A DNA stretch of 64,000 nucleotides from positions 1-64,000 of the forward strand of contig NZ_JAUCZF010000002.1 of the NCBI RefSeq assembly GCF_030373245.1, read 5' to 3'. The stretch's first letter is position 1. The number at the start of each line of letters is the position of its first letter. The notes under the pieces are model-generated. The model searched no databases. It was not told where the DNA came from and saw only the letters and a program-made list of their open reading frames with translations. A program made the translations under genes and the position numbers. Positions 1 to 64,000 of the stretch are shown piece after piece. Origin of the DNA: Hydrogenophaga sp. (GTDB lineage Bacteria > Pseudomonadota > Gammaproteobacteria > Burkholderiales > Burkholderiaceae_C).

Positions 1-57
1 TCGCGGGTCGCTGCCCCCCGAGGGGGCTGGGCCTGCCTTGGGGCGGCCCGGCGGCAG
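1..57 (-). repeat. Dispersed repeat family 2, partial copy at window edge
   Basis: These bases read, in reverse complement, as the same core seen twice between fliP and fliQ (CCGCCGGGCCGCCCCAAGG followed by CAGGCCCAGCCCCC and a G-run). The copy is cut by the window edge. It covers the ATG at 38, which argues against that ATG being the true start of the first gene. Confidence 0.75.
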
Positions 58-106
58 TCCTGGTGACCCTCACGCTTCGCCGCATCGCGAGCCGATAACA
101 GACGCG

Positions 107-1006
107 GTGTCGAGGGCTCAGGTGGCGATCGTTGGTGCGGGCAACATGGGGGGCGCCATGGCCGCGCGGCTGGTCGGTCTGGGGTGGTCGGTGGTGGTGT
201 GTGACATCGACCCCGAGCGACAGTGTCAGGCGCAGAATGCAGGTGCCCGTCTGGCCGCACTGCCGCTGGACGCGGCGCAGGCTTTAGGGGACGAGGGCTT
301 GCTGATCGTCTGCGTGGTGGACGCCGCGCAGACCCGCGAGGTGTTGTTCGGCCCCGAGGGCGCTGCGCCGGGACTTCGCCGCGGGCAGGCGGTCATGCTG
401 TGCCCCACGATCGCACCCCATGACACCGTGCAGCTGGCTGCCGAGTTGCAGGCGCTTGGCATCGGCTGCATCGACGCCCCCATGTCCGGCGGCCCGGCGC
501 GTGCGCTCGACGGCAGCATGAGCCTGATGCTGGCTGGAGCCGATGACCTCCTGCTTCGCCACGAAGCCTTGCTCGCGGCCCTGTCCAGTCAGCGCTTTCG
601 CATCAGCGACCGCGTGGGCGACGGCGCACGCACGAAACTGGTGAACAACCTGCTGGCGGGTATCAACCTGATGGGTGCCGCCGAAGCCCTTGCCCTTGCC
701 GATCGTCTGGGTCTTGACCTCTCCACCACGCTGGACGTGATCGAACGCTCCAGCGGCCAGAGCTGGATCGGTTCGGACCGGTTGCGCCGGGCCCTGGCCG
801 GTGACATGTTGCCGCGCGCCCACATGAGCCTGCTGGGCAAAGACACGCGCCTGGCGGTGGAGGCGGCGCAGGGAGCGGGTTTTACCGGGCCGCTGGGGGC
901 GCAGACCGCTGCGGCGTTTGCCCAGGCCATGGCTGCGGGACTCACCGAGCAAGACGACGCGGCACTCCTGAGCTGGTTGCGCCAGTCGCTCGACCGACCG
1001 ACCTGA
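107..1006 (+). CDS. NAD(P)-dependent oxidoreductase, 3-hydroxyisobutyrate dehydrogenase family
   Basis: Predicted to oxidise or reduce a small beta-hydroxyacid in the cytoplasm with NAD(P). The N-terminal Rossmann motif VGAGNMGGAMAARL lies in the first 20 residues. The family substrate motif appears as MSGGPARALDGSMSLMLAG, and the catalytic-lysine segment as KLVNNLLAGINLMGAAEALALADRLGLD. A C-terminal LLGKDTRLAVEAA matches the helix that closes the active site. The ORF track opens at ATG 38, but that codon lies inside a dispersed repeat. GTG at 107 puts the first beta-strand at the usual distance from the start and gives 299 aa, the normal family length. No ribosome-binding site is obvious. 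The substrate cannot be told from sequence; glyoxylate/tartronate semialdehyde reductases and 3-hydroxyisobutyrate dehydrogenases share these motifs. Confidence 0.85.
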   Translation: MSRAQVAIVGAGNMGGAMAARLVGLGWSVVVCDIDPERQCQAQNAGARLAALPLDAAQALGDEGLLIVCVVDAAQTREVLFGPEGAAPGLRRGQAVMLCPTIAPHDTVQLAAELQALGIGCIDAPMSGGPARALDGSMSLMLAGADDLLLRHEALLAALSSQRFRISDRVGDGARTKLVNNLLAGINLMGAAEALALADRLGLDLSTTLDVIERSSGQSWIGSDRLRRALAGDMLPRAHMSLLGKDTRLAVEAAQGAGFTGPLGAQTAAAFAQAMAAGLTEQDDAALLSWLRQSLDRPT

Positions 1007-1049
1007 AGACTGGCGCACGCGGGCGACGTCGGCTTCCGGTCGATGCTGT

Positions 1050-1394
1050 GCGGAATCTGCGGGTGAACAGGCCTTGGGGCACTTTGTGCAGCCGACACCA
1101 CCTGCAAACGGCTTGCTCGACGCCCGTGAAGCGCTGGCGGCGGTGATCCTGCTGGACATCAACCTGCCCAAGGTCAATGGCCTGAGGTGTTGAGGCTACT
1201 CAAGGTACATGAACGTTTTCGATGCATCCTGTTGGGTGTGCTGAATTCGTTGCGGGAAGACCGCGACCTCAAGGCGGCGTACGATCTGGGGGTGAACTCG
1301 GACATCGAAAAAACCGATGGGCTTCAACCAGTGCAGCGAGGTGGCCGAGCAGATCGAACGTCAATGGGGCGTGCGCAATCAATGCCCTCACTGA
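1050..1394 (+). pseudogene. Decayed single-domain response regulator (Rcp1-like)
   Basis: Reading across frames recovers a receiver domain of the kind that serves bacteriophytochromes and other hybrid kinases. Frame 1 gives AESAGEQALGHF...VILLDINLPKVNGL with the phosphoacceptor Asp. One G is missing near 1182. The next frame gives LRLLKVHERFRCILLGVLNSLREDRDLKAAYDLGVNSDIEK. An extra A in the A6 run at 1308-1313 shifts back, giving KPMGFNQCSEVAEQIERQWGVRNQ and a stop. No start codon or intact N-terminus is visible. Substitutions such as C-I-L-L-G for the hydrophobic beta-4 strand suggest real decay rather than sequencing error alone. No partner kinase is adjacent. Confidence 0.8.
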
Positions 1395-1409
1395 AGATCC
1401 AGGAGACCC

Positions 1410-1859
1410 ATGCTGAACATTCTTATTCCCGTCGACGGCTCCGAGCCATCCTTGCAGGCCGTGCACCACGCCCTGCAACTGGTGGGCGCTGGCCTCAAGG
1501 CCCGCTTCGTGGTGGCCAATGTGCAAGAAACCGCCAATCTGTACGAGCTGGTGGTCGCCCACGACCCGGGCGTGCTGCAAAAGGTGAGCGAAGAGGCCGG
1601 TTACGACCTGATGCGCCTGGCTGTGAAGTTTCTGCAGGCGGCGGGTCAGCAGGTGGTGCAGGACGTGAGCACCGGTGACCCGGCGCACATGCTGGTCGAG
1701 GTCATCGAGCGCCAGGGCTGTGACGCCGTGATCATGTCGGCGCGCGGTGCTGGCCTGCGCGCGGTGGTGATGGGCTCGGTGTCGCAGGAAATGGTGCAGG
1801 CCTCGCCCGTGCCGGTCACCCTGGTGAAAGCTCACCCTGAGTCGACCCCCCGCGACTGA
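1410..1859 (+). CDS. Universal stress protein, UspA family
   Basis: A 149-aa single-domain cytoplasmic protein of the usual Usp size. The N-terminus MLNILIPVDGSEPSLQAVHHAL is the standard first strand and helix. The C-terminal half ends in SARGAGLRAVVMGSVSQEMVQASPVPVTLVK, the position of the ATP-binding loop, although the spacing between its glycines is shorter than the classic G-2x-G-9x-G(S/T) pattern. Nucleotide binding is therefore uncertain. The start is supported by CAGGAGACC just upstream of ATG 1410. It appears monocistronic, with a good intrinsic terminator 14 bases after its stop. The role in stress survival is inferred from the family only. Confidence 0.9.
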   Translation: MLNILIPVDGSEPSLQAVHHALQLVGAGLKARFVVANVQETANLYELVVAHDPGVLQKVSEEAGYDLMRLAVKFLQAAGQQVVQDVSTGDPAHMLVEVIERQGCDAVIMSARGAGLRAVVMGSVSQEMVQASPVPVTLVKAHPESTPRD

Positions 1860-1872
1860 GTGACCCCGAACC

Positions 1873-1904
1873 AGCCAGGCCGCCAGCGCGGCCTGGCTTT
1901 TTTT
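1873..1904 (+). terminator. Rho-independent terminator after usp
   Basis: AGCCAGGCCGCCAGCGCGGCCTGGCT folds into a GC-rich stem of about 10 bp, followed by a run of seven to eight T. Confidence 0.9.
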
Positions 1905-1964
1905 CGCCTGTGCGGCTGGTGCCGAGCGGTCGCGCGGCGCGTATCGTGCTGGTTATGTGTCCAG

Positions 1965-1986
1965 ATTACGTTTAGAGAAACGAATT
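1965..1986. promoter_or_regulatory. Operator-like inverted repeat upstream of the FAD-hydroxylase cluster
   Basis: The AT-rich island ATTACGTTTAGAGAAACGAATT contains the perfect arms CGTTT-AGAG-AAACG, about 90 bases upstream of the hydroxylase start. It stands out from the GC-rich surroundings and has the size of a dimeric-repressor site. No regulator gene is adjacent, so the protein that binds it is unknown. Confidence 0.4.
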
Positions 1987-2073
1987 TACTAATACGGAAC
2001 TTTGAGGTACAGTCTGGGCGCGCTGCCGCTGCCATCGCTTCGGCGTGACGCGCCGCATTGGAGCCCCGCCCGC

Positions 2074-3795
2074 ATGGCCACCTACCAGTACCCGACTTTT
2101 CCGTACCGAGCGCCCCACGACCTCATGGCCGACGCGCCCCGGCGCCGCCCGCTGGTGATCATCGGCGCCGGCCCGGTCGGCCTGGCCGCCGCCATCGACG
2201 CGCGGCAACACGGCCTGGACGTGATCGTGTTCGACGAGGACGACAGTGTGTCTTTCGGCTCGCGCGCCGTCTGCTACGCCAAGCGGGCGCTGGAAATCCT
2301 GGATCGCCTGGGGGTGGGCGAGGAGGTGGTGAACAAGGGTGTGAGCTGGAATGTGGGCCGCACCTTTCTGCGCGAAGAAGAGGTCTACCGCTTCAATCTC
2401 GTGCCCGACGCTGGCCACAAGCGCCCCGGCATGATCAACCTGCAGCAGTACCACCTGGAAGAGGCGCTGGTGCGGCGCGCCGAAGCTCTCGGCGTGGACC
2501 TGCGCTGGAAATACCAGGTGACCGGCGTGACGCCGCTGGAAGACGGCGCGCGCGTCAGCCTGGAAACGCCCGATGGTGCCTTCGACATCGAGGCCGACTG
2601 GCTGATCGTGGCCGACGGCGCGCGCTCGAATGTGCGCCGCCAGCTCGGGCTGGACATCGAAGGCCATGTGTTCAAAGACCGCTTCCTGATCGCCGACGTG
2701 GTCATGAAGGCCGACTTTCCGGCCGAGCGCTGGTTCTGGTTCGATCCGCCGTTCCACCCCAACCAGTCGGTGCTGCTGCACAAACAGAGTGACAACGTCT
2801 GGCGCATTGACTTTCAGCTTGGCTGGGATGCCGATCCGGAGGAAGAGAAGAAGCCGGAAAACATCCTGCCGCGTGTGAAGGCGATGCTGGGCGATGAGCG
2901 CGAGTTTGAACTGGAGTGGGCCAGCATCTACACCTTCCAGTGTCGGCGCATGACGCAGTTTCGCCACGGCCACCTGCTGTTTGCCGGAGACGCGGCGCAC
3001 CAGGTGTCGCCGTTTGGTGCGCGCGGCGCCAACTCTGGCTTTCAGGACACCGACGATCTGATCTGGAAACTCGCGCTGGTCATCAAGGGCCTGGCGCCCG
3101 CCGTACTCCTCGACAGCTACGACACCGACCGCGTCTACGCCGCCGATGAGAACATTCGCAACTCCACCCGATCCACCGACTTCATCACGCCCAAGAGTGC
3201 AGTCAGCAAGCTGTTTCGCAACGCCGCGCTGGAGCTTGCTCGCAGCCAGCCGTTTGCGCGCAAGCTGGTCAACTCAGGGCGCCTGAGCATGCCCTCGTTC
3301 CTGGTCAATTCCGCGCTCAATACGCCCGATACCGATGTGTTCGCGGGCGACATGGTGCCCGGCGCGCCGCTGGACGACGCCCCGGTGCGCATGGCCGGGC
3401 AAGACACCTGGCTGCTCGACCAGCTGGGCAACCGCATTGTGTTGCTCGCGTTTGTGGACCGGATCGAGGCCATTGGCGGTGCGCTTGCCGAGTTGCAGGC
3501 GCAAAGCGCAGCGCTGGCTGCCCAGGCCATACCGGTGGAGGTGATCTGGGTCATGGCTCACGCCGGCGCAACCCCTGCCGACAGCGTCACGCTGCACGAC
3601 CGGGACGGCCTGATGGCGCAGCGGCTCGACGCCCGCCCCGGCAGCGTCTATCTGATCCGCCCCGACCAGCATGTGGCCGCGCGCTGGCGTACCTTCGATC
3701 CCGGACGTCTGCAGGCGGCTTTGCGCCGCGCGACCGGTCACGAAATGGCTCACAGCGCGGCCAGTCGGCGCGTCGGTGAAACCGTTACCGAGTGA
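2074..3795 (+). CDS. FAD-dependent aromatic-ring hydroxylase (PheA/MhpA-like class A flavoprotein monooxygenase)
   Basis: A 573-aa flavoprotein expected to hydroxylate an aromatic substrate with NAD(P)H and O2. The ADP-binding loop VIIGAGPVGLAAAIDARQHG lies near residue 30. The DG motif is WLIVADGARSNVRRQLGL, and the FAD-ribose GD motif is FAGDAAHQVSPFGARGANSGFQDTDDLIWKLA around residue 310. The last 100 residues have the thioredoxin-like C-terminal fold typical of phenol hydroxylase relatives, ending near GSVYLIRPDQHVAARWR. The ORF track starts 24 codons earlier; ATG 2074 (MATYQYPTFPY) is preferred because the upstream residues are non-conserved and promoter-like. It is followed at once by a DUF2783 gene and a VOC gene, which together form a likely operon. 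The substrate is not known. Confidence 0.9.
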   Translation: MATYQYPTFPYRAPHDLMADAPRRRPLVIIGAGPVGLAAAIDARQHGLDVIVFDEDDSVSFGSRAVCYAKRALEILDRLGVGEEVVNKGVSWNVGRTFLREEEVYRFNLVPDAGHKRPGMINLQQYHLEEALVRRAEALGVDLRWKYQVTGVTPLEDGARVSLETPDGAFDIEADWLIVADGARSNVRRQLGLDIEGHVFKDRFLIADVVMKADFPAERWFWFDPPFHPNQSVLLHKQSDNVWRIDFQLGWDADPEEEKKPENILPRVKAMLGDEREFELEWASIYTFQCRRMTQFRHGHLLFAGDAAHQVSPFGARGANSGFQDTDDLIWKLALVIKGLAPAVLLDSYDTDRVYAADENIRNSTRSTDFITPKSAVSKLFRNAALELARSQPFARKLVNSGRLSMPSFLVNSALNTPDTDVFAGDMVPGAPLDDAPVRMAGQDTWLLDQLGNRIVLLAFVDRIEAIGGALAELQAQSAALAAQAIPVEVIWVMAHAGATPADSVTLHDRDGLMAQRLDARPGSVYLIRPDQHVAARWRTFDPGRLQAALRRATGHEMAHSAASRRVGETVTE

Positions 3796-3809
3796 ACCCG
3801 GAGCACCCT

Positions 3810-4037
3810 ATGCCCTTGCAACTTCAACCCAATCTCGCCGAGCCCGGCCAGCGCTATTTCCGCGACTTCACTCCCGGCGACGACTTTTACGAAGCGCTGA
3901 TCGACGCCCACCGCGGCCTCAGCGACGAACAAAGCCAGCTGCTCAACGCCAAGCTGATCCTGCTGCTGGCCAATCAGGTGGGTGACATCGCCGCTCTCAA
4001 AGAAGCCTTGGCGATCGCGCGAGAGAACCTGGCCTGA
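3810..4037 (+). CDS. DUF2783 domain protein
   Basis: A 75-aa acidic, alpha-helical protein (MPLQLQPNLAEPGQRYF...LANQVGDIAALKEALAIAREN) recognised as DUF2783. GGAG at 3800 spaced 6 bases from ATG 3810 supports this start. A GTG at 3792 overlapping the hydroxylase stop is the ORF-track alternative. The gene sits 14 bases after the hydroxylase and 69 before the VOC gene, so translational coupling is likely. The function is unknown. Its size and position suggest an accessory or stability partner of the hydroxylase, which is inference only. Confidence 0.85.
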   Translation: MPLQLQPNLAEPGQRYFRDFTPGDDFYEALIDAHRGLSDEQSQLLNAKLILLLANQVGDIAALKEALAIARENLA

Positions 4038-4106
4038 ACGCCAGACGACTGTTCCACGCGGTGTGCTGATCCGCTGCCCTTTCCTTCCATTCAGGAGACC
4101 TTCCCC

Positions 4107-4646
4107 ATGCTCAACATCCGCAAGATCCACCATGTGGCCTACCGCTGCCGCGACGCCAAGGAAACCGTCGAGTGGTATCGCAAGCACCTCGACATGGACT
4201 TCGTGCTGGCCATCGCCGAGGACCATGTGCCGTCCACCCACGCCCCCGATCCCTACATGCACCTGTTCATGGATGCGGGCGGCGGCAATGTGCTCGCCTT
4301 CTTCGAGCTGCCGAACTCACCCGAGATGGGTCGCGACCCCAACACGCCGGAATGGGTACAGCACATCGCGCTCGAGGTGGAGTCGGTTCAGGTGCTGGAG
4401 ACCGCCAAAGCGCGGCTGGAGGCTGCTGGCATCCCGGTGATTGGCATCACCGACCACACCATCTTCAAGAGCATCTACTTCTTCGATCCCAACGGCCACC
4501 GCCTGGAGCTGGCTGCCAATACCGCCACGCCCGAGATGATGAAGAAGCTCGACGACGTGAAGTGGGACATGCTCGAAGAATGGTCCAAGACCAAGCGCGC
4601 GCCCAAGCACGCCGCCTGGATGCACGAGCGCGAATTCACCGCGTAG
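4107..4646 (+). CDS. VOC-superfamily metalloenzyme (glyoxalase / extradiol dioxygenase-like)
   Basis: A 179-aa two-module vicinal-oxygen-chelate protein. Candidate metal ligands sit in the family positions: His in IHHVAYRC near residue 8, Glu in LAFFELPNS, His in VQHIALEVES, and Glu in NGHRLELAA. ATG 4107 is preceded by CAGGAGACC. Its place after the hydroxylase and DUF2783 genes suggests it acts on a product of the hydroxylated aromatic, for example by isomerisation or ring cleavage. VOC proteins also include lactoylglutathione lyases, so the reaction is not settled. The C-terminal 30 residues are a charged extension (DDVKWDMLEEWSKTKRAPKHAAWMHERE). Confidence 0.85.
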   Translation: MLNIRKIHHVAYRCRDAKETVEWYRKHLDMDFVLAIAEDHVPSTHAPDPYMHLFMDAGGGNVLAFFELPNSPEMGRDPNTPEWVQHIALEVESVQVLETAKARLEAAGIPVIGITDHTIFKSIYFFDPNGHRLELAANTATPEMMKKLDDVKWDMLEEWSKTKRAPKHAAWMHEREFTA

Positions 4647-4889
4647 CGGTAGCCGGGCACCGAGGGCTCGATGCGAGGCCCGGGTGCCGAGGCGACTCTG
4701 AACAGGTCCTAGCGAGGGTCCGCAAGGATTCGGTCTCAAACGGGCGTCTGACGCACCCGTTGGCCTGCATGTGCGTGCTGGCTCCCGATGCGCCAGCAGG
4801 CCCGCCAGCCACCCCGTTTGGGACCCGAACGCCCATCGTGGTAGCTCTGAACACCATCCTGAAGGCCTGAACTGGCGGCGAAATACCCC
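4647..4889. other. Intergenic region between VOC gene and the first motility-linked gene
   Basis: No coding evidence; the plus-strand ORF here is a shadow running on from the VOC gene. One inverted repeat, AACGGG-11-CCCGTT, lies at about 4739-4761 without a T-run. The segment ends in the sigma-28-like promoter listed next. Confidence 0.6.
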
Positions 4890-4916
4890 TCAAGTCGGCG
4901 CTTAAGCGGCCGAAAT
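4890..4916 (+). promoter_or_regulatory. Sigma-28 (FliA)-type promoter for the unknown gene at 4973
   Basis: TCAAGTCG, exactly 11 bases, then GCCGAAAT, compared with the enteric consensus TAAAGTTT-N11-GCCGATAA. The spacer holds the perfect palindrome CGCTTAAGCG. It lies about 57 bases before the start codon and points the right way. Confidence 0.65.
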
Positions 4917-4972
4917 CCCTCAGGAACACCTGGAAAGTCTTGCTCCAGGACCCGTGAAAGAGGGGGTTTTCC

Positions 4973-5629
4973 ATGATCAACATTTCCACCCAGCTGCCCG
5001 CGGTCTGGACCCCGCAGGCTGCGCAGTCGCCCGCCGCGGTGGCCGCCGTGGCGCCCATCCGTCCCGTGCAGGAAAGTGGCCGCAATGGGCAGTCTGGCGC
5101 TGGCGCCGACCCTGAAACGCAGGCGTCCCGCCAGGGTCGTCGTCGGCCCGAGTCCGAATCGGCACCGATATTGCCGCGCAGGTCCGGCCAGGAAGAAGAT
5201 TCCACCGGCGCTCTGCGCAGCACGAGCACCGCGCAGGCAGAGCGGCTGTCGCAAGCCGATGCCGAACAGCGCGCCGAGCAGGAAGCGGCTCAGCAAGCCG
5301 CGGAGGCCGCGCGGCGCGAGCAGCTTCAGTCCGTGCTGACCAATGTCTGGAAAGCGAGTGCGGCGGTGGTGGACCGGGTGCTGGGTCGCGATGATGACGC
5401 CGCAGGCGGTGCATCACCGGTCAGCGGCGCCGCGGGTGGGGCTGCGGAGCGCGCCCCAGGTCGCTCGCAGCCAGCTGAACAGCTCTCGCTACCCTGGCCA
5501 GTGCAGCCGCAGGAGCGCGCCTTGCCCACCGCAATGAATGACGGCCGTGTGCCCGTGGCCTACGATGAGCGGGGCAACAGCAGCCTGGAGCCGATGGAGC
5601 CTGGCGCCCTGATCAGCCGCCGGGTCTGA
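4973..5629 (+). CDS. Uncharacterised, mostly disordered protein with a flagellar-type promoter
   Basis: A 218-aa protein of unknown function that I do not recognise. The N-terminus MINISTQLPAVWTPQAAQS has no signal peptide. Residues about 20-80 are low-complexity Gln/Arg/Pro/Ala. A charged Ala/Glu/Gln stretch (AERLSQADAEQRAEQEAAQQAAEAARREQLQSV, roughly 85-120) should form a coiled coil, followed by LTNVWKASAAVVDRVLGRD. The C-terminus (RVPVAYDERGNSSLEPMEPG) looks like the only compact, conserved-style segment. It is monocistronic, with a sigma-28-like promoter upstream and a strong terminator downstream, which suggests late flagellar expression. It could be an export substrate, chaperone or scaffold. 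No catalytic motif is visible. Confidence 0.75.
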   Translation: MINISTQLPAVWTPQAAQSPAAVAAVAPIRPVQESGRNGQSGAGADPETQASRQGRRRPESESAPILPRRSGQEEDSTGALRSTSTAQAERLSQADAEQRAEQEAAQQAAEAARREQLQSVLTNVWKASAAVVDRVLGRDDDAAGGASPVSGAAGGAAERAPGRSQPAEQLSLPWPVQPQERALPTAMNDGRVPVAYDERGNSSLEPMEPGALISRRV

Positions 5630-5661
5630 AGCCAGTTCCGGCGCGCAGGCACTCCAGCTCC

Positions 5662-5705
5662 AAAAAAAGACCCCGAATGCGCTGACGCATTCGGGGTCTT
5701 TTTTT
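5662..5705. terminator. Strong bidirectional terminator
   Basis: AAAAAAAGACCCCGAATGCG-CTGA-CGCATTCGGGGTCTTTTTTT is a perfect 20-bp arm hairpin with an A-run and a T-run. It separates the convergent unknown gene (plus) and hybrid kinase (minus) and can serve both. Confidence 0.95.
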
Positions 5706-5736
5706 GGGTCTGCACCACCCGTGTGGTGTGTAAGGA

Positions 5737-8013
5737 TCAGATCGGGCTCACCGACTCGAACTGCCGCAACGAGAGCTGCGTGGCCTCCATGTCGTGGATG
5801 AGCTGCATATCCAGACCGGTTGGCAGGGGCGGGCCTTCTCTGTCGCTGGCCAGTTGCTCAATCAGCTCTGCCGTCTTCACGATGGCACGAAAACCCAGCA
5901 GCATCGCCGTGCCCTTGAGCTTGTGGGCGTTGTACTGGATGTCGGCGCGATCCTTGCCCTTGAGCGCAGCCAGCAGCACGTGCAAGGTGCCTTCGGGCGG
6001 TTCAAACAAGGTCTCAAGCATCTCGTTCATCGACTCGTCGGGCATCATGGAAAGGATCTCCCGGTAAGACTCGGCATCGATCACGACTTCGCGCGGCACG
6101 ATCGGTCTTTGCAGACGAACCGGCAGCTCACTGGCCGACAGCGGTGCAGCGCTGCTGGCACGCGCTGGCGTGTCGTCCGCGGCGGTGGGGTCGAGCAGGC
6201 CGCACCGGCGAAGCGCGCGCTTGAGTTCGTCAGCCTGCAAGGGCTTGCTGGTGAATTCGGAGACGCCCACTTCCAGCGCCCGCTTGCGGGTGTCGTTCAC
6301 CACATCGGCAGTGACCAGGATCACCGGGATGTCCCCGGTGGAGCCACCCAGGCGGCGGATGGCCTCGGTCGTCGCCAGCCCATCGAGCAGCGGCATGTGA
6401 TAGTCCAGCAGCACCACGTCAAAGGGCAGGCTTGCCAGCAACTGCAGCGCCTCCTCGCCGTTCTCGCAGAACGTGGCATCGTGACCCATCTTCTGCAGCA
6501 GGATGCTCATGTACTTGAGGTTGATCGGGTGGTCTTCGGCCACCAGCACGCGCAGACTCCGGCTGGGCGCCAAGCCCATGTGGCTGCTCACGCCCGCCTC
6601 GGGCGGATCGGTCTCGGTCAGCGCCAGGCTGACGGTGAATACAGACCCCACGCCGGGGCTGCTGATGACCTCGATGTCGCCGCCCATCATGCGGGCCAGG
6701 TTGCGCGAGATCTCCAGCCCCAGACCGGTGCCGCCAATGCGCCGGCGCAGCGAATTGTCGGCCTGGTAGAAGCGGGTGAACAGCTGGGACACGGTGGTCG
6801 GGTCCATGCCGACACCGGTGTCGCTGACCCGGATCTCCACACCCGCTGCGCCATCGGCGCGGCGGCGAAGCTCGGCCCTGACCTCACCGGCTGGCGTGAA
6901 CTTGATGGCGTTGTTGATCAGGTTGAAGAGGATCTGGCGCAGGCGCGTGGCGTCGGCCTCGACCCAGGTGGGCAGATCGGGGGCGACGCAGATGTCCAGC
7001 TCAAGCCCCTTGTCGCGCGCGGCCACCTGCATGAGGCCATCGACCTCCTGCACCACCGTTTGAATATGCACCGGTGCCACCGACAGTTTGAGCGTGCCCG
7101 ACTCCATGGTCGAGACATCGAGGATGTCGTTGAGCACACCCAGCAGGTGCAGGGCGGAATCGCGTGCAGTCTGCAGGTAGTCGCGCTGATGGCCAGTGAG
7201 GTTGGGCTCATCCATCAGGTTGAGCATGCCCAGCAAGCCCTGAAACGGTGTGCGGATCTCGTGACTCATGTTGGCCAGGAACACGCTCTTGCCCCGGTTG
7301 GCCGCCTCCGCCTGGTCGCGCGCTTCGGCCACCGCGGCGTTGAGCGACTGCAGTGCGCTGTACTGCTGCTGCTGTCTTCGGATATGGCCGACCAGCAAAC
7401 TGACAAAGAGCAGCATCACCACGCACTGAACCGCCGCCAGCGCAATCACGAGTCTGCTCTGTTGCTGGAGCTGCGAGTTGCGTTCGTCCAGAAAGCGGGC
7501 GACGGCGCGGTTGGCCTGGCGGGTCAGCTCAGAGAGCTGGGGCAGCAGCCCCTGGATGGCCTGATCCAGCTGCGCGATCGAAGCGGGTGTGGCGGCCAGG
7601 CTTTCGGGCTGGGCAAACAGCGGATCGGCCAGGGCGGTGAAATCGCGAACAGAGCCAATCGCCTGCTGGTACTCTACCGAGCCTTCCAGCAGATCGCGCC
7701 GCGGGATCCGGGTGATCAGGTCGATGCGGCTGAGGAACACTTCGTAGCGCGCCTGCAGCTCATAAGGATCCGCCGAAGCGGGCTCGCGCTCAGTCTGGAT
7801 CAGCACCTGGTCTAGTCGGGACAGCTCGCGTTCCAGCTGGTAGGCCTGCCACATGATGGAGTCGACCTGGTTGGTGGACACATCGTCCAGCAAGCGCAAC
7901 TGCTGCCACTGGATCCAGCCCAGTGGCGTAAGCGTCACCGCCAGCATCACCGCGATCGCGGTGAGCCAGTGACGCCGCTGCCAGGTTGACAGGTTGGGCA
8001 TGAGGGGCTTCAT
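5737..8013 (-). CDS. Hybrid sensor histidine kinase (2 TM, HisKA-HATPase-REC-HPt)
   Basis: A 758-aa inner-membrane kinase. TM1 is about residues 17-35 and TM2 about 188-210, enclosing a roughly 150-residue helical periplasmic domain. The HisKA H-box is [18 protein letters not shown] with His251. The HATPase follows with [15 protein letters not shown] and [20 protein letters not shown] receiver begins at [16 protein letters not shown] with the acceptor Asp in [15 protein letters not shown]-terminal HPt has the active His in [15 protein letters not shown]. This is a full internal phosphorelay, so an external response regulator should receive the phosphate; none is adjacent on this strand. Its ATG overlaps the stop of the upstream molybdopterin-fold gene (ATGA), so the two are translationally coupled and probably form one sensory unit. 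The signal is unknown. Confidence 0.93.
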
Positions 8014-8513
8014 TGCACGTCAAGTGCCTTGAGCTGCCAGATGGAACGCTCGTAGTAGGTGGAGGAGCGCAGTTCGCTGCTGTCGTCAAACGGATAGACA
8101 ACGAACAGAGGGCCTTTTTCGCGCACCGGCATCGGCTGGTCATCGAGCAGCCGCGCCACGATGACTTTGTGCCGGGTGGTGTCGGCCACCGGAATGCTGA
8201 TCTTGTAGTCGTTGATCGCCACGGCACTCACCGTGCTGCCGCTGGCCTTCACCGCTGCCAGCACGTCCGCCAGCAGCGGTCCGGTGAATTTCACGGGCTT
8301 GTCGTACCAGGGCGTGCGGGTGGTGAAGCTGTGTTGGGGAAGCGCTTCCATCATCTTCATGTCGAAGCGGGCTTTGTCCCCCGCGTTCTTCAAGCCGATC
8401 TTGCCGCTGACCGTGAGCACCGGCCGCTCGGTGGGTGGCTTGAGCGCCATGGTTGCACTGGAAACGCCCAGACCGGTCACGAGCAGCAGGGCGGAAAAAT
8501 GGCGACGTTTCAT
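8010..8513 (-). CDS. Exported molybdopterin-binding-fold protein lacking cysteine; likely partner of the hybrid kinase
   Basis: A 167-aa protein with a signal peptide (MKRRHFSALLLVTGLGVSSATMA) whose RRHF resembles a twin-arginine motif. The body matches small proteins of the oxidoreductase molybdopterin-binding domain family: LTVSGKIG, FTTRTPWYDKPVKFTGPLLADVLAAV, INDYKISIPVADT, MPVREKGPLFVVYPFD. There is no cysteine anywhere, so the Mo-ligating Cys of sulfite-oxidase enzymes is missing and catalysis is unlikely. The stop overlaps the kinase start by 4 bases. It starts 46 bases after cheB ends, and AAAGGA precedes its ATG. A periplasmic ligand-sensing subunit of the kinase is the best inference. 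Confidence 0.8.
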   Translation of the reverse strand: MKRRHFSALLLVTGLGVSSATMALKPPTERPVLTVSGKIGLKNAGDKARFDMKMMEALPQHSFTTRTPWYDKPVKFTGPLLADVLAAVKASGSTVSAVAINDYKISIPVADTTRHKVIVARLLDDQPMPVREKGPLFVVYPFDDSSELRSSTYYERSIWQLKALDVQ

Positions 8514-8559
8514 GATGAGGATTCCTTTGAATGGGGAGAAAAATGCGTGGGAAGGGAAC

Positions 8560-9651
8560 TCAGATGCGGTGACGAACCGCGGTGGTGGTGCTGGACAAGC
8601 GTTCGAGCAAGGCAGGTGCGATCTGCGTCAGCGGAAGCACTTCGTGAGCGGCGCCGCACTGAATGGCCATGCGCGGCATGCCGAAGACCACACAGCTCGC
8701 TTCGTCCTGCACCAGGTTGTAGCTGCCCGCATCTTTCATTTCGCGCATGGCCTGGGCACCATCGCCACCCATGCCGGTCAGCATCACGCCCAGGGCATTG
8801 GGACCGAGCACGCGCGCGGCCGATCGAAACAGCACCTCCACCGAGGGTCGATGCCGGTTCACCGGTTCGGTGTCTTCGACCACAGCGACGTAGTTGGATC
8901 CGCTGCGATCGATGCGCAGGTGGTGCCCGCCGGGTGCCAGGTAGGCGTGACCCGGCAAGAGGCGATCGCCGTGGCGGGCCTCGGCCACACGGATGCGGCA
9001 GAGCGAATTGAGGCGGGCCGCGAAGCTTGTGGTGAAGCCCGGCGGCATGTGTTGCGTGATCACGATGGCAGGCGAGTCGGCCGGCATCGGCGTGAGCACC
9101 TCGCGGATCGCTTCGGTGCCGCCGGTGGAAGCGCCGATGCAGATGACCTTTTCGGTCGACAGGCGGGGCAGAGGCGCGCTGATCACCGGTGCATCGGGCG
9201 GTGCGCTGCTGGCACTGCTCAGCGACCCGCTCTTGTGGCGGCCCACTTTGGCGCTGGCGGCGATTCGGATCTTTTCGACGATGTCGCTGGCGAGCTCATT
9301 CAGGCCAGTTGTCACGCCGATGCGCGGCTTTGCGACAAAGTCCACCGCACCGAGTTCCAGCGCTCGCAGAGTGACCTCGGCGCCCTGCTCAGTGAGCGTC
9401 GAGACCATGAGCACCGGCATCGGCCGCAGGCGCATCAGGCGCGATAGGAACTCAAGACCGTCCATGCGTGGCATCTCCACGTCCAGCGTGATTACGTCCG
9501 GGTTGAGCTCGCGGATCATCTCGCGCGCCACCAGAGGGTCGCTGGCTGCACCCACACACACCATGTCCCGCTGGCGGTTGATGATTTCGGTCAGCAGGCT
9601 TCGCACCAGCGCCGAGTCGTCAACCACCACCACCGAAGTTTTTCTTGTCAT
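8560..9651 (-). CDS. cheB: Chemotaxis response regulator protein-glutamate methylesterase/deamidase CheB
   Basis: Removes methyl groups from receptor glutamates, and can deamidate glutamines, when phosphorylated by CheA. The 363-aa protein has the standard two-domain plan. The N-terminal receiver starts [20 protein letters not shown], with phospho-Asp57 in [13 protein letters not shown] and Lys109 in VAKPR. A Ser/Ala/Pro linker of about 20 residues lies around 141-160. The C-terminal methylesterase has Ser175 in GASTGGTE, His201 in TQHMPPGFT and the Asp in MLTGMGGDG. It is the last che gene of the minus-strand run cheY-cheA-cheR-cheD-cheB. A 112-base gap separates it from cheD. Confidence 0.96.
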
Positions 9652-9763
9652 GTTGATCCCCTAAACCATCGTGTCCTGTCGGTCTCCCAAGATGCCGCCT
9701 TGACCCGTAACACCCTGAACCGGATCGCATCCAGTAGGGCCGAGTGCAGCGCAGCCGGGCTGC

Positions 9764-10462
9764 TCAGAAAAGGTCCACCGATCCTCCTACTGCGGCCTTG
9801 ACCACCACCGAAGCAAGTCCCTTGCGCTCCTGCGTGGCCAGAGTCTCGGGGTGAGAGTGCGCCAGGCGCTTGACCATGGCCTTGCCGGTGACCGGGAAGT
9901 AGCAGACCTTGCGTGGATGGATGTCGAGCACGTCCTTGGAGACGATCGCGATGCGCTCGGTATGCAGGTAGTCGAGCACGAACTCGGTGTTGCGCTCGCC
10001 CACGTTCATGGTGGTGAAGCTGTGCATCACCTGACCACCACCAAAAACCTTGGCCTGCATCGCCTCGCGTCGGGCGCCGAGCTTGAGCATTTCGTTGATC
10101 AGCAGCTCCATGGCGTAGGAGCCATAGCGCCCAGACGTATCGCCGCCACCCTCGGGCAGCATGAAATGATTCATGCCACCGACCCGCGCCTGAGGGTCCC
10201 AGATGCAGGCTGCGATGCAAGAGCCGAGTACGGTCATGACCATCATGTCGTCGCGGGTCACGTAGTACTCGCCCGGCAGCACCTTGACGGTATCGACCCG
10301 GAAATGGTGGTCGTGATAGAAGAAAGATGCCTCGCCCGGCTTGGGTTTTTGCTGCTTGAGCAGATCGACGCGCGAACCTGCGGGCACACCCAGGCGGGGC
10401 GGCGGGGTGGTCGTGATGGGGCTGGCGCGGGGTGGTTGCGCGGCTGATCGGGTGTCAAACAC
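9764..10462 (-). CDS. cheD: Chemoreceptor glutamine deamidase CheD
   Basis: Deamidates specific receptor glutamines to glutamates and can bind CheY-P or CheC in other species. The catalytic Cys and His are visible in MTVLGSCIAACIWDP and VGGMNHFMLP, near residues 82 and 99. C-terminal motifs FGGGQVM and CYFPVTGKAMVKRL fit the family. The ORF track opens at 10546 inside cheR. GTG at 10462 overlaps the cheR stop (GTGTTTGA) and gives 232 aa, so coupled translation from that GTG is likely. The first 45 residues are a non-conserved Pro-rich tail. CheD usually goes with CheC or non-enteric chemotaxis; here it accompanies CheZ-type phosphatases. Confidence 0.93.
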   Translation of the reverse strand: MFDTRSAAQPPRASPITTTPPPRLGVPAGSRVDLLKQQKPKPGEASFFYHDHHFRVDTVKVLPGEYYVTRDDMMVMTVLGSCIAACIWDPQARVGGMNHFMLPEGGGDTSGRYGSYAMELLINEMLKLGARREAMQAKVFGGGQVMHSFTTMNVGERNTEFVLDYLHTERIAIVSKDVLDIHPRKVCYFPVTGKAMVKRLAHSHPETLATQERKGLASVVVKAAVGGSVDLF

Positions 10463-11339
10463 GTTCGTACACCGTCTTTCCGCGCAGCACAAACAGATGG
10501 CGTGCATCACTGAAGTTTTCCGCGTGTCCGACAAATAGCTTGCCACCAGGTTTCATGACGCGGTGGATGCGCTCCAGCACCTGGCGCTGCGTCGCGGCAT
10601 CGAAATAGATCATCACATTGCGGCAGAACACGATGTCGAACGGGTCACGAAACGGCAGTTCCTGGATCAGGTTGACCGTCTGGAAACCCATGGATTTGCG
10701 CAACTCGGGCTTGATGCGCATCAGCCCGGCGTTGCCACCCTTGCCGCGCATGAAGAATCGCTGGACGCGCTCCGGGCTCAGACCTTTGACGCCATCGGCC
10801 TTGTACACACCGCGTTCGGCCGTGGCCAGCACCTGGGTGTCGATGTCGCTGTTGAGCAGTTCAAACGATCCGGAGGCACCCAGCGCCTCGGTGGCCGTCA
10901 TGGCGATCGAATACGGTTCTTCGCCGGTGGAGGCAGCCGAGCACCAGATGCGCCAGGGACGCGATCTTTCGGCGTTCAGCATCTCGCTCAGCACCTCGAA
11001 GTGGTGCTGCTCGCGGAAGAAGGCGGTGAGGTTGGTGGTGAGCACGTTGATGAAGCTCTGCCACTCGCTGCCATCATGTTTCTCCAGCCAGTCCAGGTAG
11101 CTGCTGAAACTGGTGTGACCGGTTTCGCGCAGGCGACGCGATACGCGGCTGTAGACCATGGCGTGTTTGCCGTCGTGCAGGCTGATGCCGGCCTTCTGGT
11201 AGATCAGGCGCTTGATGCGCTCGAAATCGGCATCGCTCCAGACGAACTCTCGCTCCGCCGACAGCGGACCGGGCTCGATCAGCCGCGGCGCGGGCAATGG
11301 GCGCGGTGGACGCGCGAGGGAAGGAGACGGCTGCAGCAT
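10455..11339 (-). CDS. cheR: Chemotaxis protein methyltransferase CheR
   Basis: Methylates receptor glutamates using S-adenosylmethionine. The 294-aa protein has a Pro-rich N-terminal tail of about 30 residues. The CheR N-domain follows (FERIKRLIYQKAGISLHDGKHAMVYSRVSRRLR), then VLTTNLTAFFREQHHFEVL. The SAM-binding motif is RIWCSAASTGEEPYSIAM, and the late methyltransferase motif is FDIVFCRNVMIYFD. The C-terminal MKPGGKLFVGHAENFSD is the last family signature. It lies 31 bases after cheA, and its stop overlaps the cheD start. Confidence 0.96.
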   Translation of the reverse strand: MLQPSPSLARPPRPLPAPRLIEPGPLSAEREFVWSDADFERIKRLIYQKAGISLHDGKHAMVYSRVSRRLRETGHTSFSSYLDWLEKHDGSEWQSFINVLTTNLTAFFREQHHFEVLSEMLNAERSRPWRIWCSAASTGEEPYSIAMTATEALGASGSFELLNSDIDTQVLATAERGVYKADGVKGLSPERVQRFFMRGKGGNAGLMRIKPELRKSMGFQTVNLIQELPFRDPFDIVFCRNVMIYFDAATQRQVLERIHRVMKPGGKLFVGHAENFSDARHLFVLRGKTVYERV

Positions 11340-11370
11340 GGGGTGTCCTGGAAAGGGTCGGGCGCGGGGG

Positions 11371-13497
11371 TCAGTGGCGTGTGCGCCGCACCAGGCCCGA
11401 GGTATCCAGGATCAGGGCAACCTTGCCGTCGCCGAGGATGGTGGCGCCTGATACGTTGGGCACCTTGCGGTAGTTGGATTCGAGGTTCTTGATCACCACC
11501 TGCTGCTGGCCGATGAGCTCGTCCACCATCAGCGCCGCGCGAGATCCCTCGGCTTCCACCACCACCATGATCGGGCTGCTGGCGTTGAACTCGAAGCGGG
11601 GTACCTGGAATACCTGCTCCAGCTCGATCACCGGCATGTACTCTTCGCGCACCTTGACCAGGCGCGCACCTTGAGCGACCGTGCTGACATCACTGGCGCG
11701 GATCTGGAACGATTCGATCACCGAAGCCAGCGGCAGGATGTAGACCTCGTCGCTGACGCGCACCGTCATGCCGTCCATGATGGCCAGGGTCAGCGGCAGG
11801 CGCACCGACACGCGCATGCCGTAGCCTTCGGCGGAATCGATCTCGACTGTGCCGCCAAGCGACAGGATGTTTTTCTTGACCACGTCCATGCCGACGCCGC
11901 GGCCGGAGACATCTGTCACGGTTTCGGCGGTGGAGAAGCCAGGCGCCATGATCAGGTTCCAGACCTCGGTGTCGCTGAGCGAATCTGGCGCGTCCATGCC
12001 CTTTTCGCGCGCCTTGCTCAGCAGCTTCGCGCGCGAAAGGCCTTTGCCGTCGTCGCGCACCTCGATCAGGATGGAGCCGCCCTGGTGGCTGGCCGAAAGT
12101 GTGATGGTGCCTTGCTCGGGCTTGCCTTTGGCACGGCGTTCCTCGGGCATCTCAATGCCGTGGTCGGCGCTGTTGCGGATCAGGTGGGTGAGCGGGTCGG
12201 TGATCTTTTCGATCAGACCCTTGTCGAGTTCGGTCGACTCGCCGTGGGTGATGAGATCCACCTTTTTGCCCAGCTTGGCGGTGAGGTCGCGCAGCATGCG
12301 GGGAAAGCGGTTGAACACCACTGACATCGGAATCATGCGGATCGACATCACGGCTTCCTGCAGGTCGCGCGTGTTGCGGTCCAGGTCGGCCAGCCCGGCC
12401 AGCAGAGGCTGGTTGGCGGCGCTGTCGAGCTCACGGCTCTTTTGTGCCAGCATGGCCTGGGTGATAACGAGCTCACCGACCAGGTTGATCAGCTGGTCCA
12501 CCTTGCTGACGGAGACGCGCAGCGTGCTCGATTCCATAGAGCTGGTGCTGGGTGCGCGAGCCTCAGGCCGCGGCGCGGTCTTGTTCGCCATGGGCGTGAT
12601 CACCGGCTCACTCGCGGCGGCAGCGGGCTGGCTGGCGTCGCTGGGCGAACCCGGGGCGCCGTCGAAGAAACCAAAATCGCTGGCGCCATCGGAGGATGGC
12701 GCATGGCTGACCGGCGGGGAAGGCGAATCGACCTGCGTCGCAGCAGCGAGATCGTGGATGGCGATCTGCTCTTTGCTCACATGGAAGGTGAACAGATCCA
12801 GCAGATCGGTGTCGCTGGCTGAGGTCTGGACGCGGTAGACGCGCTTGTCGCTTTGGTCGCAGGGCAGGGGCTCGATCACGCCCAGACCGGGAATGTCGCG
12901 AAACAGCTCGGCGATGCCGTCGGCTTGGTTCGGCTGATCGAGTGGACCGATGTGCAGTTCGAGCTGTCGCAAGCCTGCTTGGGCGGGGGCGCTGACGACC
13001 ACGGCGGGCGCAGCAGGTGCAGCAGGTGCAGCAGGTGCGGTCGCCTGGGAGGTCGCCGCGCCGGGCAGGCTCGGGCCGCCCTGGGCGAGCTGGCTGATGC
13101 GACCCACCAGATTGGCGGTAGCGGGCGCATCGACCCGTTTGCCCTGGTGTTGGGCCAGCAGCAGGCGCAAGGCGTCGGAGGATTCCAGCAACACGTCGAC
13201 CATGGCAGCAGTCGGCTGCAGCTCGTGGCGGCGCAGCTTGTCCAGCAGCGACTCCATCTGGTGGGTGAGCTCGGCCACGTCGGCAAAGCCAAAGGTGGCG
13301 GCGCCGCCCTTGATGGAGTGCGCACAGCGGAAGATCGCGTTGAGCTCTTCGTCGTCGGCTGCTTCCAGATCCAGCTGCAGCAGCATCTGCTCCATCTGGT
13401 CCAGGTTCTCACCAGCTTCTTCAAAGAAGATCTGGTAGAACTGGGTCAGGTCGAAATTGCCGTTGGCACTTTGGCCTTCGGTGGTCATGTCACCCAT
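11371..13497 (-). CDS. cheA: Chemotaxis histidine kinase CheA
   Basis: The central kinase of the chemosensory array, phosphorylating CheY and CheB. The 708-aa protein starts with an HPt domain carrying His60 in FRCAHSIKGGAATFGF. An Ala/Pro linker encoded by a short 9-bp tandem repeat follows, then a P2-like region (LDLFTFHVSKEQIAIHDL) and a second linker. The dimerisation domain begins STLRVSVSKVDQLINLVGELVITQAML. The HATPase boxes are LIRNSADHGIEMPEER, IEVRDDGKGLSRAKL and DVSGRGVGMDVVKKNI. The C-terminal CheW-like domain includes RAALMVDELIGQQQVVIKNLE. AGGAG six bases before the first ATG supports the start. No cheW or receptor gene follows, which is unusual for this operon type. Confidence 0.97.
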   Translation of the reverse strand: MGDMTTEGQSANGNFDLTQFYQIFFEEAGENLDQMEQMLLQLDLEAADDEELNAIFRCAHSIKGGAATFGFADVAELTHQMESLLDKLRRHELQPTAAMVDVLLESSDALRLLLAQHQGKRVDAPATANLVGRISQLAQGGPSLPGAATSQATAPAAPAAPAAPAVVVSAPAQAGLRQLELHIGPLDQPNQADGIAELFRDIPGLGVIEPLPCDQSDKRVYRVQTSASDTDLLDLFTFHVSKEQIAIHDLAAATQVDSPSPPVSHAPSSDGASDFGFFDGAPGSPSDASQPAAAASEPVITPMANKTAPRPEARAPSTSSMESSTLRVSVSKVDQLINLVGELVITQAMLAQKSRELDSAANQPLLAGLADLDRNTRDLQEAVMSIRMIPMSVVFNRFPRMLRDLTAKLGKKVDLITHGESTELDKGLIEKITDPLTHLIRNSADHGIEMPEERRAKGKPEQGTITLSASHQGGSILIEVRDDGKGLSRAKLLSKAREKGMDAPDSLSDTEVWNLIMAPGFSTAETVTDVSGRGVGMDVVKKNILSLGGTVEIDSAEGYGMRVSVRLPLTLAIMDGMTVRVSDEVYILPLASVIESFQIRASDVSTVAQGARLVKVREEYMPVIELEQVFQVPRFEFNASSPIMVVVEAEGSRAALMVDELIGQQQVVIKNLESNYRKVPNVSGATILGDGKVALILDTSGLVRRTRH
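13010..13036. repeat. Three perfect 9-bp tandem repeats in the cheA linker
   Basis: GCAGCAGGT is repeated three times in frame, encoding the Ala-Pro-Ala repeats of the CheA linker on the minus strand. Copy-number change would alter linker length without a frameshift. Confidence 0.8.
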
Positions 13498-13545
13498 GGG
13501 GGGCTCCTGGTCGATGTCGCTGAGGGGATCGTCTGGGGGCGGAGG

Positions 13546-13908
13546 TCAGCGGATGACCTTGTGGATCACCTCTATGAGACGGGTCGGGTCGAAGGGCTTG
13601 ACCAGCCAGCCAGTGGCCCCTGCGCTGCGCCCGGCCTGCTTCATCTGGTCGCTCGACTCGGTGGTCAGGATCAGAATGGGGATGGTCTTGAATTTGGGGT
13701 GGTCACGCAGCTTGCGCGTGAGCCCCAGGCCATCCAGTCGTGGCATGTTCTGGTCGGTCAGCACCAGATCGATGCTGTGGTGCTGCGCTTTTTCGAAGGC
13801 GTCCTGACCGTCAACCGCTTCCACCACGTGGAAACCGGCCCCGGTCAGGGTGAACGCCACCATCTTTCGCATGGAAGCCGAGTCGTCTACGGCAAGAATC
13901 GATTGCAT
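13546..13908 (-). CDS. CheY-type single-domain response regulator (first copy)
   Basis: A 120-aa receiver without output domain. It shows the acidic pair in AVDDSASMRKM, acceptor Asp52 in LVLTDQNMPRLDG, Thr82/83 in ILTTES and Lys104 in WLVKPFDP. It differs from the second CheY of the window (37767), which carries the more enteric-like [19 protein letters not shown]. It is immediately upstream of cheA and 63 bases downstream of the CheZ-like gene, with its own sigma-28-like promoter in that gap. It could be the motor-binding CheY of this array, a phosphate sink, or the partner of the CheZ-like protein. The symbol cheY is left to the second copy. Confidence 0.93.
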   Translation of the reverse strand: MQSILAVDDSASMRKMVAFTLTGAGFHVVEAVDGQDAFEKAQHHSIDLVLTDQNMPRLDGLGLTRKLRDHPKFKTIPILILTTESSDQMKQAGRSAGATGWLVKPFDPTRLIEVIHKVIR

Positions 13909-13932
13909 GGGTGTACTCCGTCAGTCAGAGAG

Positions 13933-13959
13933 GTATCGGCAAAAAGTGTTGGGGCTTGA
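13933..13959 (-). promoter_or_regulatory. Sigma-28-type promoter upstream of cheY-cheA
   Basis: On the minus strand TCAAGCCC, 11 bases, GCCGATAC, placed 25 bases before the cheY start. Both elements and spacing fit the FliA consensus. It lies between the CheZ-like gene and cheY, so cheY-cheA-cheR-cheD-cheB can be transcribed without the first gene. Confidence 0.7.
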
Positions 13960-13971
13960 GATCGTCTGATC

Positions 13972-14406
13972 TCAAAAGAGCTCGATGGCGCCAGCGTCCA
14001 TCTCGCTCTGGGTTACCGGGCTGGGCCGCTCGGGCAGGATTTCCACGGTCACGGGCAATTCGCCGTCTTCGGGGGCCATGGCCTCCTCGGCCAGCTTCCA
14101 GGTGCAGCCTTGCAAGACCTTGCCGGTGTGCACGATCAGCTGCGTGGCCATGTCGTGGAACTGCAACTCGGTGACGGCCTGGTGCAGGCTTTCGCGCATA
14201 CGCCCCACGGCCTGGTGATCCTCGCTGATCAGTTCGGCCAGGGCGTGGTTGGCCGATCCGAAGCGTTCCAGCAGGTTGCCTGTGGCGTGATCCAGCAGGC
14301 CTTCTAGGCGCTTGAGATCGGTCATGGCCATCATCAAGGCGTCCTGGACGTCGGCCACCAGGGCCACCGGCAGAGAAACGGAAGGGGAGGCGGATGGGTT
14401 GCTCAT
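13972..14406 (-). CDS. CheZ-like protein next to cheY (putative CheY-P phosphatase)
   Basis: A 144-aa helical protein, shorter than canonical CheZ (about 205-215 aa). The segment LQFHDMATQLIVHTGKVLQ carries Asp85 and Gln89 with the D-x-x-x-Q spacing of the CheZ active site (QDFHDLTGQ in the true CheZ of this window). The C-terminus DAGAIELF is an acidic peptide ending in Leu-Phe, reminiscent of the CheY-binding tail DDLLASLGF. The start is placed at ATG 14406 (MSNPSASPSV); the ORF track's earlier ATG adds a non-conserved leader. It is the first gene of the minus-strand che run, and a GCCGATAA box lies about 77 bases upstream. Phosphatase activity is inference. Confidence 0.7.
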   Translation of the reverse strand: MSNPSASPSVSLPVALVADVQDALMMAMTDLKRLEGLLDHATGNLLERFGSANHALAELISEDHQAVGRMRESLHQAVTELQFHDMATQLIVHTGKVLQGCTWKLAEEAMAPEDGELPVTVEILPERPSPVTQSEMDAGAIELF

Positions 14407-14482
14407 ATCTGGTGTGACATGGGGTGGATATCGATGCATCGGTTTGGGCGGGCAGTACAATTTTCTGCAGCTGCAGACTTCC

Positions 14483-14496
14483 TTATCGGCCGATTA
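14483..14496. promoter_or_regulatory. Overlapping divergent sigma-28 -10-like boxes
   Basis: The palindrome ATCGGCCGAT creates GCCGATAA on the minus strand (14490 to 14483, towards the CheZ-like gene) and GCCGATTA on the plus strand (14489-14496, towards the REC-kinase). The minus box is a perfect -10 match. The -35 match is weak on both sides, so only one or neither may be active. Confidence 0.4.
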
Positions 14497-14577
14497 CCGG
14501 GCAAATGCAGCACCATTTCGCCCCTTGATCTCCCCGATCCCAGCCCCGTCGCCCCTGACCGACCCGACCGATGCCCC

Positions 14578-15729
14578 ATGAGCGCGACGCCTGAACCCTC
14601 CCCACCCAGACCTTTGGTGCGCATCCTGCATCTGGAGGACTCCCGGGTGGACCATGCGCTGGTCAAGTTCGCGCTGCAGCGAAGCCAGATGGCTTGCGAG
14701 CTGACGCTGGTGGACACCATGGAAGACTTCGAAATCCAGCTCGGCTCCAACGCCTACGACGTGGTGCTGGCCGATTACCACCTGCCGGGTTTCACAGGTC
14801 TGGACGCGTGGGAAATCGCGCGCAAGCTGCGGCCTGATCTGCCTTTTGTGGTGCTGTCGGGGGCCATCGGCGAAGCCGCGGCGGTCGACGCCATGCACCG
14901 GGGTGTGAGCGACTACCTGCTCAAGGACAACATGCACCGCCTGGCGCACGTGATCGAGCGCGCGCTGGAGGTCAGCGAGACGCGCCGCGCCAAGGTACAT
15001 GCCGACGCCGAGCTGGCCGACTCGCGCCAGCGCCTGGCCGAGCTGGCCGAGCACCTGCAGACCGGTATCGAGCAGGAGCGGGCCGACATCGCGCGCGAAA
15101 TCCACGACGATATTGGCGGTGCGCTGGCCGCCGTCAAGCTCGATCTGGCCTGGGTTGGCCGACACGCACAGGATGAAGAGCTGCAGCGCCATGTTGTCTC
15201 GGCGATGGAGATGCTGCAGCACGCGTTGGGCGCGAGCCAGCGCATCATGCTGAATCTGCGTCCACCCATCCTCGACCAGGGCCTGGTGGCGGCGGTTCAG
15301 TGGCTGGCTTCCAGCTTTGAGCGCCGCACCGGTACGCCCGTGGTGGTGCGCCGTTCGTCCGAGGTGATCGAGGTCTCGCGCGAGCTGCAGCTGGTGGCTT
15401 ACCGCACGGCCCAGGAAGCGCTCACCAATGTATCCAAGCATGCCCATGCCACTGCGGTCGACATCGACCTGAGCGATCGCGAGGGCGTGCTCACGCTGGA
15501 GGTCAACGACAATGGCCAGGGCATGAGTGCACAGGCCTTGCGCAAGGCCAAGTCCTTTGGCCTGCTCGGACTCAGGGAGCGCGCAGCCAAGGTCGACGGC
15601 TGGCTCGACATCAGCACCTCACCGCGGGGTACCTCGGTGATCCTGTCGGTGCCGCTGCATACCGTGAGCCACCCGGCGCACGACGACGTGAATGAGGAAC
15701 AACAGCATGATCAAGGTGGTTTTGTGTGA
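14578..15729 (+). CDS. Soluble REC-histidine kinase (NarX/DesK-type HisKA_3)
   Basis: A 383-aa cytoplasmic kinase with the receiver first. Residues 14-130 form the REC domain (VRILHLEDSRVDHALVKFAL, Asp66 in VVLADYHLPGFTG). A coiled linker of about 40 residues leads to a HisKA_3 domain with His176 in ERADIAREIHDDIGGALAAVKLDLAW. The HATPase follows with RTAQEALTNVSKHA, LEVNDNGQGMS and FGLLGLRERA. There is no membrane segment, so it is probably driven by phosphorylation of its own receiver. ATG 14578 is chosen because the ORF-track start lies 53 poorly conserved codons upstream. It overlaps the NarL-type regulator by 23 bases, its evident partner. Confidence 0.92.
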   Translation: MSATPEPSPPRPLVRILHLEDSRVDHALVKFALQRSQMACELTLVDTMEDFEIQLGSNAYDVVLADYHLPGFTGLDAWEIARKLRPDLPFVVLSGAIGEAAAVDAMHRGVSDYLLKDNMHRLAHVIERALEVSETRRAKVHADAELADSRQRLAELAEHLQTGIEQERADIAREIHDDIGGALAAVKLDLAWVGRHAQDEELQRHVVSAMEMLQHALGASQRIMLNLRPPILDQGLVAAVQWLASSFERRTGTPVVVRRSSEVIEVSRELQLVAYRTAQEALTNVSKHAHATAVDIDLSDREGVLTLEVNDNGQGMSAQALRKAKSFGLLGLRERAAKVDGWLDISTSPRGTSVILSVPLHTVSHPAHDDVNEEQQHDQGGFV

Positions 15730-16336
15730 CGACCATGCGGTGGTGCGCCGCGGCATCCGCGACACCATCTCGGAGGCGGTCGACATCCAGGTGGTAGGCG
15801 AGGCGGGCAGCTACCCCGAGCTGCGCGAGCAGCTTCGAAAGACGCCGTGCGACGTGCTGGTGCTGGACCTCAACATGCCTGGGCGCGGCGGGCTGGAGGT
15901 GCTGGCCACGCTGAGGGAGGAGGGCTCTGCGGTCAAGGCGCTGGTCGTGTCGATGTACCCGGAAGACCAGTACGCCATCCGTTGTCTGCGCGCCGGCGCG
16001 CGCGGCTACCTCAACAAGGCGGGTGAGCCGGCCGAGATGATCGAAGCGATTCGCACGGTGCAGCAAGGGCGCAAATACGTCACGCCCGAGGTGGCCCAGA
16101 TGCTGGTCGACAACCTGAGCGCGCCCGAGAACGAAGAACTGCACGCCAGCCTGTCCGAGCGCGAGATGCAGACGCTGCAGAAGATCGCCTCGGGCAAGAA
16201 GCTCTCGGAGATCGCGGAAGAGCTGATGCTCAGCCCCAAGACGGTGAGCGTCTACCGTGCCCGCGTGCTGGACAAGCTGCACCTGGCCAACAACGCCGAA
16301 CTCACGGTCTACGCGATCCGCAACAACCTGGTTTGA
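15707..16336 (+). CDS. NarL/FixJ-family response regulator
   Basis: A 209-aa DNA-binding regulator. The receiver is MIKVVLCDDHAVVRRGI with phospho-Asp54 in VLVLDLNMPGRGG, and the switch region is ARGYLNKAGEP. The C-terminal LuxR-type helix-turn-helix is LSEREMQTLQKIASGKKLSEIAEELMLSPKTVSVYRARVLDKL. ATG 15707 has GAGGA eight to nine bases upstream; the track's ATG 15692 is only five codons earlier and lacks a site. It overlaps the kinase gene and should be phosphorylated by it. Its location between the che and fli operons suggests control of motility or surface behaviour, but no target is shown. Confidence 0.95.
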   Translation: MIKVVLCDDHAVVRRGIRDTISEAVDIQVVGEAGSYPELREQLRKTPCDVLVLDLNMPGRGGLEVLATLREEGSAVKALVVSMYPEDQYAIRCLRAGARGYLNKAGEPAEMIEAIRTVQQGRKYVTPEVAQMLVDNLSAPENEELHASLSEREMQTLQKIASGKKLSEIAEELMLSPKTVSVYRARVLDKLHLANNAELTVYAIRNNLV

Positions 16337-16434
16337 AGGCACAGCCCTGGCGGCGAGCGTTGGCCACGCCCACCGGATGGAGGTGCTCACCGTCTTGCAC
16401 TGGGGTGCTGGTTTTTCACCCGCGATTCGATCTC

Positions 16435-16818
16435 ATGCTGCTTCGCTACAGCCTCGTTCTTGCCGCCACGCTGGCGGTTCTCGGCCCCGCCCACGCCAGC
16501 GGCAAAGGCTGCCTGCCCGAAGGCAGCTTCACCATGATGGGGCAGAAAACCCTGATCAAGAACTGCATGTCAAACAACGGGGTGCCGCAGGTGAAATTCG
16601 TGGAAGGTTGCAGAGGTCTGTCCGAGTTCACGGTCCAGTTCGGCGACCAGCCCGCCAAGATCGCCGACCTGGCGGCCTGCCCCACCGGGGCCTGGGGCGT
16701 GTGCGAAAAACTCTTCGGCGCACCCATGAGCAGCCTCTGCCACCTTCGGGACGCGTCAGCGCTCAAGGACACCGAGGCCAGTTGCCAATCAGGCGACGGC
16801 ACCTGGAGAAAGGGATGA
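16435..16818 (+). CDS. Small exported cysteine-rich protein of unknown function
   Basis: A 127-aa protein with a clear Sec signal (MLLRYSLVLAATLAVLGPAHASG). The mature part has seven cysteines (KGC, KNC, EGC, AAC, GVC, SLC, ASC) in about 105 residues, so it is probably disulfide-bonded in the periplasm. ATG 16435 is chosen over the track start because the signal peptide begins there. Its stop overlaps the start of the lipoprotein gene (ATGA), so the two are coupled. I do not recognise a family. Confidence 0.75.
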   Translation: MLLRYSLVLAATLAVLGPAHASGKGCLPEGSFTMMGQKTLIKNCMSNNGVPQVKFVEGCRGLSEFTVQFGDQPAKIADLAACPTGAWGVCEKLFGAPMSSLCHLRDASALKDTEASCQSGDGTWRKG

Positions 16819-17261
16819 GCACTGCGGCGACATGGTCGCGCCGCGCCTGGCTGGCGAGTGCGCCGCTTTGGCTGCTGGCCTGTGGAAAGCCCGACGATCC
16901 GCAAGCCGTGCTGGAGGCGGCGGTGCAGCGGCTGCAGGCCGCGCTCGAAGGCAAGGAGGTGGATGACGTGTTGGCCATGCTGGACTTGCGATTTCGCGCG
17001 CAGGACGAGCTCGATGCCGAGTGGGCGCGCAAGACGATGGCGCTGGTGTTCCTGCGTTTCAACCAGGTGCGCGTGATCGCGGTCAACGCCCAGTCCCGCA
17101 TAGATGAAGGCAGTGGCGGGCGGGTCGGTCGCACCACCGCGCAGGTGCTGGTGACTGGGGCTCAGGGACTGATCCCAGAGCGCGCCGAACCTTACTCGCT
17201 GGAGCTGGTCTGGTGGCGTGAGGGCGACGACTGGAAGCTTCGAGATCTGCGCTGGCAGTGA
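16815..17261 (+). CDS. Putative lipoprotein with NTF2-like body
   Basis: A 148-aa protein with an Arg-rich N-terminus (SRRAWLASAPLWLLACGKPDDPQ); LLAC is a lipobox with Cys at about residue 23. The rest (DDVLAMLDLRFRAQDELDAEWARKTMALVFLRFNQVRVIAVNAQSRI...YSLELVWWREGDDWKLRDLRWQ) reads as an NTF2/SnoaL-like cone, ending in the typical W-K-L-x-D-L-R-W strand. The internal ATG at 16815 overlaps the upstream stop. It converges on fliR with 18 bases between stops. The role is unknown; neither this gene nor its partner looks flagellar. Confidence 0.75.
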   Translation: MSTAATWSRRAWLASAPLWLLACGKPDDPQAVLEAAVQRLQAALEGKEVDDVLAMLDLRFRAQDELDAEWARKTMALVFLRFNQVRVIAVNAQSRIDEGSGGRVGRTTAQVLVTGAQGLIPERAEPYSLELVWWREGDDWKLRDLRWQ

Positions 17262-17279
17262 CGGACCGGATCGGCGCAG

Positions 17280-18044
17280 TCAGCCGGTGAAGAGGCTGGT
17301 GGCCAGCCGCAGCAGCGAGACCACCGGCCGGTCCAGCATGGGCAAGGTCGCGGCGATGCCGATCAGGCCGGCCGTGAGCGTGAGCGGAAAGCCGATGGCG
17401 AAGGCATTCATCTGCGGCGCGATGCGCGACACAAAGCCCAGCACGATGTTGATGAACAGCAGCATGCCGATCATGGGCAGGGCGATCCACAGTCCGTAGT
17501 GAAACACCACCGCTCCCAGTTCGTGCAGGCGAAGCCGGTTGATCGAATCGAAGGCGCTGCCGTCGAGCGGAAAGGTATTGAAGCTGGCGATCACCGCCTG
17601 CAGCAGCATCAGGTGCCCGCCCAGGATGACGAACAGCAGCATGGTCATGTTGCCGAAGAACCGTCCTACGGTGCTGGTCTGGGCGTTGGTGGACGGGTCA
17701 AAAAAACCGGCGAAGTTCAGGCCCATCTGCAGACCGATCACCTCACCGGCGAGCTCGACCGACGCAAACACGATGCGTACCGCCAACCCGATCGCCACGC
17801 CGATCACCACCTGCTGCAGCACCACCGAAAACGCACGCGGGTCGGTCAGCGCGATCACCGGCTGATCGGCCAGACCGGCCTGGGCGCAGACCGCGATCAG
17901 AAACGCCAGCGCCACGCGCGTGCGCACCGGTACCGAGCGTGCCGAGAAGATGGGCGCGCTGGAGAACACCGCCAGAATGCGCAGAAATGGCCAGAATACC
18001 GGCGAGACCAGCGCCATCACGTCGGCTTCGGTGAAGGTCGGCAT
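17280..18044 (-). CDS. fliR: Flagellar export gate protein FliR
   Basis: An integral membrane component of the type III export gate, assembling with FliP and FliQ. The 254-aa protein has about six hydrophobic segments, for example FWPFLRILAVFSSAPIF, VVIGVAIGLAVRIVFASVELAGEVIGLQMGLNFAGFFDP and the C-terminal LTAGLIGIAATLPMLD. Length and the NFAGFFDPSTN motif are standard. It is the last gene of fliLMNOPQR, separated from fliQ by 147 bases that contain a family-1 repeat. Confidence 0.96.
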   Translation of the reverse strand: MPTFTEADVMALVSPVFWPFLRILAVFSSAPIFSARSVPVRTRVALAFLIAVCAQAGLADQPVIALTDPRAFSVVLQQVVIGVAIGLAVRIVFASVELAGEVIGLQMGLNFAGFFDPSTNAQTSTVGRFFGNMTMLLFVILGGHLMLLQAVIASFNTFPLDGSAFDSINRLRLHELGAVVFHYGLWIALPMIGMLLFINIVLGFVSRIAPQMNAFAIGFPLTLTAGLIGIAATLPMLDRPVVSLLRLATSLFTG

Positions 18045-18105
18045 GGGTTCAGCCAGCGCTTGCTTGGGCTTCGACCCCGTTAGAGCGGTACGAAGGCCAC
18101 TCGAT

Positions 18106-18187
18106 CCCAGAACGCCGCAGAACCGGCTTGGCCGGGCTGCCAGCGTGGCCCCCTGGGGGGTGACGCCGAAGGCGGCGCGGGGGAGGC
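18106..18187 (-). repeat. Family-1 intergenic repeat between fliQ and fliR
   Basis: In reverse complement: CCCCCGCGCCGCC..GGCGTCACCCCCCAGGGGG, then a CAGCCCGGCCAAGCCGGTTC-like stretch and GCGGCGTTCTGGG. The unit has three nested palindromes: G-C hairpin, C5/G5 hairpin and GGC-AAAGCC-type hairpin. Confidence 0.85.
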
Positions 18188-18191
18188 GTGC

Positions 18192-18461
18192 TCATACAGC
18201 AAAACTCGGAATGGCCAGGATCGTGCTGCGGATGAACTCGACCATGGTGGTCAGCATCCACGGCCCCGCAATGGCGAACACCGCGATCGCCGCCACGAGT
18301 TTGGGTACGAACGACAGCGTGGCTTCGTGGATCTGGGTGATGGCCTGGAACAGGCTCACCAGCAGACCCACACCCAGCACCGTCGCCAGCACCGGCGCGG
18401 CGATCATGAGCAGCATGTAGAGCGCGTTTTGGCCTAGGGTGAGCGCGGCTTGTGGTTCCAT
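18192..18461 (-). CDS. fliQ: Flagellar export gate protein FliQ
   Basis: An 89-aa two-helix membrane protein of the export gate. It begins MEPQAALTLGQNALYMLLMIAAPVLATVLGVGLLVSLFQAITQIHEATLSFVPK, which is the family signature, then a second membrane helix (LVAAIAVFAIAGPWML). It lies between fliP and fliR in the conserved order but is separated from fliP by 324 bases of repeat DNA. Confidence 0.97.
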   Translation of the reverse strand: MEPQAALTLGQNALYMLLMIAAPVLATVLGVGLLVSLFQAITQIHEATLSFVPKLVAAIAVFAIAGPWMLTTMVEFIRSTILAIPSFAV

Positions 18462-18487
18462 CTCAGCGATCCCGACTGAAGGTGAAA

Positions 18488-18780
18488 TGCGCCACGCAGC
18501 GGTGGAGCATGGGTGTAGGGCGAGAAGGGCCAGCCGCCGGGCCGCCCCAAGGCAGGCCCAGCCCCCTCGGGGGGCTGAGGGCCGCGGCTCCGAGCCTGCC
18601 TGCGCAGGCTCGGACAGCCCGAAGAGGCACGGCCTGCGGCCGTGACGCGCCCTGCAAGGGGCGACCCGCGCAACGTCTGAGCGTGGGGGTGAGGCAAGAA
18701 GGGCCAGCCGCCGGGCCGCCCCAAGGCAGGCCCAGCCCCCTTGGGGGGCAGCGACCCGCGCAGCGGTGGAGCGTGGGGGC
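18488..18780 (+). repeat. Family-2 repeat array between fliP and fliQ
   Basis: This 324-base gap has no gene. Two cores (18527-18574 and 18700-18748), both reading GGGCCAGCCGCCGGGCCGCC then CCAAGGCAGGCCCAGCCCCC, are about 173 bases apart. Three tails of the type GCAGCGGTGGAGCGTGGG flank them (about 18494, 18670 and 18760). Copy one has an insert (18575-18658) with two hairpins, CCGAGCCTGC/GCAGGCTCGG and CACGGCC/GGCCGTG. The array lies between two genes of one operon. Confidence 0.8.
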
Positions 18781-18785
18781 CTCAG

Positions 18786-19583
18786 TCACACCGCAAAGCT
18801 GGCTGCGAGTGAGCCCAGCAGGATGTTCCAGCCATCGGCCAGCACGAACAGCATGAGCTTGAACGGCAGGGCCACCAGCACCGGCGAGAGCATCATCATG
18901 CCCAGCGACATCAGCACGCTGGCGACCACCATGTCGATCACCAGGAAAGGAATGAAGATCATGAAACCGATCTGGAACGCGGTCTTGAGCTCGCTGGTGA
19001 CGAAAGCGGGCACGATGACGCGAAACGGCGCGGTCTCAGCCGTGACCTCATTCGGGAGCTTGGCCAGCCGAGCGAACAGCTCGAAGTCCGACTGGCGGGT
19101 CTGCTTGAGCATGAAGGCGCGCATCGGTGCCTGGCCGTTTTCCAGTGCCTGCTCGAAGCTGATCTGGTTGGCGGTGTAGGGTGCATAGGCATCCTGGTAG
19201 ACCTTGTCCAGCGTGGGACCCATCACGAACAGGGTGAGGAACAGCGACAGGCCGACGATCACCTGGTTCGGGGGCGCCGACTGGGTGCCCAGCGCCTGGC
19301 GCATCAGCGAGAGCACGATGACGATGCGGGTGAAGCCCGTCATGAGCAACAACACAGCCGGCAGGAACGACAGCGCGGTGAAGAACAGCAGGGTCTGGAT
19401 CGGCACCGAGTAGCTGTTGCTGCCCGCGCCCTGGCCGATCACCAGCGGCAGCGAGGCGCCGCCAGTGGCCGGTGGAAGGGCAGGGCCGGTCTGGGCCAGC
19501 GCCGCGCCTGCGACCAGGCTCAGCAGCAGGCCGATGACGACAGTGCCGGCGCGAGGCAGGGCGGACGGTTCAGCGCGGTGCAT
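18786..19583 (-). CDS. fliP: Flagellar export gate protein FliP
   Basis: The core of the export gate. The 265-aa protein starts at ATG 19583 (MHRAEPSAL) with a cleavable signal ([17 protein letters not shown]), as FliP normally has. Family motifs follow: [59 protein letters not shown] and [42 protein letters not shown]. The track start (19631) lies deeper inside fliO; the chosen ATG overlaps fliO by 14 bases. Confidence 0.96.
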
Positions 19584-19947
19584 GAGGGCCTTGTGGCTTG
19601 AGTTGTGCGATCTGTGCAAGGCGCGCGGCAAAGCCGCCGGCTTGCAAAGGTGCAGTGGCGCCCGGTGGCGGCCCCGCCATGTCGGAAGCAGGCAGAGGCA
19701 GGCTGTGCAAGGCGGTGATGCCGCCCGGTGCGACGCCCAGCACCAGACACAGGCTGTTGTCGCCTTCTCCCACCTGCACCGTGACCACGCGCTGCTGCGG
19801 TCCGAGCGACAGGCTGTTCATCACCTGCAGCCGCGGTCCGCCCTGGCTGGCGGCGCCAGGCAGGTGCCGCCGGTAGCGCTGCAGCATCCAGGCGACGCCG
19901 ATCATCACGACCAGCAACACCACAGCAGGCAAAGCGTTTTGGAACAT
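19570..19947 (-). CDS. fliO: Flagellar biosynthesis protein FliO
   Basis: A small bitopic membrane protein that helps FliP assemble. The 125-aa protein has one N-terminal membrane helix ([24 protein letters not shown]) and a cytoplasmic domain containing [44 protein letters not shown], the FliO signature. It is spaced 138 bases from fliN by a family-1 repeat and overlaps fliP. Confidence 0.92.
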
Positions 19948-20012
19948 AAAGTTGAAGGAAAAACAACCGATAAAAAGAAGACCGATGCGGCGCGAGGTAG
20001 ATCAGACTCAGG

Positions 20013-20085
20013 GCGCAGCGGGGACTGGCTTTGCCAGGCCGCCAGCGCCGCCCCCTGGGGGGTGACGGCGAAGCCGGCGCGGGGG
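20013..20085 (-). repeat. Family-1 intergenic repeat between fliN and fliO
   Basis: Directly after the fliN stop on the minus strand: CCCCCGCGCCGGCTTCGCCGTCACCCCCCAGGGGG, then GGCGGCCTGGCAAAGCCAGTCCCC. It lacks the terminal GCGGTGTTCTGG tail of longer copies. Confidence 0.85.
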
Positions 20086-20514
20086 TCAGCCTCTCGATAC
20101 CCGCCGCATGCGTTCCGATGGCGTGACGATGTCGGTCAGGCGGATGCCGAACTTCTCGTTCACCACCACCACCTCGCCCTGCGCGATCAGGTAACCGTTG
20201 ATCAGCACGTCCATAGGTTCGCCGGCGAGCGCATCGAGCTCGACCACCGAGCCTTGAGCCAGTTGCAGAATGTGTTTGATGGGCACCTTGGTTCGACCCA
20301 GCTCCACCGAGAGCTGCACCGGAATATCCAGCACCATCTGGATGTCCTGGACGGAACCGCTGCCAGCAGAGGAGCTCTTGACGGGCGCGTTGGCGGTTTC
20401 GAAATCGGGTGCGCTGTCGTTGGCATCCTCCTCACGGGCAGAGCTTGCTTGCTCCTCCAGGGCTTGTGCCCAGTCGTCCGTGACGGCGTCTTGGTTGTTG
20501 GTTTCAGCTTCCAT
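20086..20514 (-). CDS. fliN: Flagellar motor switch protein FliN
   Basis: A C-ring subunit with a SpoA domain. The 142-aa protein has an acidic, disordered N-terminal half (EQASSAREEDANDSAPDFETANAP). The SpoA domain is MVLDIPVQLSVELGRTKVPIKHILQLAQGSVVELDALAGEPMDVLINGYLIAQGEVVVVNEKFGIRLTDIVTPSERMRRV. It overlaps fliM by 11 bases, as is common. Confidence 0.97.
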   Translation of the reverse strand: MEAETNNQDAVTDDWAQALEEQASSAREEDANDSAPDFETANAPVKSSSAGSGSVQDIQMVLDIPVQLSVELGRTKVPIKHILQLAQGSVVELDALAGEPMDVLINGYLIAQGEVVVVNEKFGIRLTDIVTPSERMRRVSRG

Positions 20515-21508
20515 AGGAGTCTCCCAGCCAGTTCAATTCAGGTCCGCGAAGCTTGCGCTCGATGCGCAAGGCGTATTTGCCTTTGTGGGTACCGTATTGG
20601 CATTCGAACAACGGAACCCCCTCTACCTTCGCCTGCACGCTTGAGGCACGATCAAGCTCCAGAAAGTCGCCCACCTGCATGGCCAACAGCTGCTCCACGG
20701 TGGCGTCCGTCCTGGCGAGCTCAGCCACCAACGACAGCTCTGCGGCCTGGATTTCGTGGCTGAGCAGCCGCACCCAGCGGCGGTCCACTTCCATGGCGTC
20801 CCCTTGAGCGGTCGAATACAGGACGTCTCGAATCGGCTCCAGGGTGGCGTAGGGAATGCAGATGTGAAGCGAGCCAGTGATGTCTCCGATTTCAAGTGTG
20901 AAGCTGGTGGTCACCACGATCTCGCTGGGGGTGGCGATGGTGGCGAACTGGGGTTGCATCTCGGAGCGCTGGTAGGCCAGCTCCAGGGGATAGATGCCTA
21001 GCCAAGCCTTCTTGTAGTCTTCGGAGACCACGTCGATCAGTCGGCCGATCACTCGCAACTCGGTCGGCGAAAAGTCTCGTCCTTCGATACGGGTGTGAAA
21101 CTTGCCGCTTCCGCCATACAGGCTGTCGATCACGCCAAACAGCAAGGTCGGTTCGCAAACCACCAGACCGTTGCCGCGCAGTGGTCGAACCGCCATGATG
21201 TTGAAGTTGGTGGGCACCACCAGCTCGCGAAGGAACGCGCTGTACTTCTGCACCTTGATTGCGCCCACCGATATTTCGGGGCTGCGTCTGATGAGGTTGA
21301 AGAGGCCCAGTCGAAGATTTCGCGAGAAACGCTCGTTGACGATCTCCATCGTCGGCATGCGTCCGCGGACGATTCGCTCCTGCTGAGACAGGCTGTACGG
21401 ACGGATCCCATCGGTAGGGGCGGCCTCCTGCTCAAGCTTCTGGCTCTCGCCCGTGACGCCTTCCAGAAGGGCATCGACCTCTTCCTGGGACAGAATCGAT
21501 TCAGCCAT
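20504..21508 (-). CDS. fliM: Flagellar motor switch protein FliM
   Basis: The C-ring subunit that binds CheY-P and FliG. The 334-aa protein begins MAESILSQEEVDALLEGV, the conserved CheY-P-binding peptide. The middle CheC-like domain includes GAIKVQKYSAFLRELVVPTNFNIMAVRPLRGNGLVVCEPTLLFGVIDSLYGG. The C-terminal SpoA region includes MQVGDFLELDRASSVQAKVEGVPLFECQYGTHKGKYALRIE. Length is standard. It lies 24 bases after fliL. Confidence 0.97.
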   Translation of the reverse strand: MAESILSQEEVDALLEGVTGESQKLEQEAAPTDGIRPYSLSQQERIVRGRMPTMEIVNERFSRNLRLGLFNLIRRSPEISVGAIKVQKYSAFLRELVVPTNFNIMAVRPLRGNGLVVCEPTLLFGVIDSLYGGSGKFHTRIEGRDFSPTELRVIGRLIDVVSEDYKKAWLGIYPLELAYQRSEMQPQFATIATPSEIVVTTSFTLEIGDITGSLHICIPYATLEPIRDVLYSTAQGDAMEVDRRWVRLLSHEIQAAELSLVAELARTDATVEQLLAMQVGDFLELDRASSVQAKVEGVPLFECQYGTHKGKYALRIERKLRGPELNWLGDSYGS

Positions 21509-21532
21509 GGTGACGCTCGCGTCTACGGTTGA

Positions 21533-22105
21533 TCATTGAACAATGAAGCTGGAGAACAGCACGCCTTGCACCGGGTTGGGTGGGGCACCACGGCGCTTTT
21601 TCTTGCCACCTTCAGGCTGTTCATTGGGTTCGTCGAGCTCGTAGCCCATCAATGCGGAGACGCGCGCGATGATGTCGTAGGAGAGTTTTTCCTTGCCGCT
21701 GATCTGCAGCATTTCATCGGCGGTGCGCTGCGAGATCAGCTTGAGCACGTCGCTGCGGATGGTGGGCATGTAGGTCTTGAGTTCGTCGCTGGTCTTGGAG
21801 TCCTGCACCTGCAGCGTGATGCCCAGCTGCACAAAGCGGTTGCCACCCGGATCGGCCAGGTTGACCACCATGTTGTCCATGGGCAGAAACATCGGAGGCG
21901 TGCGGGGTGCGCTGCGGCTCTGCTCGACTGCGTGACCTTCGTCTTCTTCGTCGAGCTGAGCGGTGTTTTTCTTGAGCAGGAAGTAGGCTCCGCCTGCGCC
22001 CGCCAGTGCCAGCACCACCACGCCGATCAGGATGAACAGCAGCTTTTTGCTCTTGGGCTTGGCCGGGGTGTCGGCGGGGGCGGTGGCGGCTGCGGCAGCG
22101 GACAT
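21533..22105 (-). CDS. fliL: Flagellar basal-body-associated protein FliL
   Basis: A single-pass inner-membrane protein that supports stator function. The 190-aa protein has an Ala/Pro N-tail, one membrane helix (LLFILIGVVVLALAGAGGAYFLL), and a periplasmic domain with MVVNLADPGGNRFVQLGITLQV and IRSDVLKLISQRTADEMLQISGKEKL. A Lys/Arg insertion (PEGGKKKRRGAPPNPVQ) precedes the end VQGVLFSSFIVQ. It is the first gene of fliLMNOPQR, with an FlhDC-box-like repeat about 100 bases upstream. Confidence 0.96.
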   Translation of the reverse strand: MSAAAAATAPADTPAKPKSKKLLFILIGVVVLALAGAGGAYFLLKKNTAQLDEEDEGHAVEQSRSAPRTPPMFLPMDNMVVNLADPGGNRFVQLGITLQVQDSKTSDELKTYMPTIRSDVLKLISQRTADEMLQISGKEKLSYDIIARVSALMGYELDEPNEQPEGGKKKRRGAPPNPVQGVLFSSFIVQ

Positions 22106-22207
22106 GGAACTCTCCAGTAATCGACCCGGTGGACGGGGAAGTTGGGCGGTGCGAAACGGGTCGCTTGACGAGAATTATTGGTGGCCAGGCCTGTGGTCGT
22201 TCGGTCG

Positions 22208-22231
22208 ATAAGGCGGGGAAACACCGCTCAT
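22208..22231 (-). promoter_or_regulatory. FlhDC-box-like inverted repeat upstream of fliL
   Basis: On the minus strand ATGAGCGG-TGTTTCC-CCGCCTTAT. It matches the repeat in the fliE/fliF gap closely, down to the shared GGGAAT or GGGGAAT flank. The arms resemble the enteric FlhD4C2 half-site AAATAGCG/ATAAGCG. Confidence 0.6.
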
Positions 22232-22323
22232 TCCCAAGCCTGCATGCACCAGCGAACCGGGCAGGCAACGGCCTCGCCCCAGGCCACCAAGGACCGGCGC
22301 ATGAGGTGAGGCGCAAGCGCCCG

Positions 22324-23751
22324 TCAAGCGAATACGTCGAGCGGCCGACTGCCGTCGGCGCGCGGCCGGCTCGTCAATGCCGCCGCGGGCTCCGTGGACT
22401 CGGCTACCCGGGCCTCGCGCTTGGGGTTGCGGTGTTGCGCGTCGGCATCTGATCCCTGGCCGCTGCCGGAGGTCAGGCCTTGCCCACCCACCGACACGCC
22501 ACCGAGCTGCATGCCACTGCGCTCCAGCAGCTCGCTCAGGGCAGGTTCAGCGCTTTGCTGAATGCCCTGGCGGGCTTCGACGCTGTCGGTCCGGAAATCG
22601 ACCCGCACCTCCTGCCCGCTGATGGACAGTTGCACGTCAATTGCCTCCGTGCTGCCTTCTCCCACGCGAAGCGTGGCATGGCGCAACTGGTGCGCACCCA
22701 GGTGGCCCGGGGTTTCGAGCTCGGCTTCGGGATGGCCAGACAAATGGTCTGCCCTGGCTTCGCCCTCGGTGCGCAAGCTGCTCTCGCTGGTTGTGGAGCC
22801 CACCTGGGTGGCCTCCAGGGCCAAGGGTGCGAGCTGGTCTCGCGGTGCGGGTTGCTCGCCTGTGGCGCGGCGCAGTTCGGACGCACCGGCACCTGCAGGC
22901 GCGAGCGAAGGTGTTTCCGGGTTGGTCGTGCGCCAGGCCGTGCTTGCCAGTCGGCTGTCGAGTGCCACGGTGCTGCGCGGCGTGGCAGGCAGCGCGTGCG
23001 GTTGCAGCCGCGCCATGTCGTGGCTGGCTGCGTCTCGGGCCTGCAGCGCAGCGGTGACCGAGTAGCCGGACTTGCGACCCTTGTTGAGGACCGCGCTGAG
23101 CGGGGCGTCGGCGGCTGTCTGCCCGGCCAGCAAGGTGGCGCGGGCGCTCGCCTGAGCGTGATTCGCGGCTTGCGTCTGACTGCTGGCCGTCAGGTTGGCC
23201 GCAGTCTGAATGTGACCGCCGTCTGCTGTGCCCCCGGTAGGGGTGGCCGTGGCAGCCACCGGCATGCCGCGGGTCAGCAAGGCGGTGGCCTGGGTGCCGT
23301 TCTGCTCATCTGGCGAGACCGGTGTCAGGCCCAGCCCGCTGAGGTCGATGCCAGCGGTGGGGCGCTGACCGTATCCGATGCCCAGTGCGTTGGGCGAGAG
23401 CATCGAGCGAGCGGTGCTTGTTGCTCCTGGATCTCCGCGGGTGCGGCCAAGTGCCTCGGCCTGCCCACTCAGGTCGCCAAGACCCGAGGGATAGGCCCAG
23501 TTCAAGAGATTGCTGAGCGGGTTGCTCAAGTCCTCATCGGCATCACCCTGCGTGGCTCCTGTCAGGCTGCTGTCGTGCGCCAGTGGATCGGCTGCCAGCG
23601 CTCCACCCTGGCGGGTATCGCCCAACAGGGCCAGCAGGCTGGCAAAAATGTCGGTGCCGGCCTGGGCTGCGGCCTTGCGCTGCCCCGCAGGACCCTGCAC
23701 CGCGGTGGACGTTTGCGTGGCGGTGGACGCTGGGGCGGGGGAGGTGCTCAT
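22324..23751 (-). CDS. fliK: Flagellar hook-length control protein FliK
   Basis: A secreted molecular ruler that switches export from hook to filament proteins. The 475-aa protein has a long low-complexity Ala/Ser/Thr/Gln-rich N-terminal region and a C-terminal Flg_hook domain (IDVQLSISGQEVRVDFRTDSVEARQGIQQSAEPALSELLERSGMQLGGVSVG), followed by a Gly/Ser tail. It overlaps fliJ by 4 bases. Confidence 0.92.
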   Translation of the reverse strand: MSTSPAPASTATQTSTAVQGPAGQRKAAAQAGTDIFASLLALLGDTRQGGALAADPLAHDSSLTGATQGDADEDLSNPLSNLLNWAYPSGLGDLSGQAEALGRTRGDPGATSTARSMLSPNALGIGYGQRPTAGIDLSGLGLTPVSPDEQNGTQATALLTRGMPVAATATPTGGTADGGHIQTAANLTASSQTQAANHAQASARATLLAGQTAADAPLSAVLNKGRKSGYSVTAALQARDAASHDMARLQPHALPATPRSTVALDSRLASTAWRTTNPETPSLAPAGAGASELRRATGEQPAPRDQLAPLALEATQVGSTTSESSLRTEGEARADHLSGHPEAELETPGHLGAHQLRHATLRVGEGSTEAIDVQLSISGQEVRVDFRTDSVEARQGIQQSAEPALSELLERSGMQLGGVSVGGQGLTSGSGQGSDADAQHRNPKREARVAESTEPAAALTSRPRADGSRPLDVFA

Positions 23752-24227
23752 GGTTGGCTGCCTTTGTTCATGCTGGCGGCATGCGCCAGGCTCTGGCGCA
23801 TGTGGATGGCCAGGGCCATCTCGTCGGTCTGCTTCTGTTCCTGGCGCTGCGCCGTTTGCAGCAAGGCCTGCAGTTTGCGATCGGTGTATTTGCGCAGGCC
23901 AGCGACATCGCGCTCGGCCACCACGACCTGCTGGCGTGCCTGGTCGATCTGGGCCTGGCGCTGCCCGATCACGCCGCGCTGGAACTCCATCGCATGATCG
24001 ATCTTGGCCATGAACTGGCGGTGGTGATGAAGCAGGCTGGCGTCGATGCCGGTGCTGCCGCGCGCGGCCCAGCGCTGCTCTGCTTCGCCGGCGTAGGCCT
24101 GAAGCTGGCTCATCTGGTCCTGGGCCATCTGCATCTCGCGCTGCAGCTGAGCCAGGTGGGACAGCGCCTCGTCGCGGCGCTTGGCTGCCAGTTCCACCAC
24201 TTTGTTCAGAGTCTGGATCGCGGTCAT
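23748..24227 (-). CDS. fliJ: Flagellar export protein FliJ
   Basis: A coiled-coil export chaperone that contacts the FliI ATPase and FlhA. The 159-aa, nearly all-helical protein includes [40 protein letters not shown] and [52 protein letters not shown]. It overlaps both fliI and fliK by 4 bases. Confidence 0.94.
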
Positions 24228-25696
24228 CCGTGTTCGCCTTCAGGTTGAAAATAGGTGTGGTTCATGCCCGCACGCGGCTTGGCGTCGCGACCGGCGGAGT
24301 CTTCGTGCAGAGCGCAGGCAAGGCCCCGCAAGCTTTCCGGCAGGCTGGCGGCTTCGCGCATGTCCTGCATGAGAAAGCGCTGCAGCTCGGGGTACAGCAC
24401 GATGGCCCGGTCGGTTTCAGGGTCGCTGCCCGCCGCGTAGGCGCCGAGCTGGATCAGGTCGCGGCTCTTCATGTAGCGCGAATACAGGTTGCGGAACTTG
24501 CGCGCGAGCTCCAGGTGCTGCGGGCTGGCCACGTTGTGCATGACGCGCGAGGCCGAGGCCTCGACGTCGATGGCGGGATAGTGACCTGATTCGGCCAGGG
24601 AGCGAGAGAGCACGATGTGGCCGTCCAGGATGGCGCGTGCCGCGTCGGCGATCGGGTCCTGCTGGTCGTCGCCCTCGGACAGCACGGTGTAGAAGGCGGT
24701 GATGGAGCCCACGCCATTCAGACCGTTGCCGCTTCGCTCGACCAGCTGCGGCAGCTTGGCAAAGCACGATGGTGGGTAACCCTTGGTCGCGGGCGGCTCG
24801 CCGATGGCCAGCGCGATTTCGCGTTGTGCCATGGCGTAGCGGGTGAGCGAGTCCATCAGCAGCAGCACGTGCAGGCCGTCGTCGCGGAAGCGCTCGGCAA
24901 TGGCCGTGGCGTAGCTGGCTCCCTGCATTCGCACCAGGGGCGGCGCGTCGGCCGGCGCGGCCACCACCACCGAACGCTGGCGCCCGTCTTCCCCCAGGAT
25001 GTCTTCAATGAATTCCTTCACCTCGCGCCCGCGCTCGCCTATCAGGCCGACCACGATCACGTCGGCGCGGGTGTAGCGCGCCATCATGCCGAGCAGCACG
25101 CTTTTGCCCACGCCGGAGCCGGCGAACAGGCCGATGCGCTGGCCGCGCCCGACGGTGAGCAGGGCGTTGATGGCGCGCACGCCGGTATCCAGCGGCTCAC
25201 GGACCGGATCTCGGTCCATGGCGTTGAGCGGCGCGCGGTCCAGCGCCTCCACGTCGACCTGGGTGATGGGGCCGAGGTGGTCCATGGGCTGACCGTGCGG
25301 ATCCACCACGCGCCCCAGCAGGCCACCGCCCAACGGCAGGCGCAACACACCGCGGTCGTTGGGCGAGGGGGGGCGGTTCACCTGACCGATGCGTGGCACG
25401 GTTCGGTAGGGTGCCAGCGGCGTCACGCTCGCCCCGCTGGACAGGCCGTGGGTGTCCCCAGCGGGCATGAGGTAGGCGCGGTCGTTGGAGAAGCCAACCA
25501 CTTCGGCCAGCACCGGCGGCTTGCCGCCGTTGGCGATCAGGCATTGAGAGCCGACCGGCACGCGCAGACCCACCGCCTCCAGCACCAGGCCGGCCAGGCG
25601 GGTCAGGGTGCCGCGAACTTCCAGCGGGTTGGGCGCATCGGCGCAGGCCCTGGCGTCGGCCATGAAGCGTGCCCAGTGGTCCTTGGCATCAGACAT
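24224..25696 (-). CDS. fliI: Flagellum-specific ATP synthase FliI
   Basis: The export ATPase, related to F1-beta. The 490-aa protein has Walker [17 protein letters not shown] near residue 180, the catalytic stretch [20 protein letters not shown], Walker [36 protein letters not shown], and the C-terminal [14 protein letters not shown]. It overlaps fliH by 8 and fliJ by 4 bases. A C-terminal tail of about 25 residues ([23 protein letters not shown]) extends beyond the usual end. Confidence 0.97.
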
Positions 25697-26405
25697 TGTT
25701 GTCCTCTGTTGCCCAATCCACGCTCAGGCCCAGGTTGCCGACCGCGCGGGCCCAGCGCTTCTCCACCGTGGCATCGACCGCCATGCTGGCCGACTGCACG
25801 ATGCAGCCGCCGGGTGTGAGCGAGGTGTCGGCCACAAACTCCGGCGCGTTCTCACCCAGTGTTTCCAGCAGCGCGTCTTTCATGAGGGCAAGGTCTTCGG
25901 GGTGCATGCGCACGGTGGTCGGCAGCCCGTCGTCCACGATCATCTCCAGCGCTTCACCGATCACAGTGCGCAACTGGCGTGTGTTGACCTGCAACTCCTG
26001 GCGCACCACCTGGCGAGCGATGTCGCAGGCCAGCTCCAGCAGCTGGCGGGAAATCTTCTGCTCGCTGGCGAGCAGTTGGTCGGCCATGCCGTGGAACAGT
26101 TCGCCCATGCGAACCGCGTGTTCTTGTGTGGCCTTGTGCAGCGCTGCTTCCATCGCTTCGCTGACCTCCTGGATGCCGGCGTCCCGCCCTTGGGCGTAGC
26201 CCTCGGTGAAGGCGAGTTCCCGGGCCGTCTGCAGCAGCGCTTCGTCGGTCGCGCTCGCTGGCGAGCGATCCGCTTGCGGCGCGAGCGGTGCGAGGTTGCT
26301 GTCCATGGACGAGAAGGTCCAGCTCGCCACCGCGTCGATTTCCTCGCGCGGAATGAAGCGCGAGTAAGGATTGACTTTGGGCGCTGACTTAGACGAAGCT
26401 GTCAT
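25689..26405 (-). CDS. fliH: Flagellar assembly protein FliH
   Basis: The negative regulator and stalk of the FliI ATPase. The 238-aa protein starts at ATG 26405 ([23 protein letters not shown]), overlapping the 3' end of fliG by 17 bases; the track's earlier start lies deeper in fliG. Conserved parts include [17 protein letters not shown] (the E/G-x-x-x-G type helix), [35 protein letters not shown] and [23 protein letters not shown]. Confidence 0.95.
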
Positions 26406-27384
26406 CGCCGCCTCCACCCAGGACGATCTGACCTTCGTCTGACAGACGGCGCACAATCTTCAGAATTTCCTTTTGCTGGTTCTCTACTTCGGACAGTCGG
26501 ACAGGGCCTCGCGATTCCAGATCGTCCTTGAGCCCCTCGGCGGCCCGACTGGACATGTTCGAGAGGATCAGATCGCGCAGCTCGCTCGTGGCGCCCTTCA
26601 GCGAAATGGCCAGCATGTCCGAACTCACTTCCTTCAGCACCATCTGGACCGACTTTCCGTCGAGCTTCGTGAGGTCCTCGAAGGTGAACATCTTGTCGGT
26701 GATCTTCTGGGCCAGATCACCATCGTGTTCCCGAATGGATTCGATCACGCTGGACTCAAGCTGCGTCCCCAGCAGGTTGATGATCTCTGCCGCGGTCTTG
26801 ACACCGCCCAGAGAAGCCTTGCGCACCTTGTCACCACCTGCAAGCACCTTGAACAGCTCCTCGTTGAGATCCTTGAGTGCGGTTGGTTGAATGCCTTCCA
26901 GGGTTGCGATGCGAAGCATGACTTCGTTTCGCGTTCTGGCACTCAGGTTTTTGAGGATCCCGGCCACCTGCTCAAAGTCGAGGTGCACCAGAATCGTGGC
27001 CATGATCTGAGGATGCTCGTTGCGAAGCAGTTCGGCCACCGAAAGGGCGTCCATCCACTTGAGACTTTCGATGCCGGTGACATCGCCGCCTTGCAGGATG
27101 CGGTCGATCAGAAGACCCGCCTTGTCATCGCCCAGGGCGCGCTTGAGAACCGCGCGCACATAGTTGTCGGTATCCGAAACGAGCAGGCTTTGTGATGCTG
27201 CTTCGCTGGTAAACCGCTTGATCACGCTATCGGCGCGATCTTTCGAGACCGATCTTGTTCGGGCAATCGCCTCTCCAAGGCGCTGAACCTCCTTCGGTGA
27301 GAGATGCTTGAATACTTCAGCCGCTTCCTCTTCTCCCAACGACATGAGAAAGATGGCTGCGTCCTGAATCCCGGTGTCTTCCAT
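26389..27384 (-). CDS. fliG: Flagellar motor switch protein FliG
   Basis: The torque-generating C-ring subunit. The 331-aa protein carries the EHPQIMATILVHL motif in its middle domain (LLRNEHPQIMATILVHLDFEQVAGIL). The C-terminal torque helix has charged residues in FTFEDLTKLDGKSVQMVLKEVSSDMLAISLKGATSELRDLILSNMSSRAAEGLKDDLESRGPVRLSEVENQQKEILKIVRRLSDEGQIVL. Its base composition is slightly less GC-rich than its neighbours. It is 87 bases after fliF. Confidence 0.97.
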   Translation of the reverse strand: MEDTGIQDAAIFLMSLGEEEAAEVFKHLSPKEVQRLGEAIARTRSVSKDRADSVIKRFTSEAASQSLLVSDTDNYVRAVLKRALGDDKAGLLIDRILQGGDVTGIESLKWMDALSVAELLRNEHPQIMATILVHLDFEQVAGILKNLSARTRNEVMLRIATLEGIQPTALKDLNEELFKVLAGGDKVRKASLGGVKTAAEIINLLGTQLESSVIESIREHDGDLAQKITDKMFTFEDLTKLDGKSVQMVLKEVSSDMLAISLKGATSELRDLILSNMSSRAAEGLKDDLESRGPVRLSEVENQQKEILKIVRRLSDEGQIVLGGGGDDSFV

Positions 27385-27471
27385 TGCAGATCCTGGTGGT
27401 GCGTTTGAGCGGACTTAAGGCCTGTTCACGCTGATTTTTCTGAGCGCGAACGGGGTGCAAAAGGTGCGCAT

Positions 27472-29142
27472 CTAGACGGGTACTTCGCCATTGACCCAGC
27501 CTTTGACGATGTTGGCCACCGCCATCGGGTTTTCCTTGGCCAGTCGTTTGGCGTCTTCCAGACGGAGCACCTCGGGCTCGACCTGACCCGCGGGCATCGG
27601 CAGGCCTGGTCGTTCGGGCGTCTCGTTTAGAACCGCGTTGAGTTGAGGCGGTGCGGCCACCACCGTTGTGTTTTGCGTGGTCATGAGCTTGAATGCTGGC
27701 CGCACAAGCCCGAGAAGGACCAGCAGACCCACGGCGACCAGGCCCAACGGCCAGGCCAGACTGCGCGCCAGTTCCTGGTTTTCGGCCTGCATCCACCAGA
27801 CGGCAGGCTCCACCTCGGTGCTCTGGTTGACGTTGAACGCCGCGTTGACCACGTTCACCGAGTCGCCGCGATCCTGGCTGAAGCCGATGGTCTCGCGCAC
27901 CAGGGCCGTCATCTGTGCGAGTTGCTCGGGAGGAATGGGCTCGGTGACGGTCTTGCCCGACCGGTCGGTGCTGCTGCGGTGGTTGATGACGACCGCGGCG
28001 CTCAGGCGGCGCACGGTGCCGCTGGCCTCGCGCACCACCTTTACCGTCTTGTCCACCTCATAGTTGATGACCGATTCGCGGCGCGTGGCGCCCGCGTTGC
28101 TGCCGTTGGCGGCCACACCCAGTGGCGCGGCTGCGCCGTTGATGGGGGCGGTGCCGGTGGCGGGCGGCTGGTTGGTGGTGGCACCGGGCACGCCAGCAGG
28201 CTGGGCACTCGGGGCGCTGCCGTCTTCGACGATCTGCTGGCTGCGCACCGCGCTGCTGTCTGGCGTCTGGTTGGGGCGGTGCTGCTCGGAGGTGGATTCG
28301 ACCAGCGAGAAGTCCACATCGGCATTGACCTGGGCCTTCACGTTGCCCACACCGACCAGAGGTTCGAGCATGTCAAGGATGCGGCGTGTGTAGTTCTGTT
28401 CGAGCTGCTGCGTGTACTGCAGCTTTTGCGTGTCAGCACCCTGTGCCTGGCCGTCGGGCGAGGCCGAGAGCAGCGAGCCCGCGTCATCGACCACACTGAC
28501 CGCCTTCGGGTTCATTTCCGGCACGCTGGAGGCCACCAGGTGCACGATGCCGGCCACCTGGGCCTTGTCCAGCGTGCGCCCGGGGTGCAACGACAGCATG
28601 ATGGAGGCCGAGGGCTTTTGCTGTTCGCGAAAGAAACCGTTCTGGTTGGGCAGCGCGAGGTGCACACGCGCGGCCTGCACCGAGGAGAGCGACTGGATGG
28701 TTCGGGTGAGTTCGCCCTCAAGGCCGCGCTGGAAGGTGAGGCGCTCCTGGAACTGGGTCATGCCGAAGCGGTTGTTCTCCATCAGTTCGAAGCCATTGAC
28801 GGTGCCTTTGGGCAGGCCTTGCGAGGCCAGGCGCAGTCGGGTGTCGTGCACCTTGTCGGCCGGCACCATGATGGCCTGGCCACCGTCGGCATGCTGGTAC
28901 GGGATGTTCATCTGCGAGAGCTGGGCCACCACCGCGCCACCGTCCTTGTCGCTGAGGTTGGCGTACAGCACGCGCCAGTCGGGCTGCTGGCCCATGAAGA
29001 ACAAGGCCAGGCCGACCGCCAGCAGACCCAGTGCACCCAGGCCGAACTTGAGTTTCTGGCCCGCGCTCAGCCGGGCTAGGCCAGCACCCAGAGCGTTCTG
29101 GCTGACGGGCTGAAGCGAAATTTCGGCGACGTTGGAGCTCAT
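27472..29142 (-). CDS. fliF: Flagellar MS-ring protein FliF
   Basis: Forms the MS ring in the inner membrane. The 556-aa protein starts at ATG 29142 (MSSNVAEISLQPV). TM1 is FGLGALGLLAVGLALFFM. The ring-building motifs include VLYANLSDKDGGAVVAQLSQMNIPYQ and the EmrA/FliF region GVGNVKAQVNADVDFSLVESTSEQ. A Pro/Ala-rich insert lies around residues 300-350. TM2 is LAWPLGLVAVGLLVLLGLV. The C-terminal FliG-binding tail is LRLEDAKRLAKENPMAVANIVKGWVNG. It is first in fliFGHIJK and divergent from fliE. Confidence 0.96.
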   Translation of the reverse strand: MSSNVAEISLQPVSQNALGAGLARLSAGQKLKFGLGALGLLAVGLALFFMGQQPDWRVLYANLSDKDGGAVVAQLSQMNIPYQHADGGQAIMVPADKVHDTRLRLASQGLPKGTVNGFELMENNRFGMTQFQERLTFQRGLEGELTRTIQSLSSVQAARVHLALPNQNGFFREQQKPSASIMLSLHPGRTLDKAQVAGIVHLVASSVPEMNPKAVSVVDDAGSLLSASPDGQAQGADTQKLQYTQQLEQNYTRRILDMLEPLVGVGNVKAQVNADVDFSLVESTSEQHRPNQTPDSSAVRSQQIVEDGSAPSAQPAGVPGATTNQPPATGTAPINGAAAPLGVAANGSNAGATRRESVINYEVDKTVKVVREASGTVRRLSAAVVINHRSSTDRSGKTVTEPIPPEQLAQMTALVRETIGFSQDRGDSVNVVNAAFNVNQSTEVEPAVWWMQAENQELARSLAWPLGLVAVGLLVLLGLVRPAFKLMTTQNTTVVAAPPQLNAVLNETPERPGLPMPAGQVEPEVLRLEDAKRLAKENPMAVANIVKGWVNGEVPV

Positions 29143-29235
29143 GGGGCGCAGGCTTGATGGGGTTCGGTCTGGAACGGGTGAAATCCACCCGAGTTCCAAC
29201 GATTATTCGAGCCCACCCCCCTGGCCATAGGGCAG

Positions 29236-29260
29236 ATAAGGCGGTGCTTTGACCGCTTAT
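29236..29260. promoter_or_regulatory. FlhDC-box-like inverted repeat between fliF and fliE
   Basis: ATAAGGCGG-TGCTTTGA-CCGCTTAT sits mid-way between the divergent fliF and fliE genes. The minus-strand reading AATAAGCGGTCAAAGCACCG, followed by CCTTATC, is very similar to the sequence before flhB (AAATAGCGCGTTCAAACCCC, followed by GGCTTATC). It is a plausible shared activator site for both operons. Confidence 0.65.
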
Positions 29261-29327
29261 TCCCCCATCCCCTTGGCGCGTCAGTGCCTAGCATCAATGC
29301 CAGTCCCTTTTGTGCAAGGAATCGACC

Positions 29328-29642
29328 ATGGACCTTCGAATCAACCCCCTGTCCAGCCAGGCGCTCAGCGGCCTGGGTGGTGTCGCCGGCAAACGCCCTG
29401 GCGCTGCTGGCGGCGTGGACGGTGGCTTCTCCGAGAACTTCAAGAGTGCCTTGAAATCGGTCAGCCAGGCGCAGAACGAGGCGTCTCGGCTGCAGACCCA
29501 GGTGCAACTGGGTAACCCCAAGGTCAGCCTGGAGGAGACCATGCTCGCGATGCAGAAGTCCCAGATCGGCTTCCAGGCCACGCTGCATGTTCGCAACCGC
29601 ATGGTTCAGGCCTACACCGACATCATGAACATGAGCGTCTGA
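29328..29642 (+). CDS. fliE: Flagellar hook-basal body protein FliE
   Basis: The rod-base protein linking MS ring and rod. The 104-aa protein starts at ATG 29328 (MDLRINPLSS), with AAGGAA spaced about 8 bases; the track's GTG is six codons earlier. The C-terminal signature is SLEETMLAMQKSQIGFQATLHVRNRMVQAYTDIMNMSV. It is a lone gene transcribed away from fliF. Confidence 0.95.
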   Translation: MDLRINPLSSQALSGLGGVAGKRPGAAGGVDGGFSENFKSALKSVSQAQNEASRLQTQVQLGNPKVSLEETMLAMQKSQIGFQATLHVRNRMVQAYTDIMNMSV

Positions 29643-29692
29643 GGCCGGTTTTCGCACCGTCCCCCTCGGGTTGCGGCCAAAAAGGCCATGCG

Positions 29693-29742
29693 AGGTGCGG
29701 CGAAGCCTTGCCGGGGGCATACCCCGGCGGCATTTCGCACCT
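29693..29742. terminator. Large hairpin between convergent fliE and fliT
   Basis: Outer arms AGGTGCG (29693-29699) and CGCACCT (29736-29742) enclose inner arms GCCGGGG (29710) and CCCCGGC (29722). There is no long T-run, so it may act as a processing or partial-termination structure for the two convergent transcripts. Confidence 0.5.
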
Positions 29743-29796
29743 TGTGCGTGGCCTTCTCGATCCGCAACGCATCTTGGAACACCGTGTGAACGGGAC

Positions 29797-30099
29797 TTAG
29801 TGCATGGATGCTGGCGAGCTGTTGCGCAGCAGCAGATCGATGTCGTTCAGCCAGGGCTCGGCCAGCACGCGGATCTCGGCGTCGGTGCGCAGGATGCGCT
29901 GCATGATGCGCACCTTCTCGACGCGCTCGTCGGCCGTCAGCTTTCGGCTGCGCGCTTTGTCGCGCAGTTGCTCGATCAGCACGGCGCAGGTGCTTTCCAT
30001 GCGCACCACCTGATCCCAGTTTTCGGTCAGTGCGGCTTCCAGCATCTTCTGGCTCGCGCATTCGATCGCTTTGTAGTAGTCCAGCAAGCTGTGCTCCAT
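29797..30099 (-). CDS. fliT: Flagellar chaperone FliT
   Basis: The chaperone for the filament cap FliD and, in enterics, an FlhDC antagonist. The 100-aa helical protein starts at ATG 30099 (MEHSLLDYYKAIECASQKMLEAALTENWDQVVRMESTCAVLIEQL), two bases after the fliS stop. The track's longer start overlaps fliS and is unsupported. The assignment rests on size, helical content and position after fliS. Confidence 0.85.
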   Translation of the reverse strand: MEHSLLDYYKAIECASQKMLEAALTENWDQVVRMESTCAVLIEQLRDKARSRKLTADERVEKVRIMQRILRTDAEIRVLAEPWLNDIDLLLRNSSPASMH

Positions 30100-30101
30100 G
30101 A

Positions 30102-30536
30102 TCAGACTCCCGAGGCCGTGACAGGCTGCAGGTAGGCCGGGCCAGGGCCTTTGATGAGTTTCCATGACTGTGCTACCGGCTCGATGAGCTGCACCACCTC
30201 TTCCAGCGCGCGCTCGTCGTTGCGCAGATTGGCCTGGGTCAGGCGCAGGATGCTGTAGTCGTAGAGGGCTTGCAGGTTGTTCGCGAGGTCGCCACCTTCG
30301 CGCACATTCAGACCGGCCTTGAGCCCTTCTTCCAGGATGCGAACCGCTTTGCCCAGGGCCATGCCCTTGGCGGCGGTGTCGTGGCGCAGGAGTGCGCCGC
30401 GGGCCTCGGCGATCGAACGCAGCAGCGCGTCGAACAGCAGCCCCACGAGCTGGTGCGGGTCAGCGCCTTGTACGCTGGTTTCCACAGCGACCCGCTGGTA
30501 AACGGCTGCGGCACGGGATTGCACGGAAGTGAACAT
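30102..30536 (-). CDS. fliS: Flagellar chaperone FliS
   Basis: The flagellin-specific export chaperone. The 144-aa protein starts at ATG 30536 (MFTSVQSRAAAVYQRVAVETSVQGADPHQLVGLLFDALLRSIAEARGAL), the classic FliS N-terminus. The track adds 25 codons that run through the promoter. A sigma-28-like promoter ends about 30 bases upstream. Confidence 0.95.
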   Translation of the reverse strand: MFTSVQSRAAAVYQRVAVETSVQGADPHQLVGLLFDALLRSIAEARGALLRHDTAAKGMALGKAVRILEEGLKAGLNVREGGDLANNLQALYDYSILRLTQANLRNDERALEEVVQLIEPVAQSWKLIKGPGPAYLQPVTASGV

Positions 30537-30567
30537 GGTGTCAGGTCCTTGTGTCAGATACCTTTCT

Positions 30568-30594
30568 GTATCGGCACGCAGGTGCGGGACTGTA
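30568..30594 (-). promoter_or_regulatory. Sigma-28-type promoter for fliS-fliT
   Basis: Minus strand TACAGTCC, 11 bases, GCCGATAC, about 30 bases before the fliS start. The spacing is exact and the -10 has 7 of 8 matches. Confidence 0.65.
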
Positions 30595-30785
30595 GTGTGC
30601 GTAAGGGTCATTTCAGGGGCCTTGACAGCTCAGTTCGGACTCAAGTTAATTCGCTTGTGGTTAGGCTTTTCGGGGCAGCGACTGGCCAGCCGACGGATTG
30701 CGCCAAAGCAAACGGCCGGACCATGGGATCGGATGCCGGAGACAGCACCGAAACACCTGTTTGGTTGCGGACGGAGCGTGGCGAC

Positions 30786-32207
30786 TCAGGCACTGCTCTT
30801 GTTCCACAGCGTGATCTGCTGCGAAACAAAGGCACTCAGTCCGTTGAGCTGGCCGACCCGCGCGTCCATGGCGTTGTATTGCTGCAGCAAGCGCGTCTCG
30901 ACCCGGGCGGCGCGGTCGTTGACCCGTTCTTGTTCTCTGCCATTGCGGTCGATGGATTTCTGGATGCTCGCGCTCTTGGTGCTGACCAGTCCGTCGGCAG
31001 CCAGCAAGCCGTCAGCGAAGCGCTTGACCTTGAACCCAAAGCCTTCGGTGCTGGCGTCGCCCGTGGTGGCATTGAACAGGCCTCTGAGTCCGTCCAGGTT
31101 GGACAGCGCTTCGTCCATTTTCGAGGCCTGAATGGACAGCTGTCCACCGGTCTTGAGCTCGATGCCGACATCGACCAGGCGCTCGAAGGGCGTGCTGGTG
31201 GTGACTGAGCGCATCATGCCGCGCAAGGCATTCTGCAGACCGATGGCGGTGGCGTCACCCTGCAGTGCGCCAGCGCGTTTGCTGCCTTCGTCGTAGCGGG
31301 TGGCACTGGCCAGGGTGGCACTCAGGGTGTTGTAGCTGTCGACGAACGCCTGCACGTTGGCCTTGATGGCCTCCAGGTCGCTGCTGACGTCGATTTCCAC
31401 CGGCAGCGTGGTTTCCTGCAGCAGCTGGATGGTCATGCCCGGCAACGTGTTGGTGAGCCGGTTGCTGGTGCTGTTGATCGGCACGTTGTTCACCGTGGCC
31501 AGGGCGTTCTGACCGCTCTGGGACAGGGTCTGCCCCGCCGGGTTGGCGGCGTCGAAGGCCACGCGGGAGAGTCCACTACCGTCGCCGTTGTTGCCGTCGT
31601 CGTCGGTCACCGAGATGCGAAACCCATTGGTCTCGCCCGTGTCGCGCGAGCGCATGAGCAGCCGTTCACCGCTGGCGTCGCGCAGCACGGTGGCGGTCAC
31701 GCCCGCACCCGCCTGGTTGATTCTGCTGGCGATTTCGCTCAAGGTGTCTTCGCCAGGGTTGATGGTCACGTTCACGGCTGCGGCACTGCCCGGTGTGAAG
31801 CTGGTGCCGGCCCACTGGCCGATTTCAATGGTCATGCTGCCGCTGCCCACGGCCGCGCCGGTGGCCACCGCGGCGGATGCGGTGGACTGAGCCCTTGCGA
31901 GCTGCGACACCTGCATGGTGAAGGAGGTCGCTGGCGCACCCTCGGCCGCTGTGACACCGATGGCTCCCGCGTTGGACGATGTGGCGGTGACCGCATTCCA
32001 GCCAGCGCCGGTCGAGAGCTTGGCCGCGGCTGCGCCGAAGGCCTCCACCTGTGACTTGATGGTGCCGTAGGTGGACAGCTTGGTCTGGAAGGAAGTGGCC
32101 TGCGTCTGCAGTTGCCTCAGCGGCGCTTTTTCCAGCGCGACCAGCTGGGTGACGATGCTTTGCACGTCGAGGCCGCTGCCGATGCCCGGCGATGAAATGG
32201 TGGCCAT
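30786..32207 (-). CDS. fliD: Flagellar filament cap protein FliD
   Basis: The cap protein that folds flagellin at the filament tip. The 473-aa protein starts MATISSPGIGSGLDVQSIVTQLVALEKAPLRQLQTQATSFQTKLSTYGTIKSQVEAF, the FliD N-terminal helix. The C-terminal coiled region is RFADGLLAADGLVSTKSASIQKSIDRNGREQERVNDRAARVETRLLQQYNAMDARVGQLNGLSAFVSQQITLW. It lies between fliC and fliS, with 250-base gaps on either side. Confidence 0.97.
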   Translation of the reverse strand: MATISSPGIGSGLDVQSIVTQLVALEKAPLRQLQTQATSFQTKLSTYGTIKSQVEAFGAAAAKLSTGAGWNAVTATSSNAGAIGVTAAEGAPATSFTMQVSQLARAQSTASAAVATGAAVGSGSMTIEIGQWAGTSFTPGSAAAVNVTINPGEDTLSEIASRINQAGAGVTATVLRDASGERLLMRSRDTGETNGFRISVTDDDGNNGDGSGLSRVAFDAANPAGQTLSQSGQNALATVNNVPINSTSNRLTNTLPGMTIQLLQETTLPVEIDVSSDLEAIKANVQAFVDSYNTLSATLASATRYDEGSKRAGALQGDATAIGLQNALRGMMRSVTTSTPFERLVDVGIELKTGGQLSIQASKMDEALSNLDGLRGLFNATTGDASTEGFGFKVKRFADGLLAADGLVSTKSASIQKSIDRNGREQERVNDRAARVETRLLQQYNAMDARVGQLNGLSAFVSQQITLWNKSSA

Positions 32208-32239
32208 GGCCGCTCCTAACGGTGGTTGGTGTTCCAGGC

Positions 32240-32356
32240 ACCAGGCGCCTGGTCACCATGAGACCCGCGCGACGCTCGATGACGGCCTCGGCGCTGCAGC
32301 GCCCTGGCGGAGTGCCAGGATTCGCAGACCACACGCGAGGGCATGCGGTCTGCGAA
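32240..32356. repeat. Two inverted repeats in the fliC-fliD gap
   Basis: ACCAGGCGCCTGGT (32240-32253) is a perfect palindrome. TTCGCAGACC (32321-32330) pairs with GGTCTGCGAA (32347-32356) around a 16-base loop. There is no T-run. They could stabilise or attenuate the fliC transcript, setting the flagellin-to-cap ratio. Confidence 0.55.
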
Positions 32357-32448
32357 CCCTGCCCTCGACGGTGGTGCCGGGCAGGTGAGTGCCAGGGCTC
32401 CACCGGCGTCTGCACCGGATGGTGCGGACGCTTGGGCAGTGGGGTCGA

Positions 32449-33291
32449 TCAACGCAGCAGGGACAGCACGCCCTGGGGCAGCTGGTTGGCCTGGGCGATC
32501 ATCGCGGTACCGGCCTGCTGCAGGATCTGGCCGCGCGAGAGGTTCGAGGTTTCCGCAGCGAAATCGGCATCCATGATGCGGCCACGCGAAGCGGCCTGGT
32601 TTTCCGATGCCACCTGCAGGTTGGCGATCACCGACTCGAATCGGTTCTGAGCAGCACCGAAGCCTGAGCGGGCGGTGGTGACGGCATCGATCGCGGTGTC
32701 AATGTTGTCCATGGCGGTGCGCGCGCCGGTGGCGGTCGTGCCCAGCGTGGCAGAGGCACCTTGGGTGTTGCTGCCCATGGCACTGGCGATACCCGTTGTG
32801 GCGATGCTGATCTGGTTGTCCGCATCGCTGTTGGCGCCCACCTGGAAGTTGAAGGTGCCACTGGCGCCACCCGAACCCGTCAGCAGCTTCTGGCCGTTGA
32901 ACTCGGTGCTGGTGATGACGCGTGCGTTTTCAGCGGCAAGTGCCTGGTACTCGGTATCCAGTGCTGTGCGGTCGCTGGTGCCGTTGGTGTCGTTGGCTGC
33001 CTGCACAGCCAGCTCGCGCATGCGCTGCAGGTTGTCACCGATCTTGCCCAGGGCGCCTTCAGCGGTCTGCGCCAGTGAGATGCCGTCGTTGGCGTTGCGG
33101 ATCGCCACGTTCATGCCCTTGACCTGGGCGTTCATGCGCTCGGCAATCGCCAGGCCAGCGGCATCGTCCTTGGCGCTGTTCACGCGCAGGCCAGAGGAAA
33201 GGCGCTGCATCGAAGTGGCCAGCGATCCTTGCGAGGTCGAGAGGTTGCGCTGTGCATTCAGCGACATCACGTTGGTGTTGATGGTATTCAT
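32449..33291 (-). CDS. fliC: Flagellin, short form
   Basis: The filament subunit. At 280 aa it consists almost entirely of the conserved D0/D1 ends: N-terminal [50 protein letters not shown], and C-terminal [77 protein letters not shown]. The middle (about 170-200) is only an Ala/Thr/Gly-rich connector, so surface-exposed D2/D3 domains are absent. A strong AGGAGTT site precedes the ATG. A sigma-28-like promoter lies about 185 bases upstream. It is the only flagellin gene in the window. Ser/Thr in the connector are possible glycosylation sites for the Maf-type transferase. Confidence 0.97.
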
Positions 33292-33475
33292 GACTAACTC
33301 CTAAAAAAGTGGAACAAAATAATCCGGCATTGCTGCCAATCTCAACGCCAGCCAGCTGGCTGGCCGCCATGACCGGAGCGTCTGGCGGCTTGCCGGTTTG
33401 GGCCCTGGGACCGCTCACCGCCTCGCCGCTTTCACTTGCCGGACGACGAACCTTTTTAGAAGTCCGTTGAGTTCA

Positions 33476-33502
33476 ATTTCGGTGGCCCCGTCCTATTCTT
33501 TA
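33476..33502 (-). promoter_or_regulatory. Sigma-28-type promoter for fliC
   Basis: Minus strand TAAAGAAT, 11 bases, ACCGAAAT. The -35 core is exact and the -10 has 5 of 8 matches. It leaves a leader of about 180 bases before the flagellin ATG. Confidence 0.6.
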
Positions 33503-34107
33503 GCGCCGTGTTGTAACGGATTGATCAGAAAAGCTGGGTTTGTCAAGCCCTTTTCTCTTCTTCCTGCACGTGAGCGGTCAGGCGGTCTGTCCTGCTTGAG
33601 TGCTGCCAGCAGCCTGCCTGCCTGTGCGCTCAGAACCGCTGGGTTGACTGGGTTCGCTGCGTACCTCACTGGGCTTGCAGTGGCACCGGACCATCAGGTG
33701 GTGCACTCAGTAGCGGAGGGCCGCCGTGTGTCTGGTGCCTGCTCACGCTGACCCGCGTGCCAACCTGTTGCTGCTCTTCGTGTGCACCCTGAGGTTGCAG
33801 GCTCGGCTGCGCGAAGCCTCAGGTTTGCCAGGTCTATCGGTGGTGTTGAGTGGTCTCTGTAGCGATTCGATGAGCAGGATGCATCGCGGAAGTGACTTCC
33901 TTGTGCGCTGTTCCGCAAACAGCTTGCCTTTGAAGCAGCGTCTTCGCCCCCTTGCTGCGTTGCCAACCCTCGCGGCAGCACAGGCGATCGCTGCGAATGG
34001 AGCCTGGCCCTGGGCTCGAATTCATCGGTTTCCTTTCGTGTGATCACTGCCCAGACAGAGCGCAGGAGGTGAGGTCGAAATGAGAACCAAGGTTGTAGGA
34101 ACTTGCC

Positions 34108-34134
34108 TGACAAAAACACATGTCAACGCTGACA
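34108..34134. promoter_or_regulatory. Operator-like cluster upstream of flhDC
   Basis: TGACA-8-TGTCA-4-TGACA: three half-sites in alternating orientation, 119 to 145 bases before flhD. They suggest a dimeric regulator site near the master operon promoter. The regulator is unknown. Confidence 0.4.
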
Positions 34135-34252
34135 GCTCAAACAGGCGTTCGCCGATTCAAGTTTTTGGTGAGGTCGACACAATTGCTCACAACAGGTCAG
34201 CAAACGTAAGCACACCGCTCACCGCCCCGACCTCACCATCAAGGAGCACACC

Positions 34253-34591
34253 ATGGACAGCGAACAACTCTTGGCCGAAATCCGCGAAGCCAACCTGACC
34301 TACCTCATGCTGGCGCAGAACATGATCCGCAAGGACCGCGCAGAAGCGATCTTTCGCCTCGGCGTGAGTGAAGAGGCCGCTGACCTGCTGGGCATGCTGT
34401 CCACCGCGCAGCTGTTGAAGATCGCATCGACCAACATGCTGCTGTGCCGCTTCCGCGTCGACGACGACCTGGTGTGGAACCTGCTGACCAGCCACAACGT
34501 GAAGAAGGTCGACAACGCCACCACCACCCAGCTGCACGCCAGCATCCTGATGGCTGGGCGTTATACCGAGACGATGACCGTCACTCATTGA
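34253..34591 (+). CDS. flhD: Flagellar transcriptional activator FlhD
   Basis: With FlhC it forms the FlhD4C2 master activator of class II flagellar operons. The 112-aa protein shows the family sequence EIREANLTYLMLAQNMIRKDRAEAIFRLGVSEEAADLLGMLSTAQLLKIASTNMLLCRFRVDDDLVWNLLTSH. AAGGAG precedes the ATG. The presence of FlhDC places the flagellar hierarchy in the enteric/Burkholderiales type rather than the FleQ type. Confidence 0.97.
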   Translation: MDSEQLLAEIREANLTYLMLAQNMIRKDRAEAIFRLGVSEEAADLLGMLSTAQLLKIASTNMLLCRFRVDDDLVWNLLTSHNVKKVDNATTTQLHASILMAGRYTETMTVTH

Positions 34592-34593
34592 TC

Positions 34594-34675
34594 ACCCCCG
34601 CGCCGCCTGCGGCGTCACCCCTCAAGGGGGCCACACCAGTCGCCCGGCAAAGCCGGTTCGGCGGTGTGCGCTGGG
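34594..34675 (+). repeat. Family-1 intergenic repeat between flhD and flhC
   Basis: CCCCCGCGCCGCCTGCGGCG, TCACCCCTCAAGGGGGCCACACCAG, CGCCCGGCAAAGCCGGTTCG, GCGGTGTGCGCTGGG. It separates the two subunits of one master regulator, whose stoichiometry is normally kept by tight coupling. Confidence 0.9.
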
Positions 34676-34707
34676 TTCAAGACATCTCAATCCTAGGAGC
34701 GCCCGTC

Positions 34708-35247
34708 ATGGCCACTCAGAAAAGCATTCTCAACGAGTCGCGCGACATCGAGCGCGCCATCTCCCTGATCAACCTGGGTGCGCGCCTGCAGGTGCTGGAA
34801 TATGAAACCAGCCTGTCGTACGAGCGTTTGTTGCGTCTGTACAAGGAAGTGGCGGGCAAGAGCCCTTCCAAAGGTCAGCTGCCGTTTTCCACCGACTGGT
34901 TCCTGACCTGGCAGCCCAACATCCATGCCTCGCTGTTCCTGAACATCCATGAGTACCTCTCCAAGACCAGTGAGCTGGAAGAGATCGACACCGTGATCAA
35001 GGCGTTCCGGCTCTACACCGAGCAGATTCAGGCCAGCGCGCTGGAGCCGTTGCTGTCGGTGACGCGCGCCTGGCGCCTGGTGAAGTTTGTAGACAACGGC
35101 ATGCTCACGCTCACCCAGTGTTCATGCTGCGGTGGACACTTCGTCACCGAGCCTTATGAAAATTCGCGCCAGTTCGTGTGTGGCATGTGTGAGCCACCGG
35201 CGCGCGCCGGCAAGGGCAGCGCATCGGGTGGCCTGCGCCTGCATTGA
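34708..35247 (+). CDS. flhC: Flagellar transcriptional activator FlhC
   Basis: The DNA-binding, zinc-containing partner of FlhD. The 179-aa protein starts at ATG 34708 (MATQKSILNESRDIERAISLINLGARLQVLEYETSLS), with TAGGAGC before it; the track ORF begins inside flhD. The Cys cluster CSCCGG (138-141) and CGMC (158-161) matches the four-cysteine zinc site. A Gly/Ser tail ends the protein. Confidence 0.96.
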   Translation: MATQKSILNESRDIERAISLINLGARLQVLEYETSLSYERLLRLYKEVAGKSPSKGQLPFSTDWFLTWQPNIHASLFLNIHEYLSKTSELEEIDTVIKAFRLYTEQIQASALEPLLSVTRAWRLVKFVDNGMLTLTQCSCCGGHFVTEPYENSRQFVCGMCEPPARAGKGSASGGLRLH

Positions 35248-35335
35248 CTGAGCCAGTTGTGCCGTGGTGATGGCGCATTCACGGCGCCGGTCACCTGCCA
35301 GACCAAAGCCGGTCGGCGCCCGATCTCAAGCTTGG

Positions 35336-35363
35336 AAAAGGACCCTCTCGCGGGTCCTTTTCG
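35336..35363 (+). terminator. Rho-independent terminator after flhDC
   Basis: AAAAGGACCC-TCTCGC-GGGTCCTTTT, a perfect 10-bp stem with A and T flanks. It separates flhDC from motAB, so motAB needs its own promoter. Confidence 0.88.
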
Positions 35364-35378
35364 CGTTCATGGGCTGCT

Positions 35379-35405
35379 TCATCCGGTTCTAAAGTTGGCC
35401 GATAG
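35379..35405 (+). promoter_or_regulatory. Sigma-28-type promoter for motAB
   Basis: The -10 GCCGATAG (35398-35405) is close to consensus. The -35 position reads TCATCCGG, a weak match, while a TAAAG lies too near the -10 to serve. It lies after the flhDC terminator and 63 bases before motA. Confidence 0.5.
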
Positions 35406-35468
35406 ACAAAGAAAGTTCGCGAGCCTCACGTTGAGGGCTTGGGCCATTCTCCTTTCAAGGTCATCAGC

Positions 35469-36329
35469 ATGTTTGTCATCATCGGTTGGGTCGTTGCCCT
35501 TGTTTGCGTGTTCGGTGTGTTCATCGCGCACGGCGGCAACATGGCCCCGATTCTGAAGGCGCTGCCCTGGGAAATGGGCATGATCGGCGGCGCCACGCTG
35601 GGCGCCTTTCTGGTCAACAACCAGATGACCGTGATCAAGGGCACGCTGGCTGGTGTGGGCAGTTGCTTCAAGGGCAGCCGCTACACCAAGGCCCGTTACA
35701 TGGAGCTTCTGGCCTTGCAGTTCGACATCCTTCAAAAGGCGCGCAAGGAAGGCCTGATGGCGATCGAGCAGGACGTGGAAAACCCCGAGCAGTCCGCCAT
35801 CTTCAAGAAGTACCCCACCGTGGGTAGCGACCACCACGTGGTCGAGTTCATCACCGACTACCTGCGCATGATGGTGTCGGGCAACCTCAACGCGCACGAA
35901 ATCGAATCGCTGATGGATGCGGAGATCGAAACGCACCACCAGGAAGCGCACGCGCCGGTCTCCGCCATCCAGCGGGTGGCGGGTGGACTGCCTGCGTTCG
36001 GTATCGTCGCCGCGGTGCTGGGGGTGATCAAGACCATGGGCTCGGTCGGACAACCGCCTGCCGTGCTGGGCGCCATGATCGGCTCGGCACTCGTGGGCAC
36101 CTTCCTCGGGATTTTTCTTGCCTATGCCTTTGCCGAACCCCTGGCGGGATTGCTGGAGCAGAAGGTGGAAGAGGGCGCCAAAGAGCTGTTGTGCATCAAG
36201 ACCACGTTGCTGGCCAGCATGCAGGGCTACGCGCCCAGCACAGCCATCGAGTTTGGCCGCAAGGTGCTGTTCTCTGGCGTGCGCCCGAGCTTTGCCGAGC
36301 TCGAAGGGCATGTGAAAGGCAAGAAATAG
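35469..36329 (+). CDS. motA: Flagellar motor stator protein MotA
   Basis: The proton-channel stator subunit. The 286-aa protein starts at ATG 35469 (MFVIIGWVVALVCVFGVFIAHGG), the usual MotA N-terminus; the track adds 10 codons. Later membrane segments are AGGLPAFGIVAAVLGVIKTM and IGSALVGTFLGIFLAYAF, with conserved prolines in the loop. The cytoplasmic loop carries the charged residues that meet FliG (ARYMELLALQFDILQKARKEGLMAIEQDVE). motB follows after a 360-base gap filled with repeats. Confidence 0.96.
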   Translation: MFVIIGWVVALVCVFGVFIAHGGNMAPILKALPWEMGMIGGATLGAFLVNNQMTVIKGTLAGVGSCFKGSRYTKARYMELLALQFDILQKARKEGLMAIEQDVENPEQSAIFKKYPTVGSDHHVVEFITDYLRMMVSGNLNAHEIESLMDAEIETHHQEAHAPVSAIQRVAGGLPAFGIVAAVLGVIKTMGSVGQPPAVLGAMIGSALVGTFLGIFLAYAFAEPLAGLLEQKVEEGAKELLCIKTTLLASMQGYAPSTAIEFGRKVLFSGVRPSFAELEGHVKGKK

Positions 36330-36334
36330 TGAGA

Positions 36335-36420
36335 CACCCCCTGCGCCGCTTCGCGTCTTCCCCCTCTGATTCGCGAGGGGGACGCGCCCTTTGGCCTGGC
36401 AAAGCCAGTTCCACGGTGGA
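36335..36420 (+). repeat. Family-1 repeat, first copy between motA and motB
   Basis: ACCCCCTGCGCCGCTTCGCGTC, CCCCCTCTGATTCGCGAGGGGG, GGCCTGGCAAAGCCAGTTCC, ACGGTGG. It starts 6 bases after the motA stop. Confidence 0.85.
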
Positions 36421-36427
36421 TGAGGTG

Positions 36428-36520
36428 CTCCCCCCTGCGCCGCTTGGCGGCTTCCCCCCTCCGCTTCGCGAAGGGGAACACGCCCTGTGGCCCGGCGAAG
36501 CCGGTTCCACGGGTGTCCTG
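36428..36520 (+). repeat. Family-1 repeat, second copy between motA and motB
   Basis: CTCCCCCCTGCGCCGCTTGG, CCCCTCCGCTTCGCGAAGGGG, GGCCCGGCGAAGCCGGTTCC, ACGGGTGTCCTGAG. It is in tandem with the first copy and continues into a tail AATTCATCTCGTGCCGGA that also follows the flgI/flgJ copy. Confidence 0.85.
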
Positions 36521-36603
36521 AGCCAATTCATCTCGTGCCGGAGGGTATGCAGCCGACTCGTCGCGTTGCGCGTCCGTTTCCGGCGTGAAGTCTCCAAGGC
36601 CAG

Positions 36604-36681
36604 GGCGCCGCGGAACCGGCTTTGCCGGGCCGCCACGCGCCGCCCCATTGGGGGGGTGACGCCGCAGACGGCGCGGGGGGG
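36604..36681 (-). repeat. Family-1 repeat, third, inverted copy between motA and motB
   Basis: In opposite orientation to the previous two: GGCGCCGCGGAACCGGCTTT, GCCGGGCCGCC, CCATTGGGGGGGTGACGCCG, GACGGCGCGGGGGG. It ends just before the motB ribosome-binding region. Together the three copies form a possible long-range stem. Confidence 0.85.
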
Positions 36682-36689
36682 AACTCCAG

Positions 36690-37718
36690 ATGGCCGATAA
36701 GAAGCTCCAGCCCATCATCATCAAGCGCGTCAAGAAGGGCGGTCATGCGGCTCACGGTGGTGCCTGGAAGATTGCCTACGCAGACTTCGTGACGGCCATG
36801 ATGGCGTTTTTCCTGCTGATGTGGCTGCTGGGCTCGACCAGCGAAGGTGACAAAAAAGGCATCTCTGAATACTTCCAGTCGCCGTTGAAGGTGACGCTCA
36901 TGGGCGGCAGTGGCAGCGGCAACAGCAACAGCATCCTGCCGGGTGGTGGACGTGACCTGAGCGAGGCCTCCGGGCAGGTGGACGGCGGTGACGCCGTGCG
37001 CGCGGCCAAGCTGATCGGTGCGCAGATGGCACGCTCCGAACGCGCGCGCCAGGAGGGCCTGCGCATCGAAGCCTTGCAGCGAAAGATCCAGGCGCTGATC
37101 GCGAGCAACCCGCAACTGGCTGAGTATGCGTCGCAGATTCAGCTGGAAACCAGTCCTGACGGGCTGCACATCCAGATCGTTGATGATCAGAACCGACCGA
37201 TGTTTGATGCCGGCAGCGCACTGGTGAAGCCTTACATGCGCGACATCCTGCGCGCCATTGGCAGCGCGTTGGGCGATGTGGAGAATCGCATCGCGCTGGC
37301 GGGTCACACCGACGCCACACCCTACGGCAGCGGCTACCGCGGATACAGCAACTGGGAACTCTCGGCCGACCGGGCCAATGCTTCGCGCCGCGATCTGGTG
37401 GCCGGCGGTTTGCCGGACGACAAGCTGCTTCGTGTGGAGGGCCTGTCGTCCAGTCAGCTGCGCCTGCCCGACCAGCCGCGAGACCCTGCCAACCGGCGCA
37501 TCAGCCTGGTTGTGCTCACGCGAGAGGCTGAGGAGCGGTTGCGTCCCCTGGGCACGCCAGCCCGTGAAGAGGCGCCGCCTGAGCCTTCCAGTTCGCCGCA
37601 GGGTGCCGCTGCGCCTGTCGCTGACGCACCGGTCGAACCTCGCCGCGGCACCGTCGAACTGCCCAGACTTCAGCTTGGCCAGGAAATGCCGAAAAGCTCC
37701 GCAGAGCCCGGGCGCTGA
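36690..37718 (+). CDS. motB: Flagellar motor stator protein MotB
   Basis: The peptidoglycan-anchored stator subunit. The 342-aa protein has basic N-terminal residues, then a membrane helix with the proton-carrying Asp32 (GAWKIAYADFVTAMMAFFLLMWLLG). The plug follows (ISEYFQSPLKVTL), then an OmpA-like domain (IVDDQNRPMFDAGSALVKPYMRDILRAIG...LAGHTDATPYG...NWELSADRANASRRDLVAGGL...NRRISLVVL). A Pro/Ala-rich tail of about 50 residues extends beyond the domain. Confidence 0.96.
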   Translation: MADKKLQPIIIKRVKKGGHAAHGGAWKIAYADFVTAMMAFFLLMWLLGSTSEGDKKGISEYFQSPLKVTLMGGSGSGNSNSILPGGGRDLSEASGQVDGGDAVRAAKLIGAQMARSERARQEGLRIEALQRKIQALIASNPQLAEYASQIQLETSPDGLHIQIVDDQNRPMFDAGSALVKPYMRDILRAIGSALGDVENRIALAGHTDATPYGSGYRGYSNWELSADRANASRRDLVAGGLPDDKLLRVEGLSSSQLRLPDQPRDPANRRISLVVLTREAEERLRPLGTPAREEAPPEPSSSPQGAAAPVADAPVEPRRGTVELPRLQLGQEMPKSSAEPGR

Positions 37719-37766
37719 TGTCACCGCCAACACTGTTCCTTTTCCTTCCGTTCACCGGAGACACCT

Positions 37767-38153
37767 ATGGCCGCACCTATGAAATTTCTGATCGTTGACG
37801 ATTTCTCCACCATGCGCCGCATCGTGCGCAACCTGCTCAAGGAAATTGGTCATGCCGATGCCGATGAAGCGGAGGACGGCGTGGCCGCACTGGCCAAACT
37901 GCGCAATGGCAACTTCAGCTTTGTTGTCAGCGACATCAACATGCCCAACATGAACGGCTTCGAGCTGTTGACCGAAATCAAGAAGGACGAAAAGCTCAAG
38001 CACCTGCCGGTGCTCATGGTGACTGCCGAAGCGCGCAAGGAAGACATCGTGATGGCCGCCCAGGGTGGCGCAGCCGGCTATATCGTCAAGCCCTTCACCA
38101 AGGCAACCTTGGAAGAAAAACTGGCCAACATCTTCAAAAAACTCGGCCTTTGA
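37767..38153 (+). CDS. cheY: Chemotaxis response regulator CheY
   Basis: The motor-binding regulator. The 128-aa protein is close to enteric Che[26 protein letters not shown], phospho-Asp56 in [17 protein letters not shown], Thr86 in [15 protein letters not shown] and Lys108 in [22 protein letters not shown] precedes the ATG. It pairs with cheZ 12 bases downstream, inside the motAB region, while cheA is 24 kb away. Confidence 0.97.
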
Positions 38154-38165
38154 TCGGACCTTGAA

Positions 38166-38783
38166 ATGACCAGCTCCACAACCTCGTCCGATGCGCCAGC
38201 CAGCGCCGATATGTTCAACAAGCTCGGCAGCATCACTCGCCAGCTGCACACCGCACTCAACGAACTGGGCTACACCCCGAAGCTCCAAGGCGCTGTTGAA
38301 GAGCTGCCCGATGCGCGCAGCCGCCTTCAATACATTGCCCGTCTGACGGGTGAAGCTGCAGAAAAGGTGCTCAACCTGGTGGATGAGGCCAAGGCCGAAC
38401 AGTCCGACATGACGCGCCAGGCCAGGGAGCTTGACGCCACCCTGGGCCGAATTCCGGGGCTTTCTGCTGCCATGCCCGAGCTGCGCCAGGCCGCTCAGGC
38501 GATGGTCGAGGCGGGTGAGCGCAACGACGCTCGCCTGACGGAGATCATGCTGGCGCAGGACTTCCACGACCTCACGGGCCAAGTGGTGGCACGGGTGGTC
38601 CAGGTGGCGGCCACGATCGAGGAGCAGTTGTTGGCTCTGTTGCTGGAGTCGGCACCTGCAGGCAAGCCGGGGCAGGACCATTTGCTGGTGCCTCAGGGGC
38701 CTGTGGTCAATCCAGAGGGGCGCACCGATGTGGTGACGAGCCAGGCTCAGGTGGACGATTTGCTGGCGAGTCTCGGATTCTGA
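38166..38783 (+). CDS. cheZ: Protein phosphatase CheZ
   Basis: Dephosphorylates CheY-P. The 205-aa protein has the long helical hairpin with the catalytic pair Asp135/Gln139 in MLAQDFHDLTGQVVARVVQ. The C-terminal CheY-binding peptide is QVDDLLASLGF. Standard length and motif make this the bona fide CheZ, in contrast to the shorter CheZ-like gene at 13972. Confidence 0.97.
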   Translation: MTSSTTSSDAPASADMFNKLGSITRQLHTALNELGYTPKLQGAVEELPDARSRLQYIARLTGEAAEKVLNLVDEAKAEQSDMTRQARELDATLGRIPGLSAAMPELRQAAQAMVEAGERNDARLTEIMLAQDFHDLTGQVVARVVQVAATIEEQLLALLLESAPAGKPGQDHLLVPQGPVVNPEGRTDVVTSQAQVDDLLASLGF

Positions 38784-39040
38784 GCCTATCAACGCGGCAG
38801 TCGGGGCACGTGATGAGCAGCCTGTCCCTGCGACTTCTGGTTCAAGACAGGGAGCAACGAGGTTGGCGCTGAACAAGTCCCTCCGGGTATGGGCCACCCG
38901 GTTCAGGGCGCTCTGCACTGTGAAAGGCCTTGTTGGGCAGCCCGGCTCGGCTGCGTTCTGCGCCTTGCTGTCCATCCAGGCGCCCGCATCAGCCGGGGCT
39001 TGTTGGGCGTTGCCTCAGGCCTGAGGCTGGCCGTCTCGGG

Positions 39041-39068
39041 AAATAGCGCGTTCAAACCCCGGCTTATC
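39041..39068 (+). promoter_or_regulatory. FlhDC-box-like inverted repeat upstream of flhB
   Basis: AAATAGCG-CGTTCAAACCCC-GGCTTATC. The left arm is an exact match to the enteric FlhDC half-site AAATAGCG, and the right arm is its imperfect inverse. It lies 62 bases before flhB. Confidence 0.65.
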
Positions 39069-39101
39069 GCCCTTTAGTTTTCCGACCTCAATTCCACAAT
39101 C

Positions 39102-39124
39102 TGACTCATCCCTTCGATGAGTCA
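39102..39124 (+). promoter_or_regulatory. Hairpin at the flhB translation start
   Basis: TGACTCATC-CCTTC-GATGAGTCA is a perfect 9-bp stem ending 5 bases before the flhB ATG. The only purine-rich stretch near the start (GATGAG) is in its right arm, so folding would hide the ribosome site. Confidence 0.5.
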
Positions 39125-39129
39125 GAGCC

Positions 39130-40287
39130 ATGGAATCCTCCAGTCAGGACAAGAACCTACCCGCCACGCCGCAGCGCCTGAAAAAAGCACGCGACGACGG
39201 CCAGGTGCCGCGGTCCAAGGACCTGTCGAACCTGGCGGTGCTGGGCGGTGGCGCCCTGGTCCTGGTGGCCTTGATGCCCATCGGTTTCGAAGCCTTGCGC
39301 ACGGCGCTGCGTGCCCAGCTGCTGTTTGATCACAGCACCCTGATCCAGCCACAACAGATGCTGGAGCGCCTCATTGGTGGTTCTGTTCAGGGCCTGATGC
39401 TGGTGCTGCCCCTGGGTCTGGTGGTGCTCGCGGTGGCCATTGTCGCCATCGTGGCATCGGGCGGTTATGCGCTGAGCAGCAAGCCCATCACGCCCGATCT
39501 CACCCGCCTCAGTCCACTGGCTGGCATTGGCCGCCTGTTTTCCAAGCAGCAGCTGTCTGACACCGCCAAGCTCGCGGGCATCACCGCTGTCATCGGGGTG
39601 GTGGCCTGGCAGTTTGTGGGCGCCCATGTGGCGCCGTTCAGCACACTGCTGATGATGCCGCTGGAAGGCGCGCTGGGTCAGCTGGGTGCCTGGATGTCGA
39701 CCGGCGTCACACTGCTGTTAGTCGTGGTGCTGTTGTTCGCGGTCATCGACGTGCCGCTGCAGAAATACCTTCATGCTGGCCAGCTGAAGATGTCGCTCGA
39801 AGAGGTCAAGCGCGAGCACAAGGAAATGGAGGGCGACCCCCACGTCAAGGCACAGCGCCGCGCTCGCCAGCGCGAACTGGCCCAGCGCAACAGTGTCAAC
39901 GCCGTGCCCCGCGCCGACCTGGTGGTGATGAACCCAACCCACTATGCGGTCGCGATCCGCTACGACGACGCCACCATGAACGCGCCGCGCGTGATCGCCA
40001 AGGGGGCCGACCTGCTGGCCATGCGCATCCGCGACGTGGCCAAGGCCAGCGATGTGCCTGTGCTGCAGTCTCCCATGCTGGCGCGCGCGCTCTACGCCCA
40101 CGCCGAAATCGACAGCGAGATTCCGGCTGCGCTCTATACCGCAGTGGCCCAGGTGCTGGCCTACGTGTACCAGCTCAAGGCAGCGCTCAGGGGCCAGGGC
40201 GCCATGCCCGGTGACCTGCCGCAGCCCGAGGTGCCACGCGAACTCGATCCGCACTGGAAACCCGCTCCCACCGAGACCGCCACATGA
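39130..40287 (+). CDS. flhB: Flagellar export specificity protein FlhB
   Basis: The export-gate component that switches substrate class. The 385-aa protein starts MESSSQDKNLPATPQRLKKARDDGQVPRSKDL. It has four hydrophobic segments and a C-terminal cytoplasmic domain with the autocleavage site Asn268 in VVMNPTHYAVAIRYD. A Pro-rich tail ends the protein. It overlaps flhA by 4 bases. Confidence 0.97.
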   Translation: MESSSQDKNLPATPQRLKKARDDGQVPRSKDLSNLAVLGGGALVLVALMPIGFEALRTALRAQLLFDHSTLIQPQQMLERLIGGSVQGLMLVLPLGLVVLAVAIVAIVASGGYALSSKPITPDLTRLSPLAGIGRLFSKQQLSDTAKLAGITAVIGVVAWQFVGAHVAPFSTLLMMPLEGALGQLGAWMSTGVTLLLVVVLLFAVIDVPLQKYLHAGQLKMSLEEVKREHKEMEGDPHVKAQRRARQRELAQRNSVNAVPRADLVVMNPTHYAVAIRYDDATMNAPRVIAKGADLLAMRIRDVAKASDVPVLQSPMLARALYAHAEIDSEIPAALYTAVAQVLAYVYQLKAALRGQGAMPGDLPQPEVPRELDPHWKPAPTETAT

Positions 40288-42362
40288 ACGCCCTGATGCC
40301 CCTGCAACAATGGTTCCAGCGCAATGCCGCCTGGGCTGGCGGCCTGGCCGCGCCCATGCTGGTGATCACCGTGCTCTCGATGATGGTGCTGCCGCTGGCG
40401 CCCTGGGTGCTCGACACGTTTTTCACCCTCAACATTGCACTGGCTCTGGTGGTGATGATGGTGGCGGCTTACATGAAACGGCCGCTGGACTTCTCGGTCT
40501 TTCCCACCGTGCTGCTGCTCACCACGCTGCTGCGGCTCTCGCTCAACGTGGCCTCCACCCGCGTCGTGCTGCTCGAAGGTCATACCGGACCGGGTGCCGC
40601 CGGCGCGGTGATCGAGGCCTTTGGCAGCTTCCTGATCGGCGGCAACTTCGCAGTCGGTTTCATCGTGTTCGCCATCCTGGTGGTGATCAACTTCGTGGTG
40701 ATCACCAAGGGCTCAGAGCGCATCGCCGAGGTCTCGGCGCGCTTCACCCTGGACGCCATGCCGGGCAAGCAGATGGCGATCGATGCCGACCTCAACGCCG
40801 GGCTGATCGACGAAAAGGAAGCCAAGCGCCGCCGCGCCGAGGTTGGCGAAGAGGCCGAATTCTTCGGCTCCATGGATGGCGCCTCCAAGTTTGTGCGCGG
40901 CGACGCCATCGCCGGCATTCTCATCCTCATCATCAACATCATCGGTGGCTTTGCCATCGGCATGATGCAGCACGGTCTGTCGGCCGGGCAGGCCGCTGAC
41001 AGCTACATCCTGCTGGCGGTCGGCGATGCGCTGGTGGCCCAGATCCCGGGCCTGCTGGTTTCGGTAGCCGCTGCCATGGTGGTCTCGCGCGTGGGCAAGG
41101 ATGCCGATCTGGGCGCCCAGGTGATGAGCCAGATGTTCCTCTCCAGCAAGGTGCTGGGCATCGCCGCCGCCGTGCTGTTTCTGCTGGGCATCGTGCCAGG
41201 CATGCCGCACACGGTGTTCCTCACCTTTGCCGCGCTCATGGGCGGGCTGTGCTGGTGGCGCCTGGGCCAGGAGAACGCACCCGTGATCGAGCCTGAGGCG
41301 CCGGTGGCGGCCAGCGACGGCGAGGCCACCTGGGACGATCTGCAGCCGGTCGACCTGCTCGGTCTGGAACTGGGTTATCGGCTGATCGCCATGGTCGACA
41401 AGGACCGTCAGGGTGATCTCCTCACGCGCATCAAAGGCGTGCGCAAGAAGTTCGCGCAAGAAGTGGGTTTCCTGCCGCCGGCGGTGCATGTGCGAGACAA
41501 CCTGGAGCTGCGCCCCAGCGGCTACCGCATCACGCTGCGCGGCGTGGTGGTGGGCGAGGGCGAGGTCTTCCCCGGCATGTTCCTGGCCATCGACCCAAGC
41601 GGCATCGGCACCCCCCTGATCGGTACGCCCACCACCGACCCTGCATTTGGTCTGCCGGCGCACTGGATCGAAGACAAGCAACGGGAAAGCGCGCAAATGG
41701 CCGGTTTCACCGTGGTTGATTCCGAGACCGTGCTGGCGACCCATCTTTCACACTTGATGCAAGTCCAGGCAGCGCGCTTGCTGAGCCGGACGGAGACCCA
41801 GGATCTGGTCGAACACGTGACCCGCCTGGCCCCCAAGCTGATCGAAGAAGTCGTGCCCAAGATGATTTCCATCGCCGTGTTCCAGAAGGTGCTGCAGTTG
41901 CTGCTGGAAGAGTCGGTGCATGTGCGCGACATCCGCACCATCATCGAGGCAATCGCCGAACACGCCACGGCCACCACCGAACCGGTCGAACTGGCCCGCC
42001 GCGTGCGCATGGCGCTGGCCCCTGCCATCGTGCAGCAGATTTATGGCCCGGTCAAAGAGCTGGAAGTGATTGCCATCGAGCCCGGCCTGGAGCGGCTGCT
42101 GATGCAGGCGCTGACCGGCAACGGCAACGGCGCGCTCGACCCAGGTGTGGCCGAAATGCTCAGCAAGTCCGCCACCGACATCGCCAACCGCCAAGAGGAA
42201 AAGGGTGTACCTGCCTGCCTGCTGGTGCCTGACGCGATCCGCAACGCCATGGCGCGCCTTTTGCGCCGTGCCGCACCCCGCCTCCAGGTCCTCGCGCACA
42301 GCGAGATTCCTGAAACCCACCTGATCCGCATTGGCCCCATCCTCGGAGAACTTGCAGCATGA
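40284..42362 (+). CDS. flhA: Flagellar export gate protein FlhA
   Basis: The major export-gate protein, forming a nonameric cytoplasmic ring that docks substrates. The 692-aa protein has about eight N-terminal membrane segments, the FHIPEP-like loop (VDADLNAGLIDEKEAKRRRAEVGEEAEFFGSMDGASKFVRGDAIAGILI), and a large cytoplasmic domain (LGLELGYRLIAMVDK...LIEEVVPKMISIAVFQKVLQLLLEESVHVRDIRTIIEAIAEHA). It overlaps flhB and flhF by 4 bases each. Confidence 0.97.
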   Translation: MNALMPLQQWFQRNAAWAGGLAAPMLVITVLSMMVLPLAPWVLDTFFTLNIALALVVMMVAAYMKRPLDFSVFPTVLLLTTLLRLSLNVASTRVVLLEGHTGPGAAGAVIEAFGSFLIGGNFAVGFIVFAILVVINFVVITKGSERIAEVSARFTLDAMPGKQMAIDADLNAGLIDEKEAKRRRAEVGEEAEFFGSMDGASKFVRGDAIAGILILIINIIGGFAIGMMQHGLSAGQAADSYILLAVGDALVAQIPGLLVSVAAAMVVSRVGKDADLGAQVMSQMFLSSKVLGIAAAVLFLLGIVPGMPHTVFLTFAALMGGLCWWRLGQENAPVIEPEAPVAASDGEATWDDLQPVDLLGLELGYRLIAMVDKDRQGDLLTRIKGVRKKFAQEVGFLPPAVHVRDNLELRPSGYRITLRGVVVGEGEVFPGMFLAIDPSGIGTPLIGTPTTDPAFGLPAHWIEDKQRESAQMAGFTVVDSETVLATHLSHLMQVQAARLLSRTETQDLVEHVTRLAPKLIEEVVPKMISIAVFQKVLQLLLEESVHVRDIRTIIEAIAEHATATTEPVELARRVRMALAPAIVQQIYGPVKELEVIAIEPGLERLLMQALTGNGNGALDPGVAEMLSKSATDIANRQEEKGVPACLLVPDAIRNAMARLLRRAAPRLQVLAHSEIPETHLIRIGPILGELAA

Positions 42363-43849
42363 ACATCCAGCGATTCACAGCGCCGACCTCGCGCGAGGCC
42401 ATGGCCAAGGCCCGCAACACCTTTGGCGACAGCGCCGTCATCCTGTCGACCCGATCGACCCCAGACGGCTTCGAGGTCATGGCCGCGGCCGAAGAGAGCC
42501 TGGCCAACCTGGCCACCAGTGCGCCTCCAACAGGTCGAGCGCCTCAAGCCATTCGCACCCGGCCGGCGGCGCCCACCAGCAGCTCGGATGCAGCTGCCGA
42601 TTCGGTGGAAGCCGACACCGAAGCGCTGGCGATGAGCACGCTGTCGTTCCAGGAGTACGTGCGTGAGCGCATGCTGCGCAAGCGCCGGGGCGAGGCCAGC
42701 GAGGACACTGCACAGGCCGAGCTGCCCGGGCCTGCGGCTGCGGCCGCCCGCGGCGCCGAACCCATCCAGGTGCCAGTAAAGCGTGTCAACGCGCCGGCCG
42801 CTCGCATGATCTCCCCGATGCCAGCGCCCATCCGCACTCGCGCCGTGGTCAATCCGAGCTGGGAAGACTCGAAGCCATCACAACCCGAGCGAAGCAACAC
42901 CAACCAACAGGTGGCGGTGGAGCTGTCGGCGCTCAAGGAGATGATCGAAGAACGCTTCAACACCCTCGCCTGGCTGGGTTCTTCCAAGCAGAACCCGATC
43001 CAGTCGCAGCTGATGCTGAAGATGATCCGGGCCGGTTTTTCGCCCAGCATTTCGCGCGCCGTGCTCGAGCGCGTGCCGGCCGACAGCGGCGCGCCCGAAG
43101 CCATGCGTTGGCTGATGGATGTGATCACCCGCAACCTCAAGGTGGCCGCGCCGGGTTCGGGTCTGGTCGACGAGGGCGGCGTGATTGCGCTGATCGGCGC
43201 CACCGGTGTCGGCAAGACCACCAGCGCCGCCAAGCTGGCCGCGCAGTGTGTGCAACAGTTTGGCGCTGGCAGCGTAGGCCTGATCACCCTCGACACCTAC
43301 CGCGTTTCGGGCTACGAGCAGCTGCGCGCGTATGGCCGCATGCTGGGCGTCGTGGCGCACCAGGCGCACGACCGCGCCGCGCTCAAGGACCTGCTCAGCC
43401 TGCTGGCCAACAAGCGCATGGTGATCATCGACACCGCTGGCCTGGGCCAGCGCGACCAGCGTATCCAGGACATGCTGGACGTGCTGGACGTGCCCAAGGT
43501 GAAGAAGGTGCTGGTGGTCAACGCCGGCGCACATGGCGACACGCTGGACGATGTGTTCGCGGCGTTCAAGGCCTCTTCGCTGCATGGCGTGGTGCTGTCC
43601 AAGGTGGACGAGGCGGTCAAGCTGGGTCCGGCGCTGGACGCGCTGATGCGCCACCAGGTGATGCTGCGGGGCGTGGCCAACGGCCAGCGTGTGCCCGAGG
43701 ACTGGCAGCACGGCGACGCAAGTGCGCTGGTGCGCTTGTCCATGGGCACCGAAGGCAAGTCGGCCTACGACCCACTCTCGACCGACATGGGCTTCTATTT
43801 CTCCCAGGCCTCCACCCGCGGCATCGACCTGGGGACCTCGCATGTTTGA
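42359..43849 (+). CDS. flhF: Flagellar biosynthesis GTPase FlhF
   Basis: An SRP-type GTPase that places polar flagella. The 496-aa protein has an N-terminal basic B-domain (MNIQRFTAPTSREAMAKARNTFGDSAVILSTRSTPDGFEVMAAAEE), a low-complexity linker to about residue 185, and a helical N-domain. The G-domain carries the P-loop ALIGATGVGKTTSAAKLAAQ near 279, LITLDTYRVSGYEQLRAYGRML and VIIDTAGLGQRDQRI. FlhF presence suggests polar flagellation. The degenerate FlhG-like gene overlaps by 8 bases. Confidence 0.96.
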   Translation: MNIQRFTAPTSREAMAKARNTFGDSAVILSTRSTPDGFEVMAAAEESLANLATSAPPTGRAPQAIRTRPAAPTSSSDAAADSVEADTEALAMSTLSFQEYVRERMLRKRRGEASEDTAQAELPGPAAAAARGAEPIQVPVKRVNAPAARMISPMPAPIRTRAVVNPSWEDSKPSQPERSNTNQQVAVELSALKEMIEERFNTLAWLGSSKQNPIQSQLMLKMIRAGFSPSISRAVLERVPADSGAPEAMRWLMDVITRNLKVAAPGSGLVDEGGVIALIGATGVGKTTSAAKLAAQCVQQFGAGSVGLITLDTYRVSGYEQLRAYGRMLGVVAHQAHDRAALKDLLSLLANKRMVIIDTAGLGQRDQRIQDMLDVLDVPKVKKVLVVNAGAHGDTLDDVFAAFKASSLHGVVLSKVDEAVKLGPALDALMRHQVMLRGVANGQRVPEDWQHGDASALVRLSMGTEGKSAYDPLSTDMGFYFSQASTRGIDLGTSHV

Positions 43850-44642
43850 AATCGGATTCGATCAGGCAGCGGGCTTGCGGACCACGTCCCCGCCCGCGAC
43901 CGGTATCCATGTGATGCCGGTGGTCAGTCTGAATCGACCTGCGCTGGCCTACGAGCTGCTGTGCACGCTCGCCGCCCAGCTGACGGCCCTGCGCCAGTCG
44001 GTGGTGATCATTGACGGCAGCGCGGCCGAACAGCCTGGTCGCTGGCCACAGCCCGGCGCTCACCTGGGTTTGCTGCAGGCACTGCAAAACCCCGACATCG
44101 ACGGCCTGGAACAGGCGCCGCTGGGCGCTGAGTGGCTGGTGATGCCGGGCGCGCTGGGTTTGCAGGCCCTGACCCAGACCGCTCGGCTGGCGGGTCCGGC
44201 TGTCGCCTTGTCTCGGCTGGCCGCGCCGTTTTCGCCTGGCGTCTGCGTGCTGGTGTTTGCATCCGCCGCACTGCAGGCGGAACTCTTTGGTGGCCTGGGT
44301 GCTCGCGCCCTTGTGCCGGTGCTCGATCGCACCCAGACCACGCTCGACGCCTATGGCGCGGTCAAGCAGCTCCTGCACGCGGATGTGATTCCGGTGCTCG
44401 CGCCGTGGACCGATGGCATGAGCCCGCCTGCCGTGCCCCTACAGCAAGTGGTGGACACGGTCACCGATTGCGCCCAGCGCCACCTTGGTGTGGCCGTGGA
44501 CACCTGGCCTCAGGCCACCTGGGCTCAGCGCACCCAGCTCTGCGCCCTGTCGGCCGGAGCAACAGGCCACAGCGGTGCAGTGGCCTACCGACAGTCCAGC
44601 ACGGCGCCCCACCGCCGCGCTGCCGCCCCGCTTTGGAGTTGA
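43842..44642 (+). CDS. Degenerate FlhG/MinD-like protein without a P-loop
   Basis: The 266-aa protein sits in the flhG (fleN/ylxH) position between flhF and fliA and overlaps flhF by 8 bases. Its N-terminus GIHVMPVVSLNRPALAYELLCTLAAQLTALRQSVVIIDGSAAEQPG has the strand-helix-strand layout of a MinD-type ATPase. In place of the deviant Walker A (KGGVGKT/S) it reads SLNRPALAYELL, with no lysine or glycine loop; the A' Asp in VVIIDG remains. The rest (LLQALQNPDIDGLEQAPLGAEWLVMPGALGLQAL, FASAALQAELFGGLGARALVPVLDRTQTTLDAYGAVKQLL) can be laid on the fold. ATP binding is therefore unlikely. It may act as a non-enzymatic FlhF partner. The track start is inside flhF; ATG 43842 is used. Confidence 0.7.
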   Translation: MFEIGFDQAAGLRTTSPPATGIHVMPVVSLNRPALAYELLCTLAAQLTALRQSVVIIDGSAAEQPGRWPQPGAHLGLLQALQNPDIDGLEQAPLGAEWLVMPGALGLQALTQTARLAGPAVALSRLAAPFSPGVCVLVFASAALQAELFGGLGARALVPVLDRTQTTLDAYGAVKQLLHADVIPVLAPWTDGMSPPAVPLQQVVDTVTDCAQRHLGVAVDTWPQATWAQRTQLCALSAGATGHSGAVAYRQSSTAPHRRAAAPLWS

Positions 44643-44647
44643 TGACG

Positions 44648-45364
44648 ATGTACACCGCCAAAGGCACCTTGAACCGGGATGACCAGTTGCGCCAATACAC
44701 CCCGCTGGTGCGCCGGCTGGCCCACCACATGATCGCCAAGTTGCCGCCCAGCGTCGAGATCGACGATCTGATCCAGGTCGGCATGATCGGCTTGACCGAG
44801 GCCATATCGCGCTTCGAACCCTCGCAAGGCGTGCAGTTCGAAACGTTTGCCAGCCAGCGCATTCGCGGCGCCATGATCGACGAACTGCGTGAAGGCGACT
44901 GGATGTCGCGCGGTTCTCGCAAGAGCCAGAAAGACATCGAAAAGGCGGTGCACACACTGCAGCAAAAGCTGCACCGAGCGCCCAAGGAGTCCGAGATTGC
45001 CGCCGAGCTTGGCCTGGCACTGACCGATTACCAGCAGCTGCTGGGCAAGGTGCGTGGTACCCAGCTGGTGTACCTGGAGGACATCAGTGGCCATGGCGAC
45101 GATGAAGACAGCTTTCTCGACCGCAACATGGGCGAAACCGACGCTGAGCCTTCGGCCGTGTTGCAGGACCATCGCATGCGCACCGCCCTGGTGGCGGCGA
45201 TCAAGCTGCTGCCCGAGCGCGAACAGCAGATCATGAGCATGTACTACGAACACGACATGAACCTGAAGGAGATCGCAGCCGTGCTCGGCGTGACCGAATC
45301 GCGCATCTGCCAGCTCCATAGCCAGTCCATCGCCCGCCTGAGAACCCGATTGCGCGAGCACTGA
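44648..45364 (+). CDS. fliA: Flagellar sigma factor FliA (sigma-28)
   Basis: Directs RNA polymerase to late flagellar and chemotaxis promoters; inhibited by FlgM. The 238-aa protein shows region 2 (YTPLVRRLAHHMIAKLPPSVEIDDLIQVGMIGLTEAISRFEPSQGVQFETFASQRIRGAMIDELREGDWMSRGSRK), region 3 (LHRAPKESEIAAELGLALTDYQQLLGKV) and region 4 (LPEREQQIMSMYYEHDMNLKEIAAVLGVTESRICQLHSQSIARLR). GGAG is spaced 9 bases from ATG 44648 and 3 from ATG 44642, so the second is preferred. Confidence 0.97.
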   Translation: MYTAKGTLNRDDQLRQYTPLVRRLAHHMIAKLPPSVEIDDLIQVGMIGLTEAISRFEPSQGVQFETFASQRIRGAMIDELREGDWMSRGSRKSQKDIEKAVHTLQQKLHRAPKESEIAAELGLALTDYQQLLGKVRGTQLVYLEDISGHGDDEDSFLDRNMGETDAEPSAVLQDHRMRTALVAAIKLLPEREQQIMSMYYEHDMNLKEIAAVLGVTESRICQLHSQSIARLRTRLREH

Positions 45365-45371
45365 GAACACC

Positions 45372-47372
45372 ATGACACCACCCACCGCCGCTGCCCAGAC
45401 CGCCGCCCGCCGCAAGCCCGGTGATCCTGCGCAACAGCGTGAAGCCTGGTTTGAGCAGGCCAGCGAAGCCGCCTACCGCGCCGTGCTGGCCATCACCCAG
45501 AATCAGGAGACGGTCGCGCGCCGCGCAATCGATGAACTGCGTTTCCTGAAAAGTCTGATCAACACCGGAGAGCCGCACCAGGCCGGTCCGCAGGAGCTGG
45601 TGAACGTTGCGCCGGTCTCGCTGCAGCGCATGCGCCTGGCCTTCGAGGCCATCCGGGACTCTGATGCAGTGATCCGTGCCTGGGTGCAGCAGAACTTGGC
45701 GGAACAGGCCCTACCGCTGCCGGACGTTCTGGTCTGGCAACGCCGCATCGACCATGCACTGCCCGAGCTCTGGAATTTTGAGAGCGACTTGTTGCTGTTG
45801 CGTGGCAGCCCGCCCGCCGAGTTGCTGGACGCCTTGCGCCAGCGGGGTCAGCGCCGCCTGCTGGTGCTGCTACCTGAACCCGCGCTGGAGACGGTCGCGC
45901 TGCAGCCGACATCCGAACAGTGCGTGAGCCATGATGGCGCCGTGCTGGCCGCCTTTGTCTCCACCCTGAACCGACCCTATCCCAAAACCCTCGCCTGCTT
46001 GCAGGTGCAGGCCGCTCCCGAGGCCTCAGACAGCGAATCGGCACAGGCCGAGGTGGAACAGCGTATCCACAAAGCGGTGATGAACAACTGGATGGACCAC
46101 AACACCCGGCGGCACTTTGCTCAGTGCTGGGTGCAGCAGGGCGTGGCCAACATACCGGCCATCGCACACCACGCCAACCTGCATGCCCTCGATGCCTGCT
46201 TTCGCGGCCGCCCCGCGATCCTGATTGCACCCGGTCCTTCGCTGGACAAAAACATCGAGCAGCTCCGTCAGGCGCAGGACAAAGCGGTGCTGATCGCACC
46301 CTTGCAGTCGCTTCGCCGCTTGTACAAGGCGGGCATCCGGCCTGACTTTGTGACGGTGCTGGACGCCACCGATCTCACCACCGATCCGTTTGATTTTTTC
46401 AATGACGTGCCCGATGACTTTCTCACCACGCTGGTGGTGGCGGTCAACTGCCACCCCAACGTGATCCGCCGCTTTGAGCGCGTGTATTTTTTCTCGGGTG
46501 GCGGCCCGCTGGATCGCTGGGTGCAAGAAATCGTGCCCGAACCGCTGGTCAACCTGGAGGCTGCTTCCGTGGCACTCAGTGGTCTGCTGCTTGCTCAGCA
46601 ATGGGGTTGCAACCCGATCGTGCTGGTCGGTCACGATCTGGCGCTGGCAGGCAGTCGCCGATACGCCGAAGACGCCCAGCTCAACAACCTGAATGCGCCA
46701 CAGCTCTTGACCCTGCCCGGCTACTTCGGTGGCACGGTGCAATCCCCTTCAGACTACTTCCTGTTTCACAACCAGTTTGAGCAGATCGCCGCCCACATCG
46801 CCAACGTCAGCCCGCAGACACGTTTGTACAACTGCACCGAAGGTGGCGCTTTCGTGAAGGGCTTTGAGCACGAGCCACTGCAGCGCGTGCTCGATGACCA
46901 CGTGGTCGGGCTGTCGCTTTCGCCCGCGACTGACCGTGTGGCTGGTGCTCAGGCGCCCAACCCCGGACGCCTCGACGTGGCCAGGACGCGCCTGCAGCGA
47001 ACTTTGGAGACCCTGGACGATCTGCAGCGGCAGGTCCGGCAACTTCAGCGCCTGAGCCAGCAGCCTCGCCCCAAGGCTGCACTGTTGCGCAGGCTGTCGG
47101 AGCACGAGCAGGTTCTGCGCACCCAGCTCAAGCGGGTGCAGGGTTTCTCGACCGTCTACCAGGACGCCATCGACCAGGCGGTGCAATCGGCGACGAAAGC
47201 CAAGACCTTGCAAGACAACCTGGTCGCGTCCCGCGAGCTGTATCAGGTCATCAGCGACGGCTGCGAGAACTTCCGTCCCCTGGTTTGCGAGGCGCTGGCT
47301 GCACTGGGGTCGCCAGTCCCGCTGACCGCAGTCGAGCCGGTGGCGTCGCAGGACGTCAGCGCTGTGGCCTGA
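45372..47372 (+). CDS. Motility-associated factor (Maf) glycosyltransferase, DUF115 family
   Basis: The 666-aa protein belongs to the flagellin-modifying Maf family, which in Campylobacter and Aeromonas attaches nonulosonic acids (pseudaminic or legionaminic) to flagellin. The central DUF115 domain includes FRGRPAILIAPGPSLDKNIEQLRQAQDKAVLIAPLQSLRRLYKAGIRPDFVTVLDATD, NLEAASVALSGLLLAQQWGCNPIVLVGHDLALAGSRRYA and TRLYNCTEGGAFVKGFEHEPL. The C-terminal 170 residues are coiled-coil. It starts 7 bases after fliA, so late co-transcription is likely. No nonulosonate-synthesis gene is in the window. Sugar and acceptor are inferred from the family and the short flagellin. Confidence 0.9.
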   Translation: MTPPTAAAQTAARRKPGDPAQQREAWFEQASEAAYRAVLAITQNQETVARRAIDELRFLKSLINTGEPHQAGPQELVNVAPVSLQRMRLAFEAIRDSDAVIRAWVQQNLAEQALPLPDVLVWQRRIDHALPELWNFESDLLLLRGSPPAELLDALRQRGQRRLLVLLPEPALETVALQPTSEQCVSHDGAVLAAFVSTLNRPYPKTLACLQVQAAPEASDSESAQAEVEQRIHKAVMNNWMDHNTRRHFAQCWVQQGVANIPAIAHHANLHALDACFRGRPAILIAPGPSLDKNIEQLRQAQDKAVLIAPLQSLRRLYKAGIRPDFVTVLDATDLTTDPFDFFNDVPDDFLTTLVVAVNCHPNVIRRFERVYFFSGGGPLDRWVQEIVPEPLVNLEAASVALSGLLLAQQWGCNPIVLVGHDLALAGSRRYAEDAQLNNLNAPQLLTLPGYFGGTVQSPSDYFLFHNQFEQIAAHIANVSPQTRLYNCTEGGAFVKGFEHEPLQRVLDDHVVGLSLSPATDRVAGAQAPNPGRLDVARTRLQRTLETLDDLQRQVRQLQRLSQQPRPKAALLRRLSEHEQVLRTQLKRVQGFSTVYQDAIDQAVQSATKAKTLQDNLVASRELYQVISDGCENFRPLVCEALAALGSPVPLTAVEPVASQDVSAVA

Positions 47373-47378
47373 ACCCGG

Positions 47379-47786
47379 TCACCGGCCCGGCAAGCGCACG
47401 CTGACCGAGCGGCCGCCGTAGCCGCTCACCTGGTCGCGTGCCTGAACCGTCACCACCTGAACCGTGGGCGCGATCTTCACGCCATGCAGGTCTCGGGTAA
47501 AGGGCTGCTCGTGCTGGTGGTCGTGCCACAGCTTGCGCTCGCTCAGCACCTGGCCGTCTGGTGCGGTGATGCGAAATCCGTCTGCGTAGCGGCGCGGCGT
47601 GTCGTAGGGCGAGGACACCGTGACGTCAAAGTTGAACACCCCGGGGCCAGCCGACCGAACCTGAACCGACAGCACGTCGGGAAACAGGGGCGCCTGGGGC
47701 ACGGCGGCATGCTGGCTCAGCGCCACGGGCAGTGTGAGCACACCCAGCAGGATCAGCCAGGCGGCGCGCAGAGTGGTCGAGAACAT
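47379..47786 (-). CDS. Exported protein of unknown function with a His-rich motif
   Basis: The 135-aa protein starts at ATG 47786 (MFSTTLRAAWLILLGVLTLPVALSQ), giving a clear Sec signal; the track ORF runs on into flgN. The mature part is predicted all-beta (VLSVQVRSAGPGVFNFDVTVSSPYDTPRRYADGFRITAPDGQ). It contains ERKLWHDHQHEQPFTRDLHGV, a cluster of histidines that could bind metal, and ends VTVQARDQVSGYGGRSVSVRLPGR. It converges on the Maf gene with 6 bases between stops. No flagellar function is evident. Confidence 0.75.
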   Translation of the reverse strand: MFSTTLRAAWLILLGVLTLPVALSQHAAVPQAPLFPDVLSVQVRSAGPGVFNFDVTVSSPYDTPRRYADGFRITAPDGQVLSERKLWHDHQHEQPFTRDLHGVKIAPTVQVVTVQARDQVSGYGGRSVSVRLPGR

Positions 47787-47863
47787 GCTGCCATTGTGAA
47801 CCAGGCAGGGTGCGCACGAGGCGTGTCGAGGGACAGTGCGGACCGGGTCGGACCTCAGCCGTT

Positions 47864-48238
47864 TCAGGCCGAGAGGTAGGCTCGACCTGCACCGCCGGTG
47901 GCGGACACCTGACCAGGCTGGCGGCCATAGGTCGCAGGGGCTTGCTGCGGCAGCAGGCTGTGCACCGCGCGCTGGCTCTGGGCGCTGGCTCGCAGAACGG
48001 CATGGCGCAGCTGGCCGAAGCGCTGGGCAGCGCGCTGCATACCGGCGTGCAACGTGCTGCCGGCCTGGGTGAATTCGCTGGTGCGAGGCGCTTGTTGCAG
48101 CGTGGCTTGTACGCAAGCGCTGGCGAGCCGCACCGCCTCTGCGTCACCTTGAAGCAAAGCCGATTCCAGATCATCAAGCCCTGCTTGCAGCGCGAGCAGC
48201 CAGGGATGGGGCGGCGTGTGAGCGAGGGCAGGGTTCAT
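47864..48238 (-). CDS. flgN: Flagellar export chaperone FlgN-like protein
   Basis: Expected to chaperone the hook-filament junction proteins FlgK and FlgL. The 124-aa, helical, Ala/Gln-rich protein (LLALQAGLDDLESALLQGDAEAVRLASACVQATLQQA...MQRAAQRFGQLRHAVLRASAQSQRAVHSLLPQ) sits directly after flgM. Length and the helical pattern fit FlgN. Sequence similarity to enteric FlgN is low, so the call leans on position. Confidence 0.75.
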   Translation of the reverse strand: MNPALAHTPPHPWLLALQAGLDDLESALLQGDAEAVRLASACVQATLQQAPRTSEFTQAGSTLHAGMQRAAQRFGQLRHAVLRASAQSQRAVHSLLPQQAPATYGRQPGQVSATGGAGRAYLSA

Positions 48239-48267
48239 GGTCGAGAGTGCTCAGTGAGGCGAGAGGT

Positions 48268-48618
48268 TCAGCCGCGCGATCCGCCCAGCATCTCGCTGGC
48301 GTTCGACAGCATCTTGTCGGCAATGGCTTCGGCATTGACCTGGAAACTGCCGCTGGCAATCGCCGCTTTCATCGCCTCGACCTTTTCGGTATTGAAGACC
48401 TCGCTGCCACCGCCCGCCTGGCTCGTGCCTGACAACGCTTGGCTGGCCGAGGACGACAGCGTGACGGTGACGCCGGCCTGTGGCTTGGCTGGCGCAGCAG
48501 CGCCCCCGGCGGCCGCAGCGCCCGCGCCTTCGGCACCCACAGCTGGCGTGGCCGCCGCTTTCTGGGGGCCGCCTGCCACGGAACCAATGTAGGAATCCGG
48601 TGAAGAATCGACTTTCAT
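48268..48618 (-). CDS. flgM: Anti-sigma-28 factor FlgM
   Basis: Binds FliA until the hook is finished, then is exported. The 116-aa protein starts at ATG 48618 (MKVDSSPDSYIG). The N-terminal half is an Ala/Gly/Pro-rich flexible export region. The C-terminal half has the FliA-binding signature FNTEKVEAMKAAIASGSFQVNAEAIADKMLSNASEML. A sigma-28-like promoter lies about 40 bases upstream, giving the usual feedback loop. Confidence 0.95.
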   Translation of the reverse strand: MKVDSSPDSYIGSVAGGPQKAAATPAVGAEGAGAAAAGGAAAPAKPQAGVTVTLSSSASQALSGTSQAGGGSEVFNTEKVEAMKAAIASGSFQVNAEAIADKMLSNASEMLGGSRG

Positions 48619-48658
48619 TTCACTCTCCAAACCCCGCAAGTGGGGCGTTGTGGAAAGA

Positions 48659-48686
48659 CTATCGGCGTAAAAGCGGGTCGACTTGA
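48659..48686 (-). promoter_or_regulatory. Sigma-28-type promoter for flgM-flgN
   Basis: Minus strand TCAAG (48686-48682), 15 bases, GCCGATAG (48666-48659). The spacing is one base longer than at the other sites. The -10 has 7 of 8 matches. Confidence 0.6.
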
Positions 48687-48732
48687 GCTCTTTTTTGTCG
48701 AATGTGTCACAGAAGCGGCCGCCATGGTGGGC

Positions 48733-49500
48733 TCACAGCGAGAGCTCGACCGTCTGGCCATCTTTGACCAGGCCGGTGACCACGCGGCCGCCCGGCAGCC
48801 GGACCCTGGTGATTTGCCCGAGCTGGCCCGACGACAGTGCCTGCCCGGTCACCACCACCTGAAAGCCGGCTCCGGTCTGGGTGACCCGGACCTGCGAGCC
48901 CGCGCTGAAGGCCAGTGTCGGGCGCACCATGTTCTGGCGCAGGGCCTGGCCGGGCAGCAGGGTGTAGGCCGCTTGCTGTCCGACCCACATCGCCTGGTTG
49001 GCCAGGATCGAGGCAGGGTGCTCTGCCCAGTCCACATCGGCCATTTCGGCGTCGTCTTGAGTCAGCACGTCGCCGGCGTTGACCGGGCGCCGCAGCACCC
49101 AGGCCGGGCCGAAGGCCTTGACCGTGACCGGCAGGTAGACATTCCAGCGCGTAGGGCCGTCAATGCAGCGCAGACCGATTCGAGCGCGGCCCCAGAGCCG
49201 CGTGTTGGCCGGCAGGTGAGGCTCGACCTGGGCGCAAGGGGCCAAGCGCAGCCGCTGATCCAGCGAGCCCACCACCAACTCGGCCCGCAGCGGTGCATCG
49301 GCCGACTGACCCAGCGAGGCATTCACCGAAGGCTGCAGAAAGTCGCGCGCCACGCGCTCCAGCTCGGCGCTCTCGGCGCTGGGCTGAGCCGCGCGAACCG
49401 ATGCAGTGCCCACCAGACCACCCAGCAAAACCAGGAACAGGCACAGCAGGCGCCATGCAGCGGGCTGGTGTTGCAAACGAAGCGTGGACGGTTGGCGCAT
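48733..49500 (-). CDS. flgA: P-ring assembly chaperone FlgA
   Basis: The periplasmic chaperone for P-ring (FlgI) assembly. The 255-aa protein starts at ATG 49500 (MRQPSTLRLQHQPAAW), with AGGAGA spaced 6-7 bases; the track adds 52 codons without a site. The signal peptide is LLCLFLVLLGGLVGTASVRA. The SAF domain and C-terminus include VNAGDVLTQDDAEMADVDWAEHPASIL, LLPGQALRQNMVRPTLAFSAGSQVRVTQTGAGFQVVVTGQALSSGQLGQITRVRL. It is divergent from flgB. Confidence 0.95.
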   Translation of the reverse strand: MRQPSTLRLQHQPAAWRLLCLFLVLLGGLVGTASVRAAQPSAESAELERVARDFLQPSVNASLGQSADAPLRAELVVGSLDQRLRLAPCAQVEPHLPANTRLWGRARIGLRCIDGPTRWNVYLPVTVKAFGPAWVLRRPVNAGDVLTQDDAEMADVDWAEHPASILANQAMWVGQQAAYTLLPGQALRQNMVRPTLAFSAGSQVRVTQTGAGFQVVVTGQALSSGQLGQITRVRLPGGRVVTGLVKDGQTVELSL

Positions 49501-49759
49501 GGGACTTCTCCTGAATCGGCGGGGCATTTGCCTGGGGTCGGTGGCAGGTGGGCCGGACAAGGCGCACAGACCATGGCGGCAGGTTCTCCATGGTGGCGTC
49601 TGCCGACGACGGCTAAGGCTTGAAAAACATGGCTTTGGGGGGGCTGTTCCCTTCATTGCCAGGGCTCAAGTTTTTCCATACTTGGCTCCAGCCCGGTGAA
49701 ACAAGCGCATTGCGTGTTTGCCTCACCGCCCTCTCAGCACACCGCACAAGGTGATCACC
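49501..49759. promoter_or_regulatory. Divergent flgA/flgB control region
   Basis: This 259-base gap holds the divergent promoters of the flgA and flgB operons. CAAGT-N8-ACTTG (49667-49684) is the only clear inverted repeat. I could not find a good copy of the FlhDC-like box seen upstream of fliL, fliE/fliF and flhB, though class II control would be expected. Confidence 0.4.
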
Positions 49760-50161
49760 ATGCTCGAACAGTTGACCGCCCGCCTGGATTTCCATGCCCA
49801 GTCGCTGCTGCTGCGCTCGCAGCGCCAGCAGGTGATTGCCAGCAACATCGCCAACGCCGATACGCCCGGCTTCGTGGCGCGTGATTTTGATTTCACCCAG
49901 GCACTCAAACAGGCCACCGGTGGCGCTGTTGCTTCGGCGCCCAGCCTGACCAGCGCCGGTCACATGCAGCTGGGCAGCCGCGGCGGCAGCACCGCCAATA
50001 TGGCCTACACGGTACAGACCCAGCCCAGCCAGGACGGGAACTCGGTGGACCTCGATCGCGAGCGCGCGAACTTCGTGGACAACAGCATCCGCTACGAGAC
50101 CACGCTGCGATTCATCAACGGGCATGTGAAGACCATGCTCAGCGCGATCAGCGGGCAATGA
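49760..50161 (+). CDS. flgB: Flagellar proximal rod protein FlgB
   Basis: A rod subunit. The 133-aa protein starts at ATG 49760 (MLEQLTARLDFHAQSLLLRSQRQQVIASNIANADTPGFVARDFDF), the conserved rod N-terminus; AAGGTG precedes it. The C-terminal helix is FVDNSIRYETTLRFINGHVKTMLSAISGQ. It is first in flgBCDEFGHIJKL. Confidence 0.96.
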   Translation: MLEQLTARLDFHAQSLLLRSQRQQVIASNIANADTPGFVARDFDFTQALKQATGGAVASAPSLTSAGHMQLGSRGGSTANMAYTVQTQPSQDGNSVDLDRERANFVDNSIRYETTLRFINGHVKTMLSAISGQ

Positions 50162-50169
50162 CGGTGAAC

Positions 50170-50254
50170 ACCCACCGCATCGGCTTCGCCGCCACCCCCC
50201 TGGGTGGGGGTCAACACCAGCGGCCTGGCAGAGCCAGTTCCGCGGTGTCTGCTG
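50170..50254 (+). repeat. Family-1 intergenic repeat between flgB and flgC
   Basis: CACCGCATCGGCTTCGCCGCC, ACCCCCCTGGGTGGGGGTC, AACACCAGCGGCCTGGCAGAGCC, AGTTCCGCGGTGTCTGCTGG. Confidence 0.85.
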
Positions 50255-50293
50255 GATCAGACACTTCCTGCCGCGAGGCCTGAAAGGATTCTC

Positions 50294-50698
50294 ATGTCCA
50301 TGTTTTCCATTTTTGGTGTGTCGGGCAGTGCGATCAGCTCGCAGTCGCAGCGGCTCAACGTGGTGGCCAGCAACCTGGCCAACGCCGATGCGGTGGCGGG
50401 GCCAGACGGCCAGGCCTACAAGGCGCGCCAGGTGCTGTTCCAGACAGTGCCCATGGGCGGCGCCGGCAATGCGGGTGTGAAGGTGCAGAACATCACCGAG
50501 AACGAAACTCCAGGCCGACGGGTGCACAACCCGGGCCATCCGAGCGCCGATGCAGAGGGCTATGTCACGCACTCCAACGTCAATCCGGTGGAGGAGATGG
50601 TCAACATGATCTCCGCCTCGCGCTCGTACCAGAACAACGTCGAGGTCATGAACACGGCCAAGACCCTGCTGATGAAAACGCTCCAGATGGGGCAATGA
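50294..50698 (+). CDS. flgC: Flagellar proximal rod protein FlgC
   Basis: A rod subunit. The 134-aa protein starts at ATG 50294 (MSMFSIFGVSGSAISSQSQRLNVVASNLANADAVAGPDG), with AAGGA upstream; the track's start is within the preceding repeat. The C-terminus is VTHSNVNPVEEMVNMISASRSYQNNVEVMNTAKTLLMKTLQMGQ. Confidence 0.97.
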   Translation: MSMFSIFGVSGSAISSQSQRLNVVASNLANADAVAGPDGQAYKARQVLFQTVPMGGAGNAGVKVQNITENETPGRRVHNPGHPSADAEGYVTHSNVNPVEEMVNMISASRSYQNNVEVMNTAKTLLMKTLQMGQ

Positions 50699-50712
50699 CC
50701 TGAGGTTCCACC

Positions 50713-51378
50713 ATGTACTCAAGCGCTCTCAATCTCAATGGCCTGGGCACCCAGGTCGGCAGCTCCACGCGAGCGGACAAGGCCGACAGCAACACCGATC
50801 CACAAGCCGCGCAGGACCGGTTCCTCACGCTGCTGGTGGCACAGATCAACAGCCAGGATCCGCTCAACCCGATGGACAACGCGCAGATGACCACGCAGAT
50901 GGCGCAGATCAATACCGTCAGCGGCATCCAGCAGCTCAACGCAACCCTCAAGGGCATGTCCGAGCAATACGGCTCGATGCAAAAACTGCAAGCCACTTCG
51001 CTGATTGGCCGGCAGGCCTTGATGGACGGCAACGCGCTCACTTTCCAGGGATCGACCGCCCAGGGTGCGCTGTTGCTGGAGAGCGCGGCGTCTGGCGTTC
51101 AGGTGGACATCCTCGGTACCAACGGGACGCTGATCGATTCGGTCCAGCTCGGTTCACTGGGGGCAGGACAGCACGCCTTCGAGTGGGAATCCCGAGGGCT
51201 GGACCCAGCCACGGTTGCAGGATTTGCCGTGCGGGCGACAGCTGCAGGGCAACCGCTGGCGGCCACGCCGCTGTCGCGCCAGACCATCAGCTCGATCGGA
51301 TTTTCAGGTGGTGCACTGAACCTGCAGCTGCAGGATGGGCGCACGGTGGGCTATGAGCAGGTCCGCGCGTTCATGTGA
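50713..51378 (+). CDS. flgD: Flagellar hook cap/scaffolding protein FlgD
   Basis: The scaffold for hook polymerisation. The 221-aa protein contains DRFLTLLVAQINSQDPLNPMDNAQMTTQMAQINTVSGIQQLNATL, the FlgD signature, and a C-terminal FlgD Ig-like domain (LDPATVAGFAVRATAAGQPL). It lies 14 bases after flgC and 62 before flgE. Confidence 0.96.
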   Translation: MYSSALNLNGLGTQVGSSTRADKADSNTDPQAAQDRFLTLLVAQINSQDPLNPMDNAQMTTQMAQINTVSGIQQLNATLKGMSEQYGSMQKLQATSLIGRQALMDGNALTFQGSTAQGALLLESAASGVQVDILGTNGTLIDSVQLGSLGAGQHAFEWESRGLDPATVAGFAVRATAAGQPLAATPLSRQTISSIGFSGGALNLQLQDGRTVGYEQVRAFM

Positions 51379-51440
51379 ATCCGCGGTCCCGCCGACCAGT
51401 TTTTCTCTTCTCCCAACTTTCGTTTCCCAAGGAAATCATC

Positions 51441-52655
51441 ATGGCATTCCAACAAGGTCTCTCGGGTCTGAACAGCGCCAGCCGAAATCTCGACGTCATT
51501 GGCAACAACATCGCCAACGCCAACACGGTTGGCATGAAAGCATCGCGCGCAGAGTTTGCCGAGCTCTACGCGAACTCCATCAACGGGTCGGGCAATTCGA
51601 ACACCGGACTGGGCGTGAGCGTGGCTGCGGTGACGCAAAGCTTCACCCAGGGCAACATCACCATCACGGGCAACGAGCTTGACATTGCCATCAACGGCAA
51701 TGGTTTCTTCGAGCTCACCAATCCCGATGGTTCGCTCTCTTACACCCGAGCCGGTCAATTCAAGCTCGACCGCGATGGAGGCATCGTCAACAACCAGGGC
51801 TCCCAAGTGATGGGCTACCCCACGGATGCCGCTGGCAATCGACTCAGCTTCGAGTCCGCTCCGCTCACGCTGCCCACGGGCGGACCCATTCCTGCGCAGC
51901 CCACCAGCCAGATCACCGCCGAGTTCAACCTCGATGCACGGGCCGTCGTGGCTGCCTCGGCCACACCCCCCACGCCGATCTCCACCTACGGCACCTCGCT
52001 GGTGGCCTTTGATCCGCAAGGCCTTGAAATTCCGGTGGGGCTGGCGTTCCAGAAGACCGCGAACAACCAGTGGAACGTCTACACCAGCGTCAATGGGTCC
52101 GACCCGGCCTTGTCCACGCCCTTTGCGGTGAGCTTCCTCGCCGACGGCACGCTGAACCCGGCTACCGTGATCCCCCCGATCACCCTGGCCTCGCCCAACG
52201 ACCCCGCGCAGACATTCACTGCACAGCTTGACTTTGGCCAGGTGACGCAGTTTGGAACCAGTTTCGCCGTGACCAACCTCACCCAGGATGGCTTTCGACC
52301 CGGTGAGCTGACCAGCCTCAAGGTGGAAGACAACGGCGTGGTGCTGGCGCGCTACTCCAACGGTGAGTCGAGAGCTGCTGGGCAGATTTCCCTGGTGAAC
52401 TTTCGCAATGCGCAAGGACTGGCGCCCACCGGCGGCGGCAGCTGGAGCATGACATTCGCCTCAGGCGATCCGGTCCGAGGGGCACCCGGGGAGGGCAAGC
52501 TGGGCTTTCTTCGTGCAGGCGCGGTGGAAGACTCGAACATCGATATCACCTCGGAACTGGTGAGCATGATGACGGCGCAGCGCGCCTACCAGGCCAATGC
52601 GCAAACCATCAAGACCCAGGACCAGGTCATGAGCACGCTTCTCAATATGCGCTGA
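51441..52655 (+). CDS. flgE: Flagellar hook protein FlgE
   Basis: The hook subunit. The 404-aa protein starts at ATG 51441 (MAFQQGLSGLNSASRNLDVIGNNIANANTVGMKASRAEF), after AAGGAAATC. The C-terminal rod/hook helix is LVSMMTAQRAYQANAQTIKTQDQVMSTLLNMR. The middle has the usual beta-rich hook domains. The length is typical. Confidence 0.97.
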   Translation: MAFQQGLSGLNSASRNLDVIGNNIANANTVGMKASRAEFAELYANSINGSGNSNTGLGVSVAAVTQSFTQGNITITGNELDIAINGNGFFELTNPDGSLSYTRAGQFKLDRDGGIVNNQGSQVMGYPTDAAGNRLSFESAPLTLPTGGPIPAQPTSQITAEFNLDARAVVAASATPPTPISTYGTSLVAFDPQGLEIPVGLAFQKTANNQWNVYTSVNGSDPALSTPFAVSFLADGTLNPATVIPPITLASPNDPAQTFTAQLDFGQVTQFGTSFAVTNLTQDGFRPGELTSLKVEDNGVVLARYSNGESRAAGQISLVNFRNAQGLAPTGGGSWSMTFASGDPVRGAPGEGKLGFLRAGAVEDSNIDITSELVSMMTAQRAYQANAQTIKTQDQVMSTLLNMR

Positions 52656-52659
52656 CAGC

Positions 52660-52744
52660 GCACCCCTCGATCCGCCGGTGGCGTCATCCCCAGAAGGGGG
52701 CGGCACTGGCGGTCTGGCAAAGCCAGGTCCGCTGGTGCCCCTGG
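52660..52744 (+). repeat. Family-1 intergenic repeat between flgE and flgF
   Basis: A diverged copy: ACCCCTCGATCCGCCGGTGG, CGTCATCCCCAGAAGGGGG, GGCGGTCTGGCAAAGCCAGG, TCCGCTGGTGCCCCTGG. Confidence 0.8.
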
Positions 52745-52825
52745 TTTCGGACACCTCGCTCTGGTTCCCTTGTTGGTCTTCGTGCTTCTCTTGTCTTTTT
52801 CAGTCGCGTTCACCTGGAGTTCCCC

Positions 52826-53563
52826 ATGGACCGCATGATTTACACCGCCATGACCGGCGCCAACGCGGCGCAGCACCGGCAACAACTGCTGGCAAACAAC
52901 CTCGCCAATGCGTCGACGCCGGGCTTTCGCGCCGAGCTTGCGACCTTTCGCGCGGTGCCGGTGCGCGGCGATGGGGCCAGCACCCGCGTGTTTGCGCTGG
53001 AGGCCACGGCTGGCCATTCGGATGCACCCGGCCCAGTCACCAGCACCGGGAGAAACCTGGATGTGGCCGCACGGAGCAACAGCTATTTCGCGGTGCTGGG
53101 ACTGGACGGCACCGAGGCCTACACCCGCGCCGGCGCGCTCGAAGTCGATGCCGAAGGCACGCTGGTCAACCCCCAGGGCCTGCCCATGTTGAGCGACGGC
53201 GGTCCCATCGTGGCGCCTGTGGGTGCGCAGCTCGCCATTGGCGAAGACGGCACGGTGACCGCCAGCGTCAACGGGCAACCCCCTCAGGCGCTCGGCCGGC
53301 TCAAGCTGGTGACACCAGACGCAGATAACCGCCTCAAGCGCAGCGAAGACGGCCTGTTCCGAGGCCCGCTGGGCGATCCGCTGGCGGCCGATGCCAACGC
53401 GCGCCTGCAAAGCGGCGCGCTCGAAGGCAGCAACGTCAATCCCATCGAGGCCATGGTCGGGATGATCGCCGTGGCGCGCCAATTTGAAGTGCAGATGCGC
53501 ATGTTGCAGAACGGCGAGACCAACGACAAGACCGCCGCCCAGTTGCTCAGCCTCAATGGCTGA
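52826..53563 (+). CDS. flgF: Flagellar proximal rod protein FlgF
   Basis: A rod subunit. The 245-aa protein begins MDRMIYTAMTGANAAQHRQQLLANNLANASTPGFRAEL. The central motif is LDVAARSNSYFAVLGLDGTEAYTRAGALEVDAEG, and the C-terminus is LEGSNVNPIEAMVGMIAVARQFEVQMRMLQN. flgG follows after 24 bases. Confidence 0.96.
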   Translation: MDRMIYTAMTGANAAQHRQQLLANNLANASTPGFRAELATFRAVPVRGDGASTRVFALEATAGHSDAPGPVTSTGRNLDVAARSNSYFAVLGLDGTEAYTRAGALEVDAEGTLVNPQGLPMLSDGGPIVAPVGAQLAIGEDGTVTASVNGQPPQALGRLKLVTPDADNRLKRSEDGLFRGPLGDPLAADANARLQSGALEGSNVNPIEAMVGMIAVARQFEVQMRMLQNGETNDKTAAQLLSLNG

Positions 53564-53587
53564 CCCTCGTTTTTCCAGGAGCACCCC

Positions 53588-54370
53588 ATGATCAATTCGC
53601 TGTGGATTTCCAAGACCGGCATGCAGGCCCAGCAGACCCAGCTGGACGTGATTTCCAACAACCTGGCCAACACCTCCACCAACGGCTTCAAGCGCGCCAA
53701 CGCCGTGTTTGAGGACCTGATGTACCAGAACCTGCGCCAGGTCGGCGCCAACAGCGCCGAGCAGAGCGAGCTGCCCACCGGCCTGCAGCTGGGCCTCGGT
53801 GTGCGCACTGTGGCCACGTCGCGCTCCTTTGCGCAGGGCAGCCTGCAACAGTCGGGCAACAACCTCGATCTGGCCATCAGCGGCAATGGCTTTTTGCAGG
53901 TCAGCATGCCCGATGGCACCACCGGCTACACCCGCGATGGCAGCCTGCAGATCGACGCCCAGGGCCGCATGGTCACCTCCAGCGGCTACCCGCTGACCTC
54001 GGGCATCACCATTCCCGCCGAAGCGCAGAGCATCACCGTCTCCAGCGACGGCGTGGTCTCGGTCAAGCTGCCGGGCAGTGCCCAGCCCTCGGTGGTCGGC
54101 AACATCGAGCTGGCCAACTTCATCAACCCGGCCGGCCTGGAGCCGCGCGGCCAGAACCTGTTCACCGAGAGCCTGGCCTCGGGCAACCCGATCAACGGCG
54201 CACCCGGCAGCGCGGGCATGGGCACGGTCATGCAGGGTTTTGTCGAGACCTCCAACGTCAACGTGGTGCAGGAACTGGTCACCATGATCCAGACCCAGCG
54301 CGCCTACGAGATGAACTCCAAGGCGATCCAGACCAGCGACCAGATGCTGCAACGCCTGGCGCAGTTGTGA
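53588..54370 (+). CDS. flgG: Flagellar distal rod protein FlgG
   Basis: The distal rod subunit. The 260-aa protein begins [53 protein letters not shown]. The C-terminus is [43 protein letters not shown]. It has the standard length for the family. Confidence 0.97.
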
Positions 54371-54374
54371 TGGC

Positions 54375-54455
54375 CCACCCCCGCCGCGCTTCGCGCGACC
54401 CCCTCAAGGGGGCAACGCTGGCGGCCCGGCAAAGCCGGTTCCGCGGCGTTCTGGG
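54375..54455 (+). repeat. Family-1 intergenic repeat between flgG and flgH
   Basis: CACCCCCGCCGCGCTTCGCG, CGACCCCCTCAAGGGGGCAAC, GGCGGCCCGGCAAAGCCGGT, TCCGCGGCGTTCTGGG. It is one of the copies nearest the consensus. Confidence 0.9.
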
Positions 54456-54506
54456 CTGGAGTCACGCGCTTCGACTTGCTTCGGCTATGGCCACGGGAAA
54501 AGCTTC

Positions 54507-55190
54507 ATGAATCACTTTTCTATTCCTCGTATCGTTCCGCTCGCGCTCCTGGTTCTGACCGGCTGCGCGTCGCTTCAAAACACGCCCGAGGTCGACGTGG
54601 TGCCTGTGTCGGCGGTGCGCTATGCGCCGGCGCCAGTGGTGTCGGCAGTGCCTACGGGTGGCATTTTCCAGGCGGCGAGCTACAGGCCAGCGTTTGAGGA
54701 CCCGCGTGCGCGCTTGCCGGGCGACAGCCTCACGATCCAGATCACCGAGCGCATCAACGCGAGCCAGAAATCGTCGGCCTCGATCGACCGCTCGGGTGAG
54801 TTGTCGGCCAGCGTGTCGGCGTTCCCGTTCTTGAAGGCGCCGTTGCTCGACAAGTTCCAGACCGGGGCCGAGTCGTCGAACAGCTTCGCCGGCACGGGCG
54901 GCACCGAGAGCGCCAACAACTTCTCGGGCTCGATCACCGCCACCGTGCTGGAGGTCTTGCCCAACGGCCACCTGGTGGTGGCGGGTGAAAAGCAGATCGG
55001 CGTGAACCAGAACGTGGACGTGCTGCGCTTCTCGGGCACGGTCGATCCGCGCCAGATCCAGCCAGGCAACATCGTGCCCTCCGCGCAGGTGGCCAACGCG
55101 CGCATCGAATCGCGTGGTCGCGGCGCTCAAGGCGAAGCGCTCTCAATTGGCTGGTTGGCGCGGTTCTTTTTGAGCGTTATCCCGTTCTGA
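54507..55190 (+). CDS. flgH: Flagellar L-ring lipoprotein FlgH
   Basis: Forms the outer-membrane L ring. The 227-aa protein has a lipoprotein signal (IVPLALLVLTGCASLQN), with the lipidated Cys in LTGC at about residue 20. Later motifs are RARLPGDSLTIQITERINASQKSSASIDRSG and the C-terminal GHLVVAGEKQIGVNQNVDVLRFSGTVDPRQIQPGNIVPSAQVANARIE. Confidence 0.96.
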   Translation: MNHFSIPRIVPLALLVLTGCASLQNTPEVDVVPVSAVRYAPAPVVSAVPTGGIFQAASYRPAFEDPRARLPGDSLTIQITERINASQKSSASIDRSGELSASVSAFPFLKAPLLDKFQTGAESSNSFAGTGGTESANNFSGSITATVLEVLPNGHLVVAGEKQIGVNQNVDVLRFSGTVDPRQIQPGNIVPSAQVANARIESRGRGAQGEALSIGWLARFFLSVIPF

Positions 55191-55210
55191 GCTTGCCCAG
55201 AATAGGGCTC

Positions 55211-56404
55211 ATGAAATCCCAGTTTGTGCCGATGACCGCCCCGCTCAACTGCCGCCTGTTTCCTGCCGCGCCGACCAGCGCGCGAGCCTGGGGGCTGCTG
55301 CTCGCGACCGTGGGGCTGATCGCACTCACCCTGTGGTGGGCTGAGCCGGCGGCAGCGCAGGGCATCCGGGTCAAGGAAATTGCCTCTGTGCAAGGTGTGC
55401 GCAGCAACCAGCTGACCGGCTATGGCCTGGTGGTGGGCCTGGACGGCACAGGCGACCAGACCACGCAAATGCCTTACACCGCGCAAAGCCTGCAAAACCA
55501 GTTGCAGCAGCTCGGCCTGTCGCTGCCTCCGGGCGCGAGCCTGCAGCTGAAGAATGTGGCCGCGGTCATGGTCACCGGCCAGCTGCCGGCGTTTGCCCAG
55601 CCCGGCCAGATGATGGACGTGACGGTATCGTCCATCGGCAACGCCAAATCGCTGCGCGGCGGCACGCTGATCACCACGCCGCTCAAAGGCGCCGATGGCC
55701 AGATCTACGCGCTGGCCCAGGGCAACCTGCTGGTGGGGGGTGCGGGTGCATCGGCCGGTGGCAGCAAGGTGCAGATCAACCACCTGAGCGCTGGCCGCAT
55801 TCCGGGTGGCGCCCAGATCGAGCGTGCGGTGGCCACGCCATTTGCGCTCGGCGACACCATCGACCTGGGCCTGGATGCCAGCGACTTCCAGACGGCGCTG
55901 CGCGTCACCGACGCCATCAACAAAAAGCTGGGCAGCGGTACCGCCAATGCGGTGGACGGCCGCGTGATCCGCCTGCGCGCCCCAGCCGATCCCAATGCCC
56001 GTGTCGGTTTTCTCGCCGCGGTGGAAGAGGTGCGGCTGGAAGCGCCGGTGCCGGTGGCCAAGGTCATCATCAATTCGCGCACCGGCTCCATCGTGATGAA
56101 CCAGGCCGTGACGCTGGCGGCTTGTGCCGTGTCGCACGGCAACCTCTCGGTCAGCATCAGCTCCACGCCGGTGATCAGCCAGCCCAACCCGCTGTCGCCC
56201 GGCGCGCAGACGGTGGTGACCGAAAAAGCCAACATCCAGATCAGCCAGGACAGCGGCTCGCTGATCGAAGTGCCCGCCGCCGCCAAGCTTTCTGACGTGG
56301 TGCGCGCGCTCAACGCGCTGGGCGCCACGCCGCAAGACCTGCTCGCCATCCTGCAGGCGATCAAGGCCTCGGGTGCGCTCAATGCGGAGCTGGAGGTGAT
56401 ATGA
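55211..56404 (+). CDS. flgI: Flagellar P-ring protein FlgI
   Basis: Forms the periplasmic P ring. The 397-aa protein (from ATG 55211) has a long signal region ending LIALTLWWAEPAAAQG, then IRVKEIASVQGVRSNQLTGYGLVVGLDGTGDQT, the FlgI signature, and PVPVAKVIINSRTGSIVMNQ. The start is uncertain: ATG 55232 is also possible, and no strong ribosome site is seen. It is 20 bases after flgH. Confidence 0.95.
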   Translation: MKSQFVPMTAPLNCRLFPAAPTSARAWGLLLATVGLIALTLWWAEPAAAQGIRVKEIASVQGVRSNQLTGYGLVVGLDGTGDQTTQMPYTAQSLQNQLQQLGLSLPPGASLQLKNVAAVMVTGQLPAFAQPGQMMDVTVSSIGNAKSLRGGTLITTPLKGADGQIYALAQGNLLVGGAGASAGGSKVQINHLSAGRIPGGAQIERAVATPFALGDTIDLGLDASDFQTALRVTDAINKKLGSGTANAVDGRVIRLRAPADPNARVGFLAAVEEVRLEAPVPVAKVIINSRTGSIVMNQAVTLAACAVSHGNLSVSISSTPVISQPNPLSPGAQTVVTEKANIQISQDSGSLIEVPAAAKLSDVVRALNALGATPQDLLAILQAIKASGALNAELEVI

Positions 56405-56405
56405 A

Positions 56406-56485
56406 CCACCCCCGCGCCGCTTCGCGTCACCCCCTCAAGGGGGCAACACCTGCGGTCTGGCAAAGCCAGTCCCGCGGTGTTCTGA
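56406..56485 (+). repeat. Family-1 intergenic repeat between flgI and flgJ
   Basis: CACCCCCGCGCCGCTTCGCG, TCACCCCCTCAAGGGGGCAAC, GCGGTCTGGCAAAGCCAGTC, CCGCGGTGTTCTGAGG. It is followed by a tail (AGTTCATTTCGCGCCGGA, then GTTGCGCGTC) that also occurs after the second motA/motB copy. Confidence 0.9.
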
Positions 56486-56597
56486 GGCAGTTCATTTCGC
56501 GCCGGATGTTTCCTCGCCACCTCGCCGACACGACGGGCATGTTGCGCGTCGAGGTCATGGCCAGTCGCCGGCAGGAGATGCTGGCCTGGAGGTGGTC

Positions 56598-57485
56598 ATG
56601 ACCAGTTCGCCCCTGTCTTTCCAGGGCCTGGCGGCCGATCCGGGTGCGCTCAATGCCTTGCGCTACAGCGCAGGCTCGGGCAAGGACGAAAAGGCAGCGC
56701 TCAAAGAGGCGGCCAAGCAGTTTGAGTCGCTGTTCATGCGCGAACTCATCAAGAGCATGCGCGAGGCCACTGAGAAGTCGGGCTTGATGGATGGTGAGGG
56801 CACCAGCCTGGGCACCGATTTGCTGGACCAGCAGTTTGCCGTTCAGCTCTCGGGTCTGCCGGGCGGCCTGTCCGACGCAATCCAGCGCCAGCTCGGGCGC
56901 CAGATCGTGTCTGGATCAACTTCCGGCACAGACAACAGCCCACTGCCGCGTAGCAGCGACCTCAGTACCGTGGGCCGCCTCGGTGCAGGACCGCGCCAGT
57001 CTGGCTTTGTCAATCAGCACGGCGAAGCTGCGGCCATGGTGTCGCGCGAGTCGGGCATTCCGGCCAGCTTCATGATCGGCCAGGCCGGACACGAAACCGG
57101 CTGGGGTCGCAGCGAGATCCGCCACGCCGATGGCTCCAACTCCCACAACCTGTTTGGCATCAAGGCCACCGGTGGATGGAAGGGCAAGGTCGCCGAGATC
57201 ACGACCACCGAATACATCGACGGCGAGCCACGCAAGGTCACCGCGCGTTTTCGAGCCTACGACTCCTACGCCGACTCGTTCCGCGACTACGCCCGGATGA
57301 TCAGCCAGAGCCCACGCTACGAGCCGGTGATGGAACAGCTGCATTCGGTGCAGGGTTTTGCCAGCGGTCTGCAACAGGCCGGCTACGCCACCGACCCGCA
57401 GTACGCTGCCAAGCTCAGCCGCGCGATCAACGCCACGCTGAGCCTGCAGCGCGGCATCGCCTCGTCGAGCAACGGGACGGTCTGA
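56598..57485 (+). CDS. flgJ: Flagellar rod cap / peptidoglycan hydrolase FlgJ
   Basis: A dual-function protein. The N-terminal rod-binding part is EAAKQFESLFMRELIKSMREATEKSGLMDGEGTSLGTDLLDQQFAVQLSG. The C-terminal glucosaminidase domain has the catalytic Glu in GQAGHETGWGRSEIRHADGSNSHNLFGIKA and AYDSYADSFRDYARMI. The 295-aa protein starts at ATG 56598 with GGAGG five bases before; the track's GTG is two codons earlier. The full two-domain form is typical of beta- and gammaproteobacteria. Confidence 0.96.
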   Translation: MTSSPLSFQGLAADPGALNALRYSAGSGKDEKAALKEAAKQFESLFMRELIKSMREATEKSGLMDGEGTSLGTDLLDQQFAVQLSGLPGGLSDAIQRQLGRQIVSGSTSGTDNSPLPRSSDLSTVGRLGAGPRQSGFVNQHGEAAAMVSRESGIPASFMIGQAGHETGWGRSEIRHADGSNSHNLFGIKATGGWKGKVAEITTTEYIDGEPRKVTARFRAYDSYADSFRDYARMISQSPRYEPVMEQLHSVQGFASGLQQAGYATDPQYAAKLSRAINATLSLQRGIASSSNGTV

Positions 57486-57486
57486 C

Positions 57487-59382
57487 ATGTCGGGCGCACT
57501 CAACATCGCCACCCGGGCACTCAATACCAACCTGGCAGCCCTGCAGGTCATTGGCAACAACATTGCCAACGTCAATACCGATGGCTATTCGCGCCAGAAC
57601 GTGCTGCTGCAGTCTTCGGGCTATCAGGAGTTTGGCAATGGCTTCTTTGGCAAGGGTGTGGAAATCGCCACCGTCACCCGATCGCACAGCGCCTACCTGA
57701 CGCGCGAGGCCATTCTGTCCCAGTCGGTGGCCTCGGCCGATGGCTTGCGCCTGAGCAAGCTCAGGCAGATGGAAGACCTGTTTCCGACCGGAGAAGCCGG
57801 TCTCGGTTCGGCCATGAACAGCATGCTCAACGCATGGGCTGACGTGGCCGCTGCGCCCAGCAACCTCACTGCTCGTGTGGTCGTGCTGGCAAGAGCCGAT
57901 GAATTGGCGGCGCGCCTGCGCAATACCGCTTCGCAACTGGATCAGCAGAAGCAAGGTGCTGTGCTGCAAGCGGAAGGCACGGTGACCACGGTGAACCGGC
58001 TGGCACAAGACCTGGCCTCCGTCAACCAGCGCATCATCGAAACCCAAGGCTCTGCGAACACCCCCAACGACCTGTTTGATCAGCGCGATCAGCTGCTGAG
58101 TGAACTCAACAAGTACATCCAGACCTCCAATGTGCCTGGTCAGGATGGCACAGTGAGTGTGTTTGTCGGTGGCAGTCAGCCCCTGGTTCTGGGGCGCAAT
58201 GCCAATCAGCTCGCCGTGACCAGTGATCCCATCGATCCGGCCCGCAAAGGCTTGTCCTTTGTGCAAAGTGGCGTGACCACGCCGCTGAGCGACAACACCC
58301 TTGGCGGCGGTGAGCTCGCCGGGTTGATGACTTTCTTGAACCAGGATCTGCCTGACATGCAGAACCAGCTGGGTCGCATGGCGCTGGCGCTGGCCACCAC
58401 GGTGAACCAGCAGCACCGTCTGGGTGTGGACCTCAACGGCGTGGCCGGTACCGATTTTTTTGTGCCGCCCTCGGCCGCCACCGGCCTGCCGGCGCCAACC
58501 AACACGGGCAGCGCCACGGCGCAGGTGAGGGTCAACGATCCGGCCGCGCTGCGCGCCTCCGATTACGAGCTGCGCGTCAATGCCACTGGCGTCGACGTGA
58601 TCCGTCTGAGCGACGGCCTGAGCACTTCCATGGGTCCCCTGCCGGTCACGCTGGACGGTCTTACCTTCGAGCTGCCCAGCGGAGCTGTTGCACCGGGCGA
58701 TCGTTTCGTGTTCCAGCCCTATGCGAGCGCGGCCCGCAACATCAGCCTGTCGCTCGCTGCGCCTGACCAGTTGGCGGCAGCCAGTCCGGTGCTGGTCACA
58801 CCCGGATTGGGCAACGCCAGCGGCATGAGCGTGGAGAGGCTCTCGGCGGTCAGTCCCTCCGCGAGTCTCACCAATCCCGTCACCATCAGCTTTCAGGCCG
58901 ACGGCACTTACACCGTTGTGGACCCGGTGGCAGGCACCAGTTCAAGCGGCAATGCCTACACAGCGGGTCAGCCGATCAATGTCAACGGCTGGAGTCTTAC
59001 CCTTCGAGGCAGTCCGACCGCGGGCGACAGTTTTGAGGTCGCGGGTGCACCGGCCGGCTCCACCCGTCAGAACGCAGGCAATGCAGGCGCCATCTTGGCG
59101 TTGCGCGAGCAGCCTACCTTCGAAGGAGTGCCGCTGGCCGATGGCTACACCAGCCTGTTTTCTTCGCTGGGGACCAAAGTCCAGTCGGCCCGATTCGCGG
59201 CCGACTTCACCGCCCAGGTAGCAACGAGCGCCGAGAGCGCTCGCGCCGGCGTGTCTGGCGTGAACCTGGACGAGGAGGCCGCCCGGCTGTTGCAGTTCCA
59301 GCAGTCGTATCAAGCCGCAGCAAAGTTTCTGCAGATCGCCCAGAGCACGTTTGACACGCTGCTCCAGACGGTCGGTCGATAG
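57487..59382 (+). CDS. flgK: Hook-filament junction protein FlgK (HAP1)
   Basis: The 631-aa protein begins MSGALNIATRALNTNLAALQVIGNNIANVNTDGYSRQNVLLQSSGYQEFGNGFFGKGVEI, the FlgK N-terminus. The C-terminus is SGVNLDEEAARLLQFQQSYQAAAKFLQIAQSTFDTLLQTVGR. It starts one base after the flgJ stop. Confidence 0.97.
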   Translation: MSGALNIATRALNTNLAALQVIGNNIANVNTDGYSRQNVLLQSSGYQEFGNGFFGKGVEIATVTRSHSAYLTREAILSQSVASADGLRLSKLRQMEDLFPTGEAGLGSAMNSMLNAWADVAAAPSNLTARVVVLARADELAARLRNTASQLDQQKQGAVLQAEGTVTTVNRLAQDLASVNQRIIETQGSANTPNDLFDQRDQLLSELNKYIQTSNVPGQDGTVSVFVGGSQPLVLGRNANQLAVTSDPIDPARKGLSFVQSGVTTPLSDNTLGGGELAGLMTFLNQDLPDMQNQLGRMALALATTVNQQHRLGVDLNGVAGTDFFVPPSAATGLPAPTNTGSATAQVRVNDPAALRASDYELRVNATGVDVIRLSDGLSTSMGPLPVTLDGLTFELPSGAVAPGDRFVFQPYASAARNISLSLAAPDQLAAASPVLVTPGLGNASGMSVERLSAVSPSASLTNPVTISFQADGTYTVVDPVAGTSSSGNAYTAGQPINVNGWSLTLRGSPTAGDSFEVAGAPAGSTRQNAGNAGAILALREQPTFEGVPLADGYTSLFSSLGTKVQSARFAADFTAQVATSAESARAGVSGVNLDEEAARLLQFQQSYQAAAKFLQIAQSTFDTLLQTVGR

Positions 59383-59394
59383 CGAGGGCACACC

Positions 59395-60612
59395 ATGCGA
59401 GTCTCTACAGCCAACAGCTACGACACCACCGTCAGCACCCTCTCGCGGCGGCAGGCCGATCTGTCTGCCCAGCAAGAGCGCTTGTCTACCGGCAAGCGCG
59501 TACTTCGAGCCAGCGATGACCCGGTGGCCGCCACACTGGCCGAGGCCGCGCAGAACAGGCTTTCCCGCGTGCAGGGCGATCAGCGGTCTCTGGAGTCCTC
59601 GCGCACCAGCCTGGCGCAGGCCGAGAGTGGTCTGGCCGAGTTTGGCGATCTGATCCAGAAGGCGCGGGACCTGATGCTGTCCGCAGGCAACGGGACGTTC
59701 GGTCCGAACGAACGCGAAGACATCGCTCGCCAACTCTCGGGTCTGCGAGAGCAGATGATTGGTCTGGCCAACCGCCAGGACAACGCCGGGCGCACCCTGT
59801 TCGGTGGTCTGGGAGGTTCGACCACCCCGTTTGTGGATCTTTACGGGCCGAGCGGCGGTGCGGTGCAGTTTCAGGGCCAGCGCGGGCAGCAGGCGGCGGG
59901 CAATACCTCGTTGCCGCAGTCTTTTGATGGGGATGCGATCTGGATGCGCATCCCTCAGGGCAACGGCAGCTTCACGCTGGCTTTGCCCGATACCAACAGT
60001 GGCTCGATCCGTGCAGGCCTTGGGCAGGTGACCAACCCCGCCGCACTCACTGGCCAGCGCTATGACATCACGTTCGCTGACGTGGGTGGCGTGATGCAGT
60101 TCACCGTGACCAACCTCGACAACCCCACCGCTACCGGCTTGCCAACCAATCAGCCTTACCAGCCCGGCGCCACCATCAGCTTTGACGGTCTGTCCTTCGA
60201 CATGCAGAACCCTGCCACGGCAGGAGATCGCATTGAGCTGCGACCGGCATCTGGTCCAACCGACATCTTCAAGGTTGTTCAAGATACGGTGGACGCACTT
60301 CGCTACGTTGGCTCCAGCAGCGATGCGCGCCGGACCCACGAACTGAACCGCACGCTCACCGAGCTGGATGCCGGCCTTGACCGCGTGCTGCTCGCGCGCG
60401 GTCAAGCGGGTGAGTGGCTCAACCGCGCCGACTCACTCGGCGCCATGCTTACCACCCGCGCCGTTGCCTACGAGACCGAAAAGTCGCAGCTGGAAGACCT
60501 CGACCTGATCAAAGGGATTTCCGATTTCCAGAACCAGCAGCTGGGCCTGGAAGCGGCCCTCAAGTCTTACGCACAGGTGCAGCGTCTGTCTCTGTTCGAG
60601 TTTGTCCGTTGA
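59395..60612 (+). CDS. flgL: Hook-filament junction protein FlgL (HAP3)
   Basis: The 405-aa protein is flagellin-like at both ends: MRVSTANSYDTTVSTLSRRQADLSAQQERLSTGKRVLRASDDPVAATLAEAAQNRL, and the C-terminus KSQLEDLDLIKGISDFQNQQLGLEAALKSYAQVQRLSLFEFVR. It is the last gene of the flg operon, 12 bases after flgK. Confidence 0.97.
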   Translation: MRVSTANSYDTTVSTLSRRQADLSAQQERLSTGKRVLRASDDPVAATLAEAAQNRLSRVQGDQRSLESSRTSLAQAESGLAEFGDLIQKARDLMLSAGNGTFGPNEREDIARQLSGLREQMIGLANRQDNAGRTLFGGLGGSTTPFVDLYGPSGGAVQFQGQRGQQAAGNTSLPQSFDGDAIWMRIPQGNGSFTLALPDTNSGSIRAGLGQVTNPAALTGQRYDITFADVGGVMQFTVTNLDNPTATGLPTNQPYQPGATISFDGLSFDMQNPATAGDRIELRPASGPTDIFKVVQDTVDALRYVGSSSDARRTHELNRTLTELDAGLDRVLLARGQAGEWLNRADSLGAMLTTRAVAYETEKSQLEDLDLIKGISDFQNQQLGLEAALKSYAQVQRLSLFEFVR

Positions 60613-60634
60613 GTTGAAACCAGCCAATTCCTGC

Positions 60635-61870
60635 ATGCGCATGAGCCACACCGTTCTTGACAGCGTCGCACTGGGCTACCAGCCGGTGTGGAACCGCGCG
60701 CGCCAGCTCGCGGCGGTGCGCCTGCGGGTGCACGTGACGCATGCCGAAGCGGTCGACGCCGAGCACCTGCTGCGGGTGCTGGGCATCGACTGGCCGGCGG
60801 CGGCGCCGGTGCTTATCGTCTCGTGCGATTCGACCGATCTGCTGCAGCAGGCGCTGCAGTGTCCGGCAGTGCGCAACACCTGGCTGGAGGTGCCAGGTGC
60901 CTGGTTCGAGGTGCCCGATCTGCTGGCCCAGCTGAGCCAGGCCCGCCGAGCGGGCCACGTGCTGCTGCGGCAGGTCGACCTGGCCGACGTGCGCGGCGAG
61001 CTCATCACCCCGCTTGACGCGCGCAGCCTGCTGCGCCTGAGTCCCGAAGACGCGCTGGAGGCCCTTCGCCGCAGCCGTCCCGGCGCGCCGCTCGAAGCCG
61101 GTTGGCTGATGCCGGGCCAGATCTGCGCCGGCGTGGCCGATCGCCACCTGGCGGCCCTGTGTCTGGACGACGCCGGTGCCTGGGGATTGCTGGGCTGGCC
61201 TGAGGAAGACGTGCTGCACGCCCACCGCCACCAGCCCCTGGCCTGTTCGGAGAGCGTGATCCAGCAAATTCTCCAGGCCATGAGCGATGAGTGTTCACTG
61301 GATCAGCTCGAACGCTTGATCCGGCAAGACCCGGTGCTGGTATTTCGCCTGCTGGCGCTGGTGAATTCCGCTGCGTTCGGCCTGCGGCGAGAGATCCAGT
61401 CGCTGCGCCACGCCATCATGTTGCTGGGCTTTGATTCGCTGGGTCGCTGGCTGAGCGAGCAGCTCGCTGGCGCCGACAGCGACCCCGAACTGCACCCGGT
61501 GCGCTACGCCATGGTCATGCGCTCGCGCCTGGCCCAGCACCTGCTCGAATCCGGCTCCGAGGACGATTTGCGCGCCGAGGTCTACACCACCGCGCTTCTC
61601 GCCGAGCTCGACCGTCTGCTGCACCAGCCGCTGGGCACGCTGATCAACAAGCTGCCGCTCTCCGAGCGACTGTTCGACGCCGTGCTGCGCGGCACCGGTC
61701 CCTATCACCCGTTGCTCGATGTGGCCCGGGTGCAGGGCGATCCCGACATCCTGCGCCAGCTGCCCGCCGTCTGCGAGCGCCACGAGATGAGCCTGGAGCA
61801 TGCCAACCGCAGCCTGCTGCGCATGCTCGCCAGCAGCCGCGACCACGCGCGTCCCGTGGCGTCCGCCTGA
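60635..61870 (+). CDS. Degenerate EAL plus HDOD domain protein (YuxH-type)
   Basis: The 411-aa cytoplasmic protein follows flgL by 22 bases. The N-terminal half ([37 protein letters not shown]...[14 protein letters not shown]) has the position and strand pattern of an EAL domain but lacks the E-A/V-L motif and other metal ligands, so it should not hydrolyse c-di-GMP. The C-terminal HDOD domain is [68 protein letters not shown]. Co-location with flg genes suggests a motility-regulating scaffold. The start may be ATG 60635 or 60641; no clear ribosome site is seen. Confidence 0.85.
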
Positions 61871-61904
61871 CCCCTGTTCGGTATCGCGCGCTACCATCGC
61901 GCCC

Positions 61905-62681
61905 ATGCACGTTCCTCCGCAGCCTTCTCTGTCCGCACCCCGCCACACCAGCGCCCTGGTGCTGTTCTCCGGCGGTCAGGATTCCACCACCTGCCTGGCC
62001 CAGGCGCTCGCGCGCTACCCGCGTGTGGAAACGCTGGGTTTCGACTATGGCCAGCGGCATCATGTGGAGCTACAGGCGCGCATCACGGTGCTGGAACAGC
62101 TGCGCGAACGTTTCCCCGCCTGGCGCGAACGACTCGGCGAAGACCACCTGCTTGACCTCGGCGTGCTCGGTCAGGTCAGTGACACTTCGCTCACGCGAGA
62201 GACCGCGTTTCACATGGAAGCCAGTGGTCTGCCCAATACCTTTGTGCCCGGGCGCAATCTGCTGTTTCTCACCTTTGCCGCCGCGTTGGCCTACCGTCGC
62301 GGTATCGACGTGATCGTCACCGGCGTCTGCGAAACCGACTTTTCTGGCTACCCCGACTGCCGTGATGACACCATGAAAGCGCTGCAGGTCGCACTCTCGC
62401 TGGGCATGGACCACCGCTTTCTCATCGATACGCCGCTGATGTGGATCGACAAGGCCGAGACCTGGCAACTGGCCCAAGAGATCGGCGAAGCCTCGGGTGT
62501 GGCGCAGGGAGGCCAGCAGCTGGTGGACCTGATCGTCGAGCACACCCACACCTGCTACCTCGGCGACCGCACGGACCGCCACGCGTGGGGCTACGGGTGT
62601 GGCGAATGCCCGGCCTGCGAGCTGCGGGCCAGGGGCTGGGCCGGGTTTTCAGCATCGCGCACCCAAGCCGTCCAGCCTTGA
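61905..62681 (+). CDS. queC: 7-cyano-7-deazaguanine synthase QueC
   Basis: Converts 7-carboxy-7-deazaguanine to preQ0 with ATP and ammonia, in queuosine tRNA modification. The 258-aa protein has the PP-loop [17 protein letters not shown], the FDYGQRH motif, [24 protein letters not shown], and the C-terminal zinc cysteines in [28 protein letters not shown] 61905 is used; the track start lies within the preceding gene. It marks the return to housekeeping genes. Confidence 0.96.
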
Positions 62682-62757
62682 CCTGAGGAGCTTGGCAAGG
62701 CCGAACCATGCGCTGATGGCTGCGCAGGCTAGCCGGCGTGAAGGCGGCGACCTGCCA

Positions 62758-64000
62758 TCAACGGCCCACCATCTCAGCGGGTACCACCCAGCGGTCAAAC
62801 TGCTCGACCGTGACGTGGCCCGTGGCAATTGCCGCCTCGCGCAGGCTCAGTCCTTGGGCGTGCGCGCGTTTGGCAATTTCAGCCGCCTTGTCGTAGCCGA
62901 TGTGCGGATTCAGAGCGGTCACCAGCATCAGCGACTGGTTCAGCAGCGCCTGGATGCGCGGACGGTTGGGCTCAATGCCCTGGGCGCAGTGGTGGTCGAA
63001 GCTGCGCATGCCGTCGGCCAGCAGGCGAACACTCTGCAAAAAGTTGTGAGCCACCAGTGGGCGGAACACGTTGAGTTCGAAGTTGCCCGAGGCGCCACCG
63101 ATGCCGATGGCCACGTCGTTGCCCATCACCTGCGCGCACAGCATGGTGAGCGCCTCGCACTGCGTTGGGTTGACCTTGCCCGGCATGATCGATGAACCGG
63201 GCTCGTTCTCCGGAATCAGCAGTTCGCCCAGGCCGCTGCGCGGGCCACTGGCGAGCCATCGCACGTCATTGGCGATCTTCATCAGGCTGGTGGCCAGCGC
63301 CTTGAGCGACCCGTGGGCGTGCACCAGTGCGTCGCAACTGGCCAGCGCCTCGAACTTGTTGGGTGCGCTCGTCAGCGGCAGCCCGGTCAGCTGTGCCAGA
63401 TCGACCGCAGTCTGTTCGGCAAAGCCGGTCGGTGCGTTCAGGCCGGTGCCGACCGCGGTACCGCCCAGCGCGAGTTCGCACAGATGCGGCAGCGCCGCGC
63501 GCAGGTGCGCCTCCCCATGCGTGAGTTGCGCCACGTAGCCAGAAAACTCCTGGCCCAGCGTGAGCGGCGTGGCGTCCTGCAAATGGGTGCGGCCGATCTT
63601 CACGATGCCGTCGAAGTCGCTCGCCTTGGCGGCCAGTGTGTTGCGCAGTGCGTCCAGTGCTGGCAACAGCTGGTGCTCGATGGCGGCCACCGCTGCCAGG
63701 TGCATGGCCGTGGGGAAGACATCGTTGCTCGACTGGCTGCGATTCACGTCGTCGTTCGCGTGCACTAGGCGAGCCTCGCCGCGCGCGCCACCCAGCAGCT
63801 CGCTGGCGCGGTTGGCCAGTACCTCGTTGAGGTTCATGTGGGTCTGGGTGCCCGAGCCGGTCTGCCAGACAACGAGCGGAAAGTCTCCCGCATGCTGGCC
63901 GGCGATCACCTCGTCGGCGGCGGCCACGATGGCGTGCGCCTTGTGCTCGTCCAGCAGACCGAGCCGCTGGTTCACCACCGCCGCCGCGCGCTTGACCTGC
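62758..64000 (-). CDS. fumC: Class II fumarate hydratase FumC, 5' end outside the window
   Basis: Interconverts fumarate and malate in the TCA cycle. The reading frame stays open past the track's first Met to the window edge ([16 protein letters not shown]), so the start is outside. Signature motifs are [52 protein letters not shown] and [17 protein letters not shown]. The C-terminus ends [18 protein letters not shown]. About 410 of the usual 460 residues are present. It converges on queC. Confidence 0.96.

Follow-up and report, generated by a model that had tools for sequence, protein, structure and literature searches.

The locus and its features

The window, meaning the whole 64,000-nucleotide stretch of Hydrogenophaga sp. 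DNA that was analysed, encodes CheB, CheD, CheR, CheA, flagellin, and sigma factor domains as assigned by Pfam. Facing the end of its chemotaxis cluster is a gene for a 218-aa protein, referred to here as the orphan gene, which is preceded by a flagellar-type promoter and followed by a strong terminator. The features of this region are as follows.

4890..4916, + strand: sigma-28 (FliA) type promoter, TCAAGTCG-N11-GCCGAAAT, assigned from sequence, a flagellin-promoter matrix, and ortholog conservation
4929..4949, + strand: 5'-UTR hairpin, CCTGGA-N9-TCCAGG, just 3' of the predicted transcript start
4973..5629, + strand: ORF of 218 aa, encoding a disordered protein with one helix and with a conserved N-terminus (W12), core helix, and C-terminus
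Residues 118-138 of the 218-aa protein: core helix, LQSVLTNVWKASAAVVDRVLG
C-terminus of the 218-aa protein: conserved segment, YDERGNSSLEPMEPGALISRRV
5661..5704, no single strand: bidirectional intrinsic terminator, GACCCCGAATGCG-CTGA-CGCATTCGGGGTC, with flanking A and T runs, from folding of both strands
5737..8013, - strand: hybrid histidine kinase (HisKA, HATPase, receiver; Pfam), convergent to the orphan gene, at the che cluster's end
8560..13497, - strand: cheB, cheD, cheR, cheA chemotaxis cluster (Pfam, synteny)

Throughout the genus, wherever a contig shows the neighbourhood, the orphan gene is oriented tail-to-tail to the che cluster's end. The next gene past its che-side end is the hybrid kinase or cheB, sometimes with a few kb inserted, and the hybrid kinase adjoins the orphan gene at many, not all, orthologous loci. 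The upstream flank is variable across the genus. In the window, the interval between cheB and the orphan gene (5737-8513) holds the hybrid kinase and a small unclassified gene, and these are absent or displaced in several genus genomes.

An earlier sequence-only reading of this DNA had credited the gene with a perfect terminator of its own. The terminator is real and folds strongly, at about -42 kcal/mol on each strand (z about -10), but it separates the orphan gene from the convergent hybrid kinase gene, and since it is symmetric and common to both genes it is not exclusively the orphan gene's own. Rfam matches over it fell below gathering scores and merely reflect the hairpin.

A conserved sigma-28 promoter

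The same reading had proposed a FliA-like promoter with 11-base spacing, and this was borne out. Running from the T of the -35 element at 4890 to the last A of GCCGAAA at 4915, TCAAGTCGGCGCTTAAGCGGCCGAAA scored 20.7 bits with a -35/-10 matrix and ranked second among the 127,946 positions scored over the two strands of the window, where only the fliC promoter came higher. The training set of the matrix was 19 Hydrogenophaga flagellin promoters, with the orphan gene's promoter excluded, and the matrix is thus independent of the orphan gene, though not of the sigma-28 consensus, since the genus fliC promoters came from a motif search. A site scoring at least 8 within 130 nt upstream was present in all 49 Hydrogenophaga orthologs as against 0.6% of control windows, and the distance from promoter to start codon was about 80-86 nt in every one of them. 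Because the spacer sequences have diverged among orthologs, this conservation is not mere DNA identity. A simple sigma-70 and terminator scan listed neither the promoter (4890-4915) nor the terminator (5661-5704); the promoter was missed because it is not of the sigma-70 type. With a promoter that matches the organism's own flagellin promoters and stands at the right distance from the gene, it is very probable, judging from sequence, that the orphan gene is expressed late and in a FliA-dependent manner.

Two further observations concern sigma-28 sites in these genomes. The third-best site in the window, TAAAGTTGAAGGAAAAACAACCGATA (19947-19972, + strand, 20.5 bits), lies inside the minus-strand fli operon, between fliO-like and fliN-like ORFs, with no gene downstream of it on the + strand. 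Several Hydrogenophaga genomes (G003, G008, G015, G020, G033, and others) have five to eight flagellin-type matches each, and several of these matches have their own sigma-28 promoter.

Between promoter and start codon, form-A leaders (form A being the type of gene found in the window, and form B a second type described below) usually have a hairpin 10-17 nt past the -10 element. By a direct stem test, 39 of 49 form-A leaders can pair over 6 bp or more at this position, compared to 14% of shuffles; the stem sequences differ among leaders (CACCGG/CCGGTG, CAGCGG/CCGCTG, CCTGGA/TCCAGG). In form-B leaders a hairpin was found in 19 of 28, against 25% of shuffles, with positions more spread. The window's own 5'-UTR, taken alone, folds no better than shuffles, and a MAFFT alignment of the 5'-UTRs yielded no base pair in RNAalifold, probably because the stem is shifted by one base between sequences, which is why the direct stem test was used instead. 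The loop is often TGTYT-like in both forms (window 4929-4949; L036-L084). The hairpin may act as an mRNA stabiliser or as the target of a regulator.

A disordered, cysteine-free protein

The ORF is present as had been claimed. Searches of Pfam, NCBIfam, and the PDB gave no significant family or structure match for the 218-aa protein, in keeping with the proposal that it is not a known flagellar protein; its closest named relative comes from a Hydrogenophaga sp. MAG, and literature searches found no account of the protein or its family. AlphaFold2 modelled a single confident helix (residues 84-136) with low confidence elsewhere. The low-confidence remainder is read as disorder, and the description of a mostly disordered protein thus held up. 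Short segments are strongly conserved within it: M1, W12, W126, A128, S129, V132, L137, Y197, and G211 are invariant among 48 orthologs, and the C-terminal YDERGNSSLEP, picked out beforehand as conserved-looking, is indeed conserved across orthologs. A dN/dS of about 0.2-0.3 across orthologs indicates purifying selection on the coding sequence. That a chance promoter match happens to precede an unrelated or spurious ORF is scarcely credible: the low complexity of the protein speaks for it and nothing else does, while the ortholog-wide promoter, the dN/dS values, and the invariant motifs all speak against it, and these comparative data have already ruled it out.

Composition is also distinctive. 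Cysteine is absent from all 49 form-A proteins examined (10,801 residues) and from all 29 form-B proteins. Charged residues make up 0.7% of positions 2-30 in form A compared to 24% in the remainder of the protein; in form B they make up 13% of positions 2-30, including a DR at 7-8. Among the products of the window, FliC, FliK, FlgL, and a presumed FlgK are free of cysteine, as are CheY and FliN. Most Che proteins of the window, namely CheA, CheB, CheD, and CheR, contain cysteine. Absence of cysteine is also frequent among disordered proteins rich in Ala, Pro, and Glu.

Distribution in Hydrogenophaga

Searching with the single protein sequence gave homologs in 52 of the 67 genus genomes. Such searches overlooked divergent orthologs, and a profile search recovered these in six further high-quality genomes of the genus. 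Among the 44 high-quality genomes, all 41 with flagellin have the gene and none of the 3 without flagellin does, where flagellin stands for a flagellin-type protein (PF00669, which matches FlgL too) and the co-occurrence rests on few independent losses. The three genomes lacking flagellin (G054, G059, G060) likewise have no FliA match above the curated cut-off, so that presence follows both flagella and FliA; in one genome (G023) the gene and a flagellin-type match occur with no FliA match over the cut-off. Widespread homologs in non-flagellated species would have spoken against a flagellar connection, and these three genus genomes have none. A plasmid search found no copies of the orphan gene. 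Since the gene occurs in every high-quality flagellated relative checked and in none of the three without flagella, the swimming machinery of this family probably includes it as a part so far overlooked.

A wider family in two forms

Outside Hydrogenophaga, at least seven genera of the family have form-A homologs next to cheB, with promoters of the TAAAGT-N13-CCGATA type. The first of these were weak profile hits, and further members came from the cheD regions of 60 genomes. Form B, to which two other hits led, lies at another locus and occurs in 43 of 181 genomes, spread over 25 further genera; its protein begins MQLPPVDRSPxWRPQGADLYSTGAS. It has no che linkage, and most members have a sigma-28-like promoter about 82-95 nt before the gene. 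The form-B loci are L214-L243, and those at L148/L214 and L150/L215 retain a sigma-28-like promoter away from flagellar genes. The two forms aligned over the core helix with an hhalign E-value of 2.8e-6 and a probability of 88%, and this alignment, together with shared layout, promoter class, and mutual exclusivity, provides good but not overwhelming grounds for considering them homologous. In one sample of 108 CheD-positive genomes, 31 had form B, 11 had form A, and none had both. One form is carried by 42 of the 44 genomes whose CheD is most similar; the two exceptions, G068 and G213, have CheD and neither form. One genome (G149) has a form-B homolog and no CheD match at 1e-30.

With either profile, 299 Burkholderiales genomes sampled across the order yielded no convincing homolog beyond the family; scoring covered about 10-13 candidates from each genome, and the protein is of low complexity. 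Four weak hits (L032, L035, L145, L151) proved on inspection not to be homologs.

Sigma-28 is able to drive non-flagellar genes, and the promoter could be real while the role of the product lies outside motility, with FliA coupling the gene to the motile state, as in a surface or biofilm lifestyle. Form B in particular is found away from flagellar genes, near what we take by eye to be DUF1854-like, queC-like, or rplM/rpsI-like genes (L148/L214, L150/L215). We consider a role of this kind unlikely, given how closely the gene follows flagellin in the genus, and given the che linkage of form A.

Possible functions of the product

Promoter conservation, co-occurrence with flagellin, and che linkage together make the orphan gene a well-supported candidate for a new member of the late flagellar regulon. 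The original suggestion to this effect stands, and extends to an unannotated gene found family-wide.

As to what the product does, the reading we lean towards, tentatively, is export by way of the flagellar type III apparatus. In this model the orphan gene would be a class-3 (late) gene, transcribed from its own promoter by FliA-RNA polymerase after hook completion. Its monocistronic mRNA would begin with the hairpin and end at the terminator common to the convergent gene, and would encode an intrinsically disordered, cysteine-free product with three conserved short segments. The first, an uncharged N-terminus rich in Ile, Ser, Thr, and Pro with an invariant Trp, would act as the export signal. 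The second, a central amphipathic helix (LxxVWxASxAVVD), and the third, a C-terminal tail (YDExGN...G.LISRRV), might bind a chaperone or filament partner, and the exported product might then be a filament-associated or regulatory late substrate. The uncharged N-terminus of form A and the lack of cysteine are compatible with export, a fit rather than a proof. The form-B N-terminus, with its DR at 7-8, looks less like an export signal and would count against export, and the cysteine argument is weakened by the cytoplasmic proteins CheY and FliN of the window, which are also cysteine-free.

A cytoplasmic partner might just as well be the target of the helix and C-terminal motifs. The product of a late flagellar gene might then stay in the cytoplasm as a disordered adaptor, tuning motility through the binding of its core helix and tail to a protein of chemotaxis, the motor, or the cell pole. 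We hold this to be possible, if somewhat doubtful. The che linkage seen in Hydrogenophaga and in seven further genera favours it, as do the resemblance of the short conserved motifs within a disordered chain to docking motifs and a form-B N-terminus unlike an export signal; however, form B is found without che linkage, and an adaptor leaves the uncharged N-terminus of form A and the absence of cysteine unexplained.

Whether by export through the flagellum or by acting on its assembly, the product may be a core flagellar component, so far unrecognised, of one family (Comamonadaceae-type Burkholderiales). It would descend from one ancestral gene with two mutually exclusive forms, sigma-28-controlled, cysteine-free, and disordered, in almost every flagellated member. 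The flagellar parts list is regarded as nearly complete. An unannotated gene with a late promoter in almost all flagellated members of a large group would point to a lineage-specific part or to a new output of the motility programme, and form B adds many host organisms for a simple deletion test.

Comparison with known flagellar systems

The FliA (sigma-28) late flagellar regulon includes fliC, flgM, flgKL, and che/mot genes. The orphan gene resembles these in promoter type, in -35 and -10 sequence, in spacing, and in its co-occurrence with flagella, but its product matches none of the known members.

Among these members, FlgM (PF04316) offers a likeness that could point to a regulator of the flagellar cascade, such as a second anti-sigma or FliZ-like factor. 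Both proteins are small and disordered and lie behind a sigma-28 promoter, and the proposed export is a further point of likeness. Nevertheless, the 218-aa protein has no PF04316 match, and a FlgM scoring above the Pfam cut-off is encoded elsewhere in the genome (G000:C2:48307-48468), so that identity with FlgM was rejected and a regulatory role of this kind appears improbable.

FliK and other flagellar export substrates whose N-termini are disordered share with the 218-aa protein an N-terminus rich in Ser, Thr, Pro, and Ala with few charges, and an absence of cysteine; the window's own FliK-like gene is presumably that at 22324-23751, an identification made by eye on the basis of its sequence and location. 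Substrates of the FliK type differ in having a folded domain, where the 218-aa protein has a single short helix as its core.
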